Below, piece after piece: positions 1 through 64,000 of a DNA stretch of 64,000 bases. The notes under the pieces were generated by a model. The model had not been told where the DNA came from, ran no database searches, and saw only the letters and a program-made list of their open reading frames with translations. Source of the DNA: Variovorax terrae (GTDB lineage Bacteria; Pseudomonadota; Gammaproteobacteria; Burkholderiales; Burkholderiaceae_C); assembly GCF_022809125.1 (NCBI RefSeq), contig NZ_JALGBI010000001.1, positions 2,480,001-2,544,000 of the forward strand, read 5' to 3'. Positions within the stretch are counted from its first letter, which is position 1. Each line of letters starts with the position of its first letter. Both the position numbers and the translations under genes were made by a program.

Positions 1-1
1 G

Positions 2-739
2 GCCGCCAAGGCCGCGCCCACGGGCTACGACATCGTGATGGGCCAGAAGGACAACCTCGTGATCGGCCCCTGGCTCTACAAGAACCTGCCCTGGGACCCG
101 ACCAAAGACCTGGTGGCCGTGGCCCACGTGGCCTACACGCCCGTGGTGATCGCCACCAGCACCAACTCCAAGTTCAAGACCCTGGCCGACGTGGTGGCCG
201 CCGCCCGCGCCACGCCGGGCAAGGTCACCTACGGCTCGCCGGGCAACGGCACTTCCATCCACCTCGCGGGCGACCTGTTCGAGAAGGCGGCCGGCGTGAA
301 GCTGGTGCACGTGCCCTACAAGGGCTCGAACCCCGCGCTGATGGATGCGCTGGCCGGCAACGTGGACCTGCTGGTGTCGTCCCTGCCCTCGGCCATGGGC
401 CAGATCAAGGCCGGCAAGCTGCGCCCGCTGGCCGTGACCTCGATCAAGCGCAGCTCCTCGCTGCCCGAGGTGCCCACCGTGGCCGAGTCGGGCTTCAAGG
501 ACTTCGATGTCAGCACCTGGTACGGCGTGCTGGCCCCGGCCGGCACCCCGGCCGCCGTGGTCACCACGCTCAACACCGAGATCAACAAGCTGCTGGCCCA
601 GGCCGACGTGAAGGCCGCCATCCACGCCCAGGGCGCCGAGCCCGAGGCCATGACGGCCGCGCAGTTCGGCACGCTGCTCAAGACCGACTATGCCAAGTGG
701 AAGGGCATCGTCGAGGCCTCGGGCGCCAAGATCGAGTGA
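2..739 (+). CDS. Bug/TctC-family tripartite tricarboxylate solute receptor, 5'-truncated by window edge
   Basis: The reading frame is open from base 2 without a start, so the signal peptide and first lobe lie outside the window. The visible ~245 residues carry Bug-family features: a 'PTGYDIVM' stretch (compare the usual A-P-D-G-Y-T), 'KVTYGSPGNGTSIHLAGDLF', 'VPYKGSNPALMDALAGNVDL', 'GQIKAGKLRPLAVT' and 'PTVAESGF'. Bug proteins are periplasmic receptors that bind carboxylates or aromatic acids and usually lack a linked permease. No TctA/TctB gene is visible. The gene converges on the Bug gene at 845. Substrate cannot be predicted. Confidence 0.9.
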   Translation, partial: AAKAAPTGYDIVMGQKDNLVIGPWLYKNLPWDPTKDLVAVAHVAYTPVVIATSTNSKFKTLADVVAAARATPGKVTYGSPGNGTSIHLAGDLFEKAAGVKLVHVPYKGSNPALMDALAGNVDLLVSSLPSAMGQIKAGKLRPLAVTSIKRSSSLPEVPTVAESGFKDFDVSTWYGVLAPAGTPAAVVTTLNTEINKLLAQADVKAAIHAQGAEPEAMTAAQFGTLLKTDYAKWKGIVEASGAKIE

Positions 740-760
740 GCGGCGCGCCCCGCAACGCCA

Positions 761-830
761 TTTGAGAAGAAAAACCGCCCGATGTCCGCATCGGGCGGTC
801 ATTGTTTGCTACGCTTTCAATAGCAACCGC
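761..830 (+). repeat. Dispersed ~70-bp repeat, family A copy 1, with terminator-like hairpin
   Basis: This sequence aligns with copies at 5104, 20738 and 22430. It starts with a TTGAGAAGAAAAAC segment, has a central GATGTCC, then GGTCATT, and ends with GCTACNNTTTCAATAGCAACCG. Here the central part forms a 10-bp perfect stem (775-784 with 789-798, loop TCCG) followed by a T-rich stretch. It lies between two convergent Bug genes, so it may also act as a bidirectional terminator. Confidence 0.75.
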
Positions 831-844
831 CGTTCGGCCGGCCG

Positions 845-1864
845 CTACTGCGGCACCACGCCGGCCTTCTTCACCAGCGCCGCGTAGCGCTGCAGCTCGC
901 TGCGGAAGTAGGCGCCCGCGGCCTCGGGCGTGCTGATGTTGATGAGGTTGCCCTGGCGCGCCATCGCCTCCTTCACCTCGGGCGTGGCAAAGGCGGTGAC
1001 GAACGCCTGGTGCACGCGCCGCACCTGCTCGGGCGGCAGCCCCTTGGGGCCGACCACGGCGAACCAGCCGTCCACCACGAAGCCGGGGTAGCCCTGCTCC
1101 ACCGCCGTCGGGATCTCGGGCGCGGCCGCCACGCGCTGCGGCGAGGCCACGCACAGCGCGCGCAGGTTGCCGGCCTTGACCTGGCCCTGCACCGCCGGCA
1201 GCGCGCCCACGCCCCAGTCCACCTGGCCGCCCACGATGTCCTGCATCATCGGGCCGAAGCCGCGGTAGGGAATGTGGGTGGAGTAGCTGCCCGTGGTGTC
1301 CTTGAACAGCTCGGCCGCCAGGTGCAGGATGGTGCCGTTGCCCGAGGAGGCGAAGTTGTAGCGCCCCGGGCTGGCGTGCAGCAGCGCCACGAATTCGCGC
1401 AGGTTCTTCACGGGCAGTTTCGGGTTGACCACCAGCACCATGGGCGTGCTGCCCATCACGGCAATGGGCGTGATGTCGCCCACCGGGTCGAACGGCACCG
1501 ACTTGAGCACGCTCGGGTAGATCACGTGGTTGTTCGACACCACGCTCAGCGTCAGCCCGTCGGGCGGCGACTTCACCAGGGCCTGGGTGCCCACCACCCC
1601 GCCCGCGCCGGGCTGGTTGTCCAGCACCACGGTCTGGCCCAGCGCCTGCCCCAGCGCCTGGCTGGACGCGCGCATGATGGTGTCCACGCCCGAGCCCGCC
1701 GCCACCGGCAGGATGAAGCGCACGGCGCGCTCGCCCTGGGCCCGCGCCAGGCGCGGCAGGCCGCCCAGGACGCCGGCCGCGGCCAGGGCGCCGAGCGCGT
1801 GGCGGCGCGTCAGCGTGGCGGCCTCGGCCGCGGGGAACACAGTGGAAAGGGATGAGGGGCGCAT
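845..1864 (-). CDS. Bug/TctC-family periplasmic solute receptor, Tat-type signal
   Basis: This 339-residue protein is the usual length for the Bug family. The N-terminus has a twin-arginine-like signal, 'LTRRHALGALAAAG', ending near 'ARAQ'. Typical Bug motifs follow: 'VDNQPGAGG'-like 'LDNQPGAGGVVGTQ', 'SPPDGLTLSV', 'YNFASSGNGTILHLAAELF' and 'HIPYRGFGPMMQDIVGGQVD'. It is the last gene of a minus-strand run with the CaiB-like and HMG-CoA-lyase-like genes (54 bp after the CoA-transferase), so it probably captures the acid that those enzymes activate and cleave. An SD-like GGAGA lies upstream of the ATG. The ligand is unknown. Confidence 0.92.
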   Translation of the reverse strand: MRPSSLSTVFPAAEAATLTRRHALGALAAAGVLGGLPRLARAQGERAVRFILPVAAGSGVDTIMRASSQALGQALGQTVVLDNQPGAGGVVGTQALVKSPPDGLTLSVVSNNHVIYPSVLKSVPFDPVGDITPIAVMGSTPMVLVVNPKLPVKNLREFVALLHASPGRYNFASSGNGTILHLAAELFKDTTGSYSTHIPYRGFGPMMQDIVGGQVDWGVGALPAVQGQVKAGNLRALCVASPQRVAAAPEIPTAVEQGYPGFVVDGWFAVVGPKGLPPEQVRRVHQAFVTAFATPEVKEAMARQGNLINISTPEAAGAYFRSELQRYAALVKKAGVVPQ

Positions 1865-1918
1865 GGGTTCGTTGTCTCCGTCGGAATCGTCATGTGTGAG
1901 GGAAGGGGCGTGCCGGCC

Positions 1919-3130
1919 TCAGGCCACCGCGGCGCTGGCCTGCAGCGCGGCCACCTCGGCGGCCGTGTAGCCGAGCGTGGCCAGCAGCTCGCGCGTGTGC
2001 TCGCCCATGGCGGGCGGCTGCAGGCGCACGCCCAGGCGCTGGCCGTCCATCGTGAACGGGAACAGCGCGGCGCGCGCCGTCTGGCCGGCGCGCTCGCCAT
2101 CGGGCAGGCGCACCTCGGCCAGGCCGCCGGTGGCTTGCAGGTGCGGGTCGTCGAACAGTTCCTCGGGCCGGGCGATGGGCGCGAACGGCAGGCCGGCGCG
2201 CTCGAAGATCGCCGCCAGCTCGGCCGCCGACCAGCGCACCAGCCGCTCGCGCAGCTGCGCCAGCAGCGCCGGGCGCACCTGCACGCGCTGGTTGTTGGTG
2301 GCCAGCGCCGGGTCGGCCCTCAGGTCGGCAAAGCCCAGCGCGTCGCAGAAGCTCACCCACTGCGCGTCGCTCACGGCGGCCAGGAAGATCTGCTCGCCGT
2401 CCTTCACGGTGAACACGTCATACACCGCCCAGGGGTTGTCGCGCGCGGGCAGCGGCGCGGCGGGCTTGCCGGTCACGGCGTACTGCAGCATGTGCTGGCC
2501 GACCAGGAACACGTTGTTCTCGAACAGCGCGCTCTGCACCTCCTGGCCGCGGCCGGTGATGCCGCGCTGGATCAGCGCGCCCAGGGCGCCGATGGCGCCG
2601 AACATGCCGCCCATGATGTCGTTGACGCTGGTGCCCGCGCGCAGCGGGTCGCCGGGGCGCCCGGTCATGTAGGCCAGGCCGCCCATCATCTGCACCACCT
2701 CGTCGAGCGCCGTGCGGTGCTCGTAGGGGCCGGGCAGGAAGCCCTTGAGGCTCACGTAGATCAGGCGCTCGTTCGCCTGCGACAGCGCGGCGTAGTCGAG
2801 CCCGTATTTCTTCATGGTGCCGGGCCTGAAGTTCTCGGCCACCACGTCGGCGCTGGCGGCCAGCCGGCGCGCCACCTCGGCGCCCGCCGGCTGGCGCAGG
2901 TCCAGCGCGATGCTCTTCTTGTTGCGGTTGAACATCGGGAAGAAGCCCGAGCCCGCGCCCAGCAGGTGGCGCGTGCGGTCGCCGTCGATGGGCTCGACCT
3001 TGATCACGTCGGCGCCCAGGTCGGCCAGCACCAGGCCGCAGGTGGGGCCCATCACCATGTGGGTGAACTCGACCACGCGCAGGCCCGCGAGCGGCAGGCG
3101 GGACGAGGCCGGGGGTTGGGAAGCAGTCAT
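1919..3130 (-). CDS. CaiB/BaiF family CoA-transferase
   Basis: The protein has 403 residues, normal for family III CoA-transferases. The start chosen is the ATG giving 'MTASQPPASSRLPLAG', because the conserved fold begins at 'LAGLRVVEFTHMVMGPTCGL'. Visible motifs are 'LADLGADVIKVEPIDGD', 'NRNKKSIALDLRQPAG', 'VVAENFRPGTMKKYGLDY' and 'RTALDEVVQMMGGLAYMTG', which contains the position of the catalytic Asp. These enzymes move CoA between carboxylic acids. The downstream neighbour is a Bug receptor and the upstream neighbour is an HMG-CoA-lyase-like gene, which suggests activation of a branched hydroxy-acid before C-C cleavage. The actual substrate is an inference. Confidence 0.9.
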   Translation of the reverse strand: MTASQPPASSRLPLAGLRVVEFTHMVMGPTCGLVLADLGADVIKVEPIDGDRTRHLLGAGSGFFPMFNRNKKSIALDLRQPAGAEVARRLAASADVVAENFRPGTMKKYGLDYAALSQANERLIYVSLKGFLPGPYEHRTALDEVVQMMGGLAYMTGRPGDPLRAGTSVNDIMGGMFGAIGALGALIQRGITGRGQEVQSALFENNVFLVGQHMLQYAVTGKPAAPLPARDNPWAVYDVFTVKDGEQIFLAAVSDAQWVSFCDALGFADLRADPALATNNQRVQVRPALLAQLRERLVRWSAAELAAIFERAGLPFAPIARPEELFDDPHLQATGGLAEVRLPDGERAGQTARAALFPFTMDGQRLGVRLQPPAMGEHTRELLATLGYTAAEVAALQASAAVA

Positions 3131-3156
3131 GGGGTCTGGAAGGAGAAAAACAGTCG

Positions 3157-4098
3157 TCAGGCCGCGGCGGCAGCGGCCGCGCGGAAGGTCTTGGGCAGGC
3201 CGGCCTGCCACAGCGTGCCGTGCAGGGTTTCGCCCGCGAGCCAGCGGGCCACGTCGCGGCGCAGCGCGAGCAGCGCCTCGATGTCCTGGCCGGTCGGCAG
3301 GCCCATGCTGTGCAGCATGAACACCAGGTCCTCGGTGGCCACGTTGCCGCTGGCGCCGGGTGCGTGCGGGCAGCCGCCGATGCCGGCCAGGCAGGCGTCG
3401 AAGCGCGTCACGCCGCTCTGCCAGGCCGCGAACACGTTGGCAAGGCCCAGGCCGCGCGTGTCGTGGAAATGGCCGCACCACAGGCGCTCGCCCACCAGGT
3501 GGCGCGCCTTCTCGAACAGGCGGCTCACCCCGGCGGGATCGGCATAGCCCACGGTGTCGGCCAGGCTCACATGGTCGGCGCCGGCGTCCAGCAGGGCCTG
3601 CATCAGGCGCAGCACCTCGCTCTCGGCCACTTCGCCCTGGATGGTGCAGCCGAAAGCCGTGCCCACGCCGCCCTCGATCAGGGTTTTGCGGCCCGCGGCA
3701 TCGCGCGCGGCGCGGATGCGCGCCACCTCGGCCACCACCTCGTCAGGCGTCTTGCGCAGGTTGGCCAGGCTGTGCGCGTGGCTGGCCGACAGCGGCACCA
3801 CCATCAGGTCGGCCCCGCCCTCGAGGGCGCGCTCGGCGCCCTTGAGGTTGGGCACCAGCACCGAGGCGCGCAGGCCGGGCAGGGTCTTGGCATGGGCCAG
3901 CAGCTCGGCGGTGTCGGCAAGCTGCGGCAGCAGCCGCGCCGGCACGAAGGAGCCGACCTCGATCTCGCGCTGGCCGGCCGCATGGGCGCGCGTGATCCAC
4001 TCGATCTTCTGCGCCGTGGGCAGCACGCGCGCAATGCTTTGCAGGCCGTCGCGCAGGCCGACTTCGCGGACCACGGTGGCGGGGGAGGATGCAGTCAC
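3157..4098 (-). CDS. Hydroxymethylglutaryl-CoA lyase family protein
   Basis: This 313-residue member of the DRE-TIM/HMGL family begins 'VVREVGLRDGLQSI', which carries the catalytic RDGLQ signature. It also has 'VLVPNLKGAERALEGGADL', 'HVSLADTVGYADP', 'CGHFHDTRGLGLANVFAAW' with the metal-binding HFHD, and 'GGCPHAPGASGNVATEDLV' with the flexible Cys loop. HMG-CoA lyase splits HMG-CoA to acetoacetate and acetyl-CoA. The start is a GTG, supported by AGGAGA nine bases upstream. It is the first gene of the operon with the CoA-transferase and Bug receptor, and it is divergent from a LysR gene. Related acyl-CoA substrates remain possible. Confidence 0.9.
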   Translation of the reverse strand: MTASSPATVVREVGLRDGLQSIARVLPTAQKIEWITRAHAAGQREIEVGSFVPARLLPQLADTAELLAHAKTLPGLRASVLVPNLKGAERALEGGADLMVVPLSASHAHSLANLRKTPDEVVAEVARIRAARDAAGRKTLIEGGVGTAFGCTIQGEVAESEVLRLMQALLDAGADHVSLADTVGYADPAGVSRLFEKARHLVGERLWCGHFHDTRGLGLANVFAAWQSGVTRFDACLAGIGGCPHAPGASGNVATEDLVFMLHSMGLPTGQDIEALLALRRDVARWLAGETLHGTLWQAGLPKTFRAAAAAAA

Positions 4099-4145
4099 TT
4101 CGGCTTGTCTCCTGTCTCGGAATCATCGGAGTTTAGGAATTCCGT

Positions 4146-4164
4146 ATTGATTCACAAAATCAAT
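4146..4164. promoter_or_regulatory. Inverted repeat in divergent promoter region, likely LysR-type operator
   Basis: In the 112-bp gap between the HMG-CoA-lyase-like gene (minus) and a LysR gene (plus), a perfect 7-bp inverted repeat ATTGATT-CACAA-AATCAAT occurs in otherwise AT-rich DNA. It fits the T-N11-A type of site bound by LysR proteins. The location between a LysR gene and its divergent operon is the classic arrangement. Binding is inferred. Confidence 0.5.
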
Positions 4165-4210
4165 TTCGGAAGCCTTAAGATTCCCAAATGGAAACTCTTG
4201 AACCCCCGCC

Positions 4211-5122
4211 ATGCGCGACCTCGACCTGACGACGCTGCGCCTGTTCGTCGCGGTGTGCGAGGCCCGCAGCATCGCGCGCGCGGGCGAGCAGCAGCACATC
4301 GTGGGCTCGGCCATCAGCAAGCGGCTGGCGCAGCTCGAAGACACGGTGGGCACGCCGCTGCTGGTGCGCCGCCGCCGCGGCGTGGAGCCGACGCCGGCCG
4401 GCGAGACCCTGCTGGAGCACGCGCGCAGCATGCTGGCCAGCGCCGACCTGGTCGAGCGCGACATGGCGGCCTATGCGGCGGGCGTGCGCGGCCAGGTGCG
4501 CATCCTGGCCACGGCCTCGGTGATCGCCGAATCGCTGGCCGACGACGTGGCGAGCTTTCTCAACCACCCGGCGCATGGCGACATCCGCGTCGACATCGAG
4601 GAGCGCGTGAGCAGCGGCGTGCTGCGCGGCGTGCACGAGGGCAGCGCCTCGCTCGGTCTGTGCTGGGACGCCGCCAACCTGGACGGCCTGCAGGCCCGCC
4701 CCTGGCGCGGCGACCACCTGGCCGTGGTGATGCCGCTGGACCATCCGCTGGCGCAGCACCAGGCGCTGGCGCTGGCGCAGACCCTGGAGTTCGACCACGT
4801 GAGCCTGCCGCCCTCGAGCGCCGTGCAGGTCATGCTGCAGCGCTCGGCCGCCCTGCACGGCCAGTCGCTGCGCTACCGCGTGGTGGTGGCCACCTTCGAG
4901 GCGGCGCTGCGCGTGGTGCGTGCCAAGCTCGCCATCAGCGTGCTGCCGGCGGAGCTGGCCCAGCCCTACGCCAGCGCCTTCGGCCTGCGCGTGGTGCCGC
5001 TCACCGATGCCTGGGCGAGGCGCCGCTTCGCGATCTGCTTTCGCGACGCGGCCACGCTGCCGCCTGCGGCGCGGCTGCTGCTCGAACACCTGGCCCAAGC
5101 CGGTAATTCAGAAGAAAAATAG
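4211..5122 (+). CDS. LysR-family transcriptional regulator (divergent from HMGL/CaiB/Bug operon)
   Basis: This 303-residue protein has an N-terminal winged helix-turn-helix ('LTTLRLFVAVCEARSIARAG', 'SAISKRLAQLEDTVGTPLLV') followed by a LysR substrate-binding domain ('GQVRILATASVIAESLADDV', 'ISVLPAELAQPYASAFGLRV'). The recognition helix reads 'HIVGSAISKRLAQLE' where most family members have Q-P-A/S-S-R. It probably senses the substrate of the divergent operon through the inverted repeat at 4146. The ATG at 4211 begins directly at the helix-turn-helix domain. Confidence 0.92.
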   Translation: MRDLDLTTLRLFVAVCEARSIARAGEQQHIVGSAISKRLAQLEDTVGTPLLVRRRRGVEPTPAGETLLEHARSMLASADLVERDMAAYAAGVRGQVRILATASVIAESLADDVASFLNHPAHGDIRVDIEERVSSGVLRGVHEGSASLGLCWDAANLDGLQARPWRGDHLAVVMPLDHPLAQHQALALAQTLEFDHVSLPPSSAVQVMLQRSAALHGQSLRYRVVVATFEAALRVVRAKLAISVLPAELAQPYASAFGLRVVPLTDAWARRRFAICFRDAATLPPAARLLLEHLAQAGNSEEK

Positions 5123-5175
5123 CCTGAGGTCCTCGCCGGGCGGTCATCGGCCGCTATATTTTCGATAGCAACCGG
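5104..5175 (+). repeat. Dispersed ~70-bp repeat, family A copy 2
   Basis: It aligns over its length with the copy at 761: TTCAGAAGAAAAAT, then CCTGAGGTCC, GGGCGGTCAT, and the end GCTATATTTTCGATAGCAACCG. It begins inside the last codons of the LysR gene and fills the gap to the convergent hydrolase gene. The terminal GCTAT...ATAGC arm is an inverted repeat. Confidence 0.7.
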
Positions 5176-5176
5176 C

Positions 5177-6064
5177 TCAGGGAGAGAGCAGGCCGACCTT
5201 CTTCACGAAGGCGTTCAGCGGCCCGCTCCACATCTTGCCGCCGTAGATCAGCAACTGGTGGCCGTCGCGGCCTTCCACCGGGCCGGTCTGCACCAACTCG
5301 GTGTCGCTGCCGCCGGCCTTGAACGCCTCATGCCACTGGCGCGGCGCCTCGGCGCCCCAGTACAGGTCGTTCTCGGCATAGAGCCACAGGCTGGGCTCCT
5401 TGGCAAGCTGGCCATAGGCGCGATAGGTTTCGGTGAGGTTGCCGGGCTTGCAGCTCTTGCCGGGCGAGACTTCGGGGTAGCCGCCCGAGCCGCCAGCAAA
5501 ATTGACGAAGCCCACCACGCCGGGCAGGTTCAGCGCGCCGGTGGCCACCGTGGTCATGCCGCCGACCGACTGGCCTTCGAGCAGGATGCGGTCCTTGCGC
5601 ACCCAGGGCTGCTGCAGCGCCCACTGGTAGGCGGCCACCACGGTCTCGCGCGCGTTGCCGGCCGAAGTGGTGAAGTCGGGGTTGCCGGTGCAGAGGTTGC
5701 CGCTCCAGTTGGCATGGGAGTCCTCGCGGTCGGTGCCCCCGGTGTCGCCATAGCCGGGGCGCACCGGGGCCATCACGGCCACGCCCTTGTTGAGCCAGTA
5801 GTTGGCATGGCCCACCGCCACCGGGTACTGCAGCTTGACGCGGTCGATGCGCGCCCCGGCCCGCCCGTGCGAGAAGATCACCAGCGGAAACGGCCCGTCG
5901 CCGGCCGGCTTGTAGAGGTGGGTCACCACCTCCGTTGGCTTGCCGCCGATGTTGAGCGTGAGCCGGGCGACATCGGGCTGCACCCGCGGCGCCGGCTGCG
6001 CCCCCGCCACGCAGGCCAGCGCCAGCAGGCCGGCCCCCACCATCCAACGAATCAGACACCGCAC
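5177..6064 (-). CDS. Exported alpha/beta hydrolase
   Basis: The 295-residue protein has a signal peptide (hydrophobic 'WMVGAGLLALACVAGAQ'). It then shows an alpha/beta-hydrolase core with the oxyanion segment 'VIFSHGRAGARI', the nucleophile elbow 'GQSVGG' and a late His in 'EGRDGHQLLIYGG'. The start is GTG at 6064, since AAGGAG lies six bases before it and no ATG precedes the signal peptide. It probably acts as a periplasmic or secreted esterase/hydrolase of unknown substrate. It is not obviously linked to its neighbours, although a LigAB pair follows on the same strand 60 bp upstream. Confidence 0.85.
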   Translation of the reverse strand: MRCLIRWMVGAGLLALACVAGAQPAPRVQPDVARLTLNIGGKPTEVVTHLYKPAGDGPFPLVIFSHGRAGARIDRVKLQYPVAVGHANYWLNKGVAVMAPVRPGYGDTGGTDREDSHANWSGNLCTGNPDFTTSAGNARETVVAAYQWALQQPWVRKDRILLEGQSVGGMTTVATGALNLPGVVGFVNFAGGSGGYPEVSPGKSCKPGNLTETYRAYGQLAKEPSLWLYAENDLYWGAEAPRQWHEAFKAGGSDTELVQTGPVEGRDGHQLLIYGGKMWSGPLNAFVKKVGLLSP

Positions 6065-6124
6065 GGTTGCTCCTTGTCCCCAGGGGCACAGGCCCGGGCG
6101 GCACCACTATAGCGGCCCGGCGTT

Positions 6125-6961
6125 TCAGGCGGCGGCCAGCGCCATCATGCCGGCGGCGGTGTTGCTGATGGGGATGTGGTAGTTGCTGTGCACCCGGCGC
6201 ACCGGGCCCGGCACGGCAGCGCGCGCGGCCAGCCACATCAGCAGTTCCACGCCCTGGGTGCCGGTCTTCTCCACCAGTTCGGGGATGCTGAACCGGGTGG
6301 CCCACTCGGGCTCCTCGATCAGGCTCTGCATGAATTTGAGGTCGAACGGCTTGTTGATGAAGCCCGCGCGCTCGCCGTCGAGCTGGTGGCTCAGGCCGCC
6401 GGTGCCGATCACCACCACCTTCTGGTCGCTGTCCCACGACGCGAGGGCCTCGCCCACGGCTTTGCCGAGCGCCACGCAGCGCCGGGCGCTGGGCAGCGGG
6501 AACTGCACGGTGTTGATGCAGACCGGCACCGTGCGCACCGGGCACGGCCCCTCGGGCCAGAACAGCTTGAGCGGCAGCGCGAAGGCATGGTCCACCAGCA
6601 TCTCCTGGCAGGTGGTGATGTCGAACTCACGCGCCACCAGGTGGTTGATGAGGTGCCACGACAACTCGGGCGCGCCCTGGAACGGCGGCAGCGTCGGCAG
6701 GCCCCAGCCTTCGTCCGCGTTGCGGTACTCAGGCGCCGCGCCCACGGCGAAGGTGGGCATCTTGTCGAGGAAGAAGTTGAGGCCGTGGTCGTTGTAGAAC
6801 ACCATGGCGACGTCGGGCTTGACCTCATCGAGCCAGGCGCGCACCGGCAGGAAGCCGTCGAAGAAAGGCTTCCAGTACGGCTGCTGCTGCAGCCCCTTGG
6901 CGATGGCGCCGCCGATGGCGGGCACATGCGAGGTGGTGAGGCCACCGAGGATCCGGGCCAT
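6125..6961 (-). CDS. LigB-type extradiol dioxygenase beta subunit (paralogue of PmdB)
   Basis: This 278-residue class III extradiol dioxygenase carries the Fe(II) and catalytic residues of LigB: His in 'TSHVPAIGG', His in 'FYNDHGLNFF', His in 'GTGGLSHQLDGERAGFIN' and Glu in 'GVELLMWLAARA'. The ATG at 6961 begins the conserved 'MARILGGLTTSHVPA'. LigAB enzymes cleave protocatechuate or similar catechols between C4 and C5. A separate pmdAB pair exists at 14388-15711, so this second pair may act on a different catechol (for example gallate or a substituted protocatechuate) or be a spare copy. The LigA-like gene lies 5 bp upstream. Confidence 0.9.
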   Translation of the reverse strand: MARILGGLTTSHVPAIGGAIAKGLQQQPYWKPFFDGFLPVRAWLDEVKPDVAMVFYNDHGLNFFLDKMPTFAVGAAPEYRNADEGWGLPTLPPFQGAPELSWHLINHLVAREFDITTCQEMLVDHAFALPLKLFWPEGPCPVRTVPVCINTVQFPLPSARRCVALGKAVGEALASWDSDQKVVVIGTGGLSHQLDGERAGFINKPFDLKFMQSLIEEPEWATRFSIPELVEKTGTQGVELLMWLAARAAVPGPVRRVHSNYHIPISNTAAGMMALAAA

Positions 6962-6966
6962 GAGGT

Positions 6967-7338
6967 TCAAGCCTCCAGCGTTTCGGGTTGATCGTTCTGC
7001 GCGACGAGGCGCGCCTTGAAGGCCTCCTTGCTCAGGCCGGTCTGGAGGGCCCCGAGGTCCTGCACGTCCAGGCCCAGGATGCCCGCGAACTTGGCCAGGT
7101 AGTAGACGTTGCCGCCGGCGGCCAGCAGGCCGAGCACGTCGCGCGCGCGGATGGCATGCGCCTGCTCGTGGCTCAGGCCGTAGGTGCGTACATAGGCGTC
7201 CTCGTCGGCCTTGAACGCCGCGCGATTCTCGGCGCTGTTGAACGAGAAGCACATCTTGTTGAGGGCATAGCCCTTGCGGGCTTGAATGCCGTCGAACAAA
7301 GTGGTGCCGGGAATGGAAACCGGGGTTGAAGGGGCCAT
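6967..7338 (-). CDS. LigA-type extradiol dioxygenase alpha subunit (paralogue of PmdA)
   Basis: This 123-residue all-helical small subunit contains 'ISIPGTTLFDG'-like 'VSIPGTTLFDGIQARKGYAL', 'NKMCFSFNSAENRAAFKADE' and 'AAGGNVYYLAKFAGILG', all typical of LigA/PmdA. GGAG lies before the ATG. It precedes the LigB-like gene by 5 bp, so the two are co-translated as an alpha/beta enzyme. No other ring-cleavage genes are attached to this pair. Confidence 0.9.
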   Translation of the reverse strand: MAPSTPVSIPGTTLFDGIQARKGYALNKMCFSFNSAENRAAFKADEDAYVRTYGLSHEQAHAIRARDVLGLLAAGGNVYYLAKFAGILGLDVQDLGALQTGLSKEAFKARLVAQNDQPETLEA

Positions 7339-7448
7339 GGCGTTGTCTCCAGCGAATGCCTTGCTCGCCAGTGTGGGCGCACGGCGCGGGCAGCACCCTG
7401 ATCTGGATCAAGCCCGGGCCACAATGCCCGCGCGCGCGGGGCGCGCCG

Positions 7449-8834
7449 TCAGCGCCTGCCGGCTTCGGCTCGCAACCCCACCCGTACCTCCAGACCGGGC
7501 TCCGCATTGCGCACGCGCCAGTCGGCGCCATGCGCCTGCGCCACCAGCCGGCACAGGTACAGCCCCAGGCCCACGCCGCCGGTGGCGCGTTCGCGGGCCA
7601 CGTCGGGGCGATAGAAGGGCTCGGCCAGATGCGGCAGCTGGTCCTCGGGCACGCCGGGGCCATGGTCGCGCACGCTCAAGGTAAGGCCGCCGCGCTCGGC
7701 CGGGCCCAGGTGCAGCTCGGGCGGCAGCGGCGCCTGCGCGCTGTGGCGCAGCGCGTTGTCCAGCAGGTTGCGCACGAGCAGGCGCATGCGGGTGCGGTCC
7801 AGCATCAGCGCGGGCAGGCCCGGTGCGATGTGCAACTCGATGCCTGTTCCCTGCCCTGCGCCGCCGGCAGGCTGGCCGGCCGCCACCTCGCGCGCCACTT
7901 CCCGGGCCAGTTCGCCCAGGTCCGTGGCTTCCAGGTGCAGCGCGGCATGGCCCTGGCCCAAGCGCTCGCTCTCCAGCAGGTCGGTCACCAGGTCGCGCAT
8001 CGCGGCCAGGTCGCGCAGCAAGGCGTCGCGCGGCGCCTGCACCCCGGGCAGGTCGGGCAGCAGCTCGGTGTTGAGCCGCGCGCGCGTGAGCGGGCTGCGC
8101 AGCTCATGGCTGATGGCCAGCAGCAGGGCGCGCTTGGCGTCCAGCATCTGGTGCAGGTCGTGCGCCATGGTGTTGATGCCCTGCGCCAGCACGCCGAGTT
8201 CGTCGCGCCGACGGATGGGGATGGGCTGGCCGAACTCGCCCGCGCCGAAGCGCTGCGCGCCATCGCGGATGTCGTCCAGCGGGCGCAGCAGGCGGCGCAC
8301 GTAGAGGTAGGCCACGGCGGTCAGGGCCAGCAGCACGGCCAGCGTGATCCAGCCCACGCGGCGCGGCTGGTTCTGCCAGGCGCTGAGGCTCAGCCCGAAA
8401 TCGAGGCGATGGCCGTCGGCCGTGGTGCGGCTCAGCAGCGGCGCATCGTCCAGCCCCGGCGGGCCGCGCAGCCAGCGGCCGCGCTCGTACGAGTGCCGCG
8501 CGGGCGGCGCGTTGTCCGACTGCCAGTTCACCAGCGGGCCGCTGATGCGCACGCTCAGGGGCAGGCGCTCGCTGAGCGCGCGGGCGCGCTCCACGCTGGG
8601 CGGGCTGCCGATGTCGGCCGCGAGGCGGTCCACGTAGTCCATCACCAGCGGGCGCGCGGCGTTGCGCCAGCCCACGCCCAGAGCCTTCTGCATGCCGCCG
8701 ACGAAGGCCACGGTGGTGGCCAGAGCCAGCAGCAGGAACAGCACCACCAGCCGCACGCGCAGCGAGTGGCCCAGCGCGTGGCGCGCGCGGTGGTGCCAGC
8801 GCCCGTGCCGGCCGGCCCGCACCGGCTCAGCCAC
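7449..8834 (-). CDS. Sensor histidine kinase (CpxA-like architecture)
   Basis: The 461-residue protein has a first membrane segment at ~28-47, a periplasmic loop of ~110 residues, a second segment at ~160-178, then HAMP. The dimerisation box 'AISHELRSPLTRARL' has the phosphorylated His at 243. The ATPase domain shows 'NLLDNALRHS', 'DHGPGVPEDQLPHLAEPFYR' and 'GVGLGLYLCRLVAQAHGA'. The start is GTG at 8834 and overlaps the stop of the response regulator by 8 bp. With the regulator and the Spy-like gene upstream, this resembles a CpxA/CpxR/CpxP envelope-stress set. Confidence 0.92.
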   Translation of the reverse strand: MAEPVRAGRHGRWHHRARHALGHSLRVRLVVLFLLLALATTVAFVGGMQKALGVGWRNAARPLVMDYVDRLAADIGSPPSVERARALSERLPLSVRISGPLVNWQSDNAPPARHSYERGRWLRGPPGLDDAPLLSRTTADGHRLDFGLSLSAWQNQPRRVGWITLAVLLALTAVAYLYVRRLLRPLDDIRDGAQRFGAGEFGQPIPIRRRDELGVLAQGINTMAHDLHQMLDAKRALLLAISHELRSPLTRARLNTELLPDLPGVQAPRDALLRDLAAMRDLVTDLLESERLGQGHAALHLEATDLGELAREVAREVAAGQPAGGAGQGTGIELHIAPGLPALMLDRTRMRLLVRNLLDNALRHSAQAPLPPELHLGPAERGGLTLSVRDHGPGVPEDQLPHLAEPFYRPDVARERATGGVGLGLYLCRLVAQAHGADWRVRNAEPGLEVRVGLRAEAGRR

Positions 8835-9528
8835 GCGGCGCTCCGCCGCTGCGCGCCAGCGCGAGCGAGTAGCCGGCGTTGCGCAGGGTCTTGATGCAGT
8901 CCAGCGGTTCGAGCTTGCGGCGCAGGCGGCTCACCACGATGTCCACCGCGCGGGTGTAGAGCTCGGCCTCGTGGCCGCGCAGGTGGTTGAGGATGTCGTC
9001 GCGGCTGAACACCTTGCCAGCCTCGCGCGCCAACAGGTGCAGCAGGTCGAACTCGGTGCTGGTCAGCTCCAGCTTCTGCCCGCCGCGCAGCACGGTGCGG
9101 GTGGCGGGGTCGATTTCCAGCCCGCCTTCGAACGCCAGCCGCGCGGCGGCGCCGGGCCGGGGTGCGGCCGTGCGGCGGCGCAGCACGGTCTGCACGCGCG
9201 CCACCAGCTCGCGCGGCTCGAAGGGCTTGGGCAGGTAGTCGTCGGCGCCCAGCTCCAGCCCCACCACGCGGTCCATCACCTCGCCGCGCGCGGTGAGCAT
9301 GATGACGGGCAGGTCGCTGTCCTTGCGGATGGTGCGGCAGAGCTCGAAGCCGTCCATCTCGGGCAGCATCACGTCGAGGATGGCGGCATCGAAGCCGCCG
9401 CGCCGCAGCCGCGCCAGGCCGTCGCTGGGCCGCGTGGCGTGCTCGAGCTGCAGCTCGAAGCGCGCGAAGTACGCGGCCAGCGGCGGGCCCAGCTGTTCGT
9501 CGTCGTCAATCAGCAGGATGCGGGGCAT
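8827..9528 (-). CDS. OmpR-family response regulator (CpxR-like)
   Basis: This 233-residue regulator has a receiver domain with acidic pocket 'LLIDDDEQ', phospho-Asp in 'AAILDVMLPEMDGFELC', Thr/Lys switch 'MLTARGEV' and 'YLPKPFEPRELVARV'. A winged-helix output follows ('LTSTEFDLLHLLAREAGKVF', 'VDIVVSRLRRKLEPLDCIKT'). The conserved start is MPRILLIDDD at 9528; an in-frame ATG three codons upstream is an alternative. It precedes and overlaps the histidine kinase gene. Probable targets include the Spy-like lipoprotein gene just upstream. Confidence 0.92.
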   Translation of the reverse strand: MPRILLIDDDEQLGPPLAAYFARFELQLEHATRPSDGLARLRRGGFDAAILDVMLPEMDGFELCRTIRKDSDLPVIMLTARGEVMDRVVGLELGADDYLPKPFEPRELVARVQTVLRRRTAAPRPGAAARLAFEGGLEIDPATRTVLRGGQKLELTSTEFDLLHLLAREAGKVFSRDDILNHLRGHEAELYTRAVDIVVSRLRRKLEPLDCIKTLRNAGYSLALARSGGAPRG

Positions 9529-9880
9529 GGCTGCCATTGTGTCGCATGCCGTCGCAGCGGGCGCGGTGCAGCAGGATGAGCTGGCGCAGCCGCCGCTGCC
9601 GCGGCGCGGGCAGGCCGTCGAAGCTGTCGGCCGCCGTCGCCAGCGCCTGCCAGGCCGGTGCGGGCGCGGGCCGCTGCGCCAGCAGCTGCTGCGCATGCAG
9701 GCGGTCGAAGCTCGGCCCCCACACCAAAGCCAGCAGCTCGGCATGGGGGTCGTCGGCGCCGGCCAGCAAGGCGCGGCCATGGTCGCGCATGCCGGCAAAC
9801 AGCAGATGGGCGCTGTTGGTTCGATCGGTCAGTCGGTCACCTCCCGGGGCCAGGGCCCCGGGAGCGGCTTCGCGGGTCAT
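9506..9880 (-). CDS. Small conserved-looking hypothetical protein
   Basis: This is a 124-residue open frame between the Spy-like gene (stop at 9897) and the response regulator, whose start it overlaps by ~23 bp. I do not recognise a family. The middle part ('HAELLALVWGPSFDRLHAQQ' and 'LPAPRQRRLRQLILLHRAR') looks like a real helical protein. A strong 10-bp GC hairpin (9841-9850 with 9855-9864) lies in its first codons, so the true start may be further downstream, for example at the Met of 'MRDHGRALL'. Same strand and spacing suggest membership in the Cpx-like operon. Confidence 0.45.
   Translation of the reverse strand: MTREAAPGALAPGGDRLTDRTNSAHLLFAGMRDHGRALLAGADDPHAELLALVWGPSFDRLHAQQLLAQRPAPAPAWQALATAADSFDGLPAPRQRRLRQLILLHRARCDGMRHNGSHAPHPAD
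9841..9864 (-). terminator. GC-rich hairpin upstream of the regulator operon
   Basis: A perfect 10-bp stem, CTCCCGGGGC / GCCCCGGGAG with a 4-base loop, lies between the Spy-like gene and the response regulator. There is no T-run, so it may attenuate rather than end transcription. It overlaps the N-terminal codons of the small hypothetical gene if the upstream start is used. Confidence 0.4.
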
Positions 9881-9896
9881 GGGCAGCCCCCAAGCC

Positions 9897-10361
9897 TCAG
9901 CCGCGCCGCCAGCCGTGGCGGCGCTGCATGAATTCGCGCACCTTCTGCTGCTGCGCGGGGTTGAGGCTGTCATAGAAGTCGGCCAGGGCCGCGATCACTT
10001 CCGGGCTCTTGCTGTTGAGCGCAGCGGTCTTCTCGGTGACGAGCGCCTGCGCCCGGCTGCGGTCGAACTTGTCGCCGGCCACCAGGGCCTGCACCTGGGC
10101 GCGCGGGTCGCCCTGGCCCGCCAGCGCGGCACGCTGCTCCTGCAGCTTGTCGGCCAGCACGCCCAGGCGCTGTTTCTGGTCGGCGTTGAGATCGAGCTTG
10201 CTGCTCACGCGCTCGATCATCCGGCCGCGCATCTTGGCCGAGTCCTCGGCACTCATCTGCCAGCCGTGGCCGTCGTAGCGATGGCCGCAGGCCGTCAGGC
10301 CGCCGAAAGCGATGCCGGCGCCCAGCAGGCCGAACAAGGTACGTTTGATCCAGGGTCGCAT
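9897..10361 (-). CDS. Spy/CpxP-like LTXXQ-family periplasmic lipoprotein
   Basis: The 154-residue protein starts at the ATG giving 'MRPWIKRTLFGLLGAGIAFG', whose signal peptide ends in a lipobox 'LTAC'. The mature part is helical with 'LDLNADQKQRLGVLADKLQ' and 'LNPAQQQKVREFMQRRHGWR', the two LTxxQ-like repeats of Spy/CpxP proteins. Such proteins are periplasmic chaperones or feedback inhibitors of Cpx-type kinases. It is first in a run leading to the OmpR-like regulator and kinase, consistent with auto-regulation. Confidence 0.85.
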   Translation of the reverse strand: MRPWIKRTLFGLLGAGIAFGGLTACGHRYDGHGWQMSAEDSAKMRGRMIERVSSKLDLNADQKQRLGVLADKLQEQRAALAGQGDPRAQVQALVAGDKFDRSRAQALVTEKTAALNSKSPEVIAALADFYDSLNPAQQQKVREFMQRRHGWRRG

Positions 10362-10501
10362 GACAGTGTCCTTTTCAGGGTGATGAACATGGCTGTCATG
10401 GTGCCGGGCGCAACACTTGCGGTCATCACGGCGCGGTTTCGGTTTGTTTCGGTATTTTTCAGGCTTAAGATCGCGGGCATCAACCGAATTCAAGGACTCA
10501 A

Positions 10502-12223
10502 GTGCGGGTGGGTACGTTGGGGGTGCTGGCCTCTTGGGCCATGGGATGGGTGCTGGCAGGCTGCTTCAGCGTGGCCTGGGCCGCGCCCATCGAGGTCGAT
10601 GCCGCGGCCAGCGAGCTCGACGTGACCGCACAGACCGACTACTGGATCGACCACACCGGCCAGCTCGATGCCGCCACCGTCGCCGTGCTGGCGCCCAGCC
10701 TGCCGTTCGAGCCGTCCGCCTCCACCCTGACGCACCGCCTGGGCGATGGCGCCCTGTGGCAGCGCCTGGTGCTGCAGCCCCTGCCGGCTGGGCAGCGTTG
10801 GTTCCTGCAGGTGAGCTTCCATGGGCTGGACCAGGTCGGCCTGTTCTACCAGGACGCCGACGGCCATTGGGTCGCCCAGCGCGCGGGCGACCGCGTGGCG
10901 GTGGACGACTGGGCGATCCGCGACCGCACGCCGGTGTTCGCGCTGGACACCGCCGCGGCGCCGCGCGAGTACTGGCTGCGCATCGCCAACTGGCCGATCC
11001 CGGTCGGGGCCCGACTGCTGCTGCTGCGCGAGGACGAGCTGACCGCCTGGCGCAACGGCGGCAACCTGCTTCTGGGCGCCTATTTCGGCCTGGCCCTGCT
11101 GGTGGTCTACGTCGGCGCGCTGAGCGCGCGGCAGTACGCCGACCGCGCCTTTGCAGCGTACTGCCTGTACGCCAGCATGGCCACCATGGTCCAGGTCTGC
11201 TTCACCGGCATCGGCGGGCTGTTCCTGTGGCCGCATTCGCCCTGGTGGAACAATGCCGCGCCGTTCATCTTCAGCATGCTGTCGTGCGCCGCCGGGGGGC
11301 TGCTGCTGCGCGAGGTCTGCTCCATCCACCGCCTGTCGCCCGCCCTGGACCGCTTCGTGCTGGCCTGGGTCGCGTTCGGCCCGCTGTGGGGCGTGGCCTA
11401 CGTGGCCTGGCCCAGCAGCGCCGGCTTCGGCGTGCTGGCCCTCTACCAGGTGGCCTGCCTCGTGCTGGTGCTGACGATCTGCTTCTGGTGCCACCGCAAC
11501 GGCGAGCGCTGGGCCCTGCGCTTCGGCCTGAGTTTTCTGCCCGTGCTGGTGACCGCGCCCTTTCCGATCCTGCGCAACCAGGGGCTGTTGCCGGCGAGCT
11601 TTCTCACGCAGTACGCGCTGGCCATCGGCGCGGCGCTGGAGATTCCGCTGCAGCTGTGGATGCTGAGCCGCCGCGCCCGCGAGATCAGCGAGGCCGGCAT
11701 CCGCGCCAACGCCATGGAAACGCAGGACCCGCTGACCGGGCTGCCGCCGCGCGGCATGCTGCTGTTTCGCCTGCGCGACGCGCTCAAGCGCGCCCGGCGC
11801 GACAGCCGCCGCTGCGCCATGCTGGTCATCAACCTCGCCAACCATGCCGAGATCCTGGCGGGCCACGGCCGCGAAGCGGCCGACCGCGCCCTGGTGCTGG
11901 CGGGCGCGCGGCTGATGCGCGTGGCGCGCGACGTGGACACGGTCTCGCGCATCGACCTGGCCCAGTTCGCGATGCTGATGGAGGGGCCGGTCACCTCGGA
12001 GCAGGCCGCGGCCATGGCCACGCAGGTGGTGGCCCGCGGGCTGAACCCCTCGCTCAAGCTGCCCGGTGGCGTGACGCTGAAGTTCCACGTCACCTGCATG
12101 CTGGCCCCCGACCCGGGGCTGGCCGACAGCGACGATGCGGAGTCCTGCCTGATGCGGCTCTCGCACGAGCTGGCCCGCCTGTCGCCCGATGGCCGCAAGG
12201 CCATCGCCCACCTGAACTACTGA
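10502..12223 (+). CDS. 7TMR-DISM membrane protein with degenerate GGDEF domain
   Basis: This 573-residue protein has a signal peptide (cleavage near 'SVAWA'), then an extracellular 7TMR-DISM domain ending around residue 175 and seven membrane segments (~185-395, for example 'LLLGAYFGLALLVVYVGAL'). A C-terminal diguanylate-cyclase-like domain begins 'METQDPLTGLPPRGMLLFRL'. The catalytic GGDEF position reads 'SRIDLAQFAML', so the active site is lost and cyclase activity is unlikely. It may be a signalling or receptor protein with a dead output domain. The start is GTG, with AAGGA five bases upstream; a later ATG would cut the signal peptide. The 3' end overlaps the convergent aldo/keto reductase by 7 bp. 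Confidence 0.85.
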   Translation: MRVGTLGVLASWAMGWVLAGCFSVAWAAPIEVDAAASELDVTAQTDYWIDHTGQLDAATVAVLAPSLPFEPSASTLTHRLGDGALWQRLVLQPLPAGQRWFLQVSFHGLDQVGLFYQDADGHWVAQRAGDRVAVDDWAIRDRTPVFALDTAAAPREYWLRIANWPIPVGARLLLLREDELTAWRNGGNLLLGAYFGLALLVVYVGALSARQYADRAFAAYCLYASMATMVQVCFTGIGGLFLWPHSPWWNNAAPFIFSMLSCAAGGLLLREVCSIHRLSPALDRFVLAWVAFGPLWGVAYVAWPSSAGFGVLALYQVACLVLVLTICFWCHRNGERWALRFGLSFLPVLVTAPFPILRNQGLLPASFLTQYALAIGAALEIPLQLWMLSRRAREISEAGIRANAMETQDPLTGLPPRGMLLFRLRDALKRARRDSRRCAMLVINLANHAEILAGHGREAADRALVLAGARLMRVARDVDTVSRIDLAQFAMLMEGPVTSEQAAAMATQVVARGLNPSLKLPGGVTLKFHVTCMLAPDPGLADSDDAESCLMRLSHELARLSPDGRKAIAHLNY

Positions 12224-13221
12224 GCGAATTCCTCGGTATCGACCTCGACGGTGGCCTGCGCCGCGTAGCGCGCGCCGGTCACGGTGCGCTGGTTGATCAG
12301 CGCTTCCAGTTGCGCCAGTACCTCCGGCGAGAGCTTCACGTCCGCCGCGCCCAGGTTCTCGCGCAGGTGCGCGAGGCTGGTGGTGCCGGGAATCGGGACG
12401 ATGTGCGGCGCCTTGTGCAGCAGCCAGGCCAGCGCGAGCTGCGCGGGCGTGCAGCCGGCCTCCTGCGCCAGGGCCTGGTAGGCGGGCAGCAGCTTGAGGT
12501 TGGCTGCGTAATGGCCAGGCGCGAAGCGCGGCATCGGGCGGCGGATGTCCTTGGCATCGAGCGCCACCACATCGGTCAGCGCGCCGGTCAGGAAGGCGCG
12601 CGCCAGCGGGCTGAAGGCCACGAAGGCGGCACCCAACTCACGGCAGGCCTCGAGCACCGCGATCTCGGGGTTGCGCGTCCACAGCGAGTACTCCGTCTGC
12701 ACCGCCGCGATCGGGTGCACGGCATGGGCGCGGCGCAGGGTGGCGGCGGACACCTCGCTCAGGCCCAGCGCGCGCACCTTGCCGGCCCGCACCAGGTCGC
12801 TCATGGCGCCCACGCTGTCCTCGATCGGCACCTTCTTGTCCCAGCGATGCAGGTAGTAGAGGTCGATCACGTCGGTCTTGAGGCGGCGCAGGCTGTCCTC
12901 GCAGTTCCTGCGCACGGTCTCGGGCCGGCCGTCGATCACGCGCTTGATGCCGTCGTCGAACTGCACGCCCGCCATGCCGCCCTTGCTGGCCAGCGTGAAC
13001 CGGCTGCGGTGCGGGCCGAGCACCCGGCCCACCAGCGTTTCATTGGCGCCAAAGCCGTAGAGGGCCGCCGTGTCGAACAGGGTCACGCCCGCGTCCAGCG
13101 CAGCCAGCAGCACGCGCTCGCCCTGCTCGGCCGACGGCGGCGTGCCATAGGCATGGCTCAGGTTCATGCAGCCCAGGCCGATGGCGCTGACGGTGAAGGG
13201 GCCGATTTGTCGTGTCTGCAT
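12217..13221 (-). CDS. Aldo/keto reductase
   Basis: This 334-residue NADP-dependent oxidoreductase has the AKR (beta/alpha)8 motifs: 'VSAIGLGCMNLSHAYG', catalytic Asp/Tyr in 'GVTLFDTAALYGFGANE', Lys in 'LASKGG' and His in 'DLYYLHRWD'. Cofactor binding is indicated by 'IPIPGTTSLAHLRENLGA'-like 'VPIPGTTSLAHLRENL'. It is similar to the AKR13-type or YajO-like reductases that reduce aldehydes. It stands alone; the substrate is unknown. Confidence 0.9.
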   Translation of the reverse strand: MQTRQIGPFTVSAIGLGCMNLSHAYGTPPSAEQGERVLLAALDAGVTLFDTAALYGFGANETLVGRVLGPHRSRFTLASKGGMAGVQFDDGIKRVIDGRPETVRRNCEDSLRRLKTDVIDLYYLHRWDKKVPIEDSVGAMSDLVRAGKVRALGLSEVSAATLRRAHAVHPIAAVQTEYSLWTRNPEIAVLEACRELGAAFVAFSPLARAFLTGALTDVVALDAKDIRRPMPRFAPGHYAANLKLLPAYQALAQEAGCTPAQLALAWLLHKAPHIVPIPGTTSLAHLRENLGAADVKLSPEVLAQLEALINQRTVTGARYAAQATVEVDTEEFAQ

Positions 13222-13269
13222 CTCAGTTCCTCAATGAAAAAAGCTCGCGGCCCGCATGGAACGGGCGCG

Positions 13270-13299
13270 AGCAGCTATCCAATAAATAGCAAACCAAGC
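13270..13299 (+). repeat. Core of family A repeat (AGCTATC...ATAGCAAA)
   Basis: A short inverted-repeat core, AGCTATCCAATAAATAGCAAA, resembles the 3' arm of the ~70-bp family A repeats at 761, 5104 and 22430. The rest of the element is not recognisable. It lies in the gap between pmdC and the aldo/keto reductase gene. Confidence 0.5.
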
Positions 13300-13338
13300 T
13301 AGGCCGCGGCAAGCGAAGCGACACCCGTTCCAGGGCAC

Positions 13339-13433
13339 CCGCGGAACGGGCTGGGCCCGGCCGCTGGGTGCGTCCCCTCCGCGCAGCGGCAGGGGGGAGG
13401 CGGAGCACCTGCGGAGCCTGGGGGAGGCGTCAC
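13339..13433 (-). repeat. Family B intergenic repeat after pmdC
   Basis: A GC-rich element runs directly from the pmdC stop codon. Its far end CCGCGGAACGGGCTGGGCCCGGCCGCTGG matches the copies at 15748 and 16811. It contains several short hairpins. The pmd operon has a related element after each of pmdC, pmdA, pmdD and pmdF. Location in 3' untranslated positions suggests a role in mRNA ends, but this is not shown. Confidence 0.6.
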
Positions 13434-14377
13434 TTCAGCTGCTGCTCCAATTGGTGCAGGACTTGGTAACACGGCAGCACCTTGGCCACGCTGGAATTGG
13501 GCTCGCGGCCTTCGCGGATGGCGGCAAAGAACTCGCGGTCCTGCAGCTCGATGCCGTTCATCGACACGTCCACCTGGCTCACGTCGATCTTCTCTTCCTT
13601 GCCATTGAACAGGTCGTCGTAGCGCGCGATGTAGGTCGCCGTATCGCCGATGTAGCGGAAGAAGGTGCCGAGCGGCCCGTCATTGTTGAACGACAGGCTC
13701 AGCGTGCAGATCGCGCCGTTGGCGGCCTGGAGCTGGATGCTCATGTCCATGGCGATGCCCAGCGTGGGATGGATCGGGCCCTGCACGGCGTTGGCCTTCA
13801 CGATCGGGCTGCCGGCCTGGTAGGCGAACAGGTCCACCGTGTGCGCGGCGTGGTGCCACAGCAGGTGGTCGGTCCAGCTGCGCGGCTGGCCCAGCGCGTT
13901 CATGTTGGTGCGGCGGAAGAAGTAGGTCTGCACATCCATCTGCTGGATGTTGAACTCCCCGGTTTCGATCTTCTTGTGCACGTACTGGTGGCTGGGGTTG
14001 AAGCGGCGCGTGTGGCCGCACATCGCGACCAGGCCGGTTTCCTTTTGCAGCGCGACCACGGCCTCGGCATCCTTCAGGCTGTCGGCCAGCGGAATCTCCA
14101 CCTGCACATGCTTGCCGGCCTTCAGGCACTGGATGGCCTGCGCGGCGTGCATCTGCGTGGGCGTGCACAGGATGACGGCGTCCACTTCCTTGAGCGCGAG
14201 GCTGTCGGCCAAGTCGGTGGTGACGTGGCCGATGCCGTACTTGGCGGCCACTTCCTTGGTTTTGTCGAGTTCGCGGCCGATCAGCGAGACGACTTCCACG
14301 CCCTCGATGTTCTTGATGCCGTCGATGTGCTTGATGCCGAAGGCACCGGCACCGGCGAGTGCGACTTTGATGGTCAT
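13430..14377 (-). CDS. pmdC: 4-carboxy-2-hydroxymuconate-6-semialdehyde dehydrogenase (LigC/PmdC)
   Basis: This 315-residue Gfo/Idh/MocA-family oxidoreductase has the nucleotide-binding start 'VALAGAGAFGIKHIDGIKNI', 'ILCTPTQMHAAQAIQCLKAG', 'KHVQVEIPLADSL' and 'WHHAAHTVDLFAYQ'. In the protocatechuate 4,5-pathway LigC/PmdC oxidises the ring-cleavage product (as its hemiacetal) to 2-pyrone-4,6-dicarboxylate using NAD(P). Identity is supported by position just after pmdAB in an operon that also encodes the PDC hydrolase. AAGGAAA precedes the ATG. It is the last gene of the operon. Confidence 0.93.
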   Translation of the reverse strand: MTIKVALAGAGAFGIKHIDGIKNIEGVEVVSLIGRELDKTKEVAAKYGIGHVTTDLADSLALKEVDAVILCTPTQMHAAQAIQCLKAGKHVQVEIPLADSLKDAEAVVALQKETGLVAMCGHTRRFNPSHQYVHKKIETGEFNIQQMDVQTYFFRRTNMNALGQPRSWTDHLLWHHAAHTVDLFAYQAGSPIVKANAVQGPIHPTLGIAMDMSIQLQAANGAICTLSLSFNNDGPLGTFFRYIGDTATYIARYDDLFNGKEEKIDVSQVDVSMNGIELQDREFFAAIREGREPNSSVAKVLPCYQVLHQLEQQLK

Positions 14378-14387
14378 GTCGGTTTCC

Positions 14388-15711
<1,324 letters not shown>

Positions 15712-15747
15712 GATGTTTGCTTTTCCAAAGACATTCTTCGCGGGGCC

Positions 15748-15826
15748 GCCGCGGAACCGGCTTTGCCGGGCCGCTGGAGGCGCCCCCTTGAGGGGGAGGC
15801 GCCGCAGGCGCTTCGGCGGTGGGTCA
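15748..15826 (-). repeat. Family B intergenic repeat after pmdD
   Basis: This element begins at the stop codon of pmdD and runs toward pmdA. It contains three consecutive hairpins: GCCGAAGCGCCTGCGGC, GCGCCTCCCCCTCAAGGGGG and CCCGGCAAAGCCGG. The copy at 16811 matches it closely across ~75 bp. Confidence 0.7.
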
Positions 15827-16765
15827 TAGTTCCGGCCAATAGAGGCGCATCGGGTTGGTCACCAGCAGCTTCTGCTGCAGCTCGGGCGTGGTGGCGATGC
15901 GCGGGATGAAGTCCACCAGCAGGCCGTCATCGGGCATGTGCTTCTTGAGGTTGGGGTGCGGCCAGTCGGTGCCCCAGATCACGCGGTCGGGGAAGGTGTC
16001 GACGATGCGCCTGGCGAATGGCACGACGTCCTTGTACGGGTCCTGCTGGCCGGCCAGCGCCGCCGAGCCGTCTCTGGACAGGCGCTCGGGGCAGGTCACC
16101 TTGCACCACACGTTGCCGTGCTCGCGCATGAACTTCACGAACAGCTCAAACTCGGGGCCGTCGACCGGCTGCGTCACATCGGGCGTGCCCATGTGGTCGA
16201 CCACCACGGTGGTGGGCAGCGCGGTGAAGAAGTCCCACAGCTCGGGCAGGTCGCGCGCCTCGAAGTAGATGACGACCTGCCAGCCCAGCTTGGCGATGCG
16301 GCCGGCGATCTCCAGCAGCTCTTCCTTGGGCGTGAAGTCCACCAGGCGCTTGACGAAGTTGAAGCGCACGCCCCGCACGCCGGCGTCATGCAGGCGCTGC
16401 AGTTCGGCGTCGCTCACGTCGCGCTTGACGGTGGCGATGCCGCGGGCCTTGCCGCCCGACGAAGCGCAGGCGTCCACCATGGCGCTGTTGTCGGCGCCGT
16501 GGCAGGTGGCCTGCACCACCACGTTGCGCGCGAAGCCCAGGTGGTCGCGCAGCGCGTAGAGCTGCTCCTTGCTGGCGTCGCAGGGCGTGTACTTGCGCTC
16601 GGGCGCGTAAGGGAACTCGGCGCCGGGGCCGAACACGTGGCAGTGCGCGTCCACGGCGCCTGCGGGCAGCTTGAACGTGGGCTGGCTCGGGCCGGTGTAC
16701 CAGTCGAGCCAGCCGGCGGTTTTCTCGAACGGCCCGCTGGTGGGTTTGTCGTTGGCTTGTGTCAT
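15824..16765 (-). CDS. pmdD: 2-pyrone-4,6-dicarboxylate hydrolase (LigI/PmdD)
   Basis: This 313-residue amidohydrolase-superfamily enzyme has 'GAVDAHCHVFGPGAEFPYAP', the HxH-type start of the barrel, then 'GVRFNFVKRLVDF', 'VVVDHMGTPD' and 'VIWGTDWPHPN' with the catalytic Asp. LigI opens the pyrone ring of PDC to 4-oxalomesaconate without a tightly bound metal. The length matches the family. It stands between pmdF and pmdA, with repeats on both sides. Confidence 0.94.
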   Translation of the reverse strand: MTQANDKPTSGPFEKTAGWLDWYTGPSQPTFKLPAGAVDAHCHVFGPGAEFPYAPERKYTPCDASKEQLYALRDHLGFARNVVVQATCHGADNSAMVDACASSGGKARGIATVKRDVSDAELQRLHDAGVRGVRFNFVKRLVDFTPKEELLEIAGRIAKLGWQVVIYFEARDLPELWDFFTALPTTVVVDHMGTPDVTQPVDGPEFELFVKFMREHGNVWCKVTCPERLSRDGSAALAGQQDPYKDVVPFARRIVDTFPDRVIWGTDWPHPNLKKHMPDDGLLVDFIPRIATTPELQQKLLVTNPMRLYWPEL

Positions 16766-16810
16766 GTTGTCGCAATCAGCTTCGTGGGCGAATCACCTGG
16801 GCCAGGAACA

Positions 16811-16884
16811 CCGCGGAGCCGGCTTTGCCGGGCCGCTGGTGTTGCCCCCTTGGGGAGGTGCCGCAGGCGCTTCGGGAGGTGAGT
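16811..16884 (-). repeat. Family B intergenic repeat after pmdF
   Basis: Near-copy of the element at 15748: CCGCGGAGCCGGCTTTGCCGGGCCGCTGG at the pmdD side, and GGTGCCGCAGGCGCTTCGGGAGGTGAGTC close to the pmdF stop (16893). The central CCCCCTTGGGGA hairpin is shorter than in the other copy. Confidence 0.7.
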
Positions 16885-16892
16885 CGAGGTCT

Positions 16893-17576
16893 CTAGTCGA
16901 TATATTTCAGGCCAGCCTTCTCGAGCGGCTCGCGCATCTTGTACATGTCCAGGCCCAGCACGCCCGAGGCCAGCTTGGCGCGCTTCTCGCCTTCGTTGGC
17001 CTCGCGCGCCCGCGCCGTCTCCAGCGTCTTGGCGGCCAGGGCCCGGGGCACCACGACCACACCATCATCGTCGGCCACGACCACGTCGCCGGGGTTGACG
17101 ATCATGCCGGCGCACACCACGGGAATGTTGACCGAGCCGAGGGTGGCCTTGATCGTGCCCTTGGCGCTGATGCCCTTGCTCCAGACCGGGAAGCCCATCT
17201 CGGTGAGTGTCTTCACGTCGCGCACGCCGGCGTCGATGACCAGGGCGCGCGCACCGCGCGACTGGAAGCTGGTGGCCAGCAGGTCGCCGAAAAAACCGTC
17301 GCAGTTCTCGGCCGTGATGGCGGCCACCACCACGTCGCCGGGCTGGATCTGCTCGGCCACCACATGCATCATCCAGTTGTCGCCGGGGTGCAGCAGCACC
17401 GTCACGGCCGTGCCCGAGACCTGGGCGCCGGCGTAGATCGGGCGCATGTAGGGCTTCATCAGGCCGACGCGGCCCATGGCCTCGTGCACCGTGGCCGAGC
17501 CGAGCGCGGCCAGCGCATCGGCGGTGGCGCGGTCGGCGCGCGTGATGTTGCGGTAAACAACGCCTAGTTCGTACAT
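16893..17576 (-). CDS. pmdF: 4-carboxy-4-hydroxy-2-oxoadipate aldolase (LigK/PmdF)
   Basis: This 227-residue RraA-like class II aldolase has '[20 protein letters not shown]', the metal/pyruvate site '[20 protein letters not shown]', '[20 protein letters not shown]' with the conserved R-D, and '[17 protein letters not shown]'. It splits CHA to pyruvate and oxaloacetate, the last step of the pathway; many homologues also decarboxylate oxaloacetate. The start [11 protein letters not shown] at 17576 lies two bases after the pmdE stop, so the pair is translationally coupled. Confidence 0.94.
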
Positions 17577-17578
17577 GA

Positions 17579-18607
17579 TCAGAGTCCTTTTGCCTTGAGG
17601 CGCGCGTCCAGGCGCGGGAACACGCGGCGCGCGTTGCCTTCGTAGATCTGCTGGCGGTCGCCGGCGCTGAGGATCTTCGAGGCCTCGATGTAGCGCTTGG
17701 TGTCGTCGTAGTAGTGGCCGGTCTCGGGGTCGATGCCGCGCACGGCGCCGATCATCTCGGACGCGAACAGCACGTTTTTGACCGGGATCACGGTGTTGAG
17801 CAGGTCGATGCCCGGCTGGTGGTAGACGCAGGTGTCGAAGAAGATGTTGTTGAGCAGGTGCTCGCTCAGCAGCGGCTTCTTGAGCTCCTGCGCCAGGCCG
17901 CGAAAGCGCCCCCAGTGGTAGGGCACGGCGCCGCCGCCATGCGGGATCAGGAAGCGCAGCGTCGGGAAGTCCTTGAACAGGTCCGAGGTCAGGCACTGCA
18001 TGAAGGCCGTGGTGTCGGCGTTCAGGTAGTGCGCGCCGGTGGTATGGAAGCAGGCGTTGCAGCTCGTGCTCACGTGGATCATGGCGGGGATGTCGTACTC
18101 CACCATCTTCTCGTAGATCGAGTACCAGTGGCGGTCGGACAGCGGCGGCGAGTTCCAGTGGCCGCCCGAGGGATCGGGGTTGAGGTTGATGCCGACGTTG
18201 CCGTATTCCTTGATGCATTTCTCCAGCTCGGGAATGCAGGTCTTCGGATCGACGCCGGGCGACTGCGGCAGCATGGCCACGGGCACGAAATGGTCGGGGA
18301 ACAGCTGGCTCACGCGAAAGCACAGCTCGTTGCAGATGGCGGCCCAGGTGCTCGACACGTTGAAGTCGCCGATGTGGTGCGCCATGAAGCTGGCGCGCGG
18401 CGAGAATAGCGTGAGGTCGCTGCCGCGCTCCGTCATCAGCCGCAACTGGTTGCTCTGGATCGTCTCGCACAGGTCGTCGTCGCTGATCTTCAGCTCCGAG
18501 GCCCTGGGCATGGCCGACGGGTCCTTGATGCCCGCGATCTGCCGGTTGCGCCATTCCTCCAGCGCCTTGGGGGCCGTGGTGTAGTGGCCGTGGCAATCAA
18601 TGATCAT
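17579..18607 (-). CDS. pmdE: 4-oxalomesaconate hydratase (LigJ/PmdE)
   Basis: This 342-residue amidohydrolase-2 family protein has '[20 protein letters not shown]', '[20 protein letters not shown]', '[20 protein letters not shown]' and '[20 protein letters not shown]'. The family member LigJ adds water to 4-oxalomesaconate to give 4-carboxy-4-hydroxy-2-oxoadipate. It is the first gene of the operon and is divergent from a LysR gene, with a 183-bp control region between. This gene order is that of Comamonas pmdEFDABC; the pmdK transporter and pmdU isomerase genes of that cluster are not in the window. Confidence 0.93.
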
Positions 18608-18753
18608 TCATCTGCTCCTCAATGTTGATTCCGCTCCTGTGCGCCGAGCCCGCGGCGGGGCGCGCGGGCCGGTGCACCCGCATGCGCGCATTGTGGGCGC
18701 GCGCGCGGTTTTGCAGAAGACCATACCCTCACTAGCAGCTATATCAATCCAGC

Positions 18754-18772
18754 ATAATTACCGCAAAGTTAT
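18754..18772. promoter_or_regulatory. LysR-type operator candidate in pmdE/LysR divergent promoter
   Basis: ATAATT-ACCGCAA-AGTTAT is an imperfect inverted repeat (5 of 6 arm positions pair) that fits the T-N11-A LysR box. It lies 18 bp before the LysR start and ~147 bp upstream of pmdE. It is a good candidate site for PmdR-like autoregulation and activation of the pmd operon. Confidence 0.5.
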
Positions 18773-18790
18773 TCAAAATCCAAGGCAGGC

Positions 18791-19702
18791 ATGGACCTCA
18801 AGCAACTCGAGTATTTCGTGCGCGTGGCCGAGCTCGGCAGCTTCACACGCGCCTCGGCCGTGCTGGGCATCGCCCAGCCCGCCCTGAGCCGCCAGGTGCG
18901 CCTGCTGGAGGTGGAGCTGCGCCAGAACCTGCTGGTGCGCAACGGCCGCGGCGCCACGCCCACCGAGGCCGGCAAGCTGCTGCTGGCGCATGGCCGCGGC
19001 ATCCTGCACCAGGTGGAGCGCGCGCGCGAGGAGCTGGGCCGGGTGCGCGGCGCGCTGGCCGGCCGGGTGGCGGTGGGCCTGCCGCCGAGCCTGGCCAAGG
19101 TGCTCACCGTGCCGCTGATGCGCGCCGTGCGCCTGCAGATGCCGGACGCCGCGGTCTCCATCAGCGAAGGCCTGTCCACCAGCATGCAGGAGGCGCTGCT
19201 CACTGGGCGGCTGGACATCGCCCTGCTCTACAACGCCCAGCCCACGGCCGAGATCGACATCGCGCCGCTGCTGGAGGAAGACCTGTTCCTGGTGCAGGCG
19301 CGCCCGCCGGGCCTGCCCGAAGACCCGCCGCCCAGCGCCATCGCGCTGCGCGACCTGGCGCAGCTGCCGCTGGTGATCCCGAGCCGGCCCAATGCGATCC
19401 GCATGCTGGTGGAGACCGAGCTGGCCAACCTCGGCTGCCGCCCGCGGATCGCGCTGGAGATCGACGGCGTGTCCGCCATCCTCGACCTGGTGGCCGACGG
19501 CGCTGGCAGCGCCGTGCTGTCGCGCAACGCGGTGGCGGGCTCGGGCCGCCCGGGCGCGTTCGCGGTGCGGCCCATCGATTCGCCGCCGCTGCGCACCAAG
19601 CTCTCGCTGGCCACCAGCTCGCAGCGCCCCGGCACGCTGACCCTGCAGGCCACACTCAACCTGATCCGCCAGACCGCCCAGCGGATTGCCGAAGCCCCCT
19701 GA
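18791..19702 (+). CDS. LysR-family regulator, probable activator of the pmd operon (PmdR-like)
   Basis: This 303-residue LysR protein has the helix-turn-helix 'LGSFTRASAVLGIAQPALSR' / 'QVRLLEVELRQNLLVRNGRG' and an effector domain ('DIALLYNAQPTAEIDIAPLL', 'LPLVIPSRPNAIRMLVETEL', 'VADGAGSAVLSRNAV'). The effector domain resembles the CbbR/NAC-type subgroup. The divergent position next to pmdE is the basis for linking it to protocatechuate catabolism. A Bug receptor gene follows 17 bp downstream on the same strand. Confidence 0.9.
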   Translation: MDLKQLEYFVRVAELGSFTRASAVLGIAQPALSRQVRLLEVELRQNLLVRNGRGATPTEAGKLLLAHGRGILHQVERAREELGRVRGALAGRVAVGLPPSLAKVLTVPLMRAVRLQMPDAAVSISEGLSTSMQEALLTGRLDIALLYNAQPTAEIDIAPLLEEDLFLVQARPPGLPEDPPPSAIALRDLAQLPLVIPSRPNAIRMLVETELANLGCRPRIALEIDGVSAILDLVADGAGSAVLSRNAVAGSGRPGAFAVRPIDSPPLRTKLSLATSSQRPGTLTLQATLNLIRQTAQRIAEAP

Positions 19703-19719
19703 TCCGCTATGAATCCGCT

Positions 19720-20703
19720 ATGAAAAAAAGAGCACTCCTGGCCCTGGGCGCCTGGACCCTGGCGCTTTTCTCCGGCCAAACCGCGCTGGCGCAGAGCTGG
19801 CCGTCCAAACCGATCCGGCTGGTGGTGCCGTTCACGCCCGGCGGCTCCACCGACATCCTGGCGCGCACCATCGGCCAGAAGCTGAGCGAGGCCTGGGGCC
19901 AGCCGGTGCTGATCGACAACGTGCCCGGCGCGGGCGGCAGCATCGGCGCCGACAAGGTGGCCAAGGCCGCACCCGACGGCTACACGCTGCTGATGGGCCA
20001 CATCGGCACGCTCGCCGTCACGCCCTCGATCTACCCGCATCTGCCCTACGACCCCGTGAAGAGCTTCGCGCCGGTGGCCTGGGTGGCGCGCGTGCCCAAC
20101 GTGCTGGTGGTGCATCCCAGCGTGCCGGCGCACAGCGTGAAGGAGCTGGTGGCGTTGGCGCGCCAGCAGCCGGGCCGGCTCAACTTCGGCTCGGGCGGCA
20201 ATGGCAGCGCGGCCCACATCGCCACCGAGTACCTCAAGCTCCAAAGCCAGACCTTCATGGTGCATGTGCCGTATCGCGGCACCGCGCCCGCGGTCAACGA
20301 CCTGATCGCCGGCCAGTTGCAGCTGATGTTCACCGGCGCGCCGGCGGTGATGCCCTTCGTCAAGAGCGGGCAGCTGCGCGCGCTGGCCGTCTCCAGCCCG
20401 AAGCGCCTGCCCGGCCTGCCGGACTTGCCTACGGTGGCCGAAAGCGGGCTGCCGGCGCTGGCTGGCTTCGAGGCCGACCAGTGGTACGGCGTGGTGGCGC
20501 CGGCCGGCACGCCGCGCGAGGTGGTCGCCAAGCTCAATGCGCAGATCAACGCCAGCCTGAACTCGCCCGAAATCCGCGCCCGGCTGCTGGCCGAAGGCGC
20601 CGAGGCCACGCCGAACCCGCCCGAGGTGTTCGGGCAACTGATCGTGCGCGAGATCGCGCGCTGGCAGCCGGTGGTGAAGGCGGGGCGCGTGCGGCCGGAG
20701 TGA
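19720..20703 (+). CDS. Bug/TctC-family periplasmic solute receptor
   Basis: The 327-residue protein has a clear signal peptide (MKKRALLALGAWTLALFSGQ, ending 'ALA|Q'). Bug motifs include 'IRLVVPFTPGGSTDILARTI', 'LIDNVPGAGGSIGADKVAKA', 'APDGYTLLMG' and 'NFGSGGNGSAAHIATEYLKL'. It is probably co-transcribed with the preceding LysR gene and may deliver protocatechuate-pathway acids, but the ligand is inferred only from context. The start region contains a 12-bp direct duplication, ATCCGCTATGAA, just before the ATG, and no clear SD. Confidence 0.92.
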   Translation: MKKRALLALGAWTLALFSGQTALAQSWPSKPIRLVVPFTPGGSTDILARTIGQKLSEAWGQPVLIDNVPGAGGSIGADKVAKAAPDGYTLLMGHIGTLAVTPSIYPHLPYDPVKSFAPVAWVARVPNVLVVHPSVPAHSVKELVALARQQPGRLNFGSGGNGSAAHIATEYLKLQSQTFMVHVPYRGTAPAVNDLIAGQLQLMFTGAPAVMPFVKSGQLRALAVSSPKRLPGLPDLPTVAESGLPALAGFEADQWYGVVAPAGTPREVVAKLNAQINASLNSPEIRARLLAEGAEATPNPPEVFGQLIVREIARWQPVVKAGRVRPE

Positions 20704-20737
20704 GCACGAAAGGCGCCGCAGCGGAGAATATCGGCGG

Positions 20738-20805
20738 TTTTTCAAACCAAATCAGGCGAATGTCCTCGTCGACTGGTCATTTCTCGCTATCAAAAAAGGA
20801 GCAAC
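20738..20805 (+). repeat. Dispersed ~70-bp repeat, family A copy 3
   Basis: The segment TTCAAACCAAATCAGGCGAA, then TGTCCTCG, CTGGTCATT and GCTATCAAAAAAGGAGCAAC aligns with the copies at 761, 5104 and 22430. It is intergenic, between the Bug gene and the flavoprotein gene. The terminal arm is less symmetrical here (GCTATC/GGAGC). Confidence 0.7.
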
Positions 20806-20921
20806 TCCACCGTGAGCCCGGTGACGGGTGCGCCGGCCCTGCGCGCGCCTAGAGGGAAAACCAAGCCACCGGCCCGTGTAGAGTAGCCCCACCACCCCAA
20901 AAGCTGAAAAGAGAGACAACC

Positions 20922-21995
20922 ATGCCCATCAAGCCTCCCGCCTCAGGCAGCTCCCGGCATTTCGCCATCGTCGGCGCCGGCATGGCCGGCATTGCCTGCG
21001 CCCGCACGCTGGTCCAGGCCGGCCATCGTGTGACGGTGTTCGAGAAAGGCGCGAGCCCGGGGGGGCGCATGGCCACGCAGGACACGCCGTTCGGCACCTT
21101 CGATGCCGGCGCGCAGTACTTCACCGTGCGCGACACCCGCTTTGCCAGGACGCTGGACACCGCCCCCGGCCTGCACAAGCCCTGGAGCGCCAATGCCGTG
21201 CGCGTGCTCGACGCCCACGGCCGCGTGGCCGAGGCCGCCCTGCCCACGCGCGAGCCGCACTGGGTGGGCGTGCCGGGCATGAACACGCTCGCGCAGTACT
21301 GGGCCCAGCCGCTGCTGGACGCCCGGCAGCTCGAGCTGGAAACCCGGGTCACCCGCATCGAGCGGGACGCGCTGGACGCCGGCCGCTGGCAGTTGCGCAC
21401 CGCGGGCATGCGGGGCGAGCAGGAGGCGCAGCATGTGTTCTCCGGCTTCGACGCCGTGCTGCTGGCCCAGCCCGCGGCCCTGGCGCACAGCCTGCTACAG
21501 GCCTCGGGCCTGGCGCCCAAGCTCGCGCAGACGATCGGCGCGGTGCAGGTCGCGCCCTGCTGGACCCTGATGCTGGCCTACCCGCAGGCCGTGCAGCCGA
21601 CGCTGACGCACCTGGGCCCGCAGTGGAACGCCGCGCGCAGCACGCACCACCGCATCGCCTGGCTGGCGCGCGAGTCGTCCAAGCCCGCGCGCGGCCTGGT
21701 GGAGCGCTGGACCGTGCAGGCCAGCGCCGCCTGGTCGCGCGAGCACCTGGAGGATGACGCCGCGCGGGTGCGAGCCAAGCTGCTCAAGGCCTTCGCCGAA
21801 GTCACCGGCATGCGCGCCGAACCGGCCTACGCCGAGGTGCGGCGCTGGCGCCATGCGCAAACCCTGCAGCCGCTCGGCAAGAGCCACCTCTGGGACGCCC
21901 AGGCGCGGCTCGGCGCCTGCGGCGACTGGTGCCTGGGCCATCGCGTGGAAAACGCCTTCGTCTCGGGACTGGAGCTCGCGCTGGCCGTGGCATGA
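20922..21995 (+). CDS. FAD/NAD(P)-binding oxidoreductase, renalase/amine-oxidase-like
   Basis: The 357-residue flavoprotein begins with a Rossmann FAD-binding motif, '[20 protein letters not shown]', followed by '[17 protein letters not shown]' and '[14 protein letters not shown]', the signature of renalase-like proteins. A second conserved block lies at the C-terminus ('[20 protein letters not shown]'), where FAD is closed over. The function is unknown in bacteria of this type; some homologues oxidise dihydropyridines or damaged NAD(P)H forms. GAGAGA precedes the ATG. Its stop overlaps the gluQ start (ATGA). Confidence 0.88.
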
Positions 21996-22939
21996 CGGGC
22001 TACGTCGGCCGCTTTGCCCCCTCGCCCACCGGCCCGCTGCACGCGGGCTCGCTGGTGGCGGCGCTGGCGAGCTGGCTCGACGCCCGAGCCCAGGGCGGCA
22101 TCTGGCTGGTGCGCATCGAGGACGTGGACACCCCGCGCTGCGTGCCCGGCGCCAGCGAAACCATCCTGCAGCAACTGGCCGCCTGCGGCCTGCGGCCGGA
22201 CGCCGAGCCGCTGTACCAGTCGCGGCGCGGCGCGCTCTACCAGGCCGCGCTGGACCAGCTGGCCGCTGCCGGGCTGGCCTATCCCTGCGCCTGCTCGCGC
22301 AAGGACATCGAGCAGGCGCGCACCGCGCTGGGCCTGGCCCGCGTGCGCCACGGCGAGCTGGTGTACCCCGGCACCTGCCGCCAGGGCCTGCGGGGACGCC
22401 CGGCGCGCGCCTGGCGCCTGCTGACCGAAGATTTCAAGCCAAAACAGGCCGATGTCCAGGCAGGCTGGTCTTTGGATGCTACGAATTCGATAGCAAACGG
22501 CACCCTCGCCTGGCACGACCGGCGGCTCGGCCCGCAGCATCAGAACGTGGCCGCCGAGGTCGGCGACTTCGTGCTCCACCGCGCCGACGGCCTGTGGGCC
22601 TACCAGCTCGCCGTGGTGGTGGACGACGGTGCCCAGGGCATCACGCACATCGTGCGCGGCGAAGACCTGGCCGACAACACGCCGCGCCAGATCCTGCTGC
22701 AACGGCACCTGGGCCTGCCCACGCCGCACTACCTGCACACCCCGCTGGTGCGGGGCGCCGACGGCGAGAAGCTGTCCAAGCAGAACGGCGCCGAGGCGCT
22801 GGACACGAGCGCCCCGCAGGCCGCGCTCAACGCCGCGGCCCGCGTGCTGGGGCTCGCGCCGCACGAGGGCGGCCGCGCCGACGCGCTGGCGGCCTGGGTG
22901 GCGCAGTGGCGCCACTTTTACAATCAGGGCCGTGACTGA
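21992..22939 (+). CDS. gluQ: Glutamyl-Q tRNA(Asp) synthetase, with repeat-derived 24-residue insertion
   Basis: The 315-residue protein is a truncated GluRS paralogue that attaches glutamate to queuosine in tRNA-Asp. It has the class I motif '[20 protein letters not shown]', 'IEDVDTPRC', a zinc-binding set (C99, C101, Tyr and C129 in 'YPCACSRK'/'YPGTCR'), '[20 protein letters not shown]' and a KMSKS-like 'KLSKQNG'. Residues 147-170 are encoded exactly by a family A repeat (22430-22501) inserted in frame between 'ARAWRLLTE' and '[12 protein letters not shown]'. Other GluQ-RS proteins, as I recall them, have only a few residues there. The start ATG overlaps the upstream stop; the end overlaps the GTG start of trmB. 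Confidence 0.93.
22430..22501 (+). repeat. Dispersed ~70-bp repeat, family A copy 4, inside gluQ
   Basis: A complete copy reads TTCAAGCCAAAACAGGCCGA, TGTCC, GGCTGGTC, GATGCTACGAATTCGATAGC. It aligns with intergenic copies at 761, 5104 and 20738. At 72 nt it adds 24 sense codons to gluQ without a stop. Confidence 0.8.
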
Positions 22940-23675
22940 ACCCACTCCCTCCCCTGCTCCCGCTTCCGCGGGCACGCCCGAAGGCGTCGCCCATCCCCGC
23001 ACCATCCGCAGCTTCGTGCGCCGCGCCGGCCGCACCACCACCGGCCAGGCCAAGGCCTTCGAAGCGCTGGGGCCGCAGTTCCTGCTGCCCTACACCGGCA
23101 CGGCGATGGATTTCGCCGCGAGCTTCGGCCGCAGCGCGCCGACCGTGCTTGAAATCGGCTTCGGCATGGGCGAGGCCACGGCCCACATCGCCGCGCTCAA
23201 GCCCGAGACCAACTTCCTGTGCTGCGAGGTGCACGAGCCCGGCGTGGGCGCGCTGCTCAAGCGCATCGGCGAGCGCGGCCTGAGCAACATCCGCATCCTC
23301 GCGCACGACGCGGTGGAAGCCATCGACCACATGCTGCCCGAGCAGAGCCTGGACGGCGTGCACATCTTCTTTCCCGATCCCTGGCACAAGCTGCGCCACC
23401 ACAAGCGCCGCCTGATCCAGCCGCCGCTGGTGGCCAAGCTGAGCCGCCGGCTGAAACCCGGCGGCTACCTGCACTGCGCCACCGACTGGCAACCCTATGC
23501 CGAGCAGATGCTCGAGGTGCTGAGCGCCGAGCCGCTGCTGCGGAACACGGCCGACGGCTTTGCGCCCAAGCCCGACTACCGCCCGCTCACCAAGTTCGAG
23601 AACCGCGGGCTCAAGCTCGGGCACGGGGTCTGGGACGTGGTGTTCGAGCGCCGCCAAGAGGACCCGCCCGCATGA
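22932..23675 (+). CDS. trmB: tRNA (guanine-N7-)-methyltransferase
   Basis: This 247-residue SAM-dependent enzyme modifies G46 of tRNA. Motifs seen are '[20 protein letters not shown]' (SAM binding), '[19 protein letters not shown]', '[20 protein letters not shown]' (catalytic PDPW and K-H-H-K-R-R) and '[20 protein letters not shown]'. The first ~25 residues are Pro/Ala-rich. No ATG precedes the conserved part, so the GTG at 22932, overlapping the gluQ stop, is the likely start. It is coupled to both neighbours, forming a small tRNA-modification operon. Confidence 0.94.
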
Positions 23676-24001
23676 ACTGGCTCTATCTCTTCATCGCCAT
23701 CGTGGCCGAGGTGCTGGCCACCTCCGCGCTCAAGGCGGCCGACGGCTTCAGCCGGCTGCTGCCGTCCATCGTGGTGGTGGTCGGCTACGGCACGGCGTTC
23801 TACTTCCTCTCGCTCACGCTGCGCACCATTCCCGTGGGCGTGGCCTACGCCATCTGGTCGGGCGTGGGCGTGGTGCTGGTGTCGGTCGCCGGCGTGGTGC
23901 TCTACAAGCAGGTGCTGGACCTGCCGGCCCTGATCGGCATCGGGCTGATCATCTCCGGCGTGGGGGTGATGCACCTGTTCTCCAAGACCGTTCCCCACTG
24001 A
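23672..24001 (+). CDS. Small multidrug resistance (SMR/EmrE-like) transporter
   Basis: The 109-residue protein has four membrane helices. The first carries the essential acidic residue, '[17 protein letters not shown]' (Glu13), and the family signature '[19 protein letters not shown]' follows. SMR proteins exchange protons for cationic drugs or guanidinium as antiparallel dimers. The ATG overlaps the trmB stop (ATGA), so it is the last gene of the plus-strand operon. Confidence 0.93.
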
Positions 24002-24022
24002 GAACGGCCTGCGCCTCGCGGC

Positions 24023-25138
24023 TCAGCTCCGGATCTCGCGCGCCGTGATCTGGTACTTGAAGTCGTCGGGCGCGTAGGAGTCGAAGCGCCCGTTCGCGTT
24101 CTCGGCCACCGGGTACATGAGGAACCCGAGCCGCTCGCCCCTGGACTCTGGCAGCGCCACGTCGTGCGCGTTGTTGTAGGCCACCCAGTTGCCCTCCCAG
24201 CCGCCGAACAGGGCCTGGTTGACCGGCGCCACCACCGGGTGCTGCGTGGTCTTGAGCCATTCGGGCGTTTCCAGCCGCATGACCTTGGCCACGTCGGCCG
24301 GGTCCATCGCGACCCAGCCGTGGGCCTGCAGGTACACCTCGGCGCGGCAGTGCTGGGCGCCCTTGAGGCTGGCCGGGTTGCCGCTCAGTTCCTTGTAACC
24401 GAAGGCCGACGGCACGAGGCGCAGCCCGTACACGTCGCGCGCCGGCACGCCTACCGAGCGGCACAGACCGACGAAGATGGCGTTGAGGTCGGCGCACTTG
24501 CCGCCCAGGTTGCCGGTCTCCAGCATGGTTTTGATGTCGCCCTCGCCACAGCCGCGCACCTTGGGCTCGCGGTAGGTGTTCGCCACCACCCAGTCGTAGA
24601 TGCGGCGCACCTTGTCGGCGTCGGTCTTCGCGCCGCGCGTGGCTTCAAGCGCGGTCTTGCGCACGATGCCGTCGGTCGGGATCAGCGCGGTCGGGCGCAG
24701 CCAGTGGCGCAGGGTGTCGGCCTCCTCGCGCACGGTGCGCTTCTGCGTCCAGTCCACGGCGCGGCTCTGGGTCTGCACGCGGCTGGTGACTTCCACGAAT
24801 GGCCGGGCCTCGCTGCCGGCAAACTCGGCATAGACCATGCGAGCGCCTTCCTGGGCCTCGGTCGCCAGGCGGGCCTGGCCATTGCTGGCATAGCTGCTCT
24901 CGAGCGAGCGCTGCCAGCCGCTGTTGACCGAAGGCAGGGGCACCCAGACGCGGGTCGTGCCTTGCGGCTGCAGCAGGTCGACACGGGTGGTCACCTCGAA
25001 GGTGCGCCACTCGCCGGGCCGGGGGCTGAACTGGCGCGGCGCCGGGCCTGTGCCCTGCGCGAAGTGAATGGAAGGAAAGGCAGCGGCAGCGCTGGCGATG
25101 GCGGTTCTTTGAAGAAAAAGGCGGCGTGCGGGGGTCAT
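24023..25138 (-). CDS. Exported transglutaminase-like protein
   Basis: The 371-residue protein begins 'MTPARRLFLQRTAIASAAAA', a twin-arginine-type signal. A transglutaminase-like cysteine-protease fold follows, with the catalytic Cys in 'GGKCADLNAIFVGLCRSVGV', His in 'GAQHCRAEVYL' and Asp in 'WVAMDPADVAKV'. The N-terminal ~150 residues are a beta-rich domain ('TRVDLLQPQGTTRVWVPLP') common in this class. It probably acts in the periplasm as a peptidase or cross-linker. A TlpA-like thioredoxin gene lies 104 bp upstream on the same strand, which could keep the active Cys reduced. Confidence 0.85.
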   Translation of the reverse strand: MTPARRLFLQRTAIASAAAAFPSIHFAQGTGPAPRQFSPRPGEWRTFEVTTRVDLLQPQGTTRVWVPLPSVNSGWQRSLESSYASNGQARLATEAQEGARMVYAEFAGSEARPFVEVTSRVQTQSRAVDWTQKRTVREEADTLRHWLRPTALIPTDGIVRKTALEATRGAKTDADKVRRIYDWVVANTYREPKVRGCGEGDIKTMLETGNLGGKCADLNAIFVGLCRSVGVPARDVYGLRLVPSAFGYKELSGNPASLKGAQHCRAEVYLQAHGWVAMDPADVAKVMRLETPEWLKTTQHPVVAPVNQALFGGWEGNWVAYNNAHDVALPESRGERLGFLMYPVAENANGRFDSYAPDDFKYQITAREIRS

Positions 25139-25242
25139 GAAGCGAACTCCGGGTGTGGCGGGAGAAGACGTAGCGGCGCATGGAAAAATGCCCCGAGGTG
25201 GTCTGCGCCGCCATGGTTCAGGACCACAGCGGCTGCCCGGAA

Positions 25243-25770
25243 TTATGGCCGCATCAGCGGCTCGACCCATCGGGCGGCTTCCTGGCTGGTCCAGTCCACC
25301 TCGCCCTGCACACGCTGGCGCGGCCGGCCCGCCGCGTCGATCAGCACCGTGGTGGGAAAGATGCGCACACCCCACTGGCGCGCCGCGGCGCCCGCCGGGT
25401 CCAGCAGCACAGGCAGGCCCAGGCCCGTGCTGCGGGCGAACTGCGCCGCCTTGGCCGCGCTTTCCTTGAAATTGATCGCCAGCACCACGAGCCGGTCGGC
25501 ACCATAGAGTTCCGCCAGTTGCTGCAGGGTCGGCATCTCGGCGCGGCAGGGCTCGCACCAGCTGGCCCAGAAGTTCAGCAGCACGGCACGGCCGCGCAGC
25601 GCGTCCAGGCGCCAGCGGCGGCCGTCCAGGTCCACGGCGTCGAGCGCAGGAGCGCGTTGGCCCTTGGGCCACGGCACGGCCTCGAAGCCGGCCGCCCAGG
25701 CCGGGCACACGGCCGCCGCGCCGAGCAGGGCCAGTTGTCGCAACAGGATTCGCCGCTCGCGTTCAGGCAT
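25243..25770 (-). CDS. TlpA/ResA-like periplasmic thioredoxin
   Basis: The 175-residue protein has a hydrophobic N-terminal segment ('RQLALLGAAAVCPAWA') and a thioredoxin fold with active site 'FWASWCEPCRAEMP' (W-C-E-P-C). It continues with 'VVLAINFKESAAKAAQFARS' and the cis-Pro segment 'RIFPTTVLIDAAGRP'. Such proteins reduce disulphides outside the cytoplasm, for example in cytochrome c maturation. It lies upstream of the transglutaminase-like gene on the same strand. Confidence 0.9.
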   Translation of the reverse strand: MPERERRILLRQLALLGAAAVCPAWAAGFEAVPWPKGQRAPALDAVDLDGRRWRLDALRGRAVLLNFWASWCEPCRAEMPTLQQLAELYGADRLVVLAINFKESAAKAAQFARSTGLGLPVLLDPAGAAARQWGVRIFPTTVLIDAAGRPRQRVQGEVDWTSQEAARWVEPLMRP

Positions 25771-25857
25771 GGGCCGATTGTCGCAGCCCGGCCGGGGGTG
25801 TTGGTCCGATGCGCCTGCGCCTGGCTTGCAGATTCGGCTCGCGGCCGAGCGCCGGGA

Positions 25858-26775
25858 TCAACGCGAAAGATACGCCCACAATTGCGCGGCGGCGGACCGG
25901 GTATCCGCGGTGGGGCCCGGTTTTTCCCGAACGGCCAGGATCTGCGCGACGATGGAGACCCCGGTCATGCCGGCCGGAACGGCGCTGACCAGCCGGCCGC
26001 TCGCCACCTCGTTGCGCACCGTGCCTTCGGGAAGGAAAGCGATGCCATGCCCCTCGAGTGCCATGGCCTTCAGGCCTTCCGCCATGTCCATCTCGTAGAC
26101 GCGGTCCAGGTGCAGCGGGACCGGGGACTGCCGGACCAGCAGATCCACCAGGAGCCCCAGATACACGCCCGAGGCGTAGCCGAGATAGGGAAGCGGCTGT
26201 CCGGCCCGGCCCGGCAGTTCGTACAGCGCGCGCCCATCGGACCTCGGCCGGCTCCATGGAGAGACCACCTCTTCTCCCAGGACCACCGTGTCGTAGCGTA
26301 GGCGGTCCAGCTGAAACGGATAGGCCGGATGGAAGAACGCGATCAGGATGTCGCAGTTGCCCTCAACGAGGCTCATCGTGGCATCGTGCGCGTTAAGGGC
26401 AAAGAGCTTGGTTCTGACAGGCCCGATCTCCTTGCGCAGCGAGGTGAGCCATCGCGGAAAAAAAGTGAAGGCCAGACTATGGGAGACCGCGAAATCGATC
26501 GCGGCACGGCTGGCGGTGCTGTGCCCGCGCAGCATGGCACGCGTGCTTTGAAGCGATTGCAGCAGTTCGAGTGCCTGGCCATAGAGCGTCTCGCCTGCCG
26601 CGGTCAGGCGCGGCGGATACGACGCCCTGTCGACGAGGTCGCTGCCGGCCCATGCCTCCAGCGCCTGGATGCGGCGCGAGAACGCGGGCTGGGTGACATG
26701 GCGCAACTGAGCCGAGCGGCTGAAGTTTCTTGTATCGGCAAGGCTGACGAAATCTTCCAACCACTTGATGTCCAT
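25858..26775 (-). CDS. LysR-family regulator, HypT (YjiE)-like
   Basis: The 305-residue LysR protein starts at 'MDIKWLEDFVSLADTRNFSR'; an upstream extension in frame is not conserved-looking. The helix-turn-helix reads 'SAQLRHVTQPAFSRRIQALE', followed by 'WAGSDLVDRASYPPRLTAAG', which resembles the HypT/QseD subgroup. Effector-domain motifs include 'IDFAVSHSLAFTFFPRWL' and 'GIAFLPEGTVRNEVASGRL'. The rhombosortase gene lies 10 bp upstream on the same strand, so both are probably one transcript. Assignment to a hypochlorite response is tentative. Confidence 0.85.
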   Translation of the reverse strand: MDIKWLEDFVSLADTRNFSRSAQLRHVTQPAFSRRIQALEAWAGSDLVDRASYPPRLTAAGETLYGQALELLQSLQSTRAMLRGHSTASRAAIDFAVSHSLAFTFFPRWLTSLRKEIGPVRTKLFALNAHDATMSLVEGNCDILIAFFHPAYPFQLDRLRYDTVVLGEEVVSPWSRPRSDGRALYELPGRAGQPLPYLGYASGVYLGLLVDLLVRQSPVPLHLDRVYEMDMAEGLKAMALEGHGIAFLPEGTVRNEVASGRLVSAVPAGMTGVSIVAQILAVREKPGPTADTRSAAAQLWAYLSR

Positions 26776-26785
26776 GATGGCGGGA

Positions 26786-27442
26786 TTATGAAGCGTCCGA
26801 CGCGCGGCGAACAACCGCCTGCCCTATTCCCGGACGCGCCATCAGGCCGATTGCACAGCCGGCCAGAGCCCCGATCAGGTGCGCCTGCGCCACGATCGTG
26901 CCGCCGATGAGAGCCTCCTCTTCCAGCGAGGGCGGCCCCGCCAGTTGCCACGCCATGCGCGCCGCCAGCGCCAGCAGACCCAGCAGGAAGATGCGCCGGC
27001 CGGCTCGCACACGGTGCGCAAAGGAATAGGCAAACAATCCATAGAGCACGCCCGAGAAGCCTGCATAGTTGGAAATCCCGGGAAATGCGAACAGGCCTGC
27101 GCCTGTCACCGCGCACAGCGCGGCGATGACAGCCGCGTGCCGGCGCCAGGAGCCCTGCCCGAGCCAGACGGCCCATGCCAGCAGGCCCCCCATATTGAGA
27201 GCGCAATGCCAGGCACCGAGATGGACCCAGTGGGCGCTGACGATGCGCCAGGGTTCGGCATGCACCAGGCCGCGCTCGTACCGCAACAGGGCATAAGCGG
27301 GCGGCCCGCACCATTGCAAGGCAAGCATCACGGCCAGCATCCCGGCCACGAGAGCCCACCAGCCCTTTTTCTGCGCTGAAGAAACCCATGCCTCGCCACT
27401 GGCGGGCGCATTCGCGGCAAAAAACTGTTTAACGAATTGCAT
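26786..27442 (-). CDS. Rhombosortase-type rhomboid intramembrane serine protease
   Basis: This 218-residue polytopic membrane protein has six hydrophobic segments and rhomboid residues: 'SAHWVHLGAWHCALNMGG' (His71, His74, His79, Asn83), the nucleophile in 'NYAGFSGVLYGLFAYSFAHR' (Ser130) and the general base in 'AQAHLIGALAGCAIG' (His188). The small size and HWVHLG...HCALN pattern match rhombosortases, which cut proteins bearing GlyGly-CTERM tails. A divergent gene (27745) encodes a protein with such a tail, which strongly supports this call. It is probably co-transcribed with the downstream LysR gene. Confidence 0.85.
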   Translation of the reverse strand: MQFVKQFFAANAPASGEAWVSSAQKKGWWALVAGMLAVMLALQWCGPPAYALLRYERGLVHAEPWRIVSAHWVHLGAWHCALNMGGLLAWAVWLGQGSWRRHAAVIAALCAVTGAGLFAFPGISNYAGFSGVLYGLFAYSFAHRVRAGRRIFLLGLLALAARMAWQLAGPPSLEEEALIGGTIVAQAHLIGALAGCAIGLMARPGIGQAVVRRASDAS

Positions 27443-27744
27443 CGAAAGAATTCATATTCATACAGAGCATTGTCGAATGTCGTTTTTGCATGATCGTTCA
27501 TGAAACTTCGAGGCTCGTCTCACTTCACAGGCACGCTCTTTGCGAACCAAGGGTTAACCCAAATGAAAGGAAGCCCGCGAATTAGAACTTTGAACTGACC
27601 ATGCACAAACCGCATCGTGGCATACCCAAATGGCGTTGGCTGCGCAACTAAGACCATCGCTATAAACGCGTCGGCCTTTCTCGAAGTTTAACGACGACGC
27701 TGGACCAAGGTCCATTCACAACACTGATTGAGGAGAAGTACTTG
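27443..27744. other. 302-bp divergent intergenic region between rhombosortase and M14 carboxypeptidase genes
   Basis: No gene of credible length is present. The region is AT-richer than its surroundings. It has a 10-bp perfect palindrome GGGTTAACCC (27551-27560) and an inverted repeat CATGA-TCGT-TCATG (27489-27502). The promoters for both divergent genes must lie here, but I cannot place -35/-10 boxes with confidence. AGGAG at 27731 is the ribosome-binding site for the carboxypeptidase gene. Confidence 0.5.
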
Positions 27745-30024
27745 ATGAAGATAAAAGTTGAAAATTTGCGCAAGCTGCGCGGCCCCATCGTGGTGGCAGC
27801 GCTGGCCGCTTGCATAGGAGCCGGACTGGCCCAAAGCTCGGGGGCTGACGTCTGGTCGGTCAAGGTCCGCTACACCAGCGAGGCACAACTCAAGCAGTTG
27901 ACCGACTTGCTGGATCACCCGTATGTGGATCAGAGAAACCACACCGTCTTGGCCGAAATCGGCGGCGGCGAGTTGAAAGCCCTGCGCGACATGGGCATGA
28001 CCGTCGACATCGACGAGGCAGAAACCAAGCGAATCCAGGAATGGCTGGCTGCGCGCACGGCCGACGTCGCCTCCGGCGCGATCAAGCGCAGCGACCGCGA
28101 ACAGCCCAGCAGTGTGGCCAATGGAGCGCATTCCTGCTACCGCACCGTGGAGCAGGTCTATACATCTTTCGATGAGCTAAAAGCGAAATTCCCGAAATTC
28201 GTCGAAATCAAGGATCTCGGCCCCGCCTGGATGGGCACGCAGATCAAGCCGCCGTTTACTGTCGGCGGCCAGCCCGACAGCTCCTGGTCCAACTACCGCC
28301 AGCTGCTCGCGAAGTATCTCCCCGCAGCCTTCCTCCAGCGCTTCGACCTCACCAAGCTGCCGGACCAGCCGCTGAACGTCAAGGCCATCGTCGTCGGCAA
28401 CTTCGCGATCCAGAATGAAAAGACCCCTCGCATGGTCTGGACCGGCGGCATCCATGCGCGCGAGTACGCGCCGCAGGAAGTCGGCGTGAAATTCATCGAG
28501 TGGCTGCTGAACAACTACGGCAAGGACGCCAACGCCACGATGATGCTGAACATGAATCAGTATCACCTGATCATTCACAACCCGGACGGCCGCAAGCTGG
28601 CCGAGCAGGACGTCTCGGCACGCCAGCGCAAGAACACCAACTATTCGAGCGCGGCCTGTACGACCAACACGAACGTGCAGATCACCGTCCCCAGCACGAC
28701 ATCCACGCTCGGCTACTACACCTCGACGGTCTCTGTGACCAACACCATCGCCTCGGGCGTTGACCTGAACCGCAACTATCCGTTCGGCTGGGGCACAGGC
28801 GGCGGCGGCGGTTCGGACGGCAACTCCTGCGGCGAGACCTTCCGCGGCGTGGCGCCTTCTTCCGAGCCGGAGACCACGGCGATCCTGAACTACGTCCGCG
28901 GCACCACCTTCGTCGGCACCGACAAGATGTGGACCGTGAGCGGAACCACCGTGACCGGCACGACGTCGCTCACCACGACGCCGGCCAAGACCTGCAGTTG
29001 GACGGGCGGCGTACTTCCGGACGGGCGGCCCAAGAAGCCCGAGTTCTGCAACCCCGAAAACCGCGACAAGTCTCGGCTGGATGTCAACAACGAGAATCCT
29101 CTCGACTGGCAAACCGCGGCTGACGAGGACTACGGCGGCGGCATGTTCATCGACCTGCACAGCAATGCCCGCGCCGTGCTGTGGCCCTGGGGCGTGGAGC
29201 GCACCGAGAACGGCTTCAACACCCACACGCCCAACAACAAGGGCATGGCGGTGATCGGCCAGCGGATGGCGTTCCACAACAACTACTCGTCACAGCAGCT
29301 GCTCAGCTACAACACCGAGGGCACGACCAAGGACGCCTTCTACGGCTACCTCGGCGCACCGTCGTACACGGTGGAAATGGGCCGCTCGTTCTACGAGGAC
29401 TGCGGCGTGTTCGACCGCGAAACCTATCCGGAGAACTTCAACGGCTTCCACTACCTGAGCCGCATCCTGCATCGCGTGTACAAGCTGCCTTTCGGGCCCG
29501 ACACGGTCGGTGTCAAGGTCGGACTCGGTGTATCGGTGACGCCTGGCACAAAGGTGGCGCTCTCTGCCACGGTCGACGACAACCGGTATCGCTACTCGAA
29601 CGCCGGGCAGTCGACCATCAAGCCGCCGCCGTACCCCGTGGTCTACAACATCAAGTCGGCCAACGCCTACATCGGCAAGCTGCCCTGGGAAGAAGGCGCC
29701 AAGGCGATCCCCCTGACGCTGTCCACCTCGGACCAGGCACGTTCGGACTTCCCGAACGCCACGATGACCGCCGGTGGCATGCTGGACACGACCGGGCTCG
29801 CTCCAGGCCGCCACATGGTCTATGTGCAGGGCGTGAATGCCGATAACAAGCCGGGCGCCGTGTCTGCGGCCTTCCTGGACATCGCCCAGACCCCCGGCGG
29901 CGAAGTGCCAGGCATTCCGAGCGCCACGAGCAGTGGTGGTGGTTCATTCGGCGCCGCCGATCTGGCATTCCTGATGCTGGGCGGATTCGCTCTGCTGGTG
30001 GTTCGCCGCCGCAAGCAACAGTAA
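27745..30024 (+). CDS. Secreted M14 zinc carboxypeptidase with GlyGly-CTERM sorting tail
   Basis: This is a 759-residue exported metallopeptidase. The signal peptide ends near 'CIGAGLA'. The M14 domain has zinc ligands in 'GGIHAREYAPQEV' (His237, Glu240) and 'GMFIDLHSNARAVLWPWG' (His472), the substrate Asn-Arg in 'GVDLNRNYPFGWG', and the catalytic Glu in 'YTVEMGRSFYEDC' (Glu544). Spacing from HxxE to the third ligand is ~230 residues, much longer than in classical carboxypeptidases, because of a Thr-rich insert. The last ~30 residues are a Gly/Ser stretch ('TSSGGGSFGAA'), a hydrophobic helix ('DLAFLMLGGFALLVV') and RRRK, the layout of GlyGly-CTERM. AGGAG precedes the ATG at 27745; an adjacent TTG is less likely. 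Confidence 0.9.
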   Translation: MKIKVENLRKLRGPIVVAALAACIGAGLAQSSGADVWSVKVRYTSEAQLKQLTDLLDHPYVDQRNHTVLAEIGGGELKALRDMGMTVDIDEAETKRIQEWLAARTADVASGAIKRSDREQPSSVANGAHSCYRTVEQVYTSFDELKAKFPKFVEIKDLGPAWMGTQIKPPFTVGGQPDSSWSNYRQLLAKYLPAAFLQRFDLTKLPDQPLNVKAIVVGNFAIQNEKTPRMVWTGGIHAREYAPQEVGVKFIEWLLNNYGKDANATMMLNMNQYHLIIHNPDGRKLAEQDVSARQRKNTNYSSAACTTNTNVQITVPSTTSTLGYYTSTVSVTNTIASGVDLNRNYPFGWGTGGGGGSDGNSCGETFRGVAPSSEPETTAILNYVRGTTFVGTDKMWTVSGTTVTGTTSLTTTPAKTCSWTGGVLPDGRPKKPEFCNPENRDKSRLDVNNENPLDWQTAADEDYGGGMFIDLHSNARAVLWPWGVERTENGFNTHTPNNKGMAVIGQRMAFHNNYSSQQLLSYNTEGTTKDAFYGYLGAPSYTVEMGRSFYEDCGVFDRETYPENFNGFHYLSRILHRVYKLPFGPDTVGVKVGLGVSVTPGTKVALSATVDDNRYRYSNAGQSTIKPPPYPVVYNIKSANAYIGKLPWEEGAKAIPLTLSTSDQARSDFPNATMTAGGMLDTTGLAPGRHMVYVQGVNADNKPGAVSAAFLDIAQTPGGEVPGIPSATSSGGGSFGAADLAFLMLGGFALLVVRRRKQQ

Positions 30025-30030
30025 GCATTT

Positions 30031-30054
30031 CCGTGGCGCCTGCAGGCGCCACGG
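30031..30054 (+). terminator. Perfect 24-bp palindromic hairpin after the carboxypeptidase gene
   Basis: CCGTGGCGCC-TGCA-GGCGCCACGG forms a 10-bp stem right after the stop codon at 30024. There is no T-run, so it may be a partial terminator or an mRNA-stabilising hairpin between the carboxypeptidase and lipoprotein genes. Confidence 0.5.
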
Positions 30055-30126
30055 CCTCACAGATCAATAGTTCGGCTGCCTTTCCAGGAAAAGCGAATGC
30101 GCGGCCGATTAGGAGATAGAACGATT

Positions 30127-32040
30127 ATGAAGATGAAAAAATTGAGCCGCTTGGCGCTCGCGCTCGTCGCGACGTCCAGCGTGATTCTTGCCGGATGCGG
30201 CGGTAGCGACTCCGGTGGTCTGGGATCGACCGGTCCCGGCACGGGCGGCGGTGGTGGTGGCACCACGCCCGGCGTTTCCACCGTTGCCGTGAGCGGTATC
30301 GTCGCCGATGGGCTGCTGCAGAACGCGAAAGTGTGCCTGGACGTCAACAACAACCGAATCTGCGACGCCAACGAACCCAGCGCCATGACGGACGCAGCCG
30401 GCGCTTACACCATCAACTCGGCGGTCGGCACGAACTTCCCCGTGCTGGCCATGGTCACCGCCGGCGCCACTGTCGATTCCGACTACGGACTGCTGAACGA
30501 CAGCTACATGCTGATGGCGCCGGCCGGTAAGCCAGAGTTCGTGAGCCCCTATACCACCTTGGTTCAGTCCGAGGTTGACTCCGGCCGCTCGCAGAACCTG
30601 CGCGAAGCGGAGAGCACGGTGCTCGCCGGTATGGTGGGCACGGCCGGACAGGTCGGCGGACTCAGCCTGTACTCCAACTACACCGATGTCTCCGCCGGAG
30701 CGCCCAGCGCAGTCCAGCTGAAGATGTACGGTGCGGCGCAGCTGCTGGCGAAGAGCTTCGCAGCGACCCAGACCCTCGTGGGCTCCAACTCGGGCATGGA
30801 ACTGTCCGCAGCGCTGGGCCAGGCGGCTGGCAGCTCCATGAAGCACCTGCTCACGCAGGTCTCCGGCACGCTCACCCTGGCCAACCGCGACACCATCTTC
30901 GCTGCGGTGAAGGACAGCGTGGTTCCGACCACCGCGACCCTAGCGTCGATCGCCAAGGCCAAGGCCAAGACCGCGGCCGAGCCAATCGAAGGCGCCTGGA
31001 TTCGCACCACCGGCAACCAGAAGGAAGTGTTCCTGTTCGCAGGCGACGGCACCTTCGTGCACCAGACCGTTGCAACGGCCATCACCTCCACCACCGCCTT
31101 CGACAACGGCTTCGGCTCCCGCTACGGCCGCTACACCTTCGAAGGCGGCGTGCTGAAGACCAGCCTCATCGAAGCTTCCGGCCAATCCGGCCCGACCAAC
31201 GGTTCCGTGAGCGGCGTCACCATCTCGGGCAACACGCTGTCCGGCGGGGGGCTGAGCCTCACGCGCCTGACCAGCGCGACGAATCCGCTCGTTGGCGGGT
31301 GGATCACGCCGAACGGAAGCGACAAGCCGCAATTCCTGCTGTTCCTCGACGACGCAACTTACGTGCACAGCACGTTCTACGGCGAAGATGACTTCCAGAC
31401 GGGCAGCTCCTCGTTCTTCGAAACCGCCCGCTCGGCCGGCATGCAGCGCGGCGCCTATTCGCAGACGACCACGGTGTCCAACATCACGCAGATCAGCTTC
31501 TCGACGATCGCCACGGCCCAGATCGCCACCACCGGCTCGCCGGTGGTCATCGACTTCAACGGCAACCTCTCCATTCCTGGAGACCCGGGTGTCGCCGTGC
31601 TGCAGTCGGATGGCGCCGTCTCGATGGAAGGCGCACGCTTCGTCAAGCTGGGCACCGTAATGGGCGCCAAGGCCATCAGCGGCCTGTCCGAAACCACCCG
31701 CAGCCGCCTGTGGTCCGGCCGGTACTTCTCGCGCAGCCTCGGCGGCAACCCCGCCCTGAACCAGTACATCTACGTGCGCGGCCCGAACGACGTCATCACC
31801 TTCAACCAGGCTGTCGCCGGCTCGGATGTCAACCAGCCATGCGCCCCGGTGGTCGGCCCGTTCACCTCGGTCGACCCGGCCGACGGTGTCTTGAAGCAGT
31901 TCGTCATCGGAACCGGCACGGCCGCATCGGCTGGCTACGCCCAGCGTCGCCTGAACGTCGGCACACCGGCCTCGTTCCTGGTCTACACGCCGATCACCCG
32001 CCCCACCAACGCCACCGCGCGCTGCGCGCTGCCTTTGTAA
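30127..32040 (+). CDS. Large exported lipoprotein, function unknown
   Basis: The 637-residue protein has a lipoprotein signal 'MKMKKLSRLALALVATSSVI' with lipobox 'LAGC', then a Gly/Thr linker. A domain with 'AKVCLDVNNNRICDANEPSA' follows, a calcium-loop-like dockerin/thrombospondin-type motif known from surface proteins, and after it 'TDAAGAYTINSAVG'. The rest is beta-rich, with two similar segments: 'IEGAWIRTTGNQKEVFLFAG' and 'LVGGWITPNGSDKPQFLLFL', each followed by 'DGTFVHQT' or 'DATYVHST'. AGGAG lies 11 bases before the ATG at 30127. It follows the carboxypeptidase by ~100 bp and ends in a strong terminator. It may be a surface protein co-expressed with the peptidase. Confidence 0.8.
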   Translation: MKMKKLSRLALALVATSSVILAGCGGSDSGGLGSTGPGTGGGGGGTTPGVSTVAVSGIVADGLLQNAKVCLDVNNNRICDANEPSAMTDAAGAYTINSAVGTNFPVLAMVTAGATVDSDYGLLNDSYMLMAPAGKPEFVSPYTTLVQSEVDSGRSQNLREAESTVLAGMVGTAGQVGGLSLYSNYTDVSAGAPSAVQLKMYGAAQLLAKSFAATQTLVGSNSGMELSAALGQAAGSSMKHLLTQVSGTLTLANRDTIFAAVKDSVVPTTATLASIAKAKAKTAAEPIEGAWIRTTGNQKEVFLFAGDGTFVHQTVATAITSTTAFDNGFGSRYGRYTFEGGVLKTSLIEASGQSGPTNGSVSGVTISGNTLSGGGLSLTRLTSATNPLVGGWITPNGSDKPQFLLFLDDATYVHSTFYGEDDFQTGSSSFFETARSAGMQRGAYSQTTTVSNITQISFSTIATAQIATTGSPVVIDFNGNLSIPGDPGVAVLQSDGAVSMEGARFVKLGTVMGAKAISGLSETTRSRLWSGRYFSRSLGGNPALNQYIYVRGPNDVITFNQAVAGSDVNQPCAPVVGPFTSVDPADGVLKQFVIGTGTAASAGYAQRRLNVGTPASFLVYTPITRPTNATARCALPL

Positions 32041-32061
32041 AGCGCTTGATCCGTCACTGAC

Positions 32062-32090
32062 AAAAAGGGCCCGCCTTGCGGGCCCTTTTT
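32062..32090 (+). terminator. Rho-independent terminator
   Basis: AAAAAGGGCCCGC-CTT-GCGGGCCCTTTTT is a 13-bp stem with a 3-base loop ending in a T-run, 21 bp after the lipoprotein stop codon. It is a textbook intrinsic terminator. Confidence 0.93.
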
Positions 32091-32209
32091 TATTTGTCCG
32101 CTCCGCGTGCACCCATCCCTCAGGCAAAACCAGCTTGGCAGATGAAGTCTTTTGTAATAGGGTGCCTGACATGGGGTTTGATGCCGGCCCCGGTGTCAAG
32201 GATTTGCAC

Positions 32210-33364
32210 ATGAACAGAATACGCAGGCAGTGGTTGTTGGGAGCCGCCGTCGGCGCCGGATTGGATGCCCTGGGTGCGGGCAGTGCAAGCTGGGCGCAGG
32301 CGGCCAAGGCGCCCGTCGGGCGCAAGGTGGTGCTGGGCCAGTCGGTGCCGCTCACGGGTGCCGCCAGCGAAATCGGGCTGGCTTTCGCCGGTGGCGCCAA
32401 GCTCTATGTGGATGCCTTCAACGCCCGCAAGAACAACCCCTTCAGCCTGGAGCTGCGGCAGCTGGACGACGGCTACGACGCCGCCAGGGCCGGCGCCAAT
32501 GCCAAGAAGCTGCTGGCCGATGGCGCTGACCTGCTGTTCGGCTTCGTCGGTACCGCCAGTGCGGACGCCGGAGCGGCGGTGGCGAAGCAGGACGACGCCT
32601 TGTTCTTCGCGCCCTTCGCCGCGGCCGACACCTTGCGCGACCCGGCACACGGCAACGTCTTCCACGTGCGCCCCAGCATGGCCGATGAGGCCTTCAAGAT
32701 GGTGCGCCACTGCGCCACGCTCAACCAGAACCGCATCGCCGTGCTGGCCGAAGACGATGCCATGGGCCGCGCCGGCCTGGCCGCCGTGAACCAGGCCATC
32801 ACCGAGCTCAAGCTGCCGCCACTGGTAGGCTCGGCCTTCGTGCCCGTCAACAGCGACAAGGTGGATGCCGCCGTCGCCGCACTCTCCAAGGCGCAGCCGC
32901 AGGCCATCATCCAGGTCTCGCTGTTCAACGCCACGGCCGCCTTCATCCGCAAGATGCGCAAGGCGGGCTACGTGGGCTCCTTCATGAATTTCTCGGTGGT
33001 CGGCATCGACCCGCTGTTCACCGCTTTAGGCAAGGAGATCAATGGCGTGGTGGTGTCGCAGGTGGTGCCTTCGCCGCGCAGTTCGGCCACGCCCATCGTC
33101 AAGGAATATCTGGCGGCCATCGACAACTCCGACCAGTCGCCGACCTACGAGAGCCTGGAGGGTTTCATCGCCGCCAAGACGCTGGCCGAAGCCCTGAGGC
33201 GCGCCGGCAAGGGTTTCGACAAGGCCGGCCTGCAAAAGACCATGGCTAGCATGACCGACTACGACGTGGGCGGCTTTCGCATCAACCTGCGGGCCGGCGT
33301 GCGCGACTCGGTGCGCGCCATCGACCTGGTGACCATCACGGCCGACGGCAAAGTGATCCGCTAG
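32210..33364 (+). CDS. Branched-chain amino-acid/amide-type ABC transporter substrate-binding protein
   Basis: The 384-residue periplasmic receptor (type I fold) has a signal 'MNRIRRQWLLGAAVGAGLDA', with cleavage near 'SASWAQA'. The mature start is 'KVVLGQSVPLTGAASEIGLA', followed by 'LRQLDDGYDAARAGANAKKL', 'FGFVGTASADAGAAVAKQDD' and 'YESLEGFIAAKTLAEALRRA', as in LivJ-like proteins. AAGGA lies before the ATG at 32210. No ABC permease or ATPase gene is adjacent, so it is an orphan receptor. The ligand is unknown. Confidence 0.9.
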   Translation: MNRIRRQWLLGAAVGAGLDALGAGSASWAQAAKAPVGRKVVLGQSVPLTGAASEIGLAFAGGAKLYVDAFNARKNNPFSLELRQLDDGYDAARAGANAKKLLADGADLLFGFVGTASADAGAAVAKQDDALFFAPFAAADTLRDPAHGNVFHVRPSMADEAFKMVRHCATLNQNRIAVLAEDDAMGRAGLAAVNQAITELKLPPLVGSAFVPVNSDKVDAAVAALSKAQPQAIIQVSLFNATAAFIRKMRKAGYVGSFMNFSVVGIDPLFTALGKEINGVVVSQVVPSPRSSATPIVKEYLAAIDNSDQSPTYESLEGFIAAKTLAEALRRAGKGFDKAGLQKTMASMTDYDVGGFRINLRAGVRDSVRAIDLVTITADGKVIR

Positions 33365-33535
33365 GCTCGCCCGGGCTCTGGCCGGCGGCCCTGCACGCTT
33401 TTCCATCATTCGGTATGCTCGCTGCTTTCCGCCCAGGGACCTGGGCGCGTCGCTGGCGCGCCTGCATGTTGCACGAATGATGCATCCCCACCGTGCCCGG
33501 CACGGGCCGGGCTCCCGCAGAACCCTTTGATTTCC

Positions 33536-34726
33536 ATGAACTCGCATTTCCTGCGAACCGCGCTAGTGCTCGGTTTGCTCTCGGCCATCGGCCCCTTCGC
33601 CATCGACATGTACCTGCCCGCGCTGCCGTCCATCGGCCAGAGCCTGGGCGCCTCCACGGGCGCGGTGCAGGCCAGCCTGATGGCGTTCTTCATCTCGCTG
33701 GGCATCGGCCAGATCGTCTATGGGCCGGTGTCCGACATGGTGGGGCGCAAGGCGCCGCTGTACTTCGGCCTGCTGCTGTTCGCCGCCGGCAGCATCGGCT
33801 GCGCGCTGGCGCCCGACATCCACACGCTGGTGGTGCTGCGCTTCGTGCAGGGCCTGGGCGCCTGTGCCGGCATGGTGGTGCCGCGCGCCGTGGTGCGCGA
33901 CCTGCACACCGGCCATGACGCGGCGCGCCTGATGTCGCTTTTGATGCTGGTGTTCAGCGTCTCGCCCATCCTGGCGCCGCTGACCGGCAGCCTGCTGATC
34001 GAGTCGCTGGGCTGGCGCAGTGTGTTCTGGGCCGTGACAGTGGCCGCCGCCCTGGGCCTGGCGCTGCTGGCCACCAGCCTGCCCGAGACGCGGCCGCCCG
34101 AGCAGCGGGTGGACAGCAGCGTGGCCAGCGCGCTCGCAGCCTATGGCGTGCTGCTGCGCGACCGGCATTTCCTGGGGCTGGTGTTCATCGGCGCCTTCGG
34201 CATCGCGAGCTTCTTCGCCTACCTGGCCAATTCGTCCTTCGTGCTGATCGACCACTACGGGCTCACGCCGCGCCAGTACAGCCTCGCGTTCGCGGCGAAC
34301 GCGGCGTCGTTCATCGGCGTCTCGCAGTTCACGGGCCGGCTGAGCGCGCGCTTCGGGCTGGTGCCGGTGGTGAAGGTAGCCGTGGTCGGCTACGCCGGCG
34401 TGATGTTGCTGCTGCTGGTGCTCAACCTCGCCGGCGTGCAGCGGCTGGATGTGCTGCTGGCCCTGCTGTTCGTGGGCTACGGCTTCCTCGGCCTGGTGGT
34501 GCCGACCACCGCCGTGCTGGCGCTGGAGGAGCATGGCACGATCGCCGGCACGGCCTCGGCACTGATGGGCACGCTGCAGTTCGTCACCGGCGCGCTGGTG
34601 ATGGCCATCGTCGGCCTGTTCGTGGACGGCAGCGTACGGCCGATGGTAGCGGGGATCGCCGGCTCGGCGCTGGTGGCTTATGCCCTGACGCGCATCACGT
34701 TGCGGGGTGTGCGCGCAACGCTCTGA
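33536..34726 (+). CDS. Bcr/CflA-family MFS drug exporter
   Basis: This 396-residue transporter has 12 predicted membrane helices. The N-terminus 'LGLLSAIGPFAIDMYLPALP' and motif A-like 'GQIVYGPVSDMVGRKAPLYF' are characteristic of Bcr/CflA exporters, as is 'RFVQGLGACAGMVVPRAVVR'. Substrates of the family include bicyclomycin, sulphonamides and chloramphenicol-type compounds. The ATG at 33536 is preferred over the TTG three codons upstream. It stands alone. Confidence 0.92.
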   Translation: MNSHFLRTALVLGLLSAIGPFAIDMYLPALPSIGQSLGASTGAVQASLMAFFISLGIGQIVYGPVSDMVGRKAPLYFGLLLFAAGSIGCALAPDIHTLVVLRFVQGLGACAGMVVPRAVVRDLHTGHDAARLMSLLMLVFSVSPILAPLTGSLLIESLGWRSVFWAVTVAAALGLALLATSLPETRPPEQRVDSSVASALAAYGVLLRDRHFLGLVFIGAFGIASFFAYLANSSFVLIDHYGLTPRQYSLAFAANAASFIGVSQFTGRLSARFGLVPVVKVAVVGYAGVMLLLLVLNLAGVQRLDVLLALLFVGYGFLGLVVPTTAVLALEEHGTIAGTASALMGTLQFVTGALVMAIVGLFVDGSVRPMVAGIAGSALVAYALTRITLRGVRATL

Positions 34727-34729
34727 GCG

Positions 34730-35584
34730 TCAGCGCAGCGCCTCCCGCAGCAACTCCTTCAGCCGCGCATAGGCCTGCTCGCGTGCCACCGGGTTGCGCC
34801 CGGCATGCACGCCCTGCCCCGGGTGCGTGCCGTTGGGCACGTCGGCGCGCAGGCGCACGCTGCCTATTGGGTTGTCGAAGTCGTGGTAGCTGCCGGGATA
34901 GACGTTGACCTCGGCGCCCACCGCCTGGCCCAGCTCGATGCAGGGGCCGGGCGGCGTCCAGTCGTCCAGCTCACCGAGCATCATCGCCAGCCGCGTGGCG
35001 GGCCGGTAGCCGCTCTTGAGCGCGGCGCTGCAACCCGGGTAGAAGGCCACGCCCAGCGCGAACCGCCAGGGCTGGGCCGCCACCTCGCGGCGCGTGGCAT
35101 CGGTGGCTGCGAGCACGGCGCTGCCGCCATGCGACCAGCCCAGCAGCGCCAGCCGCTGCGGTGCGGCCCAGGGCTGGGCCAGCACCCAGGCGCCCGCGCC
35201 CAGCGCGTCAGCGCGGCGCTGGGTCTGGTCGATGCGGCGCTGGCCGATCTTCTGGGTGCACAGCTCCCGCTCGCCGCGCGGCGTGAGGCTGTCGGGAAAC
35301 AGCACCGCGCAGCCCTCGCCCACCAGCCAGTCGGCCATGGCCTGATGCCGGGCATTGAGCTCGCCCTTGCGCGCGCCGGTGGTGGCATAGAGACCGCCAC
35401 AACCGTGCAGGGCCACCACGGTGGCGTGGGGCGCAGGCGAGGCCGGCTTGAACAACCAGCCTTTCAGGGTGGTGCCATCCAGGCTGGGGAAGTGGACCTC
35501 TTCAGGCGACGCCGCCGCGGCCCAGACCGGCCACAGCGCACAAATCAGCATCAAAAGTACCAGAGGTCCTTGTCGCCTGGACAT
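34730..35584 (-). CDS. Exported dienelactone-hydrolase-family protein
   Basis: The 284-residue protein has a signal peptide ('VLLMLICALWPVWAAAA') and an alpha/beta-hydrolase domain. The nucleophile elbow is 'LLGWSHGGSAVLAA', the acid 'MLGELDDWTPPGPC' and the His 'YPGSYHDFDNP', the D-D-W-T and H-x-F order typical of dienelactone-hydrolase-like proteins. It converges with the exporter gene at a 3-bp distance. Being secreted, it probably acts on an extracellular ester rather than on dienelactone. Confidence 0.87.
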   Translation of the reverse strand: MSRRQGPLVLLMLICALWPVWAAAASPEEVHFPSLDGTTLKGWLFKPASPAPHATVVALHGCGGLYATTGARKGELNARHQAMADWLVGEGCAVLFPDSLTPRGERELCTQKIGQRRIDQTQRRADALGAGAWVLAQPWAAPQRLALLGWSHGGSAVLAATDATRREVAAQPWRFALGVAFYPGCSAALKSGYRPATRLAMMLGELDDWTPPGPCIELGQAVGAEVNVYPGSYHDFDNPIGSVRLRADVPNGTHPGQGVHAGRNPVAREQAYARLKELLREALR

Positions 35585-35588
35585 AACA

Positions 35589-35613
35589 TGCTATTGAATT
35601 GATAGCAACCCGC
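35589..35613 (+). repeat. Core of family A repeat (TGCTATTGAATTGATAGCAACC)
   Basis: The terminal arm of the family A repeat lies between the dienelactone-hydrolase-like gene start and the end of alaS. It is an inverted repeat, GCTAT-NNNNNN-ATAGC. The other 45 bp of the element are not recognisable. Confidence 0.5.
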
Positions 35614-35627
35614 TGTCGCAGCCAGCC

Positions 35628-38252
35628 TCAGAGGCGCTCGGCCACCCAGCCCTGCACCGACTTCAGCGCAGCCGGCAGGCCCGCGGCGTCGGTGCCGCCG
35701 GCCATGGCCATGTCGGGCTTGCCGCCGCCCTTGCCGCCCACTTGGCTCGCGACGAAGTTCACCAGCTCGCCGGCCTTGAGCCGGCCCATGCTGTCGGCAG
35801 TGACGCCGGCGGCAATCTGCACCTTGCCACCATCGACGGCCGCCAGCACGATGGCCGCGGTCTTGAATTTGTCTTTCAGCTTGTCCATGGTCTCGCGCAG
35901 GGTCTTGGCGTCGGCGCCTTCGAGGCGCGCTGCCAGCACCTTGATGCCCTTGACGTCCACGGCCTGGCTCATCAGTTCGTCGCCCTGCGAGGAAGCCAGC
36001 TTGCCTTTGAGCTGGGCCACTTCCTTCTCCAGCGTGCGCACCTGGTCCAGCACCTGGTGGAGACGGCCCTGCAGCTCGGCGGCCGGCGCCTTGAGCGTGC
36101 CCGCCGCCTGCTGCACCGTGGCCTCGAGCTGCTGCAGGTAGGCCAGCGCGTTGGCGCCGGTGACGGCTTCCACGCGGCGCACGCCAGCGGCCACGCCGCT
36201 TTCCGAGACGATCTTGAACAGGCCGATATCGCCGGTGCGCTGCACATGGGTGCCGCCGCAGAGCTCGCGGCTGCTGCCGATGTCGAGCACGCGCACGGTG
36301 TCGCCGTACTTTTCACCGAACAGCATCACCGCGCCGGTCTTCTGGGCCGACTCGATGTCCATCACGCGCGCCTGGGTGGCGGCATTGGCCAGCACTTCGG
36401 CGTTGACCTTGGTTTCGATCTCGCGGATCTGGGCGTCGCTCACCGGCGCGTTGTGGGTGAAGTCGAAACGCGTCTTGTCGGCATCGACCAGCGAGCCCTT
36501 TTGCTGCACATGGTCGCCCAGCACCTCGCGCAAGGCCTTGTGCATCAGGTGGGTCACGCTGTGGTTGCGCATGGTGGCCGCGCGCACGGCCGTGTCCACC
36601 TGCGCCGTCACCGCGTCGCCAAGCTTGAGCGTGCCTTCGGCCAGCCTGCCATGGTGGCCGAACACGTCGGCCTTGATCTTCTGCGTATCGGCCACCGCGA
36701 AGCGCGCGCCGCCGCCGGCGATCACGCCCTGGTCGCCCACCTGGCCGCCGCTTTCCGCATAGAACGGCGTCGTGTCCAGCACCACCACGCCATCCTGGCC
36801 GGCCTTGAGCTCAGCCACGGGCGTGCCCTCGGCATACAGCGCCACCACCTGGCTGGCATGCGCCAGCTCGTCATAGCCGGTGAAGGTGTTGCCGGCGCCG
36901 CTGTACTCCAGCGCACGGTCCATCTTGAACTTGCCGGCGGCGCGGCCGGCGGCCTTCTGCTTTTCCATCGCGGCGTTGAAGCCGGCCTCGTCCACGCTCA
37001 CGCCGCGCTCGCGGCAGACGTCGGCCGACAGGTCGAGCGGGAAGCCGTAGGTGTCGTGCAGCTTGAAGGCCACGTCGCCGGGCAGCACCTGGGCGCCGTT
37101 GGCCAGGGCCGCGTCTAAAATCTCCATGCCATTGGCCAGCGTCTCGAAGAAGCGCTCTTCCTCGGCTTTGAGCACCTCGGTGATGCGCTTCTCGTCGGCC
37201 TTGAGCTTGGGATAGGCCTCACCCATCAGCGCCACGAGGTCGGGCACCAGCTTGTGGAAGAAAGGCTTCTTCTGGCCCAGCTTGTAGCCGTGGCGGATGG
37301 CGCGGCGGATGATGCGGCGCTGCACGTAGCCGCGGCCTTCGTTGCCCGGGATCACGCCATCGGCCACCAGGAAGGCGGTGGCGCGGATGTGGTCGGCAAT
37401 CACGCGCAGGCTCTTGTTCTGCAGATCCTTCTCGCCGGTTTCGCGGGACGCCGCCTTGATGAGGGCAGCGAACAGGTCGATCTCGTAGTTGCTGTGCACA
37501 TGCTGCAGGATGGCCGCCAGCCGCTCCAGCCCCATGCCGGTGTCTACACAGGGCGCGGGCAGCTTGGTGACGCTGCCGTCGGCCGCCATGTCGAACTGCA
37601 TGAACACGTTGTTCCAGATCTCGATGAAGCGGTCGCCGTCTTCGCCCGGGCTGCCCGGGGGGCCGCCGGGGATGTGGTCGCCGTGGTCGTAGAAGATTTC
37701 GCTGCAGGGGCCGCAGGGGCCGGTGTCGGCCATCATCCAGAAGTTGTCGGACTTGTAGCGCCCGCCCTTGTTGTCGCCGATGCGGATCACGCGCTCGGGC
37801 GGCAGGCCGATTTCTTTCGTCCAGATGTCGTAGGCCTCATCGTCCTCGGCATAGACGGTGGCCAGCAGGCGGTCGGCGGGCAGCTTGTAGACCTCGGTCA
37901 GCAGCTCCCAGGCCCACTTCAGGCTCTCGCGCTTGAAGTAGTCGCCAAAGCTCCAGTTGCCCAGCATTTCGAAGAAGGTGTGATGCCGCGCGGTGTAGCC
38001 CACGTTCTCCAGGTCGTTGTGCTTGCCGCCGGCGCGCAGGCAGGCCTGGACCGAGGCGGCGCGCACGTAGGGGCGCTTGTCGGTGCCGAGGAACACGTCC
38101 TTGAACTGCACCATGCCCGAGTTGGTGAACATCAGCGTGGGGTCGTTGGCGGGCACCAGCGAGCTGGACGCCACGATGGTGTGGCCCTTGGAAGCGAAGA
38201 AGTCGAGAAACGTCTTGCGGATGTCGGCAACGGTAAAAGTGGGAGTGCTCAT
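35628..38252 (-). CDS. alaS: Alanyl-tRNA synthetase
   Basis: This 874-residue class II synthetase is full length. The aminoacylation domain shows '[20 protein letters not shown]', '[18 protein letters not shown]'-like '[20 protein letters not shown]' and '[20 protein letters not shown]'. The editing domain has its zinc ligands in '[19 protein letters not shown]' and '[20 protein letters not shown]'. The C-terminal C-Ala domain ends with '[18 protein letters not shown]'. The start region '[15 protein letters not shown]' is the conserved one. It is divergent from the gabD-like gene. Confidence 0.97.
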
Positions 38253-38394
38253 CTTCTGGAAGAATGCCGTGCCGGCCAGCGACCGCAGACCACACGTAAA
38301 TGCTTGATTTATTTGAACATTCGATTATAAGTTTCGGCCTGCCCCGGTGTCTGGCCCGATTTGGCGCAGACGCCCGGCCCGAATGCTGGCAAAA

Positions 38395-38414
38395 TTAGTT
38401 AATACGTTAAGTAA
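38395..38414. promoter_or_regulatory. Palindromic operator candidate upstream of gabD-like gene
   Basis: TTAGTTAA-TACG-TTAAGTAA is a 20-bp palindrome with 7 of 8 arm positions paired. It lies in the AT-rich part of the alaS/gabD divergent region, 42 bp before the gabD-like start. It has the size and symmetry of a dimeric repressor site (GntR or TetR/MarR type). The regulator is not in the window. Confidence 0.45.
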
Positions 38415-38456
38415 TTTCCGGCCCAGCCGGACGCCCTCACCCTCAGGAGACCTTTC

Positions 38457-39935
38457 GTGGACATGAAGACTTCCCCCCTCGCCCTGCTCAAGGACCCCAG
38501 CCTGCTCAAGACCGATGCGCTGATCAATGGCCAATGGGTGCAGGGCGCCAGCCGCTTCGACGTGAACGACCCTTCCACCGGCCGCAAGCTGGCCGACGTG
38601 GCCAACCTCGGCCCGGCCGATGCCGAGGCCGCCATCGCCGCCGCCAACGCCGCTTGGCCGGCCTGGCGCAGCAAGACCGCCAAGGAGCGCAGCATCATCC
38701 TGCGCAAGTGGTTCGACCTGCTGATGGCCCACCAGGAGGACCTGGGCCGCATCATGACCGCCGAGCAGGGCAAGCCGTTCGCCGAAGCCAAGGGCGAAGT
38801 GGCCTACGGCGCGAGCTTCGTGGAGTGGTTTGCCGAGGAGGCCAAGCGCGTCAACGGCGAGACCCTGCCCCATTTCGACAACAACCGCCGCCTGATGGTG
38901 ATCCGCCAGCCGATCGGCGTGTGCGCCGCCATCACGCCCTGGAATTTCCCGCTGGCCATGATCACGCGCAAGGTGGCGCCGGCGCTGGCGGCCGGCTGCC
39001 CGGTGGTGATCAAGCCCGCCGAGCTCACGCCGCTGACGGCGCTGGCCGCTGCCGAGCTGGCCCTGCGTGCCGGCATCCCGGCCGGCGTGCTGAACCTGCT
39101 GCCTGCCGACGGCGCCAACAGCATCGCCGTGGGCAAGGTGTTCTGCGCCAGCGACACGGTGCGCCACATCAGCTTCACCGGCAGCACGGAAGTCGGCCGC
39201 ATCCTGATGGCGCAGAGCGCTCCCACGGTCAAGAAGCTGGCGCTCGAGCTCGGCGGCAACGCCCCCTTCATCGTGTTCGACGATGCCGACATCGACTCGG
39301 CCGTCGAGGGCGCGCTTGCCAGCAAGTACCGCAACGCCGGCCAGACCTGCGTCTGCGCCAACCGCTTCTATGTGCAGGACGGCGTGTACGACGCCTTCGT
39401 GGCGAAGTTCGCTGCCAAGGTCCAGGCCTTCAAGGTCGGCAACGGCTTCGAGGACGGCGTGGTGCAGGGCCCGCTGATCGAGGATGCCGCCATCGACAAG
39501 GTGCAGCGCCACGTGGACGACGCTGTGGCCAAGGGCGGCAAGGTGGTGGCCGGCGGCCACAGGCTGCCGGGCCAGTTCTTCGAGCCCACCGTGGTGGCCG
39601 AGGCCACGGCCGACATGCTGTGCGCCCGCGAGGAAACCTTCGGCCCGTTCGCCCCGGTGTTCCGCTTCAAGACCGAGCAGGAGGCCATTGACGCGGCGAA
39701 CAACACCGAGTTCGGCCTGGCCAGCTACTTCTACAGCCGCGACGTGGGCCGCATCTTCCGCGTGGGCGAGGCGCTGGAGTACGGCATGGTGGGCATCAAC
39801 GTGGGCATCATCGCCACCGAGCATGTGCCGTTCGGCGGCGTCAAGCAGTCGGGCCTGGGGCGCGAAGGCTCGCACCACGGCATGGATGAGTATGTTGAAA
39901 TGAAGTACCTTTGCCTCGGAGACATTCTCAAATGA
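38457..39935 (+). CDS. gabD: NAD(P)-dependent succinate-semialdehyde dehydrogenase family protein
   Basis: This 492-residue aldehyde dehydrogenase has 'CAAITPWNFPLAMITRKVAP', 'KPAELTPLTALAAAELALRA', catalytic Glu in 'LALELGGNAPFIVFDDADID', nucleophilic Cys in 'NAGQTCVCANRFYVQDG' and the C-terminal 'PFGGVKQSGLGREGSHHGMD', the GabD subgroup. It oxidises succinate semialdehyde or glutarate semialdehyde to the acid. GTG at 38457 is chosen because AGGAG sits seven bases before it; an in-frame ATG two codons on is 13 bases away. Its TGA overlaps the next start. Confidence 0.92.
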   Translation: MDMKTSPLALLKDPSLLKTDALINGQWVQGASRFDVNDPSTGRKLADVANLGPADAEAAIAAANAAWPAWRSKTAKERSIILRKWFDLLMAHQEDLGRIMTAEQGKPFAEAKGEVAYGASFVEWFAEEAKRVNGETLPHFDNNRRLMVIRQPIGVCAAITPWNFPLAMITRKVAPALAAGCPVVIKPAELTPLTALAAAELALRAGIPAGVLNLLPADGANSIAVGKVFCASDTVRHISFTGSTEVGRILMAQSAPTVKKLALELGGNAPFIVFDDADIDSAVEGALASKYRNAGQTCVCANRFYVQDGVYDAFVAKFAAKVQAFKVGNGFEDGVVQGPLIEDAAIDKVQRHVDDAVAKGGKVVAGGHRLPGQFFEPTVVAEATADMLCAREETFGPFAPVFRFKTEQEAIDAANNTEFGLASYFYSRDVGRIFRVGEALEYGMVGINVGIIATEHVPFGGVKQSGLGREGSHHGMDEYVEMKYLCLGDILK

Positions 39936-40372
39936 ACCGCCGACTCTTCATCCAGGCCGCCGCGGCCACCGCATCCGCTACGCTTTTGATAGCAGCTCAG
40001 GCCCAGGGGACAGGGACCTCCGGCACAAAACGCCACAAAATCGTGATCCAGATGAGCGATGCCGACCCGGGCAAGTGGAATCTCGCGCTGAACAACGCGA
40101 AGAACCTGCAGGACGACGTCGGCGCCACCAACGTGGACATCGAGATCGTGGCCTACGGCCCCGGCATCGGCATGCTCAAGCTCGAATCCCCGGTGGCCTC
40201 GCGCGTCGACGATGCGGTGAAGGCCGGCGTCAAGGTGCTGGCCTGCGAGAACACCATGCGCGGCCAGAAGCTGACCAAGGACGACATGAACGGCGCCGTC
40301 GGCTACGTGCCGGCCGGCGTGACGGAAATCATGAAGAAGCAGGCCGAGGGCTGGGCCTACCTGCGGCCCTGA
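39932..40372 (+). CDS. Exported DsrE-like small protein
   Basis: This 146-residue protein begins 'MNRRLFIQAAAATASATLLI', a twin-arginine-like signal (RRLFIQ). A DsrE/F-like fold follows ('KIVIQMSDADPGKWNLALNN', 'VDIEIVAYGPGIGMLKLES', 'VKVLACENTMRGQKLTKDDM' with one Cys, and 'YVPAGVTEIMKKQAEGWAYL'). The ATG overlaps the stop of the dehydrogenase (ATGA), so the pair is co-translated. Part of the signal-peptide region (39973-40043) derives from a family A-like repeat in reverse orientation. The function of exported DsrE-like proteins is not established. Confidence 0.82.
   Translation: MNRRLFIQAAAATASATLLIAAQAQGTGTSGTKRHKIVIQMSDADPGKWNLALNNAKNLQDDVGATNVDIEIVAYGPGIGMLKLESPVASRVDDAVKAGVKVLACENTMRGQKLTKDDMNGAVGYVPAGVTEIMKKQAEGWAYLRP
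39973..40043 (-). repeat. Family A-like repeat inside the signal-peptide region of the DsrE-like gene
   Basis: The core GCTACGCTTTTGATAGC (39977-39993) matches the terminal arm of family A. In reverse orientation it is followed by GGTCC and GTTTTG-like segments in roughly the expected order. Similarity outside the core is partial. It encodes about residues 15-37 of the exported protein. Confidence 0.45.
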
Positions 40373-40425
40373 GCCCGAGGCACCCCGCAAGGCCGGGACG
40401 CCGCAGCACCTGAAGCGCGGCCCGG

Positions 40426-42078
40426 CTACGGCGCCTTGACGAAGGCCGCCGAGGCGCCGGCCACATGGCCCGCGCCGCTGCTGAGCAGCGTGCTCTGAAC
40501 CCTGAACACCGCGAGGAAGCTCTGCCCGCTGGCGCCCGCCAGTTGGCCCGCCGTGATCGCGGTGGACACATTGCCCGTCTGGCAGCCCGCCGTGCAGGTC
40601 ACCGGCAAGGCCTGGGCGCCGGCGGCCAGCGAATACTGGGTGCCGGCGGCGATGGAGTAGCTGGTGGCGGATTGGCCAGCCCCGGCGCCGAAGCCCATCA
40701 CCATGTTGGAGAGCGTGGTGACGGACTGGCTACCGTAGTTGATCGAGAGGTTGCCCGGCGCAAACGTGCCCTGGCGGTGGAAGTTGTCGGTGGCCGGCGA
40801 GCCGCCGGCGTAGTTGTACTGGGCGATGCCCGAGGTCGGTAGCGCCACCGTGGGCGAATCGGCAAAGATGTAGTGAGCCACCCGGAAGGTGTCGTACAGC
40901 CAGTACGCGCCCGCAGCGCTGCTGGAGCTGGTGGACACGAAGCCCATCTTGTAGGAAGGATCGGTCGCCACCGCATCGATGGCGGCCGCGAGCCCGGCGG
41001 CATTCGTCACGCCCGTCAGGTTGAAGGCAGGGTTCCAGAAGCCGCCGAGATCCGGCGTGCCCTCGCGCACATTGGGGCCGCCCGGCCGGTCCGTCACCAG
41101 CACGACATGCCCGTTGCTGGCGGGGGTGGTGGGGATGGAGGTCGTGGTCGCGTCCGCGGCCTTGTAAGAGACAGGCGGCGTGCCCTGCAGGGCCATCTGG
41201 GACGAGGACGAGGTCTGCGGCGAGGTCGACGTCTGGGTCGAGCTGGACGATTGCGGCGGCGCAGAGGCCTCCGAAGAAGACGAAGAGGAGGACGACGGCG
41301 AGGACGACGCCGTTTGCCCGCTGCCCGACTCGCCGCCCGCGCTCGTCGTTCCTGAGGCGCTGGCCATGCCTGACGCACCCGATGTGCCTGACGTGCCGGA
41401 GGCACCGGACGGCGGCGCATTGGTGTTGCCGCGCCCACGGGCCAGCAGGCCGCGCTCGCTCAGCACCGACGGGGGCGCCAGCAGTTGGGTCGGCGCGGTG
41501 TTCTGGTCGGCCACGAAGAAGTATTCCTGCTGCCCGAACTCGGTCTCGCCGCCTTGGTTGCTCACGTCGATGCGGCCGTCGGTGACGCCGCCAAAGGTGC
41601 CGTTGGGCGCCTGGCTGCCGTCGGCATTGGTGCAATCGTTGTCGCACGTCACCACGGTGAAGTTGGTGCCGCGGATGCCGATGGTGGCAGTGGGTGTGTT
41701 GAGCGCGAAGGCCTTGCGGTTGGCCTTGCCGATCAGGCCCGTGATGGTGCGCAGGCCGCCCTTGATCAGGCTCAGGACCGACTTGTCGGACTCGGCCTTG
41801 CGGTCGTACTGGTAGTCCTGGATCCTGAACTGGCTGTTGGCCCGCAGCGCCACGATGGACTCGTCGGAAAACCGGACCTGCAGCGCGCTCCTGTCGCCCA
41901 CGAGCAGCGTGTCCCCGCTTTCCACCAGCGTGCCGACGCCGACGGCCACCTTGGCGCCGGCGCGCTCGATATTGGCGTCGCCAGCCACGGCCAGCACCCG
42001 GCCGGCCGAGGCGGCCCATGCGCCCGGATAACTGCTGCCCAGCGCGAGCACGGCGACAGCGATGTGGGTTTTCTTCAT
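40426..42078 (-). CDS. FecR-domain exported protein with Ser-rich linker and beta-rich C-terminal lobe
   Basis: The 550-residue protein has a signal peptide ('HIAVAVLALGSSYPGAWAAS'). A FecR domain follows ('GVGTLVESGDTLLVGDRSAL', 'IVALRANSQFRIQDYQYD', 'KGGLRTITGLIGKANRKAFA', 'TPTATIGIRGTNFTVVTCDN'). Residues ~220-300 are low-complexity Gly/Ser/Gln repeats. The last ~230 residues are beta-rich and resemble the barrel-like lobe of TbpB-type Slam substrates ('FAPGNLSINYGSQSVTTLSN', 'FLAVFRVQSTLLSSGAG'). The last point is my structural guess. The upstream gene, 13 bp away (44 bp... from its alternative end none), encodes a Slam-like outer-membrane protein, which suggests the pair is an export system and its cargo. 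Confidence 0.8.
   Translation of the reverse strand: MKKTHIAVAVLALGSSYPGAWAASAGRVLAVAGDANIERAGAKVAVGVGTLVESGDTLLVGDRSALQVRFSDESIVALRANSQFRIQDYQYDRKAESDKSVLSLIKGGLRTITGLIGKANRKAFALNTPTATIGIRGTNFTVVTCDNDCTNADGSQAPNGTFGGVTDGRIDVSNQGGETEFGQQEYFFVADQNTAPTQLLAPPSVLSERGLLARGRGNTNAPPSGASGTSGTSGASGMASASGTTSAGGESGSGQTASSSPSSSSSSSSEASAPPQSSSSTQTSTSPQTSSSSQMALQGTPPVSYKAADATTTSIPTTPASNGHVVLVTDRPGGPNVREGTPDLGGFWNPAFNLTGVTNAAGLAAAIDAVATDPSYKMGFVSTSSSSAAGAYWLYDTFRVAHYIFADSPTVALPTSGIAQYNYAGGSPATDNFHRQGTFAPGNLSINYGSQSVTTLSNMVMGFGAGAGQSATSYSIAAGTQYSLAAGAQALPVTCTAGCQTGNVSTAITAGQLAGASGQSFLAVFRVQSTLLSSGAGHVAGASAAFVKAP
41177..41440. repeat. Low-complexity Ser/Gly/Thr/Gln-coding tract
   Basis: This is the linker of the FecR-domain protein, with runs of Ser codons and short SGTSGASG-type units. 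Both strands remain open, which creates spurious antisense frames here. Length variation between strains by slippage is likely but not shown. Confidence 0.7.
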
Positions 42079-42091
42079 GTTCGCTCCCCGG

Positions 42092-43447
42092 CTATTTGAA
42101 GTCGTAACGCAGTTTCACGGCCAGCACGTCGCGGTCGTACTGGTAGAAGCCGATGTTCGATCTCTGATCGGTGTACTGGTACTCCCCGCGCACCGACCAG
42201 TTGCGGTCGACCGCATAGATGACCGCGAGATCGAGGGCACAGAAATCATCCTGGCGATGGGGAGCGCCCACGGCAAACTCGCGCGCATAGCGGCTGTTCT
42301 GGTAGCTCAGGCCGCCGGCCACCGTCCATCGCGCCCGGGGCTGGGCCGACAGCGAAACCCGGCCGCCCCACAGGTTGCGCGAGAGGTCGTCGCGGTTCCT
42401 GCGGTTGCTTTCGCGCCCGGCGTTCAGGCTCAGGTTGAGGACCGGGTTCCAGGGATGCACCAGCGAGCGGGTCCAGAAGCCGGTGAGCGTGGCCAGCCGG
42501 CTGTCGCGCTCATCGGTAGCCGACAGCACCGGTGCGCCGCTCTTGTTCTTGGTGAGATAGGTCAGGATGTTGTCGTAGTTCAGGTCGGACCACTGCGCGG
42601 ACAGGCCGAAGCGGTTGAACTGGTCGTTCTGGTACTGCCACTCGCCCACCAGCGTCGTGAGACTCAAGTAATTCTGGTTGTCGACCGTCAGCTTGTTCCA
42701 GTCGATGCCGAAGCGGTACAGGTTGCGCCCGCCGATCACCGACACGCCGCCTTGCAGGGCCAGCGAGCGCTGGTCGAACTGGCTGTTGCCGCCGCCCTGG
42801 TACAGGCGGCCCGTCGCGCCGACGCCGCCATAGAGGGCCACGCCGGGCGCCACCGGATAGGTGCCCTGGGCGCCCGCGGCCAACGTGGAGAACCCCGCCG
42901 ATTCCTTCTCGGCGGAATCTCCCGGCGCGATGACCACCCCGAGGGGCAGTCCGCTCACCTGGCCGCTGGGTGGCCCGGCGTTGATGTTGCTGTCGGTGCC
43001 CAGCCCCAATTCCACATAGGCCGAGGCCGTCGGCTGGTAGCGGCTCTCCCGCGCCCGGATGGCATCCAGAAACTTGTTGATGGCGTCGAGTTCCTGGCCG
43101 GTGCTGCCCGCCACCAGGCCCGTGAACTCCTCGCGCGCACGCTGGTCCTCTCCCAGGATGTAGTAGCCGCGCGCCAGCTGGTACCGCGCCGACCGGTTGT
43201 CGGGAAACAACAGCGCATAGCGCTCCAGCGCCAGCACGCCCTCGCCCGGCGCGCCGGCGTCCAGCGCCGCGATGCCGAAATAGAAGTCGAACAGCGGCTG
43301 CCCCATCTCCCCTGGCGACGCCTTGCCCAGCTCATAAGCCTGCCTGGGCTGTCCCTTCTCCAGCAGAGACTTGACGTCGTCGGCCACAGCGGCCAGCGCG
43401 CTGCCGCCAGCGGTACACAGGACCATCCCGATAAGCTGTTTTTTCAT
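42092..43447 (-). CDS. TPR/beta-barrel outer-membrane protein, Slam (DUF560)-like
   Basis: The 451-residue protein has a signal peptide ('KKQLIGMVLCTAGGSALA'). TPR repeats span ~25-125 ('FYFGIAALDAGAPGEGVLAL', 'PDNRSARYQLARGYYILGED'). After 'YVELGLGTDSNINAGP' comes a 14-strand-like barrel of ~300 residues ending 'DRDVLAVKLRYDFK', a C-terminal aromatic as expected for outer-membrane barrels. Slam proteins move surface lipoproteins or haemophores across the outer membrane. It lies directly upstream of the FecR-domain gene (13-bp gap). The ATG at 43447 is used; an in-frame GTG three codons upstream is possible. Confidence 0.82.
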   Translation of the reverse strand: MKKQLIGMVLCTAGGSALAAVADDVKSLLEKGQPRQAYELGKASPGEMGQPLFDFYFGIAALDAGAPGEGVLALERYALLFPDNRSARYQLARGYYILGEDQRAREEFTGLVAGSTGQELDAINKFLDAIRARESRYQPTASAYVELGLGTDSNINAGPPSGQVSGLPLGVVIAPGDSAEKESAGFSTLAAGAQGTYPVAPGVALYGGVGATGRLYQGGGNSQFDQRSLALQGGVSVIGGRNLYRFGIDWNKLTVDNQNYLSLTTLVGEWQYQNDQFNRFGLSAQWSDLNYDNILTYLTKNKSGAPVLSATDERDSRLATLTGFWTRSLVHPWNPVLNLSLNAGRESNRRNRDDLSRNLWGGRVSLSAQPRARWTVAGGLSYQNSRYAREFAVGAPHRQDDFCALDLAVIYAVDRNWSVRGEYQYTDQRSNIGFYQYDRDVLAVKLRYDFK

Positions 43448-43711
43448 TTTCTGCACTAAGTTTCAAACCCGCCAGAACCCGCCGCACTCGAGGCGCGGCG
43501 CGCCAAATGCAAGCATTTGTCAAACTATGCACTTAATGTAAATTCGGGTCAATGCTCGGAATACGGCGAACGCAGGCGGCCTGCCAATGCGGCCGGAGCC
43601 GCAGCGATGCGAACCAATGCGATAATCGATAGAGAACGATGATCGGCTGGGGATCCCAGTTAGCATCGCTCCTGGCAGATTCGGCCACGGCCGGCCTGCC
43701 GCCACTCAGAC

Positions 43712-43785
43712 GCGGGTGTAGTTCAATGGTAGAACGGCAGCTTCCCAAGCTTCATACGAGGGTTCGATTCCCTTCACCCGCTCCA
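43712..43785 (+). tRNA. tRNA-Gly (anticodon CCC)
   Basis: The 74-nt cloverleaf runs from GCGGGTG to CACCCGC, with T as discriminator and an encoded CCA. The D-loop sequence is TAGTTCAATGGTAGAAC, the anticodon loop TTCCCAA (anticodon CCC) and the T-arm GAGGGTTCGATTCCCTT. The anticodon stem has one C-U mismatch (GCAGC/GCTTC), which I recall from other Burkholderiales tRNA-Gly(CCC) genes. Its 3' end lies 19 bp from the stop codon of the convergent sigma-54 activator gene. Confidence 0.95.
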
Positions 43786-43804
43786 GTCTCCACACCCGCC
43801 GCCG

Positions 43805-45190
43805 TCACGAAGCCTCCGGAATTCCCGGCTCTCCGTCCACGATCTGGTACTTGCGCATTTTTTCCCACAGTACCTTGCGGCTGATGCCCAGGTACTGGGC
43901 CGTTTCCTGGCGCTTCCACTCGCTGGCCTCCAGTGCCGCGATGATGCGGTTGCGTTCACCCGCATTCCAGTTCTTGCGTGCGCTGCCGTCGGCCGCCATG
44001 GATTCCGGCGTCGGCGTCGAACTCCGCGCCAGCGACAAGGCACGCTGGATCAGGGGCTGGTCCCAGGTACCCGTCTGCCGGACGATGACGCCCACCCGCT
44101 CCGCGAGATTGCGCAGCTGGCGCACGTTGCCGGGGAAATACATGTCGGCAATAGCATCGGTCAGCCAATACGGCAGGTCCGGCGGGTTGGGCGGCGGCTG
44201 CGTTCCCATCACCGAGGTCATGATCGCCTTGAAGATCGCGATCTTGTCGATGGCGCCCCGCTCCTCCAGTGTGGGCACGTGGAGCTCGATCACCGCCAGG
44301 CGGTAGAACAGGTCGGAGCGAAACTCCTCCTGCTGCACCAGGTCGCGCAGGTCGCGGTTGGTGGCGGCCACCAAGCGGAAGTCGAGCTTGATGGCCACCG
44401 TGGAGCCCAGCCGGGTCACCGTGTTGTCTTCCAGCACACGCAGCAGCTTGACCTGCTGGTAGCGTGGCAGATCGCCGATTTCATCCAGGAACAGCGTGCC
44501 CCCCGTGGCCTGCTCAAAGTAGCCTTTGTGCGCATGGACAGCGCCGGTGAACGAGCCCTTGGCATGGCCGAAAAACAGCGACTCGAACAGGCCATCGGGA
44601 ATCGCGCCGCAATTGACCGCGACGAAGGGCCCCTTGCCATACTGCCCATGGCCGGCGTGCAACTGCTGCGCGATGCGCTCCTTGCCCACGCCGGTTTCCC
44701 CGTGGACCAGCACGTTGTGGTCGCAGTCGGCAAAAGCCGCCACCTCGGCGAGCAGCGCCTGCATGCACTCGGAGTTGGCCACCAGCACGTCGGGTTTTTC
44801 CGGCTTGGCACCGTTGGCGCGGATCTGCTGCACCAGCTTGGTCACCAGCGTGCGCAGCTCGGCGCAGGTGAAATCAAAGGGCAGGATGTGCAGGTATTCA
44901 GGCGGATAGTTGCGCGAGTCACGCTCCCGTGTCGCGGCGGCCACCCAGATCACAGGCATGCCCTGCACCACCTCGGAAGCCAGCGGCAGCCCGCCGCCGT
45001 CGATCACGGTCACGCTGATGATGGCCAATGCCACGCGCGTGCTCGAGCGGTCCTGCGGCAGCGGAATACCGTCGGCCCGGATCACCTCCACGTCGAAGCT
45101 GGCCATGCAGCGCGCAATGCGGTCCAGCACGTCTGCCTTGCCCTCCCAGACATAGAGGTCGAGTTCGTCGAAATGGAACAGGTTTCTCAT
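43805..45190 (-). CDS. Sigma-54-dependent transcriptional activator at the end of the tad cluster
   Basis: The 461-residue protein has an N-terminal ~120-residue domain like a degenerate receiver, with no clear phospho-Asp. The AAA+ domain follows with Walker A '[19 protein letters not shown]' (164-171), the sigma-54 contact loop 'GSFTGA' (212-217, usually GAFTGA), Walker B '[13 protein letters not shown]' and '[20 protein letters not shown]'. A Fis-type helix-turn-helix ends it ('[20 protein letters not shown]'). The ATG giving '[13 protein letters not shown]' is chosen. Being last on the minus-strand tad run, it is the likely regulator of this locus. Confidence 0.9.
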
Positions 45191-45263
45191 GGATGGCCTG
45201 GATGAAGAGGCTTCAAGGCGCCCGAAGCACACTGCCTGGATGGGGGTGCAAAAAATCGCATCG

Positions 45264-47282
45264 TCAGTACACCAGTTCAACGGAGCCATCGCAGGTGAGG
45301 CGGGCGCCTACACTGCTCTGGGCCAGGGTGATGCCGAGCGTTTTCAGCAGGGAGTTGACCAAAGGGTCCAGCAAGGGGGAAAGGACCGTGGACACCGCGG
45401 ACTGCAGCAGGCTGACGAGCGTGCTGATGACCGAACCGGCCCCCGCCAGTAAGTCCCCGAGGCCGCTGCCGGACACCAGGGGCTTATACATCTGGATGCT
45501 GACGCCCGACAGGGTGCTGGACAGGCTGTTGACGACGTTGGACGAGGAAATCGACTGGTAGGCCGGCGCGCTGGTGATGTCGGGAAGGTCCGTCGCAGGC
45601 GGCGCCGAGTATGTCAGCCCCTGCGAAGCCCCCGCCAGCGAAGTGTTCGTCATCAGGCCGATGCCACCGCCCGCAAAGGGTTGGCGCGGCTGGCAACTGC
45701 TGATGCACAACACGACACAGGTGCGAGTGCATGTTTTGACGCCGATATCGATCAGGGGCACGGGCGCCACCGTCGGCGCGCTAGGGCTCGCAAACACCTT
45801 GTTCGCGGCATCGGCCGCGCTGGAGCCCATCCTGCCGATGCGCACATTGAGCGCCGAAGTCGACGCGGGAACGGTCAGCGACTTGCTCGTGTTGGAATTG
45901 CATGTGAAATCCGTGATGCGGGCCTGCCCCGCTGCCGCGTCGATGTTCACGTCAAAACGGAAAGGTCCCGGCAGGATCAAGAGATCCGTGACGTTCCGGG
46001 TGCAGCCAATGCACAACAGGTTGCTCAGAACGTCCACCAGGTTCAGCGTCAGCACGCTGTTGAGCAGGTTGGTGATCGGCGAAAGCAGGCCGTCCAGCGT
46101 ACTTTGCAGCCCCGAAACCAGGCTCGTCAGGCTGGAAGTCAGGTCGACCGACAGCAGGGTCCGCACCTGGGCCGTCCGCACGAAAATCCCGTTCGGCCCG
46201 GTGGGGTCGGCCTTGGCCAGTTCGGGATTGCCGATCGCCGACAGCTGCGGCGGCTCCAGTACTTTGACATTGACCGTGGCCGTTCCAATGCCGGGAACCG
46301 AGAGAGGAACGGCAGCGAACACCGCGCTTTTGCTATTGGCAAGCTGCACCACGCCCTGGATCAGCTGAAACGCCTGCAGATCGACGTTCAAGCCGGCCGC
46401 CTGCGTACCAGCCTGAAGCTGAAGCACGTCCCCGAGTTCGAGCGGCAGCGCGCCGATCGCCGGGGCCACGATGCCCTGCAGGCCAATGATGGCCGTGGAC
46501 GCGGCGCTGCCGCTGCCCAGCACGTCGACGGCGGCCTGAAGCAGGCGGCCCACGGTGGTCTGCGTCGCCAGCAGTGCGTTGTAGTCGCCCGCAGCCACGC
46601 CCAGGTTGAGCGCCAGCCGGTCCAGGTAGCTCAGTAGATTGATGTTGGTATCCAGCAACCCCTGCCAGCCGACGGCGCTCAGGTTGAGGGTGCCTCCCAG
46701 CAGGCCGCCGAACACCGAGTTGAGCAAGGTCGACTTGCCGCTGTCCACCGTCACCAGCGTGCTCTGGATGTTCAGCGCCGCAAGGGGTGAGGTGCGCGCC
46801 GCCGTCGCCTCGGCCGTGACGGTGCGCGATGCGGGAGCACCGCCCGCGCCAAAGAAATTGAACACAAAGAAATAGGGCACCGTCCGCGACACCGACACAT
46901 GTGCCGAATTGAGTGGAACCTCCGACACGCGGAAATAGCGCGGCGGACTCGCCGTGGCATCCGCCGCGCCGCGAGGATCCCTTGGATTCCAGTTGCCGCA
47001 GGTCACGGCGGCGCTGTCCGTGGTCTGCAAGCCATTCAAACCGGCGTTGGCCAGCGCATTCGCGGACGCATTGGCGCATCCACCGGCCACCACCCCTGCC
47101 CCCGCCAGGGCCGCGAGATCCGCGATCTTCTGTACTTCACGCCGCTGCCAGAACACGTTGCCAATATCGATGCTCATCAGGCAGATCACGGCCACCATCA
47201 GCCAGATGGCTCCCAGCATGGCGACGGCCCCATGCTGCCGTGGCCATGCAGGCGCGCGCCTTGGCTGATGCCGGTCCCGCAT
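45264..47282 (-). CDS. tadG: TadG-like Tad-pilus protein with von Willebrand-free long periplasmic domain
   Basis: The 672-residue protein has an N-terminal '[20 protein letters not shown]' membrane anchor followed by '[20 protein letters not shown]', the TadE/TadG-like pseudopilin start, then a long periplasmic part rich in Leu/Val/Asn repeats. Cysteines cluster in '[15 protein letters not shown]'. TadG proteins are inner-membrane anchored components of the Tad (tight adherence) machinery. It starts 8 bp after the DUF3613 gene. Confidence 0.85.
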
Positions 47283-47290
47283 GCCGCCCC

Positions 47291-47632
47291 CTATTTCCCG
47301 GAGTTCGTTTTGCCTACGGTAGAACTCATGAATTCAGGAATGGCATGGTTGAAGCTGTTCAGGTAGCGCTGGTAGCTCAGGCCGGCCTGCTCCCCCGGGA
47401 TGGGACGCGCCGGGCTTGTGCTGTTGCGCTGGAGCTCAAGCAACTGACGGGTCGCATCGCCCACACGTAGCCCTCTCGCCGGCCCATCGGCTCCCGGGCC
47501 TGCAGCCACGGCCGCGGGTGTATTCGGCGAGTCCGCAGAAGACCCCGTCGATTGAGCATGGACGGACCCCGCAAGGAGCCCCATGGCACTCAGCAACGCA
47601 AAACCAGCCCTGAAGTTTTCTCGTGTCAGCAT
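47291..47632 (-). CDS. DUF3613 small exported protein of the tad cluster
   Basis: The 113-residue protein has a signal peptide ('AGFALLSAMGLLAGSVHAQ') and the conserved DUF3613 core 'RVGDATRQLLELQRNSTSPA', then 'GLSYQRYLNSFNHAIPEF'. Such genes occur in beta-proteobacterial tad loci between tadD and tadG. The molecular role is unknown. GGAGG precedes the ATG. Confidence 0.82.
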   Translation of the reverse strand: MLTRENFRAGFALLSAMGLLAGSVHAQSTGSSADSPNTPAAVAAGPGADGPARGLRVGDATRQLLELQRNSTSPARPIPGEQAGLSYQRYLNSFNHAIPEFMSSTVGKTNSGK

Positions 47633-47686
47633 GGGAACCTCCTGTCATTGATTCGTTGATGTGTTCCAGCCCTCAGGCTTTCCCGT

Positions 47687-48487
47687 TCATCGCTCGCTGC
47701 TGCCGGTCGACAGCAGCGAGGATGAGGTCTTGAGGGTGAGCGGCATGTTCATCCCCTCTTGCAGCCTCGCCTCTGACATTGGCACGCCCGCGCTGCTTGA
47801 ATCGAGTCTCATCTCGGCAGCCTCCCGTGCAATCACGGCGCGCACCTCGTCGGGCATGCCGTGCTTGTCCATCAGGGCTCCGGCTTGTTGCGGCTTGCCA
47901 TCGACCAGCAGGTAGAGCGCGAAATTGCCTTGCACCTTGGGCATCTCCGGCTGCAACTGCGCAGCCTGCATGATGGGAATGCGTGCCTGAGCCAGGCGGC
48001 CTGCCTTCATGTAGGCATAGCCCAGATCGCTCAGCAGCAGGGCATCCGTAGGACTGCGGCGCTGGGCCTGCTCGAACATCTGGATGGCGCGGGCGTAGTC
48101 GCCCTGCGCTGCCGCCAGCAGACCAAGACCGCGATAGCCGGCCGCCTCCAAAGCCGTTCCCATGAGCTTGCGATAGGCCTGCTCGCTGGAGGCTGCCTGT
48201 CCTGTCTGCCGCAAGGCATCTGCGCGCAGCAGCGCGGCTTCCGGCGAGGTACCCCATTGCTGCTCCAGCGCATCGATGTGGGCCAGCGAGGCAAACCACA
48301 GCCCCCTTTGCTGCATCTGGCGAATCAGCGTCAGATAGGTTGCCGCGGTATTGACCTGGGGGTCCTCGACCGAAGCCGCAGGGGGACGCGGGCCCGTTGC
48401 AATGCCATACCCCGATGGCGCCGTGGAGCAGGCACTGGCCAGAATGGCCAGGCAGCCCGCCGCAATGGTGTGGAGCGGTTTTTTCAT
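47687..48487 (-). CDS. tadD: TadD-like TPR lipoprotein
   Basis: The 266-residue protein has a lipoprotein signal ('TIAAGCLAILASACS', lipobox LASAC) and at least four TPR units ('YRGLGLLAAAQGDYARAIQM', 'DALLLSDLGYAYMKAGRLAQ', 'KVQGNFALYLLVDGKPQQAG'). TadD is a pilotin or scaffold for the secretin in Tad systems. The start overlaps the tadC stop (ATGA). Confidence 0.9.
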   Translation of the reverse strand: MKKPLHTIAAGCLAILASACSTAPSGYGIATGPRPPAASVEDPQVNTAATYLTLIRQMQQRGLWFASLAHIDALEQQWGTSPEAALLRADALRQTGQAASSEQAYRKLMGTALEAAGYRGLGLLAAAQGDYARAIQMFEQAQRRSPTDALLLSDLGYAYMKAGRLAQARIPIMQAAQLQPEMPKVQGNFALYLLVDGKPQQAGALMDKHGMPDEVRAVIAREAAEMRLDSSSAGVPMSEARLQEGMNMPLTLKTSSSLLSTGSSER

Positions 48488-49434
48488 CGTGCCATGGCCC
48501 CGAGTGAACGAATGACGGCCAGAAAGCCTGGGCCGGCCGTCACGATGATCAGCGCCGGCAGCAGCGTCGTCACCATGATCCCTGTCATCTTGACGGTGAT
48601 CTTTCCAATGCGGTCCTTCAGTTCGGCCCTGCGCCGCTCGCGCAGGCGTTCGCTGAACTGGCGCAAGGGCTCCTGCACTGCTCCGCCATGGCGGTCCACC
48701 TGCACCAGCAATGCCATGAGGTTGACCATGTTCTCGTTGTCGTGAAGCTGGGCCAGGCGCTGCAATGAATGCTCCCGGGTGCGCCCCTGGCTGTACTGGC
48801 GATTCGCGGTTTCGAGTTCCTTGCCCAGCACCCGCAGGATGCCTCGAAAATCGTTGGCAATCACCTGCAGGCTTTGATCGAGGCTCAACCCCACCCCCTG
48901 CAACAGCCGGATGAGGTCGACGAACAGCGGCAGCTCGTGGATGACACGCTCCTTGCGCCGGGCGGCATACCAGGAGAGAAACCATTTGGGCCCGAGGAAT
49001 CCCACCGTCAACGCCAGAGCCCAGAAGAAAAAGCGCATGCCCCCCGCCGACCGTCCTGCCGACAACAGGCCATACAGCAATGGCAGCCCCATGGCCAGGC
49101 CGAGCCGCGAGAACAGAAACCACAGCTGTGCCTTCAGCGCGGGAAACCCGCATTGTTCGATCAGGCGCCGGTCCTCGTCCACCACCAGTGCCCGGCCCAG
49201 CCGGCTCTCCAGCCAGTGCGCCGAATGGCCGGGCTCTTGCCACGGCGTGCCAGCCTGCCCAGCGTCATCCGGCTCGGAAACCACGACCGCCGTGCGTCGC
49301 TCCATCGCGCGGTGGATCACCCTCTCGCGGCGCGCGCGCGCCCATTGCTGCGCCAAGAGCACGCCGGCCATCAACAGCAGGCCCAGCGCCAGCAACGCGA
49401 TACCCGAAGCCAGCAGGAAGTGAGAGTTCAGCAT
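48484..49434 (-). CDS. tadC: TadC inner-membrane platform protein (T2SF family)
   Basis: The 316-residue protein starts at 'MLNSHFLLASGIALLALGLL'; an upstream extension in frame is a shadow. It has an N-terminal membrane helix, 'RLGLAMGLPLLYGLLSAG', the type II secretion F domain ('ELPLFVDLIRLLQGVGLSLD', 'LMALLVQVDRHGGAVQEPLR') and terminal helices 'MTGIMVTTLLPALIIVTAGP'. TadB and TadC together form the pilus assembly platform. It starts 10 bp after tadB. Confidence 0.92.
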   Translation of the reverse strand: MLNSHFLLASGIALLALGLLLMAGVLLAQQWARARRERVIHRAMERRTAVVVSEPDDAGQAGTPWQEPGHSAHWLESRLGRALVVDEDRRLIEQCGFPALKAQLWFLFSRLGLAMGLPLLYGLLSAGRSAGGMRFFFWALALTVGFLGPKWFLSWYAARRKERVIHELPLFVDLIRLLQGVGLSLDQSLQVIANDFRGILRVLGKELETANRQYSQGRTREHSLQRLAQLHDNENMVNLMALLVQVDRHGGAVQEPLRQFSERLRERRRAELKDRIGKITVKMTGIMVTTLLPALIIVTAGPGFLAVIRSLGAMAR

Positions 49435-49444
49435 GGTTTGCCGC

Positions 49445-50401
49445 CTAGATCGAGCGAGCCAGCCGGTACAGGCAGAAAGCACCAAAGACCTGCAAGCCCA
49501 GGGCACCGAAAAGCAAGGTTCGCCCGGACTCGTCATTCCACATCCGGGTGAAATACGCCGCGTTGATCATGATGATGGCCCCACCCACGGCCACAGGAAG
49601 GAGCCCCAGAATCCAGGCCGACAGACGGGTCTCCGACGACAGCGCCACGAGTTCATGGGCGGCCTGCTCGCTGTCGCGCATGAAGTTGGCCATCCGCTCG
49701 AGCAGGACGTCCGCACGGCCGCCATAGCGCACGCTCAAGCCGAGCACGGCGGCCAGTAGATGCAGCTCCTCGACGCGAACATTGCGAGCCACCTGCAGCA
49801 GCGCGGGCTCCAGATCGACCCCGGCTTTCACCAGGAGGCTGACGTTGTCCAGGTACCCGCGCAAGGGGATCTTCGTTCCCGGCACGGCGATCTGGAATGC
49901 GGCATGCGTTGAATGGCCGATGTTGATCAGACGCACCATGGAATCCAGGAATCCGGGCAGTTGGCTGATCAGCTTCTCGCGCCGCTTCTGAATGCGAAAC
50001 CACAAGCTGAATACGGAGAAGACCAGAAGGAGCACCAGCATCGCCAAGCCCGCCACCCAGCCCACGGACAAGACAGTCAACAGCACCGCGATCAACTCCA
50101 GCGACACCCACGCCACCAGGGTCTGCAGGCTGGCAGCGCCCAGGAACCATGCTGGCACGGCCCAGGCGATCCGGGCAGGCGCCGCCGGCATCGCTTCGCT
50201 ATCGGCAGCCGGTCCCGCGCCGGCCACATCCCCGTCGGCCCATGCAGGTTCGCGAGGCCGCACCTCTGCCGCGAGCCGCCGGTCGAGATGGCGCTCGACG
50301 ATCCGCCCTTCCTGGCGCCGGACCGTCCACAGCCAGCCTGACAAGCCCGCCGCCACCAGCAGCAGCGCCACGCTGCCCAACGCCAGCGTGGCGCTAGACA
50401 T
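49445..50401 (-). CDS. tadB: TadB inner-membrane platform protein (T2SF family)
   Basis: The 318-residue protein has an N-terminal helix 'LALGSVALLLVAAGLSGWLW', two central helices and the T2SF domain 'LPGFLDSMVRLINIGHSTHA' / 'LHLLAAVLGLSVRYGGRADV'. The start at 50401 overlaps the tadA stop by 8 bp, indicating coupled translation. It pairs with TadC. Confidence 0.92.
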   Translation of the reverse strand: MSSATLALGSVALLLVAAGLSGWLWTVRRQEGRIVERHLDRRLAAEVRPREPAWADGDVAGAGPAADSEAMPAAPARIAWAVPAWFLGAASLQTLVAWVSLELIAVLLTVLSVGWVAGLAMLVLLLVFSVFSLWFRIQKRREKLISQLPGFLDSMVRLINIGHSTHAAFQIAVPGTKIPLRGYLDNVSLLVKAGVDLEPALLQVARNVRVEELHLLAAVLGLSVRYGGRADVLLERMANFMRDSEQAAHELVALSSETRLSAWILGLLPVAVGGAIIMINAAYFTRMWNDESGRTLLFGALGLQVFGAFCLYRLARSI

Positions 50402-51707
50402 GGCCGCTCCCATTGAGTTTCTGCAAGGCCTGGCGGAACTTGGCGAGCTTGGGCGAATGAGGCGTGATGCCAAGAGAAACCCAGCGGTCGCGCTCTTCGC
50501 CGTTCGGCCCCACGCCCGGCTCATAGCGATACAGCTCCTGCATGGCCACCATGCTGTCGTTGAGCCCCGTCACCTCCGTGACGGAAAGAATGCGCCTCTG
50601 CCCATTGGAGAGCCGGCCGATTTGCAGAATGAAGTCCACCGCATTGGCGATCTGGCGCCGCAAGCTGACTTCGCTGCCCTGGTAGCCGGCAAATCCCGCC
50701 AGCATCTCAAGGCGGTACAGGCACTCCCGGGGCGAACTCGCGTGGATGGTGCCCATGGAGCCATCGTGCCCCGTGTTCATCGCCTGCATCATCTCGAGCA
50801 CCTCGCCGCCTCGCACCTCGCCCACGATGATGCGGTCGGGGCGCATGCGCAAGCTGTTCCGCAGCAAATCGCGGATCGCCACGACACCCGTGGAGTCAAA
50901 TCCGCCGGGGCGGCTTTCGAGCCGGACCACGTGCGGGTGGTTCAAGGACAGTTCGGCCGTGTCCTCGATGGTCACCACGCGTTCGCTTTCAGGAATGAAG
51001 GTTGCCAGCGCATTGAGCAGCGAGGTTTTCCCGGAGCTCGTGCCTCCGCTGACCAGGATGTTGCACCGGCCTTTGACGGCAAACTCCAGTAGCTGTGAAA
51101 TGGTGGCGTCGAAGGTGCCGAGCTGCACCAGCTCCGCGGGACTCAGTGGATCGCGCCTGAATTTCCGGATCGAAACGGCGGGGCCGTCAATCGCCAGGGG
51201 TTCGATCACGACGTTGATGCGCCCGCCATCGGGCAGCCGGGCATCCACCATGGGGTTGGACTCATCGAGCCGCCGGCCGATGGGTGCCAGGATGCGGCGC
51301 ACGATGCGCAGCAGGTGCTCATCGTCCGAGAAGCGCAGGGAGACGCGCTGCAGCACCCCGCGCCGGGACACGTAGACATGCTTGTAGCCATTGATCAGGA
51401 TGTCCTCGACCGCAGGATCCTGCAACAGATCCTCGATCGGGCCGAATCCCGACAGCTCCTTGGTCAGCGCTTCGCCGATCAGCCGGGTTTCGCTGTCATT
51501 GATGGGGATGCGCTGCAGGCGCACGAAGCTGTCCAGCTCCAGGTCGACGAACTGCCGGATTGCCGTGCGGGACCATCGCCCGAACTCAGCCCCCAGTTCC
51601 TCGATCCTGCTCAGCAGGTGCTCATGTGCCCAGGCCTTGATGTCCTGGAACTGCTGCGAGTCCAGGAAGGCCTGGTTGTCATCGGCAAACTCAACCTCGC
51701 TGGACAT
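50394..51707 (-). CDS. tadA: TadA/CpaF secretion ATPase of the Tad pilus
   Basis: This 437-residue traffic ATPase has 'LSGFGPIEDLLQDPAVEDIL' (N-terminal domain), Walker A 'NILVSGGTSSGKTSLLNALA', Asp box 'VVTIEDTAELSL', Walker B 'LRMRPDRIIVGEVRGGEVLE' and His box 'TGHDGSMGTIHASSPRECLY'. It powers Flp pilus assembly. The ATG at 51707 is preferred over an upstream in-frame ATG because the conserved domain starts soon after and a GGGGGGAAG SD precedes it. It overlaps the tadZ end by 17 bp. Confidence 0.95.
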   Translation of the reverse strand: MSSEVEFADDNQAFLDSQQFQDIKAWAHEHLLSRIEELGAEFGRWSRTAIRQFVDLELDSFVRLQRIPINDSETRLIGEALTKELSGFGPIEDLLQDPAVEDILINGYKHVYVSRRGVLQRVSLRFSDDEHLLRIVRRILAPIGRRLDESNPMVDARLPDGGRINVVIEPLAIDGPAVSIRKFRRDPLSPAELVQLGTFDATISQLLEFAVKGRCNILVSGGTSSGKTSLLNALATFIPESERVVTIEDTAELSLNHPHVVRLESRPGGFDSTGVVAIRDLLRNSLRMRPDRIIVGEVRGGEVLEMMQAMNTGHDGSMGTIHASSPRECLYRLEMLAGFAGYQGSEVSLRRQIANAVDFILQIGRLSNGQRRILSVTEVTGLNDSMVAMQELYRYEPGVGPNGEERDRWVSLGITPHSPKLAKFRQALQKLNGSGHV

Positions 51708-52974
51708 TGCTTCCCCCCATCCATTTACCGGCGAACCGCGACAACTGCTGCGCCCAGCGCGCACCGGCAGCCCCATGGGCGGCCGCGGCGCTTCCGTGCA
51801 GCAGGGATTTCACCAAGCCCTCGACGGCCTGCACATACGGATCGCTGCGGGTCATGTTGGCCAGCATTTCCCCGCGGCTGGCGGCTGTCAGCAACGACGT
51901 GCTGCGCGCCGGCAGCACGGCGTCCAGCCCCAGTTCCAATCGGTCCGCAATGTCCCTGGCCTGAATGCCGACACGGGCATCGAATTTGTTGACGACCAAT
52001 CCCACCTTCTTCGTATCCACGCCGCGCTCGCGCAAGTCGCTCAGCAACTGGGCCGTGGACACAATGGAAGCAATGCCCTGATCGCAGACCACCCACACAC
52101 GGTCGTCATCCGCACTGCGCAGCACTTGCGCGATGAAGTCCGAATTGGAAAAACCGCCAAGGTCAGCCACCTGGAAATCGAAGAAATCACGCAGTCGCCG
52201 GACCAGCGCCACGGAATCACTGTGAGAGATTTCCCGCATCTGGGCCAGATTGGCAGGCAGCGGCAACACGCCGATGCCGCTGGCATGGCGGGTCAACGCG
52301 GTTTGCACGAGGGTCTGGTCCAGGCGCTTGAGGTTGCGCACTCCATCGACAAAGCTGAAGTCGCCATGCGCATCCAGATAGAGCATGCCATCGCCACAGG
52401 GCAATCCCAGATCGAGCAAGGCGATGTTTCGCTGCTTGCGTCCCTGTTCGAGGTCAGTTCGCTGCAGAAGGATCGCAAGATTGCCTGCCAGCGTGCTCAC
52501 CCCCAGACCCGCGCGCCCTCCCAGCAGAGTCACCAGGCGCCCTTTGGAGGACGGCTTCTGGCTGCGCCTCTCGGCCAGCAGATGCAGGAAAAGAACCACG
52601 TCCTCATGGGCGGAAGCCATGTCCAGAAAATCGTCCACCCCGGCCCGCAAGGCCGACAAGGTTGCGGCGGGCTCCGTCACCCAGCCCGTGCCCAGCACCG
52701 GCAGGTGGGCGTACACCCGCCGGACTGCCTGAGCCAGTTCGGCCGCCGGCACCGATTGGGTTGAAGAGAAATCCAGCAGCACAACGGCAGGGTTGAAGGC
52801 TGCAATGCGCTCGATCAACCTCGGCGCATTCATGGCCACCGACTCCACCACGCCTCTGTCACCCAACGCCTCGGACAGCCACTGGCTGTGCCCTATCGCG
52901 TCGGACGCAAAGAGGTAGGCGGGCACGCTCTTCTCGATGGCGGGGTCATGCCGGGCGTTCATGGTCGGGTCCAT
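51691..52974 (-). CDS. tadZ: TadZ/CpaE-like MinD-family protein
   Basis: The 427-residue protein has an atypical receiver-like N-terminus (~1-125) followed by a MinD/ParA-like domain. Its Walker A region, 'LVTLLGGRAGLGVSTLAGNL', lacks both Lys residues of the deviant P-loop. Other motifs are 'ALLDLGLPCGDGMLYLDA' and 'FFDFQVADLGGFSNSDFI'. TadZ places the Tad machine at the cell pole. A second in-frame ATG at 52962 is an alternative start. It lies 6 bp after the secretin gene. Confidence 0.9.
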   Translation of the reverse strand: MDPTMNARHDPAIEKSVPAYLFASDAIGHSQWLSEALGDRGVVESVAMNAPRLIERIAAFNPAVVLLDFSSTQSVPAAELAQAVRRVYAHLPVLGTGWVTEPAATLSALRAGVDDFLDMASAHEDVVLFLHLLAERRSQKPSSKGRLVTLLGGRAGLGVSTLAGNLAILLQRTDLEQGRKQRNIALLDLGLPCGDGMLYLDAHGDFSFVDGVRNLKRLDQTLVQTALTRHASGIGVLPLPANLAQMREISHSDSVALVRRLRDFFDFQVADLGGFSNSDFIAQVLRSADDDRVWVVCDQGIASIVSTAQLLSDLRERGVDTKKVGLVVNKFDARVGIQARDIADRLELGLDAVLPARSTSLLTAASRGEMLANMTRSDPYVQAVEGLVKSLLHGSAAAAHGAAGARWAQQLSRFAGKWMGGSNVQRG

Positions 52975-52980
52975 CCCTTG

Positions 52981-54330
52981 TCAGTCCGAAAACCCGGGCA
53001 AGGCATCTCTGGACGCCGCACCGGCAAGATAGGATTGCCAGACGGCGCCTTCCCTCTGCTCCGAACGGCCGGGCAGCAGCGGCTGGAGGTCGGTCGCCTT
53101 GGCGATCGGCTTCACAAGATGCGGTGTGACCACGATCACCAGTTCCCGCTCGTTCTGCTGGTAGTGCTGCCGCTTGAAAAACGCGCCCAGGACCGGGATG
53201 TCGCCCAGCATGGGAATTTTGTCGAGGTCCGACACTGTGGTCCGGCTCACCAGGCCCCCGATCACGAAGCTCTCGCCATCGCCGAGCTCCACCATCGTGT
53301 CGGCACGGCGCGTGGTGATGGCGGGCACCGACACACCGTTCAGGGTCACCGCGTTGCTGAAATCCAGGTCACTGGCTTCCGGCGCCACCTTGAGCGCGAT
53401 ACGGTCGTTGGACAGCACCGTGGGTGTCAGCATGAGCCCGATGCCAAAGGGCTTGTACTGGATGCTCACCGTCCCAAAGGCCTGGGGCACAGGCACCGGG
53501 ATTTCGCCTCCTGCCAGGAAACTGGCACTCTGGCCCGACAGCGCGACCAGTGTCGGCTCCGCCAGAACGCGCGCCAGGCCGTTGCCTTCCAGAATGCCCA
53601 GATTGGTCACGATGCCGCTGCGGCTGGAACTGAGCACGAGGTTGAAGGCCTGTGTCAACGGGCTCGCGCCCGTGAAGGCGATCGGGTCGAGCGACCCTCC
53701 GCCTGTCATGCTCTTGAGCCCGCCGGGGGCAAATGCTCCAAAGCCAAAGCCATTGCGATTGGTGAAGATGTTGAAACCGGCCTCCTTGAGCACGCTCTTG
53801 CTGAACTCGACCACTTTCACATCGACCTGCACCGTGTTGCTTTTCACGGCGACCGTCGATCGGTCCACCAGCACCGGCTTGCCCGCTGCTTCGTTGGCCA
53901 CGCCGGCAATCCGGTTGTGGCTGGCCATATCGGGCAGCACGCCATCGATCACCACCGTCTTGCCATACGCATCGACGCGCGACTTGGCATCGGCGCCCAG
54001 CAGCGAAGCGCTGGCGGCACCGGACACCTGGACGTCGTAGCTGATGGCTGTTTTCTGGCCTTTGGGCCAGATCATCAGCGTGGTGCGGCCAGGCGCTTTT
54101 CCGACCACCAGTACACGGGCATCGCCTGCGCTCTTGCCGGCCTTCATGATCACCGTATCGGCCACGGCAGGGTCTCCAATGGCCAGGCGATCCAGCCCTT
54201 TCTCCCAGACCAGCTCCTGCTGCGCCCCCACGGTCAGCGCAAGCTGATGCGCCTCGGCCGCCGCGGCCGGCGGCACCGCAGTCCCCAGCAACACCAAGAA
54301 GGGCCACACATGAAGGAGCTTTGAATTCAT
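52981..54330 (-). CDS. cpaC: CpaC/RcpA outer-membrane secretin of the Tad pilus
   Basis: The 449-residue protein (start MNSKLLHVWPFLVLLGTAVP) has a signal peptide, a BON/N-domain region ('VLVVGKAPGRTTLMIWPKGQ', 'KTVVIDGVLPDMASHNRI') and the secretin core. The core reads 'QVDVKVVEFSKSVLKEAGFN', 'VLAEPTLVALSGQSASFLAG', 'GEIPVPVPQAFGTVSIQYKP' and 'VIGGLVSRTTVSDLDKIPML'. It forms the outer-membrane pore for the Flp fibre. It lies 32 bp after cpaB. Confidence 0.93.
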   Translation of the reverse strand: MNSKLLHVWPFLVLLGTAVPPAAAAEAHQLALTVGAQQELVWEKGLDRLAIGDPAVADTVIMKAGKSAGDARVLVVGKAPGRTTLMIWPKGQKTAISYDVQVSGAASASLLGADAKSRVDAYGKTVVIDGVLPDMASHNRIAGVANEAAGKPVLVDRSTVAVKSNTVQVDVKVVEFSKSVLKEAGFNIFTNRNGFGFGAFAPGGLKSMTGGGSLDPIAFTGASPLTQAFNLVLSSSRSGIVTNLGILEGNGLARVLAEPTLVALSGQSASFLAGGEIPVPVPQAFGTVSIQYKPFGIGLMLTPTVLSNDRIALKVAPEASDLDFSNAVTLNGVSVPAITTRRADTMVELGDGESFVIGGLVSRTTVSDLDKIPMLGDIPVLGAFFKRQHYQQNERELVIVVTPHLVKPIAKATDLQPLLPGRSEQREGAVWQSYLAGAASRDALPGFSD

Positions 54331-54362
54331 TTGAAATCCCTGTTGCCTGTTGTTCGTCAATC

Positions 54363-55304
54363 TCAGTACGTCAAGACTTCCTGCTTGCTGCCGCGGATCA
54401 CCTCGACGGTCGTGGCGACGGCGCCCTGCCCGGCGGCCTTGGCGACACGCTGCGGCGCGCTGCCCTTTGGCGGCACCGCCGCGGGCCGGCCTCCACGCGT
54501 CACCAGATCGGCCAGCGCCGTGCCGGCCAGCGCGCGATCTTCTTTGGAGAGGTCCGACTTGCCGAGCCTGGAGGCCTGCACCATCGCAACGGGCAAGGGT
54601 GTGAACAGGCTGGGGTCGGGCACGGCCGCATCCTTGGGGTTGCGCAAAGCCAGCAGCAGGCGACCATTGGCATCGCCCAATGCGAGCTGGTTGATTTCGT
54701 CGACGGGCACCGCCAGCACGGCGGTGCGGGGCACGGCCGTGGCATTGCCGCCTTGCGAGGACGCCGCCGACATGCTGTCCACCGAGGCAACCCCATAGGC
54801 AAGCACCCGCTTTCGGGCAAGAAGCAGACGCGACTGGCTGCGATCGATCTCGCCGTTGTCACGCTTGAGCAGAAAAAAGACATCCACGTAGTCGCCCGGT
54901 CGGATCTTGTTGCCCACACCGACCACTTCATCCACCTTGATGGCAACGGCGCGCTCGCCTTCGTCAACTTTCTCCGCCAGCCCCGTGGCCAGTTGCTGCG
55001 CTGAAATCGGAGTGCCTGCACCCACATCAATTACTGGAACCTTGCCGACCACCGCCCCCGCGTCCCGAAACGTATCCGAAGACTGAATGGGCAACTGCTC
55101 CACCCGCACGTCCTCCACCCGGATGGGTTGTCCTGCGGGCAGCGATTTGACAGCGATCACCACTGCATGCACGGATGCCGAGCTCCCGGACACGACAGCC
55201 GGTGGCGGCGCAGCGGGGGCACGACTCAGGACCCAGGCATACGCGCCCAGCAAGACGCCAATCACCACCAGCAAGACCGCAATGATCTTCGTGAAATTCA
55301 GCAT
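54363..55304 (-). CDS. cpaB: CpaB/RcpC Tad-pilus assembly protein
   Basis: The 313-residue protein has an N-terminal membrane anchor ('LNFTKIIAVLLVVIGVLLGA'). A SAF domain follows ('SLPAGQPIRVEDVRVEQLPI', 'GTPISAQQLATGLAEKVDEG') and a RcpC/CpaB domain ('VGNKIRPGDYVDVFFLLKRD', 'LAVPVDEINQLALGDANGRL'). It helps the secretin in the periplasm. The ATG at 55304 is chosen over a GTG three codons upstream because GGGGAG is correctly spaced for the ATG only. Confidence 0.92.
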   Translation of the reverse strand: MLNFTKIIAVLLVVIGVLLGAYAWVLSRAPAAPPPAVVSGSSASVHAVVIAVKSLPAGQPIRVEDVRVEQLPIQSSDTFRDAGAVVGKVPVIDVGAGTPISAQQLATGLAEKVDEGERAVAIKVDEVVGVGNKIRPGDYVDVFFLLKRDNGEIDRSQSRLLLARKRVLAYGVASVDSMSAASSQGGNATAVPRTAVLAVPVDEINQLALGDANGRLLLALRNPKDAAVPDPSLFTPLPVAMVQASRLGKSDLSKEDRALAGTALADLVTRGGRPAAVPPKGSAPQRVAKAAGQGAVATTVEVIRGSKQEVLTY

Positions 55305-55354
55305 GGCACTCACTCCCCTGCAGCATCAACGCATGCGATTTTTTTCATACAGCC

Positions 55355-55891
55355 TCAGGTCGGGCTGACCTGCACCACCGCTCGCCCCACCAGACGCCCC
55401 GGCGTGGGAAGCTTCAGGAAGTTGCCGAACAGATGCGGCACCAGCGGGTGGCCGTCATAGTCGTAGTTCACCGTCACGGTGACGCACGTCAAAACGACGC
55501 CACCGCTGGTGTAGGTGCAGTTTCCACTGGACGCATAGACGCCGGGGCTGCTGGCATCGGAGTTGCAGGCGGCACTCGTGCCCAGCCCCTTCATGCCCCG
55601 CAGCCATGCCAGCGGAGCACTCGCCACATCGCAGGCGGTTGCAACGCGCTGGGGCAGCGTGTTTTACCAGCGAACCGCCGCGCGGCCGCCCTCTGCCGCC
55701 GCCAGCGTCAACGTCTGCTGCGCGGCAAAGATCAGCCCATAGGTCACTATGGCGTAAAAAATGATGAAGAAAGCCGGGAAGATCAGCGCGAACTCAATCG
55801 CAGTCGCGCCCCGCTGCCGGCGCCGTATACACGAGTTCACCCCCAAGAGCCTGCGCGCAGTCTCCGAGGGCCTTTTGTACTTTTGCCTCAT
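55355..55891 (-). pseudogene. tadE: TadE-like pseudopilin gene interrupted by an in-frame TAA
   Basis: GGAGG precedes an ATG at 55891. The first 75 codons give a TadE N-terminus: 'RRRQRGATAIEFALIFPAFF' (G, then E at +5, and hydrophobic helix) and 'LTLAAAEGGRAAVRW'. Codon 76 is TAA (55664-55666). The same frame then continues for 102 codons ('NTLPQRVATACDVASAPLAW', 'CTYTSGGVVLTCVTVTVNYD', 'HPLVPHLFGNFLKLPTPGRL') to a stop at 55355. That is the expected C-terminal half of TadE, and there is no credible restart with an SD. CAA to TAA would be a single change. It could also be a sequencing error. Confidence 0.8.
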
Positions 55892-56073
55892 GCCCACCTC
55901 CGCTTGTCACCAGCAACCACTTCACGCAAAAACTGCCCGCGCCCGGAACGATCACCCTGTCTGCCCTTGCAGATCTTCAACCTGGGTGATGTCGGCCCTG
56001 AATTGCCTAATCTCGTTCCTGGGCCCCGAACCCGGGCCCACACCTTCCACCAACTCCTAGCCCTGGCCTCAAC

Positions 56074-56616
56074 CTACGGCCCTACCGCCATGATCGCCAG
56101 GGCGGCGATCGCCAGATACGCTGCATACGGGATCTGACGCTGACGAGATCTCGTCAAGAATCCACCGGGCGGGTGCCCCTCGGCGTGCGGCTCATCTGCA
56201 GCATCCGCCCTTGACCGCGCACCCGGAAACGCAATGCTCATGGCCCCGCCCCATTTCCATCGATGGACCGCAAGCCAGACCAACGCATGCATCCCGGCCA
56301 GCAGGCTTCCCAGCACCCAGATGGGCAGCAGAGGCTGCCACCCGAACCACAGGCCTGCAACACAAGCAAACTTCACGTCGCCCGCCCCCATCACACCGGT
56401 TGCGTAAAACGGCAGCAGCACGGCGAAGCCCACGGCCCCGCCGAGCAGGGCCTGCAGAAAAGTGATGTGGAAGGGCGAACCCCCGACAGCCAGCGCGAGC
56501 ATTGCGCAAGCGGCACCTGACAGCACCAACCCATTGGGAACGCGCCGCATACGGCAATCCCAAACAATCGCCATCAGGAGCCACGCGAGCAATAGGTGGC
56601 TCGACCCGAACCCCAT
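56074..56616 (-). CDS. tadV: TadV/CpaA prepilin peptidase (A24 family)
   Basis: This 180-residue aspartic membrane protease has catalytic Asp residues in 'AIVWDCRMRRVPNGLVLSG' and 'ATGVMGAGDVKFACVAGLW' (GxGD). It cleaves the Flp and TadE leaders after Gly. About five membrane helices are visible, with a ~35-residue hydrophilic stretch before the last one. The ATG at 56616 is used; an in-frame TTG three codons upstream also exists and neither has a strong SD. It lies 49 bp after flp. Confidence 0.9.
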   Translation of the reverse strand: MGFGSSHLLLAWLLMAIVWDCRMRRVPNGLVLSGAACAMLALAVGGSPFHITFLQALLGGAVGFAVLLPFYATGVMGAGDVKFACVAGLWFGWQPLLPIWVLGSLLAGMHALVWLAVHRWKWGGAMSIAFPGARSRADAADEPHAEGHPPGGFLTRSRQRQIPYAAYLAIAALAIMAVGP

Positions 56617-56665
56617 GGGATTCAAGTTTGCGCTTCAGTGCTGGACTGGCAGGGCTCTGGCCGCT

Positions 56666-56845
56666 TCAGGGTGTGCCTGCGGCCGTAATGGCTGTCGCGA
56701 TCTTGGTAAAGATGACCGCCAGATAGGTCCCGATATTGGTGAGCGAGGTGAGCAATCCGACTGCAATCAAACCGGCAATCAAGCCGTATTCGATGGCGGT
56801 GGCGCCTTCTTCATCGCGCAGGAAACGAACAACAGACTCTTTCAT
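56666..56845 (-). CDS. flp: Flp/Fap major pilin subunit
   Basis: This 59-residue prepilin runs MKESVVRFLRDEEG | ATAIEYGLIAGLIAVGLLTS and ends 'TNIGTYLAVIFTKIATAITA' plus 'AGTP'. Cleavage after Gly14 by TadV leaves Glu at +5 and Tyr at +6, the Flp signature. It is first in the tad run and has a strong SD, GGAGGT, six bases before the ATG. It polymerises into the adhesive Tad fibre. Confidence 0.95.
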   Translation of the reverse strand: MKESVVRFLRDEEGATAIEYGLIAGLIAVGLLTSLTNIGTYLAVIFTKIATAITAAGTP

Positions 56846-56893
56846 GATTACCTCCAGGAAAAACCTTAATCACAAAAATACAGAGACTTTGCT

Positions 56894-56933
56894 TGCACTC
56901 TCTTTGTCAGACAGAGAGATTCATTTCTGTCAA
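56894..56933 (-). promoter_or_regulatory. flp promoter region with sigma-54-like element and inverted repeat
   Basis: Read toward flp, TTGACA (56928-56933) lies upstream of TGACAAAGAGAGTGCA (56894-56909). The latter resembles a sigma-54 promoter with GA instead of GG at -24 and a correct GC 10 bases later. CTCTCT and AGAGAG (56898-56903 and 56913-56918) form a hairpin or operator across it. A sigma-54 activator gene lies at the far end of the tad cluster. Use as a promoter is inferred. Confidence 0.4.
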
Positions 56934-57090
56934 TTTTTATCTTTATGTATCACCGACGAATTCATCCTAGCAGCATAGATACGCACAGAAAAGGTCTGAA
57001 ACACCTGAAATTCGTTGTAAACACGCCAAACATACTCAACAATTTCTCATTTTGAAACACTTTTACACAGCCTTAACAAACGGTCCGAAT

Positions 57091-58773
57091 TCAAGGCGGA
57101 TTCAGCTGGTAATTCAGGCTCGCATTCCAGCGGAGATGGCGTGCCGGATTCTCGATGGGCAGTTCACCCGTGGGCTTGGCCAGCGACAGATCGAGGCTGT
57201 AGTAGCGCTGATCTGAAAGCCGCGCACCGAAGGCCACGGAATTGAGCCGCGCCGGCACCGGCGTGCCCTGCTTGTTGTAGACGCGAGCGGATTCCAGCAG
57301 GACGTAGGGCTGGATCTGCTTGAGAGGGCCGATCTCCCAGGCATAGCGGCGATTCAGCTCGAACCCCACGCCCCATCCGGAGTCCCCTGAGGTTTCGCCA
57401 GGCGCATAGCCGCGTGCCCATCTCAGGCCCCCGAACGAAACCCGCTCGGTGGTGGGCAGTGCATTCGGGCTGTACTGCAATGCCATCGACAGCACCGTTC
57501 CGATGCGCGCCGGCCAACTGTCGCTCTGGCTGCCCTGGAACAGCACGCGTGTGAAGTCCAGGTCCACGGGGTTCGTCACCATCAACCCCGGCACATTGGT
57601 GCTCGCGCGTGCCAGCGCTCCCGCGGCATCCAGGCCCCGGACCAGCATCACGCTCAGGCGACGCGCGCGGTCGGGCTGCGACAGCGTGTAGCTGAGCTGG
57701 CCGAACACGGCGCGCACGCGGGTGTCGTACGCCACCGCAGCCGCCGTGACAGGGTTGGCGTAGTCGTCGGTGTAGTTGACGCCGTACGCGCCGGCACTGG
57801 CCACCATGCTCATGGTTTTGGACAAGGCCAGCGGGTAGCTGGCAGACCATTCGAGCCGGTCGTTCGTCACCTTGCGGCGGGTTCCTGTGTCGAGGTTGAA
57901 CTGCGCGTCGGGATTGCCCTGGTAGTGCGAGGCATCGATCTTGAAACTCAGCCCCTCGCTGCCCACCCATTGCGAATACTGGAACGCGTAGTACTCTTCT
58001 TCGCTGAGCGTGGAGGCCATGGCAGACGCCCGCAACTGGCTGCCCGCCGCCAGCGGGTTGTTCAGAATCCCCGTGACCAGGGCGCGCGGCTTCGACTGGT
58101 ACGAATCGAGCCCGACCGACACCGAATACGGCTTGCTGCTCACCTTGAGCGTCAGCACCGTGGCGCCGTCGGTGTTCACCGGCAGTGGCGCGCTGGCCTG
58201 GATCGACAGGCCAGGCAACTGGCCCAGCAACTGGATATACCGATCGAAGGTCTGCTGCCTGAGCGGCTTGTCCTGGCGGATGTGCTCGGCCATGTCGCGG
58301 ATCTTCGGCCTGGCCCGGCCCGCCTCTCCCTCGATGCGCACCTCGGACACATGCCCTTCCACGGCGATGATGCGCACCACCCCATCCTTGAAATCCTGCT
58401 GGGGGATAAAGCAGAACGACAGGGCGTAGCCACGCTGCTGATAGAGCTGGGTCACCTCCTGGGCCACGTCCAGCAGGCGTCCGATGGTGATGCTTTGCCC
58501 AGCCAGCGGGGCAAAGCGTCCCGCGACATCGTCGAACGGAATCGACTGCACCCCCTCGACGTCAAAGCGGCTGGGGGTGATGACCCCGTTGCGCAAGGCC
58601 TGAAAAGGCGAAGGCGGTGGCACAACTTCCGTTGCGACACCGCCTTGTCGAGGCTCCTGTGCTCTGGGCAGCGTGTCCAGCGGGTTGCCCGAACCGGCCT
58701 GAGCCCGTGCGGGCGGCGTGACCGCCGTGCCCATGACCGCGAAGAAAAACAGCAACGTCAGGGCACGCAGCAT
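57091..58773 (-). CDS. TpsB/FhaC/ShlB-family two-partner secretion transporter
   Basis: The 560-residue outer-membrane protein has a signal peptide ('LTLLFFFAVMGTAVTPPARA') and a Pro-rich linker. POTRA domains follow ('RFDVEGVQSIPFDDVAGRF', 'QLYQQRGYALSFCFIPQQDF', 'GVVRIIAVEGHVSEVRIEGE'), then a ShlB barrel with 'ERVSFGGLRWARGYAPGETS' (the VRGY/tetrad-like loop-6 motif, here ARGY). The last residue is Pro instead of the usual Phe. GGAGG precedes the ATG. The upstream partner gene encodes a repeat lipoprotein, 15 bp away, and no haemagglutinin-type TpsA is present. Confidence 0.9.
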   Translation of the reverse strand: MLRALTLLFFFAVMGTAVTPPARAQAGSGNPLDTLPRAQEPRQGGVATEVVPPPSPFQALRNGVITPSRFDVEGVQSIPFDDVAGRFAPLAGQSITIGRLLDVAQEVTQLYQQRGYALSFCFIPQQDFKDGVVRIIAVEGHVSEVRIEGEAGRARPKIRDMAEHIRQDKPLRQQTFDRYIQLLGQLPGLSIQASAPLPVNTDGATVLTLKVSSKPYSVSVGLDSYQSKPRALVTGILNNPLAAGSQLRASAMASTLSEEEYYAFQYSQWVGSEGLSFKIDASHYQGNPDAQFNLDTGTRRKVTNDRLEWSASYPLALSKTMSMVASAGAYGVNYTDDYANPVTAAAVAYDTRVRAVFGQLSYTLSQPDRARRLSVMLVRGLDAAGALARASTNVPGLMVTNPVDLDFTRVLFQGSQSDSWPARIGTVLSMALQYSPNALPTTERVSFGGLRWARGYAPGETSGDSGWGVGFELNRRYAWEIGPLKQIQPYVLLESARVYNKQGTPVPARLNSVAFGARLSDQRYYSLDLSLAKPTGELPIENPARHLRWNASLNYQLNPP

Positions 58774-58788
58774 CGGCTCATTCCTCCC

Positions 58789-60309
58789 TCAAGGTTTCAC
58801 CCCTCCCAGAAGGCCGCCGACCAATTGGGTGACAGGTGCCAGCACATTGTTAGTGCCGCCCGTGCCACCCGTCAAGCCGCCGGTGACCCCACCCACCAGC
58901 CCGGTCACGGGGGCCAGCACATTGCCACCTGCGCTGCCGCCGGTCAGCCCGCCCACCAGGCCCGTCACCGGCGACAGTGCACCGCCACCCGTACCACCGG
59001 TCAGGCCTCCGACCAGCCCAGTCACAGGAGCCAGCACGTTGCCGCCCGTGTTGCCGCCGGTCAGGCCACCCACCAGACCCGTCACCGGCGATAGTACGCC
59101 GCCGCCCGTGCCACCGGTGAGGCCGCCGATCAGCCCGGTCACGGGAGCGAGCACATTGCCGCCCGTGTTACCGCCGGTCAGACCGCCCACCAGGCCCGTC
59201 ACCGGCGACAGCACGCCACCGCCCGTGCCACCGGTGAGGCCACCGATCAGCCCGGTCACCGGGGCGAGCAGATTGCCGCCTGCATTGCCACCGGTCAGAC
59301 CGCCCACCAGGCCCGTCACCGGCGCCAGCACGCCGCCGCTCGCCTGGCCGCCCAGCAACCCGGTCACGGGCACCAGCAGGCCGCCACCGGGAGAGGCAAC
59401 GCGGTCAGGCAGGTACACCACGCCCCCCAGCAAGGCCACGCTGGCGCCGGTGTTGTCGACGACGTGCCCGACCTCGGAGATCACGGGCGTCTTGCCATTG
59501 CCCGCGACCTGAACGCCAATCTGCTGCACGGTACCGCCCACGATGCCCAGCAGGTTGCTGACGGGTTGGCCCAGGCCCGTGGCATGGCCCACATCCTGCG
59601 TCGTCCGCAGCGTGTAGGTGGCCAGCGGCGTGATCAGCGAACTGGCCGAGCGCGTGACCTGCTTCACCGGCCCCGTCGTCAGTTGCGTGCCCAGTTGGGT
59701 GCCCACCTGGCTGACGGCCGCACCCACCTGATCCACCAGCCCGCCGACCGGCCCCGTCACGGGGGCCAGCGGCTGGAGGGCCGATGCGCCACCGAGCCCG
59801 CTCACGGTTTCGCCCAGGCTGGACACCGCCTTGCCGGCGTGCACCACCACGCCCCCCAGACTGCCCGCCGTCGTCCCGACGGGATCGTCGGTCTTGCCCA
59901 GTTGCCCCAGCCCCTGGGTCAGGCCGCCGCCGAGCGCGTCGACGGCCTTGCCCGTGTTCACGAAGACGCCCTTGAGACCGTCGCTGGTTTGCGTTCCCAG
60001 GGCGCTGGGCAGCGCGCGCGAAATTTCCGTGCCGAGGCTGCCGACCGCCGAACCCAGCGTGCTGGTCGAATCGCCCGTTTTCTGAATGATGTCTGCGATC
60101 GGCGTCGTTGCGATGGTCCCGCCACCCCCATTGCCTCCGCCATTGCTGCCACCTCCACCGCCCGTGCCACCGCCGCTGCCACCGGCGTCGCCTCCGCCCA
60201 GGTTGAGCGATCCATCGCTGGCACAGCCCCCCAGCACGCACAAGGCCGCAACGCTGCCTGCCAGCAGGGCGCGAGTCAGAACCGATTGTTTCCAGTTAGC
60301 TTTGCTCAT
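58789..60309 (-). CDS. Gly-rich tandem-repeat surface lipoprotein (collagen-like annotation class)
   Basis: The 506-residue protein has a signal peptide with lipobox 'LCVLGGCAS', a Gly/Ser/Asn linker and a helical region with GLG/SLG periodicity ('LGSAVGSLGTEISRALPSAL', 'VSSLGETVSGLGGASALQPL'). About nine repeats of 19-20 residues follow, alternating 'VLAPVTGLIGGLTGGTGGG' and 'VLSPVTGLVGGLTGGNTGGN'. It is not a true collagen G-X-Y helix. The second ATG (60309) is chosen because GGAGG is five bases from it and only two from the first. It precedes the TpsB gene and is probably its cargo. Confidence 0.82.
   Translation of the reverse strand: MSKANWKQSVLTRALLAGSVAALCVLGGCASDGSLNLGGGDAGGSGGGTGGGGGSNGGGNGGGGTIATTPIADIIQKTGDSTSTLGSAVGSLGTEISRALPSALGTQTSDGLKGVFVNTGKAVDALGGGLTQGLGQLGKTDDPVGTTAGSLGGVVVHAGKAVSSLGETVSGLGGASALQPLAPVTGPVGGLVDQVGAAVSQVGTQLGTQLTTGPVKQVTRSASSLITPLATYTLRTTQDVGHATGLGQPVSNLLGIVGGTVQQIGVQVAGNGKTPVISEVGHVVDNTGASVALLGGVVYLPDRVASPGGGLLVPVTGLLGGQASGGVLAPVTGLVGGLTGGNAGGNLLAPVTGLIGGLTGGTGGGVLSPVTGLVGGLTGGNTGGNVLAPVTGLIGGLTGGTGGGVLSPVTGLVGGLTGGNTGGNVLAPVTGLVGGLTGGTGGGALSPVTGLVGGLTGGSAGGNVLAPVTGLVGGVTGGLTGGTGGTNNVLAPVTQLVGGLLGGVKP
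58889..59345. repeat. Coding tandem repeat, ~117-bp double unit, about four copies
   Basis: This DNA encodes the alternating APVTGL / SPVTGL repeats of the lipoprotein. Each 39-residue supra-unit (~117 bp) is highly similar at the DNA level to the next, so copy-number change by recombination is likely. Antisense frames through this tract are Pro-rich shadows. Confidence 0.8.
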
Positions 60310-60539
60310 CATGACCTCCATTGAATTGACACAGAAAACATGAAATGAGCAACATGCGTGCCGATGCCGGCGCGCCCTGCCAGCCAACCTCCCCGTCGGC
60401 TGCAAGCTGTTGATTTGAAATGGAAATTCAGAAAACTGGCGTACCCTCGACGCCGGGCCGCAGCGTCATTTGCTACGGGGCGTTACGTAACGCCGCGAAC
60501 GAGCAGCCGTAACACCGCAACACGCGCCGGGCCTGCCGG
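60310..60539. other. Intergenic region upstream of the repeat lipoprotein
   Basis: The 230-bp gap holds the promoter of the lipoprotein/TpsB operon and the end of the CaiB-like gene. It contains a perfect 16-bp palindrome, GGCGTTAC-GTAACGCC (60479-60494), next to a TTTGCTACG family A remnant. No gene was seen. Confidence 0.5.
60479..60494. promoter_or_regulatory. Perfect 16-bp palindrome GGCGTTACGTAACGCC
   Basis: It lies 170 bp upstream of the repeat-lipoprotein start, in the operon's only upstream gap. Perfect dyad symmetry with a TTACGTAA core (16 bp) is what a dimeric regulator would bind. The regulator is not identified. Confidence 0.45.
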
Positions 60540-61967
60540 TCAGGGCCAGGCGGGCGCGTGGGTGCCCGGCGGCATCGACGGCCGCAGCCATCGCGCGGGC
60601 GACCTCGACAGCACCACGCTGTGCCGCGTGGCCACCAGTTCGCCAAACCCGGAAGCCGAGGTTTCGAGATAGGGAGCCGCCTCAGGCCAGGCCACGGCGA
60701 AGCCATGTTCGACGCGGCCCAGTTCCCGGATCCAGCGCCCCGTCTGTGCCAGCGACAGCCGCGCGTGCCAGCTCCCGCCTTCCAGCCGCTGGCGGCGCAG
60801 GGCGGCCGCGACCGCGAAGGCCATCAGGTAGCCGGTCGCGTAATCGAGGATCTGAATGGGCAGCGCCCTGGGCTCTGCCATGCCGGCAGCCTGCGCTTCG
60901 GCCAGGTTGAATCCCGTGGCGGTCTGCACCAGCGAGTCGAAGCCGCGCCGGGCCCGCCAGGGCCCCTGCTCGCCATAGGCCGAGAGGGAGACATAGACGA
61001 TGCCCGGCCGCAGCGCCGCCACAGCCTGCGGGCCGAAGCCCAGCGCATCGAGGCCGCCGGGCCGATAGCCCTGGACGAAGACATGGGCCTCCTCCAGCAG
61101 GCGCGCCAGGTCGGCACAGCCCTGCGGCGTGCGCAGGTCGATGTGGGTGGACAGCTTGCCGCGGCTGGTGTCGGCGATCGATTCGATATTGGGCAGCTGC
61201 GGCGCATTGACCAGCATCACGTCAGCGCCATAGCCCGCCAGGGTCCGGCCGCACACCGGCCCGGCCAGAATGCGCGTGAGGTCCAGCACGCGCAGGCCCG
61301 ACAGCGGGAGCGAGTCCGCGCCCAGTGCCGGCAGTGCCCGCGGCGCGGCTTCGCCGATGCGCTCCAGCGTGAACAGCGGCTGCGCGGCCACGGCCTGCCC
61401 CTGGGGATGGGCATCCCATTGCTCGAAGCTGCGCAGGGCCGTCGCCACCAGGCCGGCCTGGGCCGCGGCATCTTCAAAATCTTCGGCGCGCCATCCGAGC
61501 ATCGCGTGCTCGGCATCGCCGCGCTGCGCGGTGGAGGGGTTCAGGCCCAGCAGGCGCAAGGCGCCGTCACGGTGGTGCGCGAAATTGGCATGGATGCGGA
61601 CCCAGCCGTCCCGGCTGCGGTACAGGCCCGAGAAGGGATCCCACTTGGCGGGCACGCGCCCATCGAGGCTGAACCAGCCGACGCACTCGAGCGCGGCCTG
61701 CCGCATGTCCACGCTGACTTGCTGACGCGCCACGCCGCGCGCGTGGCCCAGCTCGCAGGCGGCCAGCGCCGCAGCCGCCATCGTGGCCTGCGCGGCCGCG
61801 CCCACGGCAAAGGAAGACGGCAGGACCGGATCGGCCCCGCTCAACTGCACCTGGCCCAGCGCGTCCGGCGGCAACTGCGCGGCCTGCCACAGGCCCTGCA
61901 GGACCGCGCGGGCCTCCAGCGCACCCGCGGCATGCCGGTCCGGTGCGGCCACCCGCCCCTCAGGCAT
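60540..61967 (-). CDS. CaiB/BaiF-like CoA-transferase with permuted/duplicated domain order
   Basis: The 475-residue protein has CaiB-fold motifs in an unusual order. The first ~190 residues resemble the C-terminal half of CaiB ('QVSVDMRQAALECVGWFSLD', 'YRSRDGWVRIHANFAHHRDG'). From ~205 the N-terminal half follows ('LPLSGLRVLDLTRILAGPVC', 'LAGYGADVMLVNAPQLPNIE', 'VFVQGYRPGGLDALGFGP', 'RRGFDSLVQTATGFN' with the catalytic-Asp position). It is probably a CoA-transferase for an acid imported by the upstream symporter. Its start overlaps the symporter stop by 8 bp. Confidence 0.82.
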   Translation of the reverse strand: MPEGRVAAPDRHAAGALEARAVLQGLWQAAQLPPDALGQVQLSGADPVLPSSFAVGAAAQATMAAAALAACELGHARGVARQQVSVDMRQAALECVGWFSLDGRVPAKWDPFSGLYRSRDGWVRIHANFAHHRDGALRLLGLNPSTAQRGDAEHAMLGWRAEDFEDAAAQAGLVATALRSFEQWDAHPQGQAVAAQPLFTLERIGEAAPRALPALGADSLPLSGLRVLDLTRILAGPVCGRTLAGYGADVMLVNAPQLPNIESIADTSRGKLSTHIDLRTPQGCADLARLLEEAHVFVQGYRPGGLDALGFGPQAVAALRPGIVYVSLSAYGEQGPWRARRGFDSLVQTATGFNLAEAQAAGMAEPRALPIQILDYATGYLMAFAVAAALRRQRLEGGSWHARLSLAQTGRWIRELGRVEHGFAVAWPEAAPYLETSASGFGELVATRHSVVLSRSPARWLRPSMPPGTHAPAWP

Positions 61968-63468
61968 GCACCCGCGGGGCGGCACCCCGTCCGGCCGACA
62001 ACACGGCCTGCGCCACCAGCGCGACAACCACGTTCAGCAGCAAGGCGACCAGGCCGGTGTACAAGGCATAGGAGTGGCCGCCGAGAACAAAGGTGTGCAC
62101 CGGCTTGATGCCGTCGGCATAGGCCAGCAGCGTGCCGGCCAGCATGCCCATGGCCCAGCCCAGCAGCAGGGCCGGCGCGCGGAAGAGGCGGAAGAACAGG
62201 CCCAGCACCACCGACGGGAACGTCTGCAGGATCCAGACGCCGCCCAGCAGTTGCAAATCCAGCGCGTACTGCGTGGGAATGAACAGGATGAATACCAGCG
62301 CGCCGAACTTCACCACCAGCGAGGCGATCTTGGCCACCCTGGCCTGGCCTTCAGGCGACAGCTCGGGGTTCACGTAAGCCTTCCAGAAGTTGCGCGTGAA
62401 CAGGTTGGCCGCGCCGATCGACATCACCGCCGCCGGCACCAGGGCGCCGATGGCGATGGCCGCGAACGCGAAGCCGCTGAACCAGTCCGGAAACAGCGCG
62501 GCGAACAGGCCCGGCACGACATCGTTGGGGGTTTTGACCACCAGATGCGCGGCGTGGGCCATGTAGCCCAGCAGGGCGATCAGCCCCAGCAGCAGCGTAT
62601 AGGCCGGCAGGAACACGGCGTTCCTGCGGATGGTGTCGGCGCTTCTGGCGGCAAAGATGCCGGTCAGCGTGTGCGGGTACATGAAGGCCGCCAGGGCCGA
62701 GCCCAGCGCCAGGCTGGCATAGGGCAGCATCTGCTGCGGCTGCAGGATCAGGCCCGTGGCGCCGCCCTTGGCCGCGAAGGCATCGCCGGCCGCCTGGAAC
62801 ACGGCGCCGTAGCCGCCCAGCCGGGCCGGCACCAGCACCACCGCGACCAGCACCACGATGTAGATCATCAGGTCCTTCACAAAGGCAATCAGCGCCGGCG
62901 CGCGCAGGCCGGCCGAGTAGGTGTAGAGCGCCAGGATGACGAAGGCCGCCGCCAGCGGCAGTTCGCCCGACAGGCCCAGCGCCTTGATCACCACCTCCAT
63001 CCCAACGAGCTGCAGCGCGATGTAGGGCATGGTGGCCACCACGCCCGTCAGCGCCACGGCCAGCTCCAGTGTGCGCGAGCCGTAGTGGCCATAGACCACA
63101 TCGGCGGCCGTCACGTGCCCGGCCTCGCGCGCCCGGGTCCACAGCCGCGGCATGATGGCGAAGACGATGGGGTACACCACGATGGTGTAGGGCAATGCAA
63201 AGAAGCCATAGGCGCCCACGGCGTACACCAGCGCCGGCACCGCGATCACCGTGTAGGCCGTGTAGAAATCGCCGCCCACCAGGAACCAGGTGATCCAGGC
63301 GCCGAAGCGGCGGCCTCCCAGGCCCCACTCGTCCAGGTGCTGGCCGGGCCCGGGCGACGCGGGGCCGCGCTGCCAGCGCGACGCCACGAAGCCCATTACC
63401 GTCACCAGCGCAAAGAAGAACACGAACACCGCCAGCGCGGTCCAGTGGATGCGGGAGTCGGCCATCAT
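61960..63468 (-). CDS. Sodium:solute symporter (SSS family), MctP-like
   Basis: This 502-residue transporter has ~13 membrane helices. Family features include 'WGLGGRRFGAWITWFLVGGD', 'GVVATMPYIALQLVGMEVVI' and 'FAFAAIAIGALVPAAVMSIG' with 'AANLFTRNFWKAYVNP'. SSS proteins of this branch carry monocarboxylates or amino acids with Na+. A strong GAGGAGGAG SD overlaps the end of the DUF3311 gene, and the ATG overlaps its stop. Confidence 0.92.
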   Translation of the reverse strand: MMADSRIHWTALAVFVFFFALVTVMGFVASRWQRGPASPGPGQHLDEWGLGGRRFGAWITWFLVGGDFYTAYTVIAVPALVYAVGAYGFFALPYTIVVYPIVFAIMPRLWTRAREAGHVTAADVVYGHYGSRTLELAVALTGVVATMPYIALQLVGMEVVIKALGLSGELPLAAAFVILALYTYSAGLRAPALIAFVKDLMIYIVVLVAVVLVPARLGGYGAVFQAAGDAFAAKGGATGLILQPQQMLPYASLALGSALAAFMYPHTLTGIFAARSADTIRRNAVFLPAYTLLLGLIALLGYMAHAAHLVVKTPNDVVPGLFAALFPDWFSGFAFAAIAIGALVPAAVMSIGAANLFTRNFWKAYVNPELSPEGQARVAKIASLVVKFGALVFILFIPTQYALDLQLLGGVWILQTFPSVVLGLFFRLFRAPALLLGWAMGMLAGTLLAYADGIKPVHTFVLGGHSYALYTGLVALLLNVVVALVAQAVLSAGRGAAPRVHA

Positions 63469-63653
63469 TCCTCCTCCTCGTCGTCAGGCGCCCGGTAGTG
63501 GCGGTACACCACCCAGGTCAGCAGCGCCGTCACGAACACCCAGGCCAGCTGGTACCAGTAGAAGAAGGGGAAGCCGAACAAGGCGGGCTGCGCGTGGTTG
63601 TAGAACGGCACGTACAGCAGGCCGGCAAACGGCAGCAGAAGAAGCACCCACAT
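63465..63653 (-). CDS. DUF3311 small membrane protein, partner of SSS symporter
   Basis: The 62-residue protein has two membrane segments ('VLLLLPFAGLLYVPFYN' and 'WYQLAWVFVTALLTWVVYRH') and an acidic tail DDEEEE. DUF3311 proteins are usually encoded directly before SSS symporters, as here (overlapping ATGA). It may act as a small subunit or assembly partner. Confidence 0.9.
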   Translation of the reverse strand: MWVLLLLPFAGLLYVPFYNHAQPALFGFPFFYWYQLAWVFVTALLTWVVYRHYRAPDDEEEE

Positions 63654-63795
63654 ATGTTGTCTTTCTTCATAGGGGGATGCAGAAAACTATACGCCTCGGG
63701 CCGGCGATGTGCAGCGGCCGGCATTCCCCGTTTTGCCCGCAGGGATATGGGCCGGCGCTACGGGCCGGGGCCGCGCAGCGCCCTGTCCAGGCATT

Positions 63796-63815
63796 GGCCG
63801 GCGTTCTCGCCGGCC
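63796..63815 (-). terminator. GC hairpin after the CoA-transferase gene
   Basis: GGCCGGCG-TTCT-CGCCGGCC forms an 8-bp perfect stem 5 bp after the stop codon of the 3-oxoacid CoA-transferase gene. A T-run is lacking, so termination may be weak or factor-dependent. Confidence 0.5.
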
Positions 63816-63819
63816 TTCG

Positions 63820-64000
63820 TCAGAGCAGCTTGACGCCGGTCTTGGACTGCAGGAACTCCTGCGTCACCCCGGGTGCCAACTCGACCAGCTTCAGGCCCTG
63901 CGGCGTGACGTCGAGCACGGCCAAGTCGGTGATGATGCGGTCGACCACGCCCACGCCGGTCAGCGGCAGCGTGCACTTGGGCAGGATCTTCAAGTCCTCG
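63820..64000 (-). CDS. 3-oxoacid CoA-transferase beta subunit (PcaJ/ScoB type), C-terminal part
   Basis: Only the last 59 residues are in the window: '[20 protein letters not shown]', '[20 protein letters not shown]' and '[13 protein letters not shown]'. The first two segments are diagnostic for the beta subunit of succinyl-CoA:3-ketoacid CoA-transferases. It could act on 3-oxoadipate (PcaJ) or acetoacetate (ScoB). The 5' part lies beyond the window end. Confidence 0.92.

Follow-up and report, generated by a model that had tools for sequence, protein, structure and literature searches.

A rhombosortase gene and the divergent gene of a secreted M14 zinc carboxypeptidase probably encode an enzyme and its neighbouring substrate, one of two such lines in the genome of Variovorax terrae (G000). 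Both genes lie in the 64,000-nucleotide stretch of DNA that we analysed (the window; G000:C1:2480001-2544000; Table 1). The preliminary description of this DNA had read them as a dedicated sorting pair with a LysR gene in the protease operon. Its assignments of enzyme and substrate stood up to the analysis overall; a dedicated one-to-one relationship did not, and the LysR gene is not conserved beside the enzyme in the loci compared.

Table 1 Features of the predicted sorting locus (positions in the window)
Feature	Position	Strand	Basis
LysR-type regulator	25858..26777	-	Pfam HTH_1 and LysR_substrate; likely start ATG near 26777
Rhombosortase, Tyr-type clade, 218 aa	26786..27442	-	TIGR03902, alignments, tree
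Secreted M14 zinc carboxypeptidase with C-terminal sorting tail, predicted substrate	27745..30024	+	PF00246, 117 bits
GlyGly-CTERM-like tail: Gly/Ser motif, hydrophobic helix, RRRK	29923..30021	+	Profile A3, 53.8 bits; homologues
Lipoprotein gene, conserved neighbour of the M14 family	30097..32040	+	10/11 related loci

The minus-strand enzyme

We compared the minus-strand open reading frame (26786-27442) with models of rhomboid families. Its score to TIGR03902, the rhombosortase model, was 108.7 bits and so above the curated cut-off of 84, whereas two GlpG models gave 26.8 and 16.5 bits (cut-offs 250 and 335). Ser130 and His188, which form the rhomboid Ser/His dyad, were invariant in an alignment of 24 rows. 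Two motifs described for rhombosortases besides SGxxH, namely WRxxS/T and AHxxGxxxG (PMC3237569), are present as WRIVS and AHLIGALAG. The SGxxH signature itself is not: after the catalytic Ser, the enzyme reads SGVLY, with Tyr134 in place of the His that is found in 'virtually all' rhombosortases (PMC3237569), a wording of 2011 that leaves room for known exceptions. The family profile of the enzyme matches GlpG structures, and comparison with these structures indicates that Tyr is the residue at the corresponding position of GlpG. The enzyme thus shares with GlpG proteases the rhomboid fold (by profile match), the dyad and the Tyr, but differs from them in its low scores to the GlpG models. 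These results support the identification of the gene as a small rhombosortase, as had been proposed from its catalytic residues and layout; the TIGR03902 search suggested at that time as a check has borne this out.

The carboxypeptidase and its tail

The divergent open reading frame (27742-30024, plus strand) matches Pfam Peptidase_M14 (PF00246) at 117 bits. Its likely start, judged from the sequence, is an ATG one codon downstream of the listed TTG, approximately 300 bases from the rhombosortase gene. H238, E241, H473 and E545, which we take to be the zinc and catalytic positions of the M14 family, were invariant in an 18-row alignment, and the N terminus is signal-like by eye. The signal sequence (27745-27813, plus strand) contains a lipobox-like ALAAC, the Cys of which is not kept in the near relatives P0004 and P0005. 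The protein matches the catalytic core region of carboxypeptidases T and A, but the match spans only profile positions 231-373, and the window protein adds a C-terminal part and the sorting tail.

The carboxypeptidase ends in SGGGSFGAADLAFLMLGGFALLVVRRRKQQ, a Gly-rich motif without Cys followed by a hydrophobic helix and a basic cluster, which agrees with the GlyGly-CTERM signature of a Cys-free Gly motif, a hydrophobic stretch and a basic C-terminal end. By an ad hoc criterion (a Gly-rich, hydrophobic, basic C terminus), a comparable tail is kept in 77 of 87 M14 homologues with at least 44% identity, whereas it was found in none of 33 distant M14 proteins; judging from this count, conservation of the tail therefore exceeds chance. 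The ten homologues without it comprise six that are seemingly shortened or frameshifted (P0037, P0068, P0070, P0084, P0085 and P0087), one that extends beyond its helix (P0086) and three with another tail (P0078, P0079 and P0081). The last three, relatives of the Comamonas type, have a Gly-poor tail instead, and the only one scanned, P0078, has a choice-of-anchor U domain (73.5 bits).

The GlyGly-CTERM model TIGR03501 did not match the M14 tail at E up to 1, and a genome search with it returned no match at E up to 10. The preliminary description had named a missing hit of the tail to this model in advance as refuting its reading, and on this point the result went against it. The only tail model to score was MYXO-CTERM, at 14.8 bits, below its cut-off of 20. 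According to its authors, TIGR03501 cannot find true examples exhaustively (PMC3237569). Since the homologues conserve the M14 tail, and since the GlyGly tail of an S8 subtilase (below) was likewise missed, we conclude from these comparisons that TIGR03501 is too insensitive for tails of this kind.

A second enzyme and a second tailed protein

The genome holds another rhombosortase (C3:462711-463160, 96.5 bits to TIGR03902; locus L005, 9655-10263, minus strand), so that two enzymes of this family accompany the M14 tail. The second enzyme is of the SGLIH type and has WT for WR in the WRxxS/T motif. Within 5 kb of copies of its group we observed a ferritin-like gene in 45/113 and an rfaE2-like gene in 28/113. 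The genome gave a third rhomboid-like match, at 25.3 bits, which we set aside as an ordinary rhomboid-domain protein by eye.

TIGR03501 had suggested no tailed protein, and a 19-row tail profile, A3, a single one. A3, the rows of which include tails of several proteins later found with it, matched just the M14 tail in G000 (itself among the rows); its next match, at 15.0 bits, does not lie at a protein C terminus. Across 250 genomes A3 yielded 87 at E 0.01, mostly helix and basic end alone, and missed tails otherwise observed in G034, G228 and G059. A direct check of S8 proteins ruled out a single tailed protein in G000, as it revealed an S8 subtilase (G000:C3:398966-400780; L260) with a GlyGly tail ending SGGGGGSTGWLWGAALWLLAGLAWRRRA, 62 kb from the second rhombosortase. 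Because this tail had escaped both TIGR03501 and A3, further tails may exist in the genome. We conclude that G000 has two predicted rhombosortases and, by the same sequence evidence, at least two GlyGly-tailed proteins. The notion of one dedicated enzyme for one substrate is not supported in view of this finding and of the coexistence elsewhere of one enzyme with both substrate types. A GspD was also detected in G000 (606.6 bits). Within the window, 53095-53832 (minus strand) gives a secretin-type match to the GspD model at 123.5 bits, below the cut-off.

A Tyr-type clade linked to tailed proteins

A quick-method tree (140 rows, LG+G4, support by SH-aLRT only, long branches flagged) places the window rhombosortase in a clade of 16 rows with an SH-aLRT of 97. 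All 16 have Tyr at the signature-His position; in the 113 genomic copies outside the clade this position is His (108), Tyr (2), Met (2) or Phe (1). We rejected a strict Tyr code, as Tyr also occurs outside the clade (two of the 113 other genomic copies; P0142, P0146) and His-type copies too have tailed neighbours.

We surveyed 250 genomes of the family. TIGR03902 matched at E 1e-17 or better in 120 of them, with 87 of the 120 exceeding the curated cut-off and three genomes having two matches; the M14 protein was found in seven at E 1e-60. Neighbourhoods of approximately 5 kb on each side were taken for 120 rhombosortase copies and for the two of the window genome (122 in total). The two weakest matches, in G127 and G129, were excluded, and a copy in G034 (a split match, missed at the survey threshold) was added; some neighbourhoods were shortened by contig ends, and L095 and L097 were extended by 2 kb on the M14 side.

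Of the nine genomic copies that belong to the window clade, seven have a GlyGly-tailed protein within 5 kb. The neighbour is an M14 protein in the window, L092, L095 and L097; in the other three loci it is a GH10 protein, identified by Pfam in L091 and L093 and by resemblance in L094. No tailed neighbour was found within 5 kb of L096 and L098; the genome of L098 is G034, whose M14 gene sits on a different contig. The clade is present in 5/7 M14 genomes versus 4/243 others (Fisher p 3e-7, kinship ignored). These data support the view that the window clade repeatedly adjoins GlyGly-tailed proteins, and linkage to proteins as unrelated as M14 and GH10 counts in favour of an enzyme–substrate pair. 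In the other group, as read from printed candidates, a GlyGly-tailed gene lies within 5 kb of 7/113 copies (L128, L145, L171, L191, L194, L195 and L206), and Pfam confirms S8 in five of these seven neighbours.

Of the 13 loci that an M14-alignment scan of public genomes recovered, 11 (L008-L018) are near relatives. Each of the 11 genomes of these near loci has a rhombosortase above the cut-off, and all 11 M14 proteins have the tail by eye. The Tyr-type enzyme lies within the fetched locus in seven (L009-L014 and L017) and on a different contig in the L008 genome; in the case of L015, L016 and L018, the copy that passes the cut-off is of the His type and lies outside the locus. The genomes of L008, L009, L014, L016 and L017 are also among the 250 (identical coordinates), so the scan is not an independent sample. 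The nearest relatives of the window pair are 93% identical for the carboxypeptidase (P0001) but only 55% for the rhombosortase (P0122). These two probably lie together, and from the sequences the rhombosortase seems to evolve much faster than its M14 substrate.

Co-occurrence with S8 subtilases

The S8 family (E 1e-50) occurs in 104 of the 120 rhombosortase genomes, compared with 15 of the 130 others (p 9e-36, kinship ignored). Such co-occurrence, in which the S8 gene lies elsewhere in the genome, speaks against regarding the other-group enzymes as orphans. At S8 loci, a Gly-rich tail was present by eye in 24/30 and lacking in 1/30, the remaining five being counted neither way; the M14 and S8 kinds of tail both have the Gly motif, helix and basic end. 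Five genomes that hold only the window clade at the survey threshold (G083, G134, G161, G188 and G226) have no S8 family member at E 1e-50. Both enzyme groups are retained in G000, G081 and G186. Single enzymes coexist with both M14 and S8 in G034 (window clade) and in G090 and G194 (other group), which implies that the lines are not strictly separate. In G034 (C6:187961-193586), the M14, lipoprotein and S8 genes are consecutive on the same strand and both proteases have GlyGly-like tails; the sole rhombosortase of that genome to exceed the cut-off lies on a different contig.

Neighbouring genes

The lipoprotein gene follows the M14 gene in every near locus but L017, with 48-53% identity. At full length (E 1e-170 or better) it was found in 6/7 M14 genomes and in 0/243 others (p 2e-11); 35 further genomes gave only partial matches, of at most approximately 75 bits. 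Pfam assigned it no family at E up to 1, and its near homologues are all named 'hypothetical protein' in the sources. By gene order and co-occurrence, we consider it a conserved partner of the M14 gene.

The LysR gene probably starts ten bases past the rhombosortase stop, a gap that makes a shared transcript plausible, so the operon proposed in the preliminary description is reasonable as far as spacing goes. Neither this gene nor the TlpA-like and transglutaminase-like genes were near any of the eight other fetched clade members. We therefore rejected LysR as a component of the system; its place beside the rhombosortase is probably incidental. A sigma-70 consensus scan found no promoter in 26700-30200.

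Comparison with known systems

Adjacent rhombosortase/GlyGly-CTERM pairs were published in 2011 by Haft and Varghese (PMC3237569), including those of Cupriavidus metallidurans CH34, in which each of two rhombosortases has one adjacent target (PMC3237569). The window enzyme and its tailed target are neighbours in the same way; unlike in CH34, only one of the two enzymes of G000 adjoins a tailed protein, and the window enzyme carries Tyr rather than the signature His (PMC3237569). As far as these sources go, adjacency is thus long known and the active-site Tyr is what is unusual here. The main text of PMC3237569 makes no mention of a carboxypeptidase, and in the rhombosortase/GlyGly-CTERM literature, mostly searched by term only, we found no mention of an M14 partner, a xylanase partner or a Tyr-type clade; a term search of it for Comamonadaceae also gave no match.

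The model for the window pair is RssP and VesB of V. cholerae, which combine rhomboid cleavage of a GlyGly tail with type II secretion. Cleavage of VesB by RssP falls within the tail and leaves a new C-terminal Gly, to which a group containing glycerophosphoethanolamine is attached; the type II system carries VesB to the surface (PMC6219818, PMC11389362). V. cholerae has one rhombosortase and six tailed proteins (PMC13393428), whereas in G000 two enzymes accompany at least two tailed proteins, as predicted from the genes.

Proposed mechanism and alternatives

The mechanism that we propose builds on the observed genes, family matches, tail conservation, clade, linkage and co-occurrence. An N-terminal signal would direct export of the carboxypeptidase, and the C-terminal helix would anchor it in the inner membrane. 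By analogy with VesB, the protein may then be cleaved, joined to lipid and located at the surface. The second enzyme, of the other group, would most likely serve the S8 subtilase, and cross-processing could occur; the assignment of each enzyme to its substrate is one that we infer. In support of this reading we count the TIGR03902 score, the tails of 77/87 homologues, the rhombosortases of 11/11 M14-locus genomes, the 7/9 linkage, the 5/7 M14 genomes, S8 in 104/120 and GspD. Against it count the absent TIGR03501 match, the GlpG-like Tyr134 and the tail-less neighbourhoods L096 and L098, as do the tailed M14 proteins without a Tyr-type enzyme over the cut-off (G090, G194, L015, L016 and L018).

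Two of these points, the absent TIGR03501 match and the GlpG-like Tyr134, would also fit an ordinary rhomboid protease beside a carboxypeptidase whose tail is an uncut membrane anchor. We regard this as very improbable, given a TIGR03902 score well above the cut-off with GlpG scores far below theirs, the conserved M14 tail and the way in which the clade is repeatedly linked to tailed proteins of unrelated families. A better case, although still a doubtful one, can be made for two enzymes acting redundantly on a common pool of GlyGly-tailed proteins, with adjacency reflecting joint inheritance only: in G034, G090 and G194 one enzyme, of one group or the other, occurs together with both substrates, and the two kinds of tail share their three parts. 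The retention of both enzymes in G000, G081 and G186 is at odds with such redundancy, as are the different usual neighbours and co-occurring proteins of the two groups. At the opposite extreme, the window enzyme might cut the M14 protein alone, with nothing else cutting it. The head-to-head genes, the tailed neighbours of 7/9 clade copies and the five window-clade-only genomes without S8 are consistent with this strict dedication, but two enzymes and two tailed proteins in G000, and the one-enzyme genomes with both M14 and S8, make it unlikely.

Our preferred reading therefore stays with a rhombosortase and its neighbouring substrate, in a genome with a second such line. A more speculative extension, for which we see only a slim chance, is that the Tyr-type enzymes, lacking the signature His, constitute an insulated second line of sorting alongside the His-type enzyme that is family-wide, and travel with their own tailed carboxypeptidase or xylanase. 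Two rhombosortase lines would then operate separately in one cell, with the Tyr/His difference beside the catalytic Ser helping to determine which tails are cleaved.

A separate lead is how closely the M14 gene is paired with an uncharacterized lipoprotein gene. Genomes with two rhombosortase groups and two tailed substrates offer a natural test of tail discrimination, and the Tyr-type clade, which breaks the published signature yet stays linked to tails, can reveal whether the His matters for sorting.
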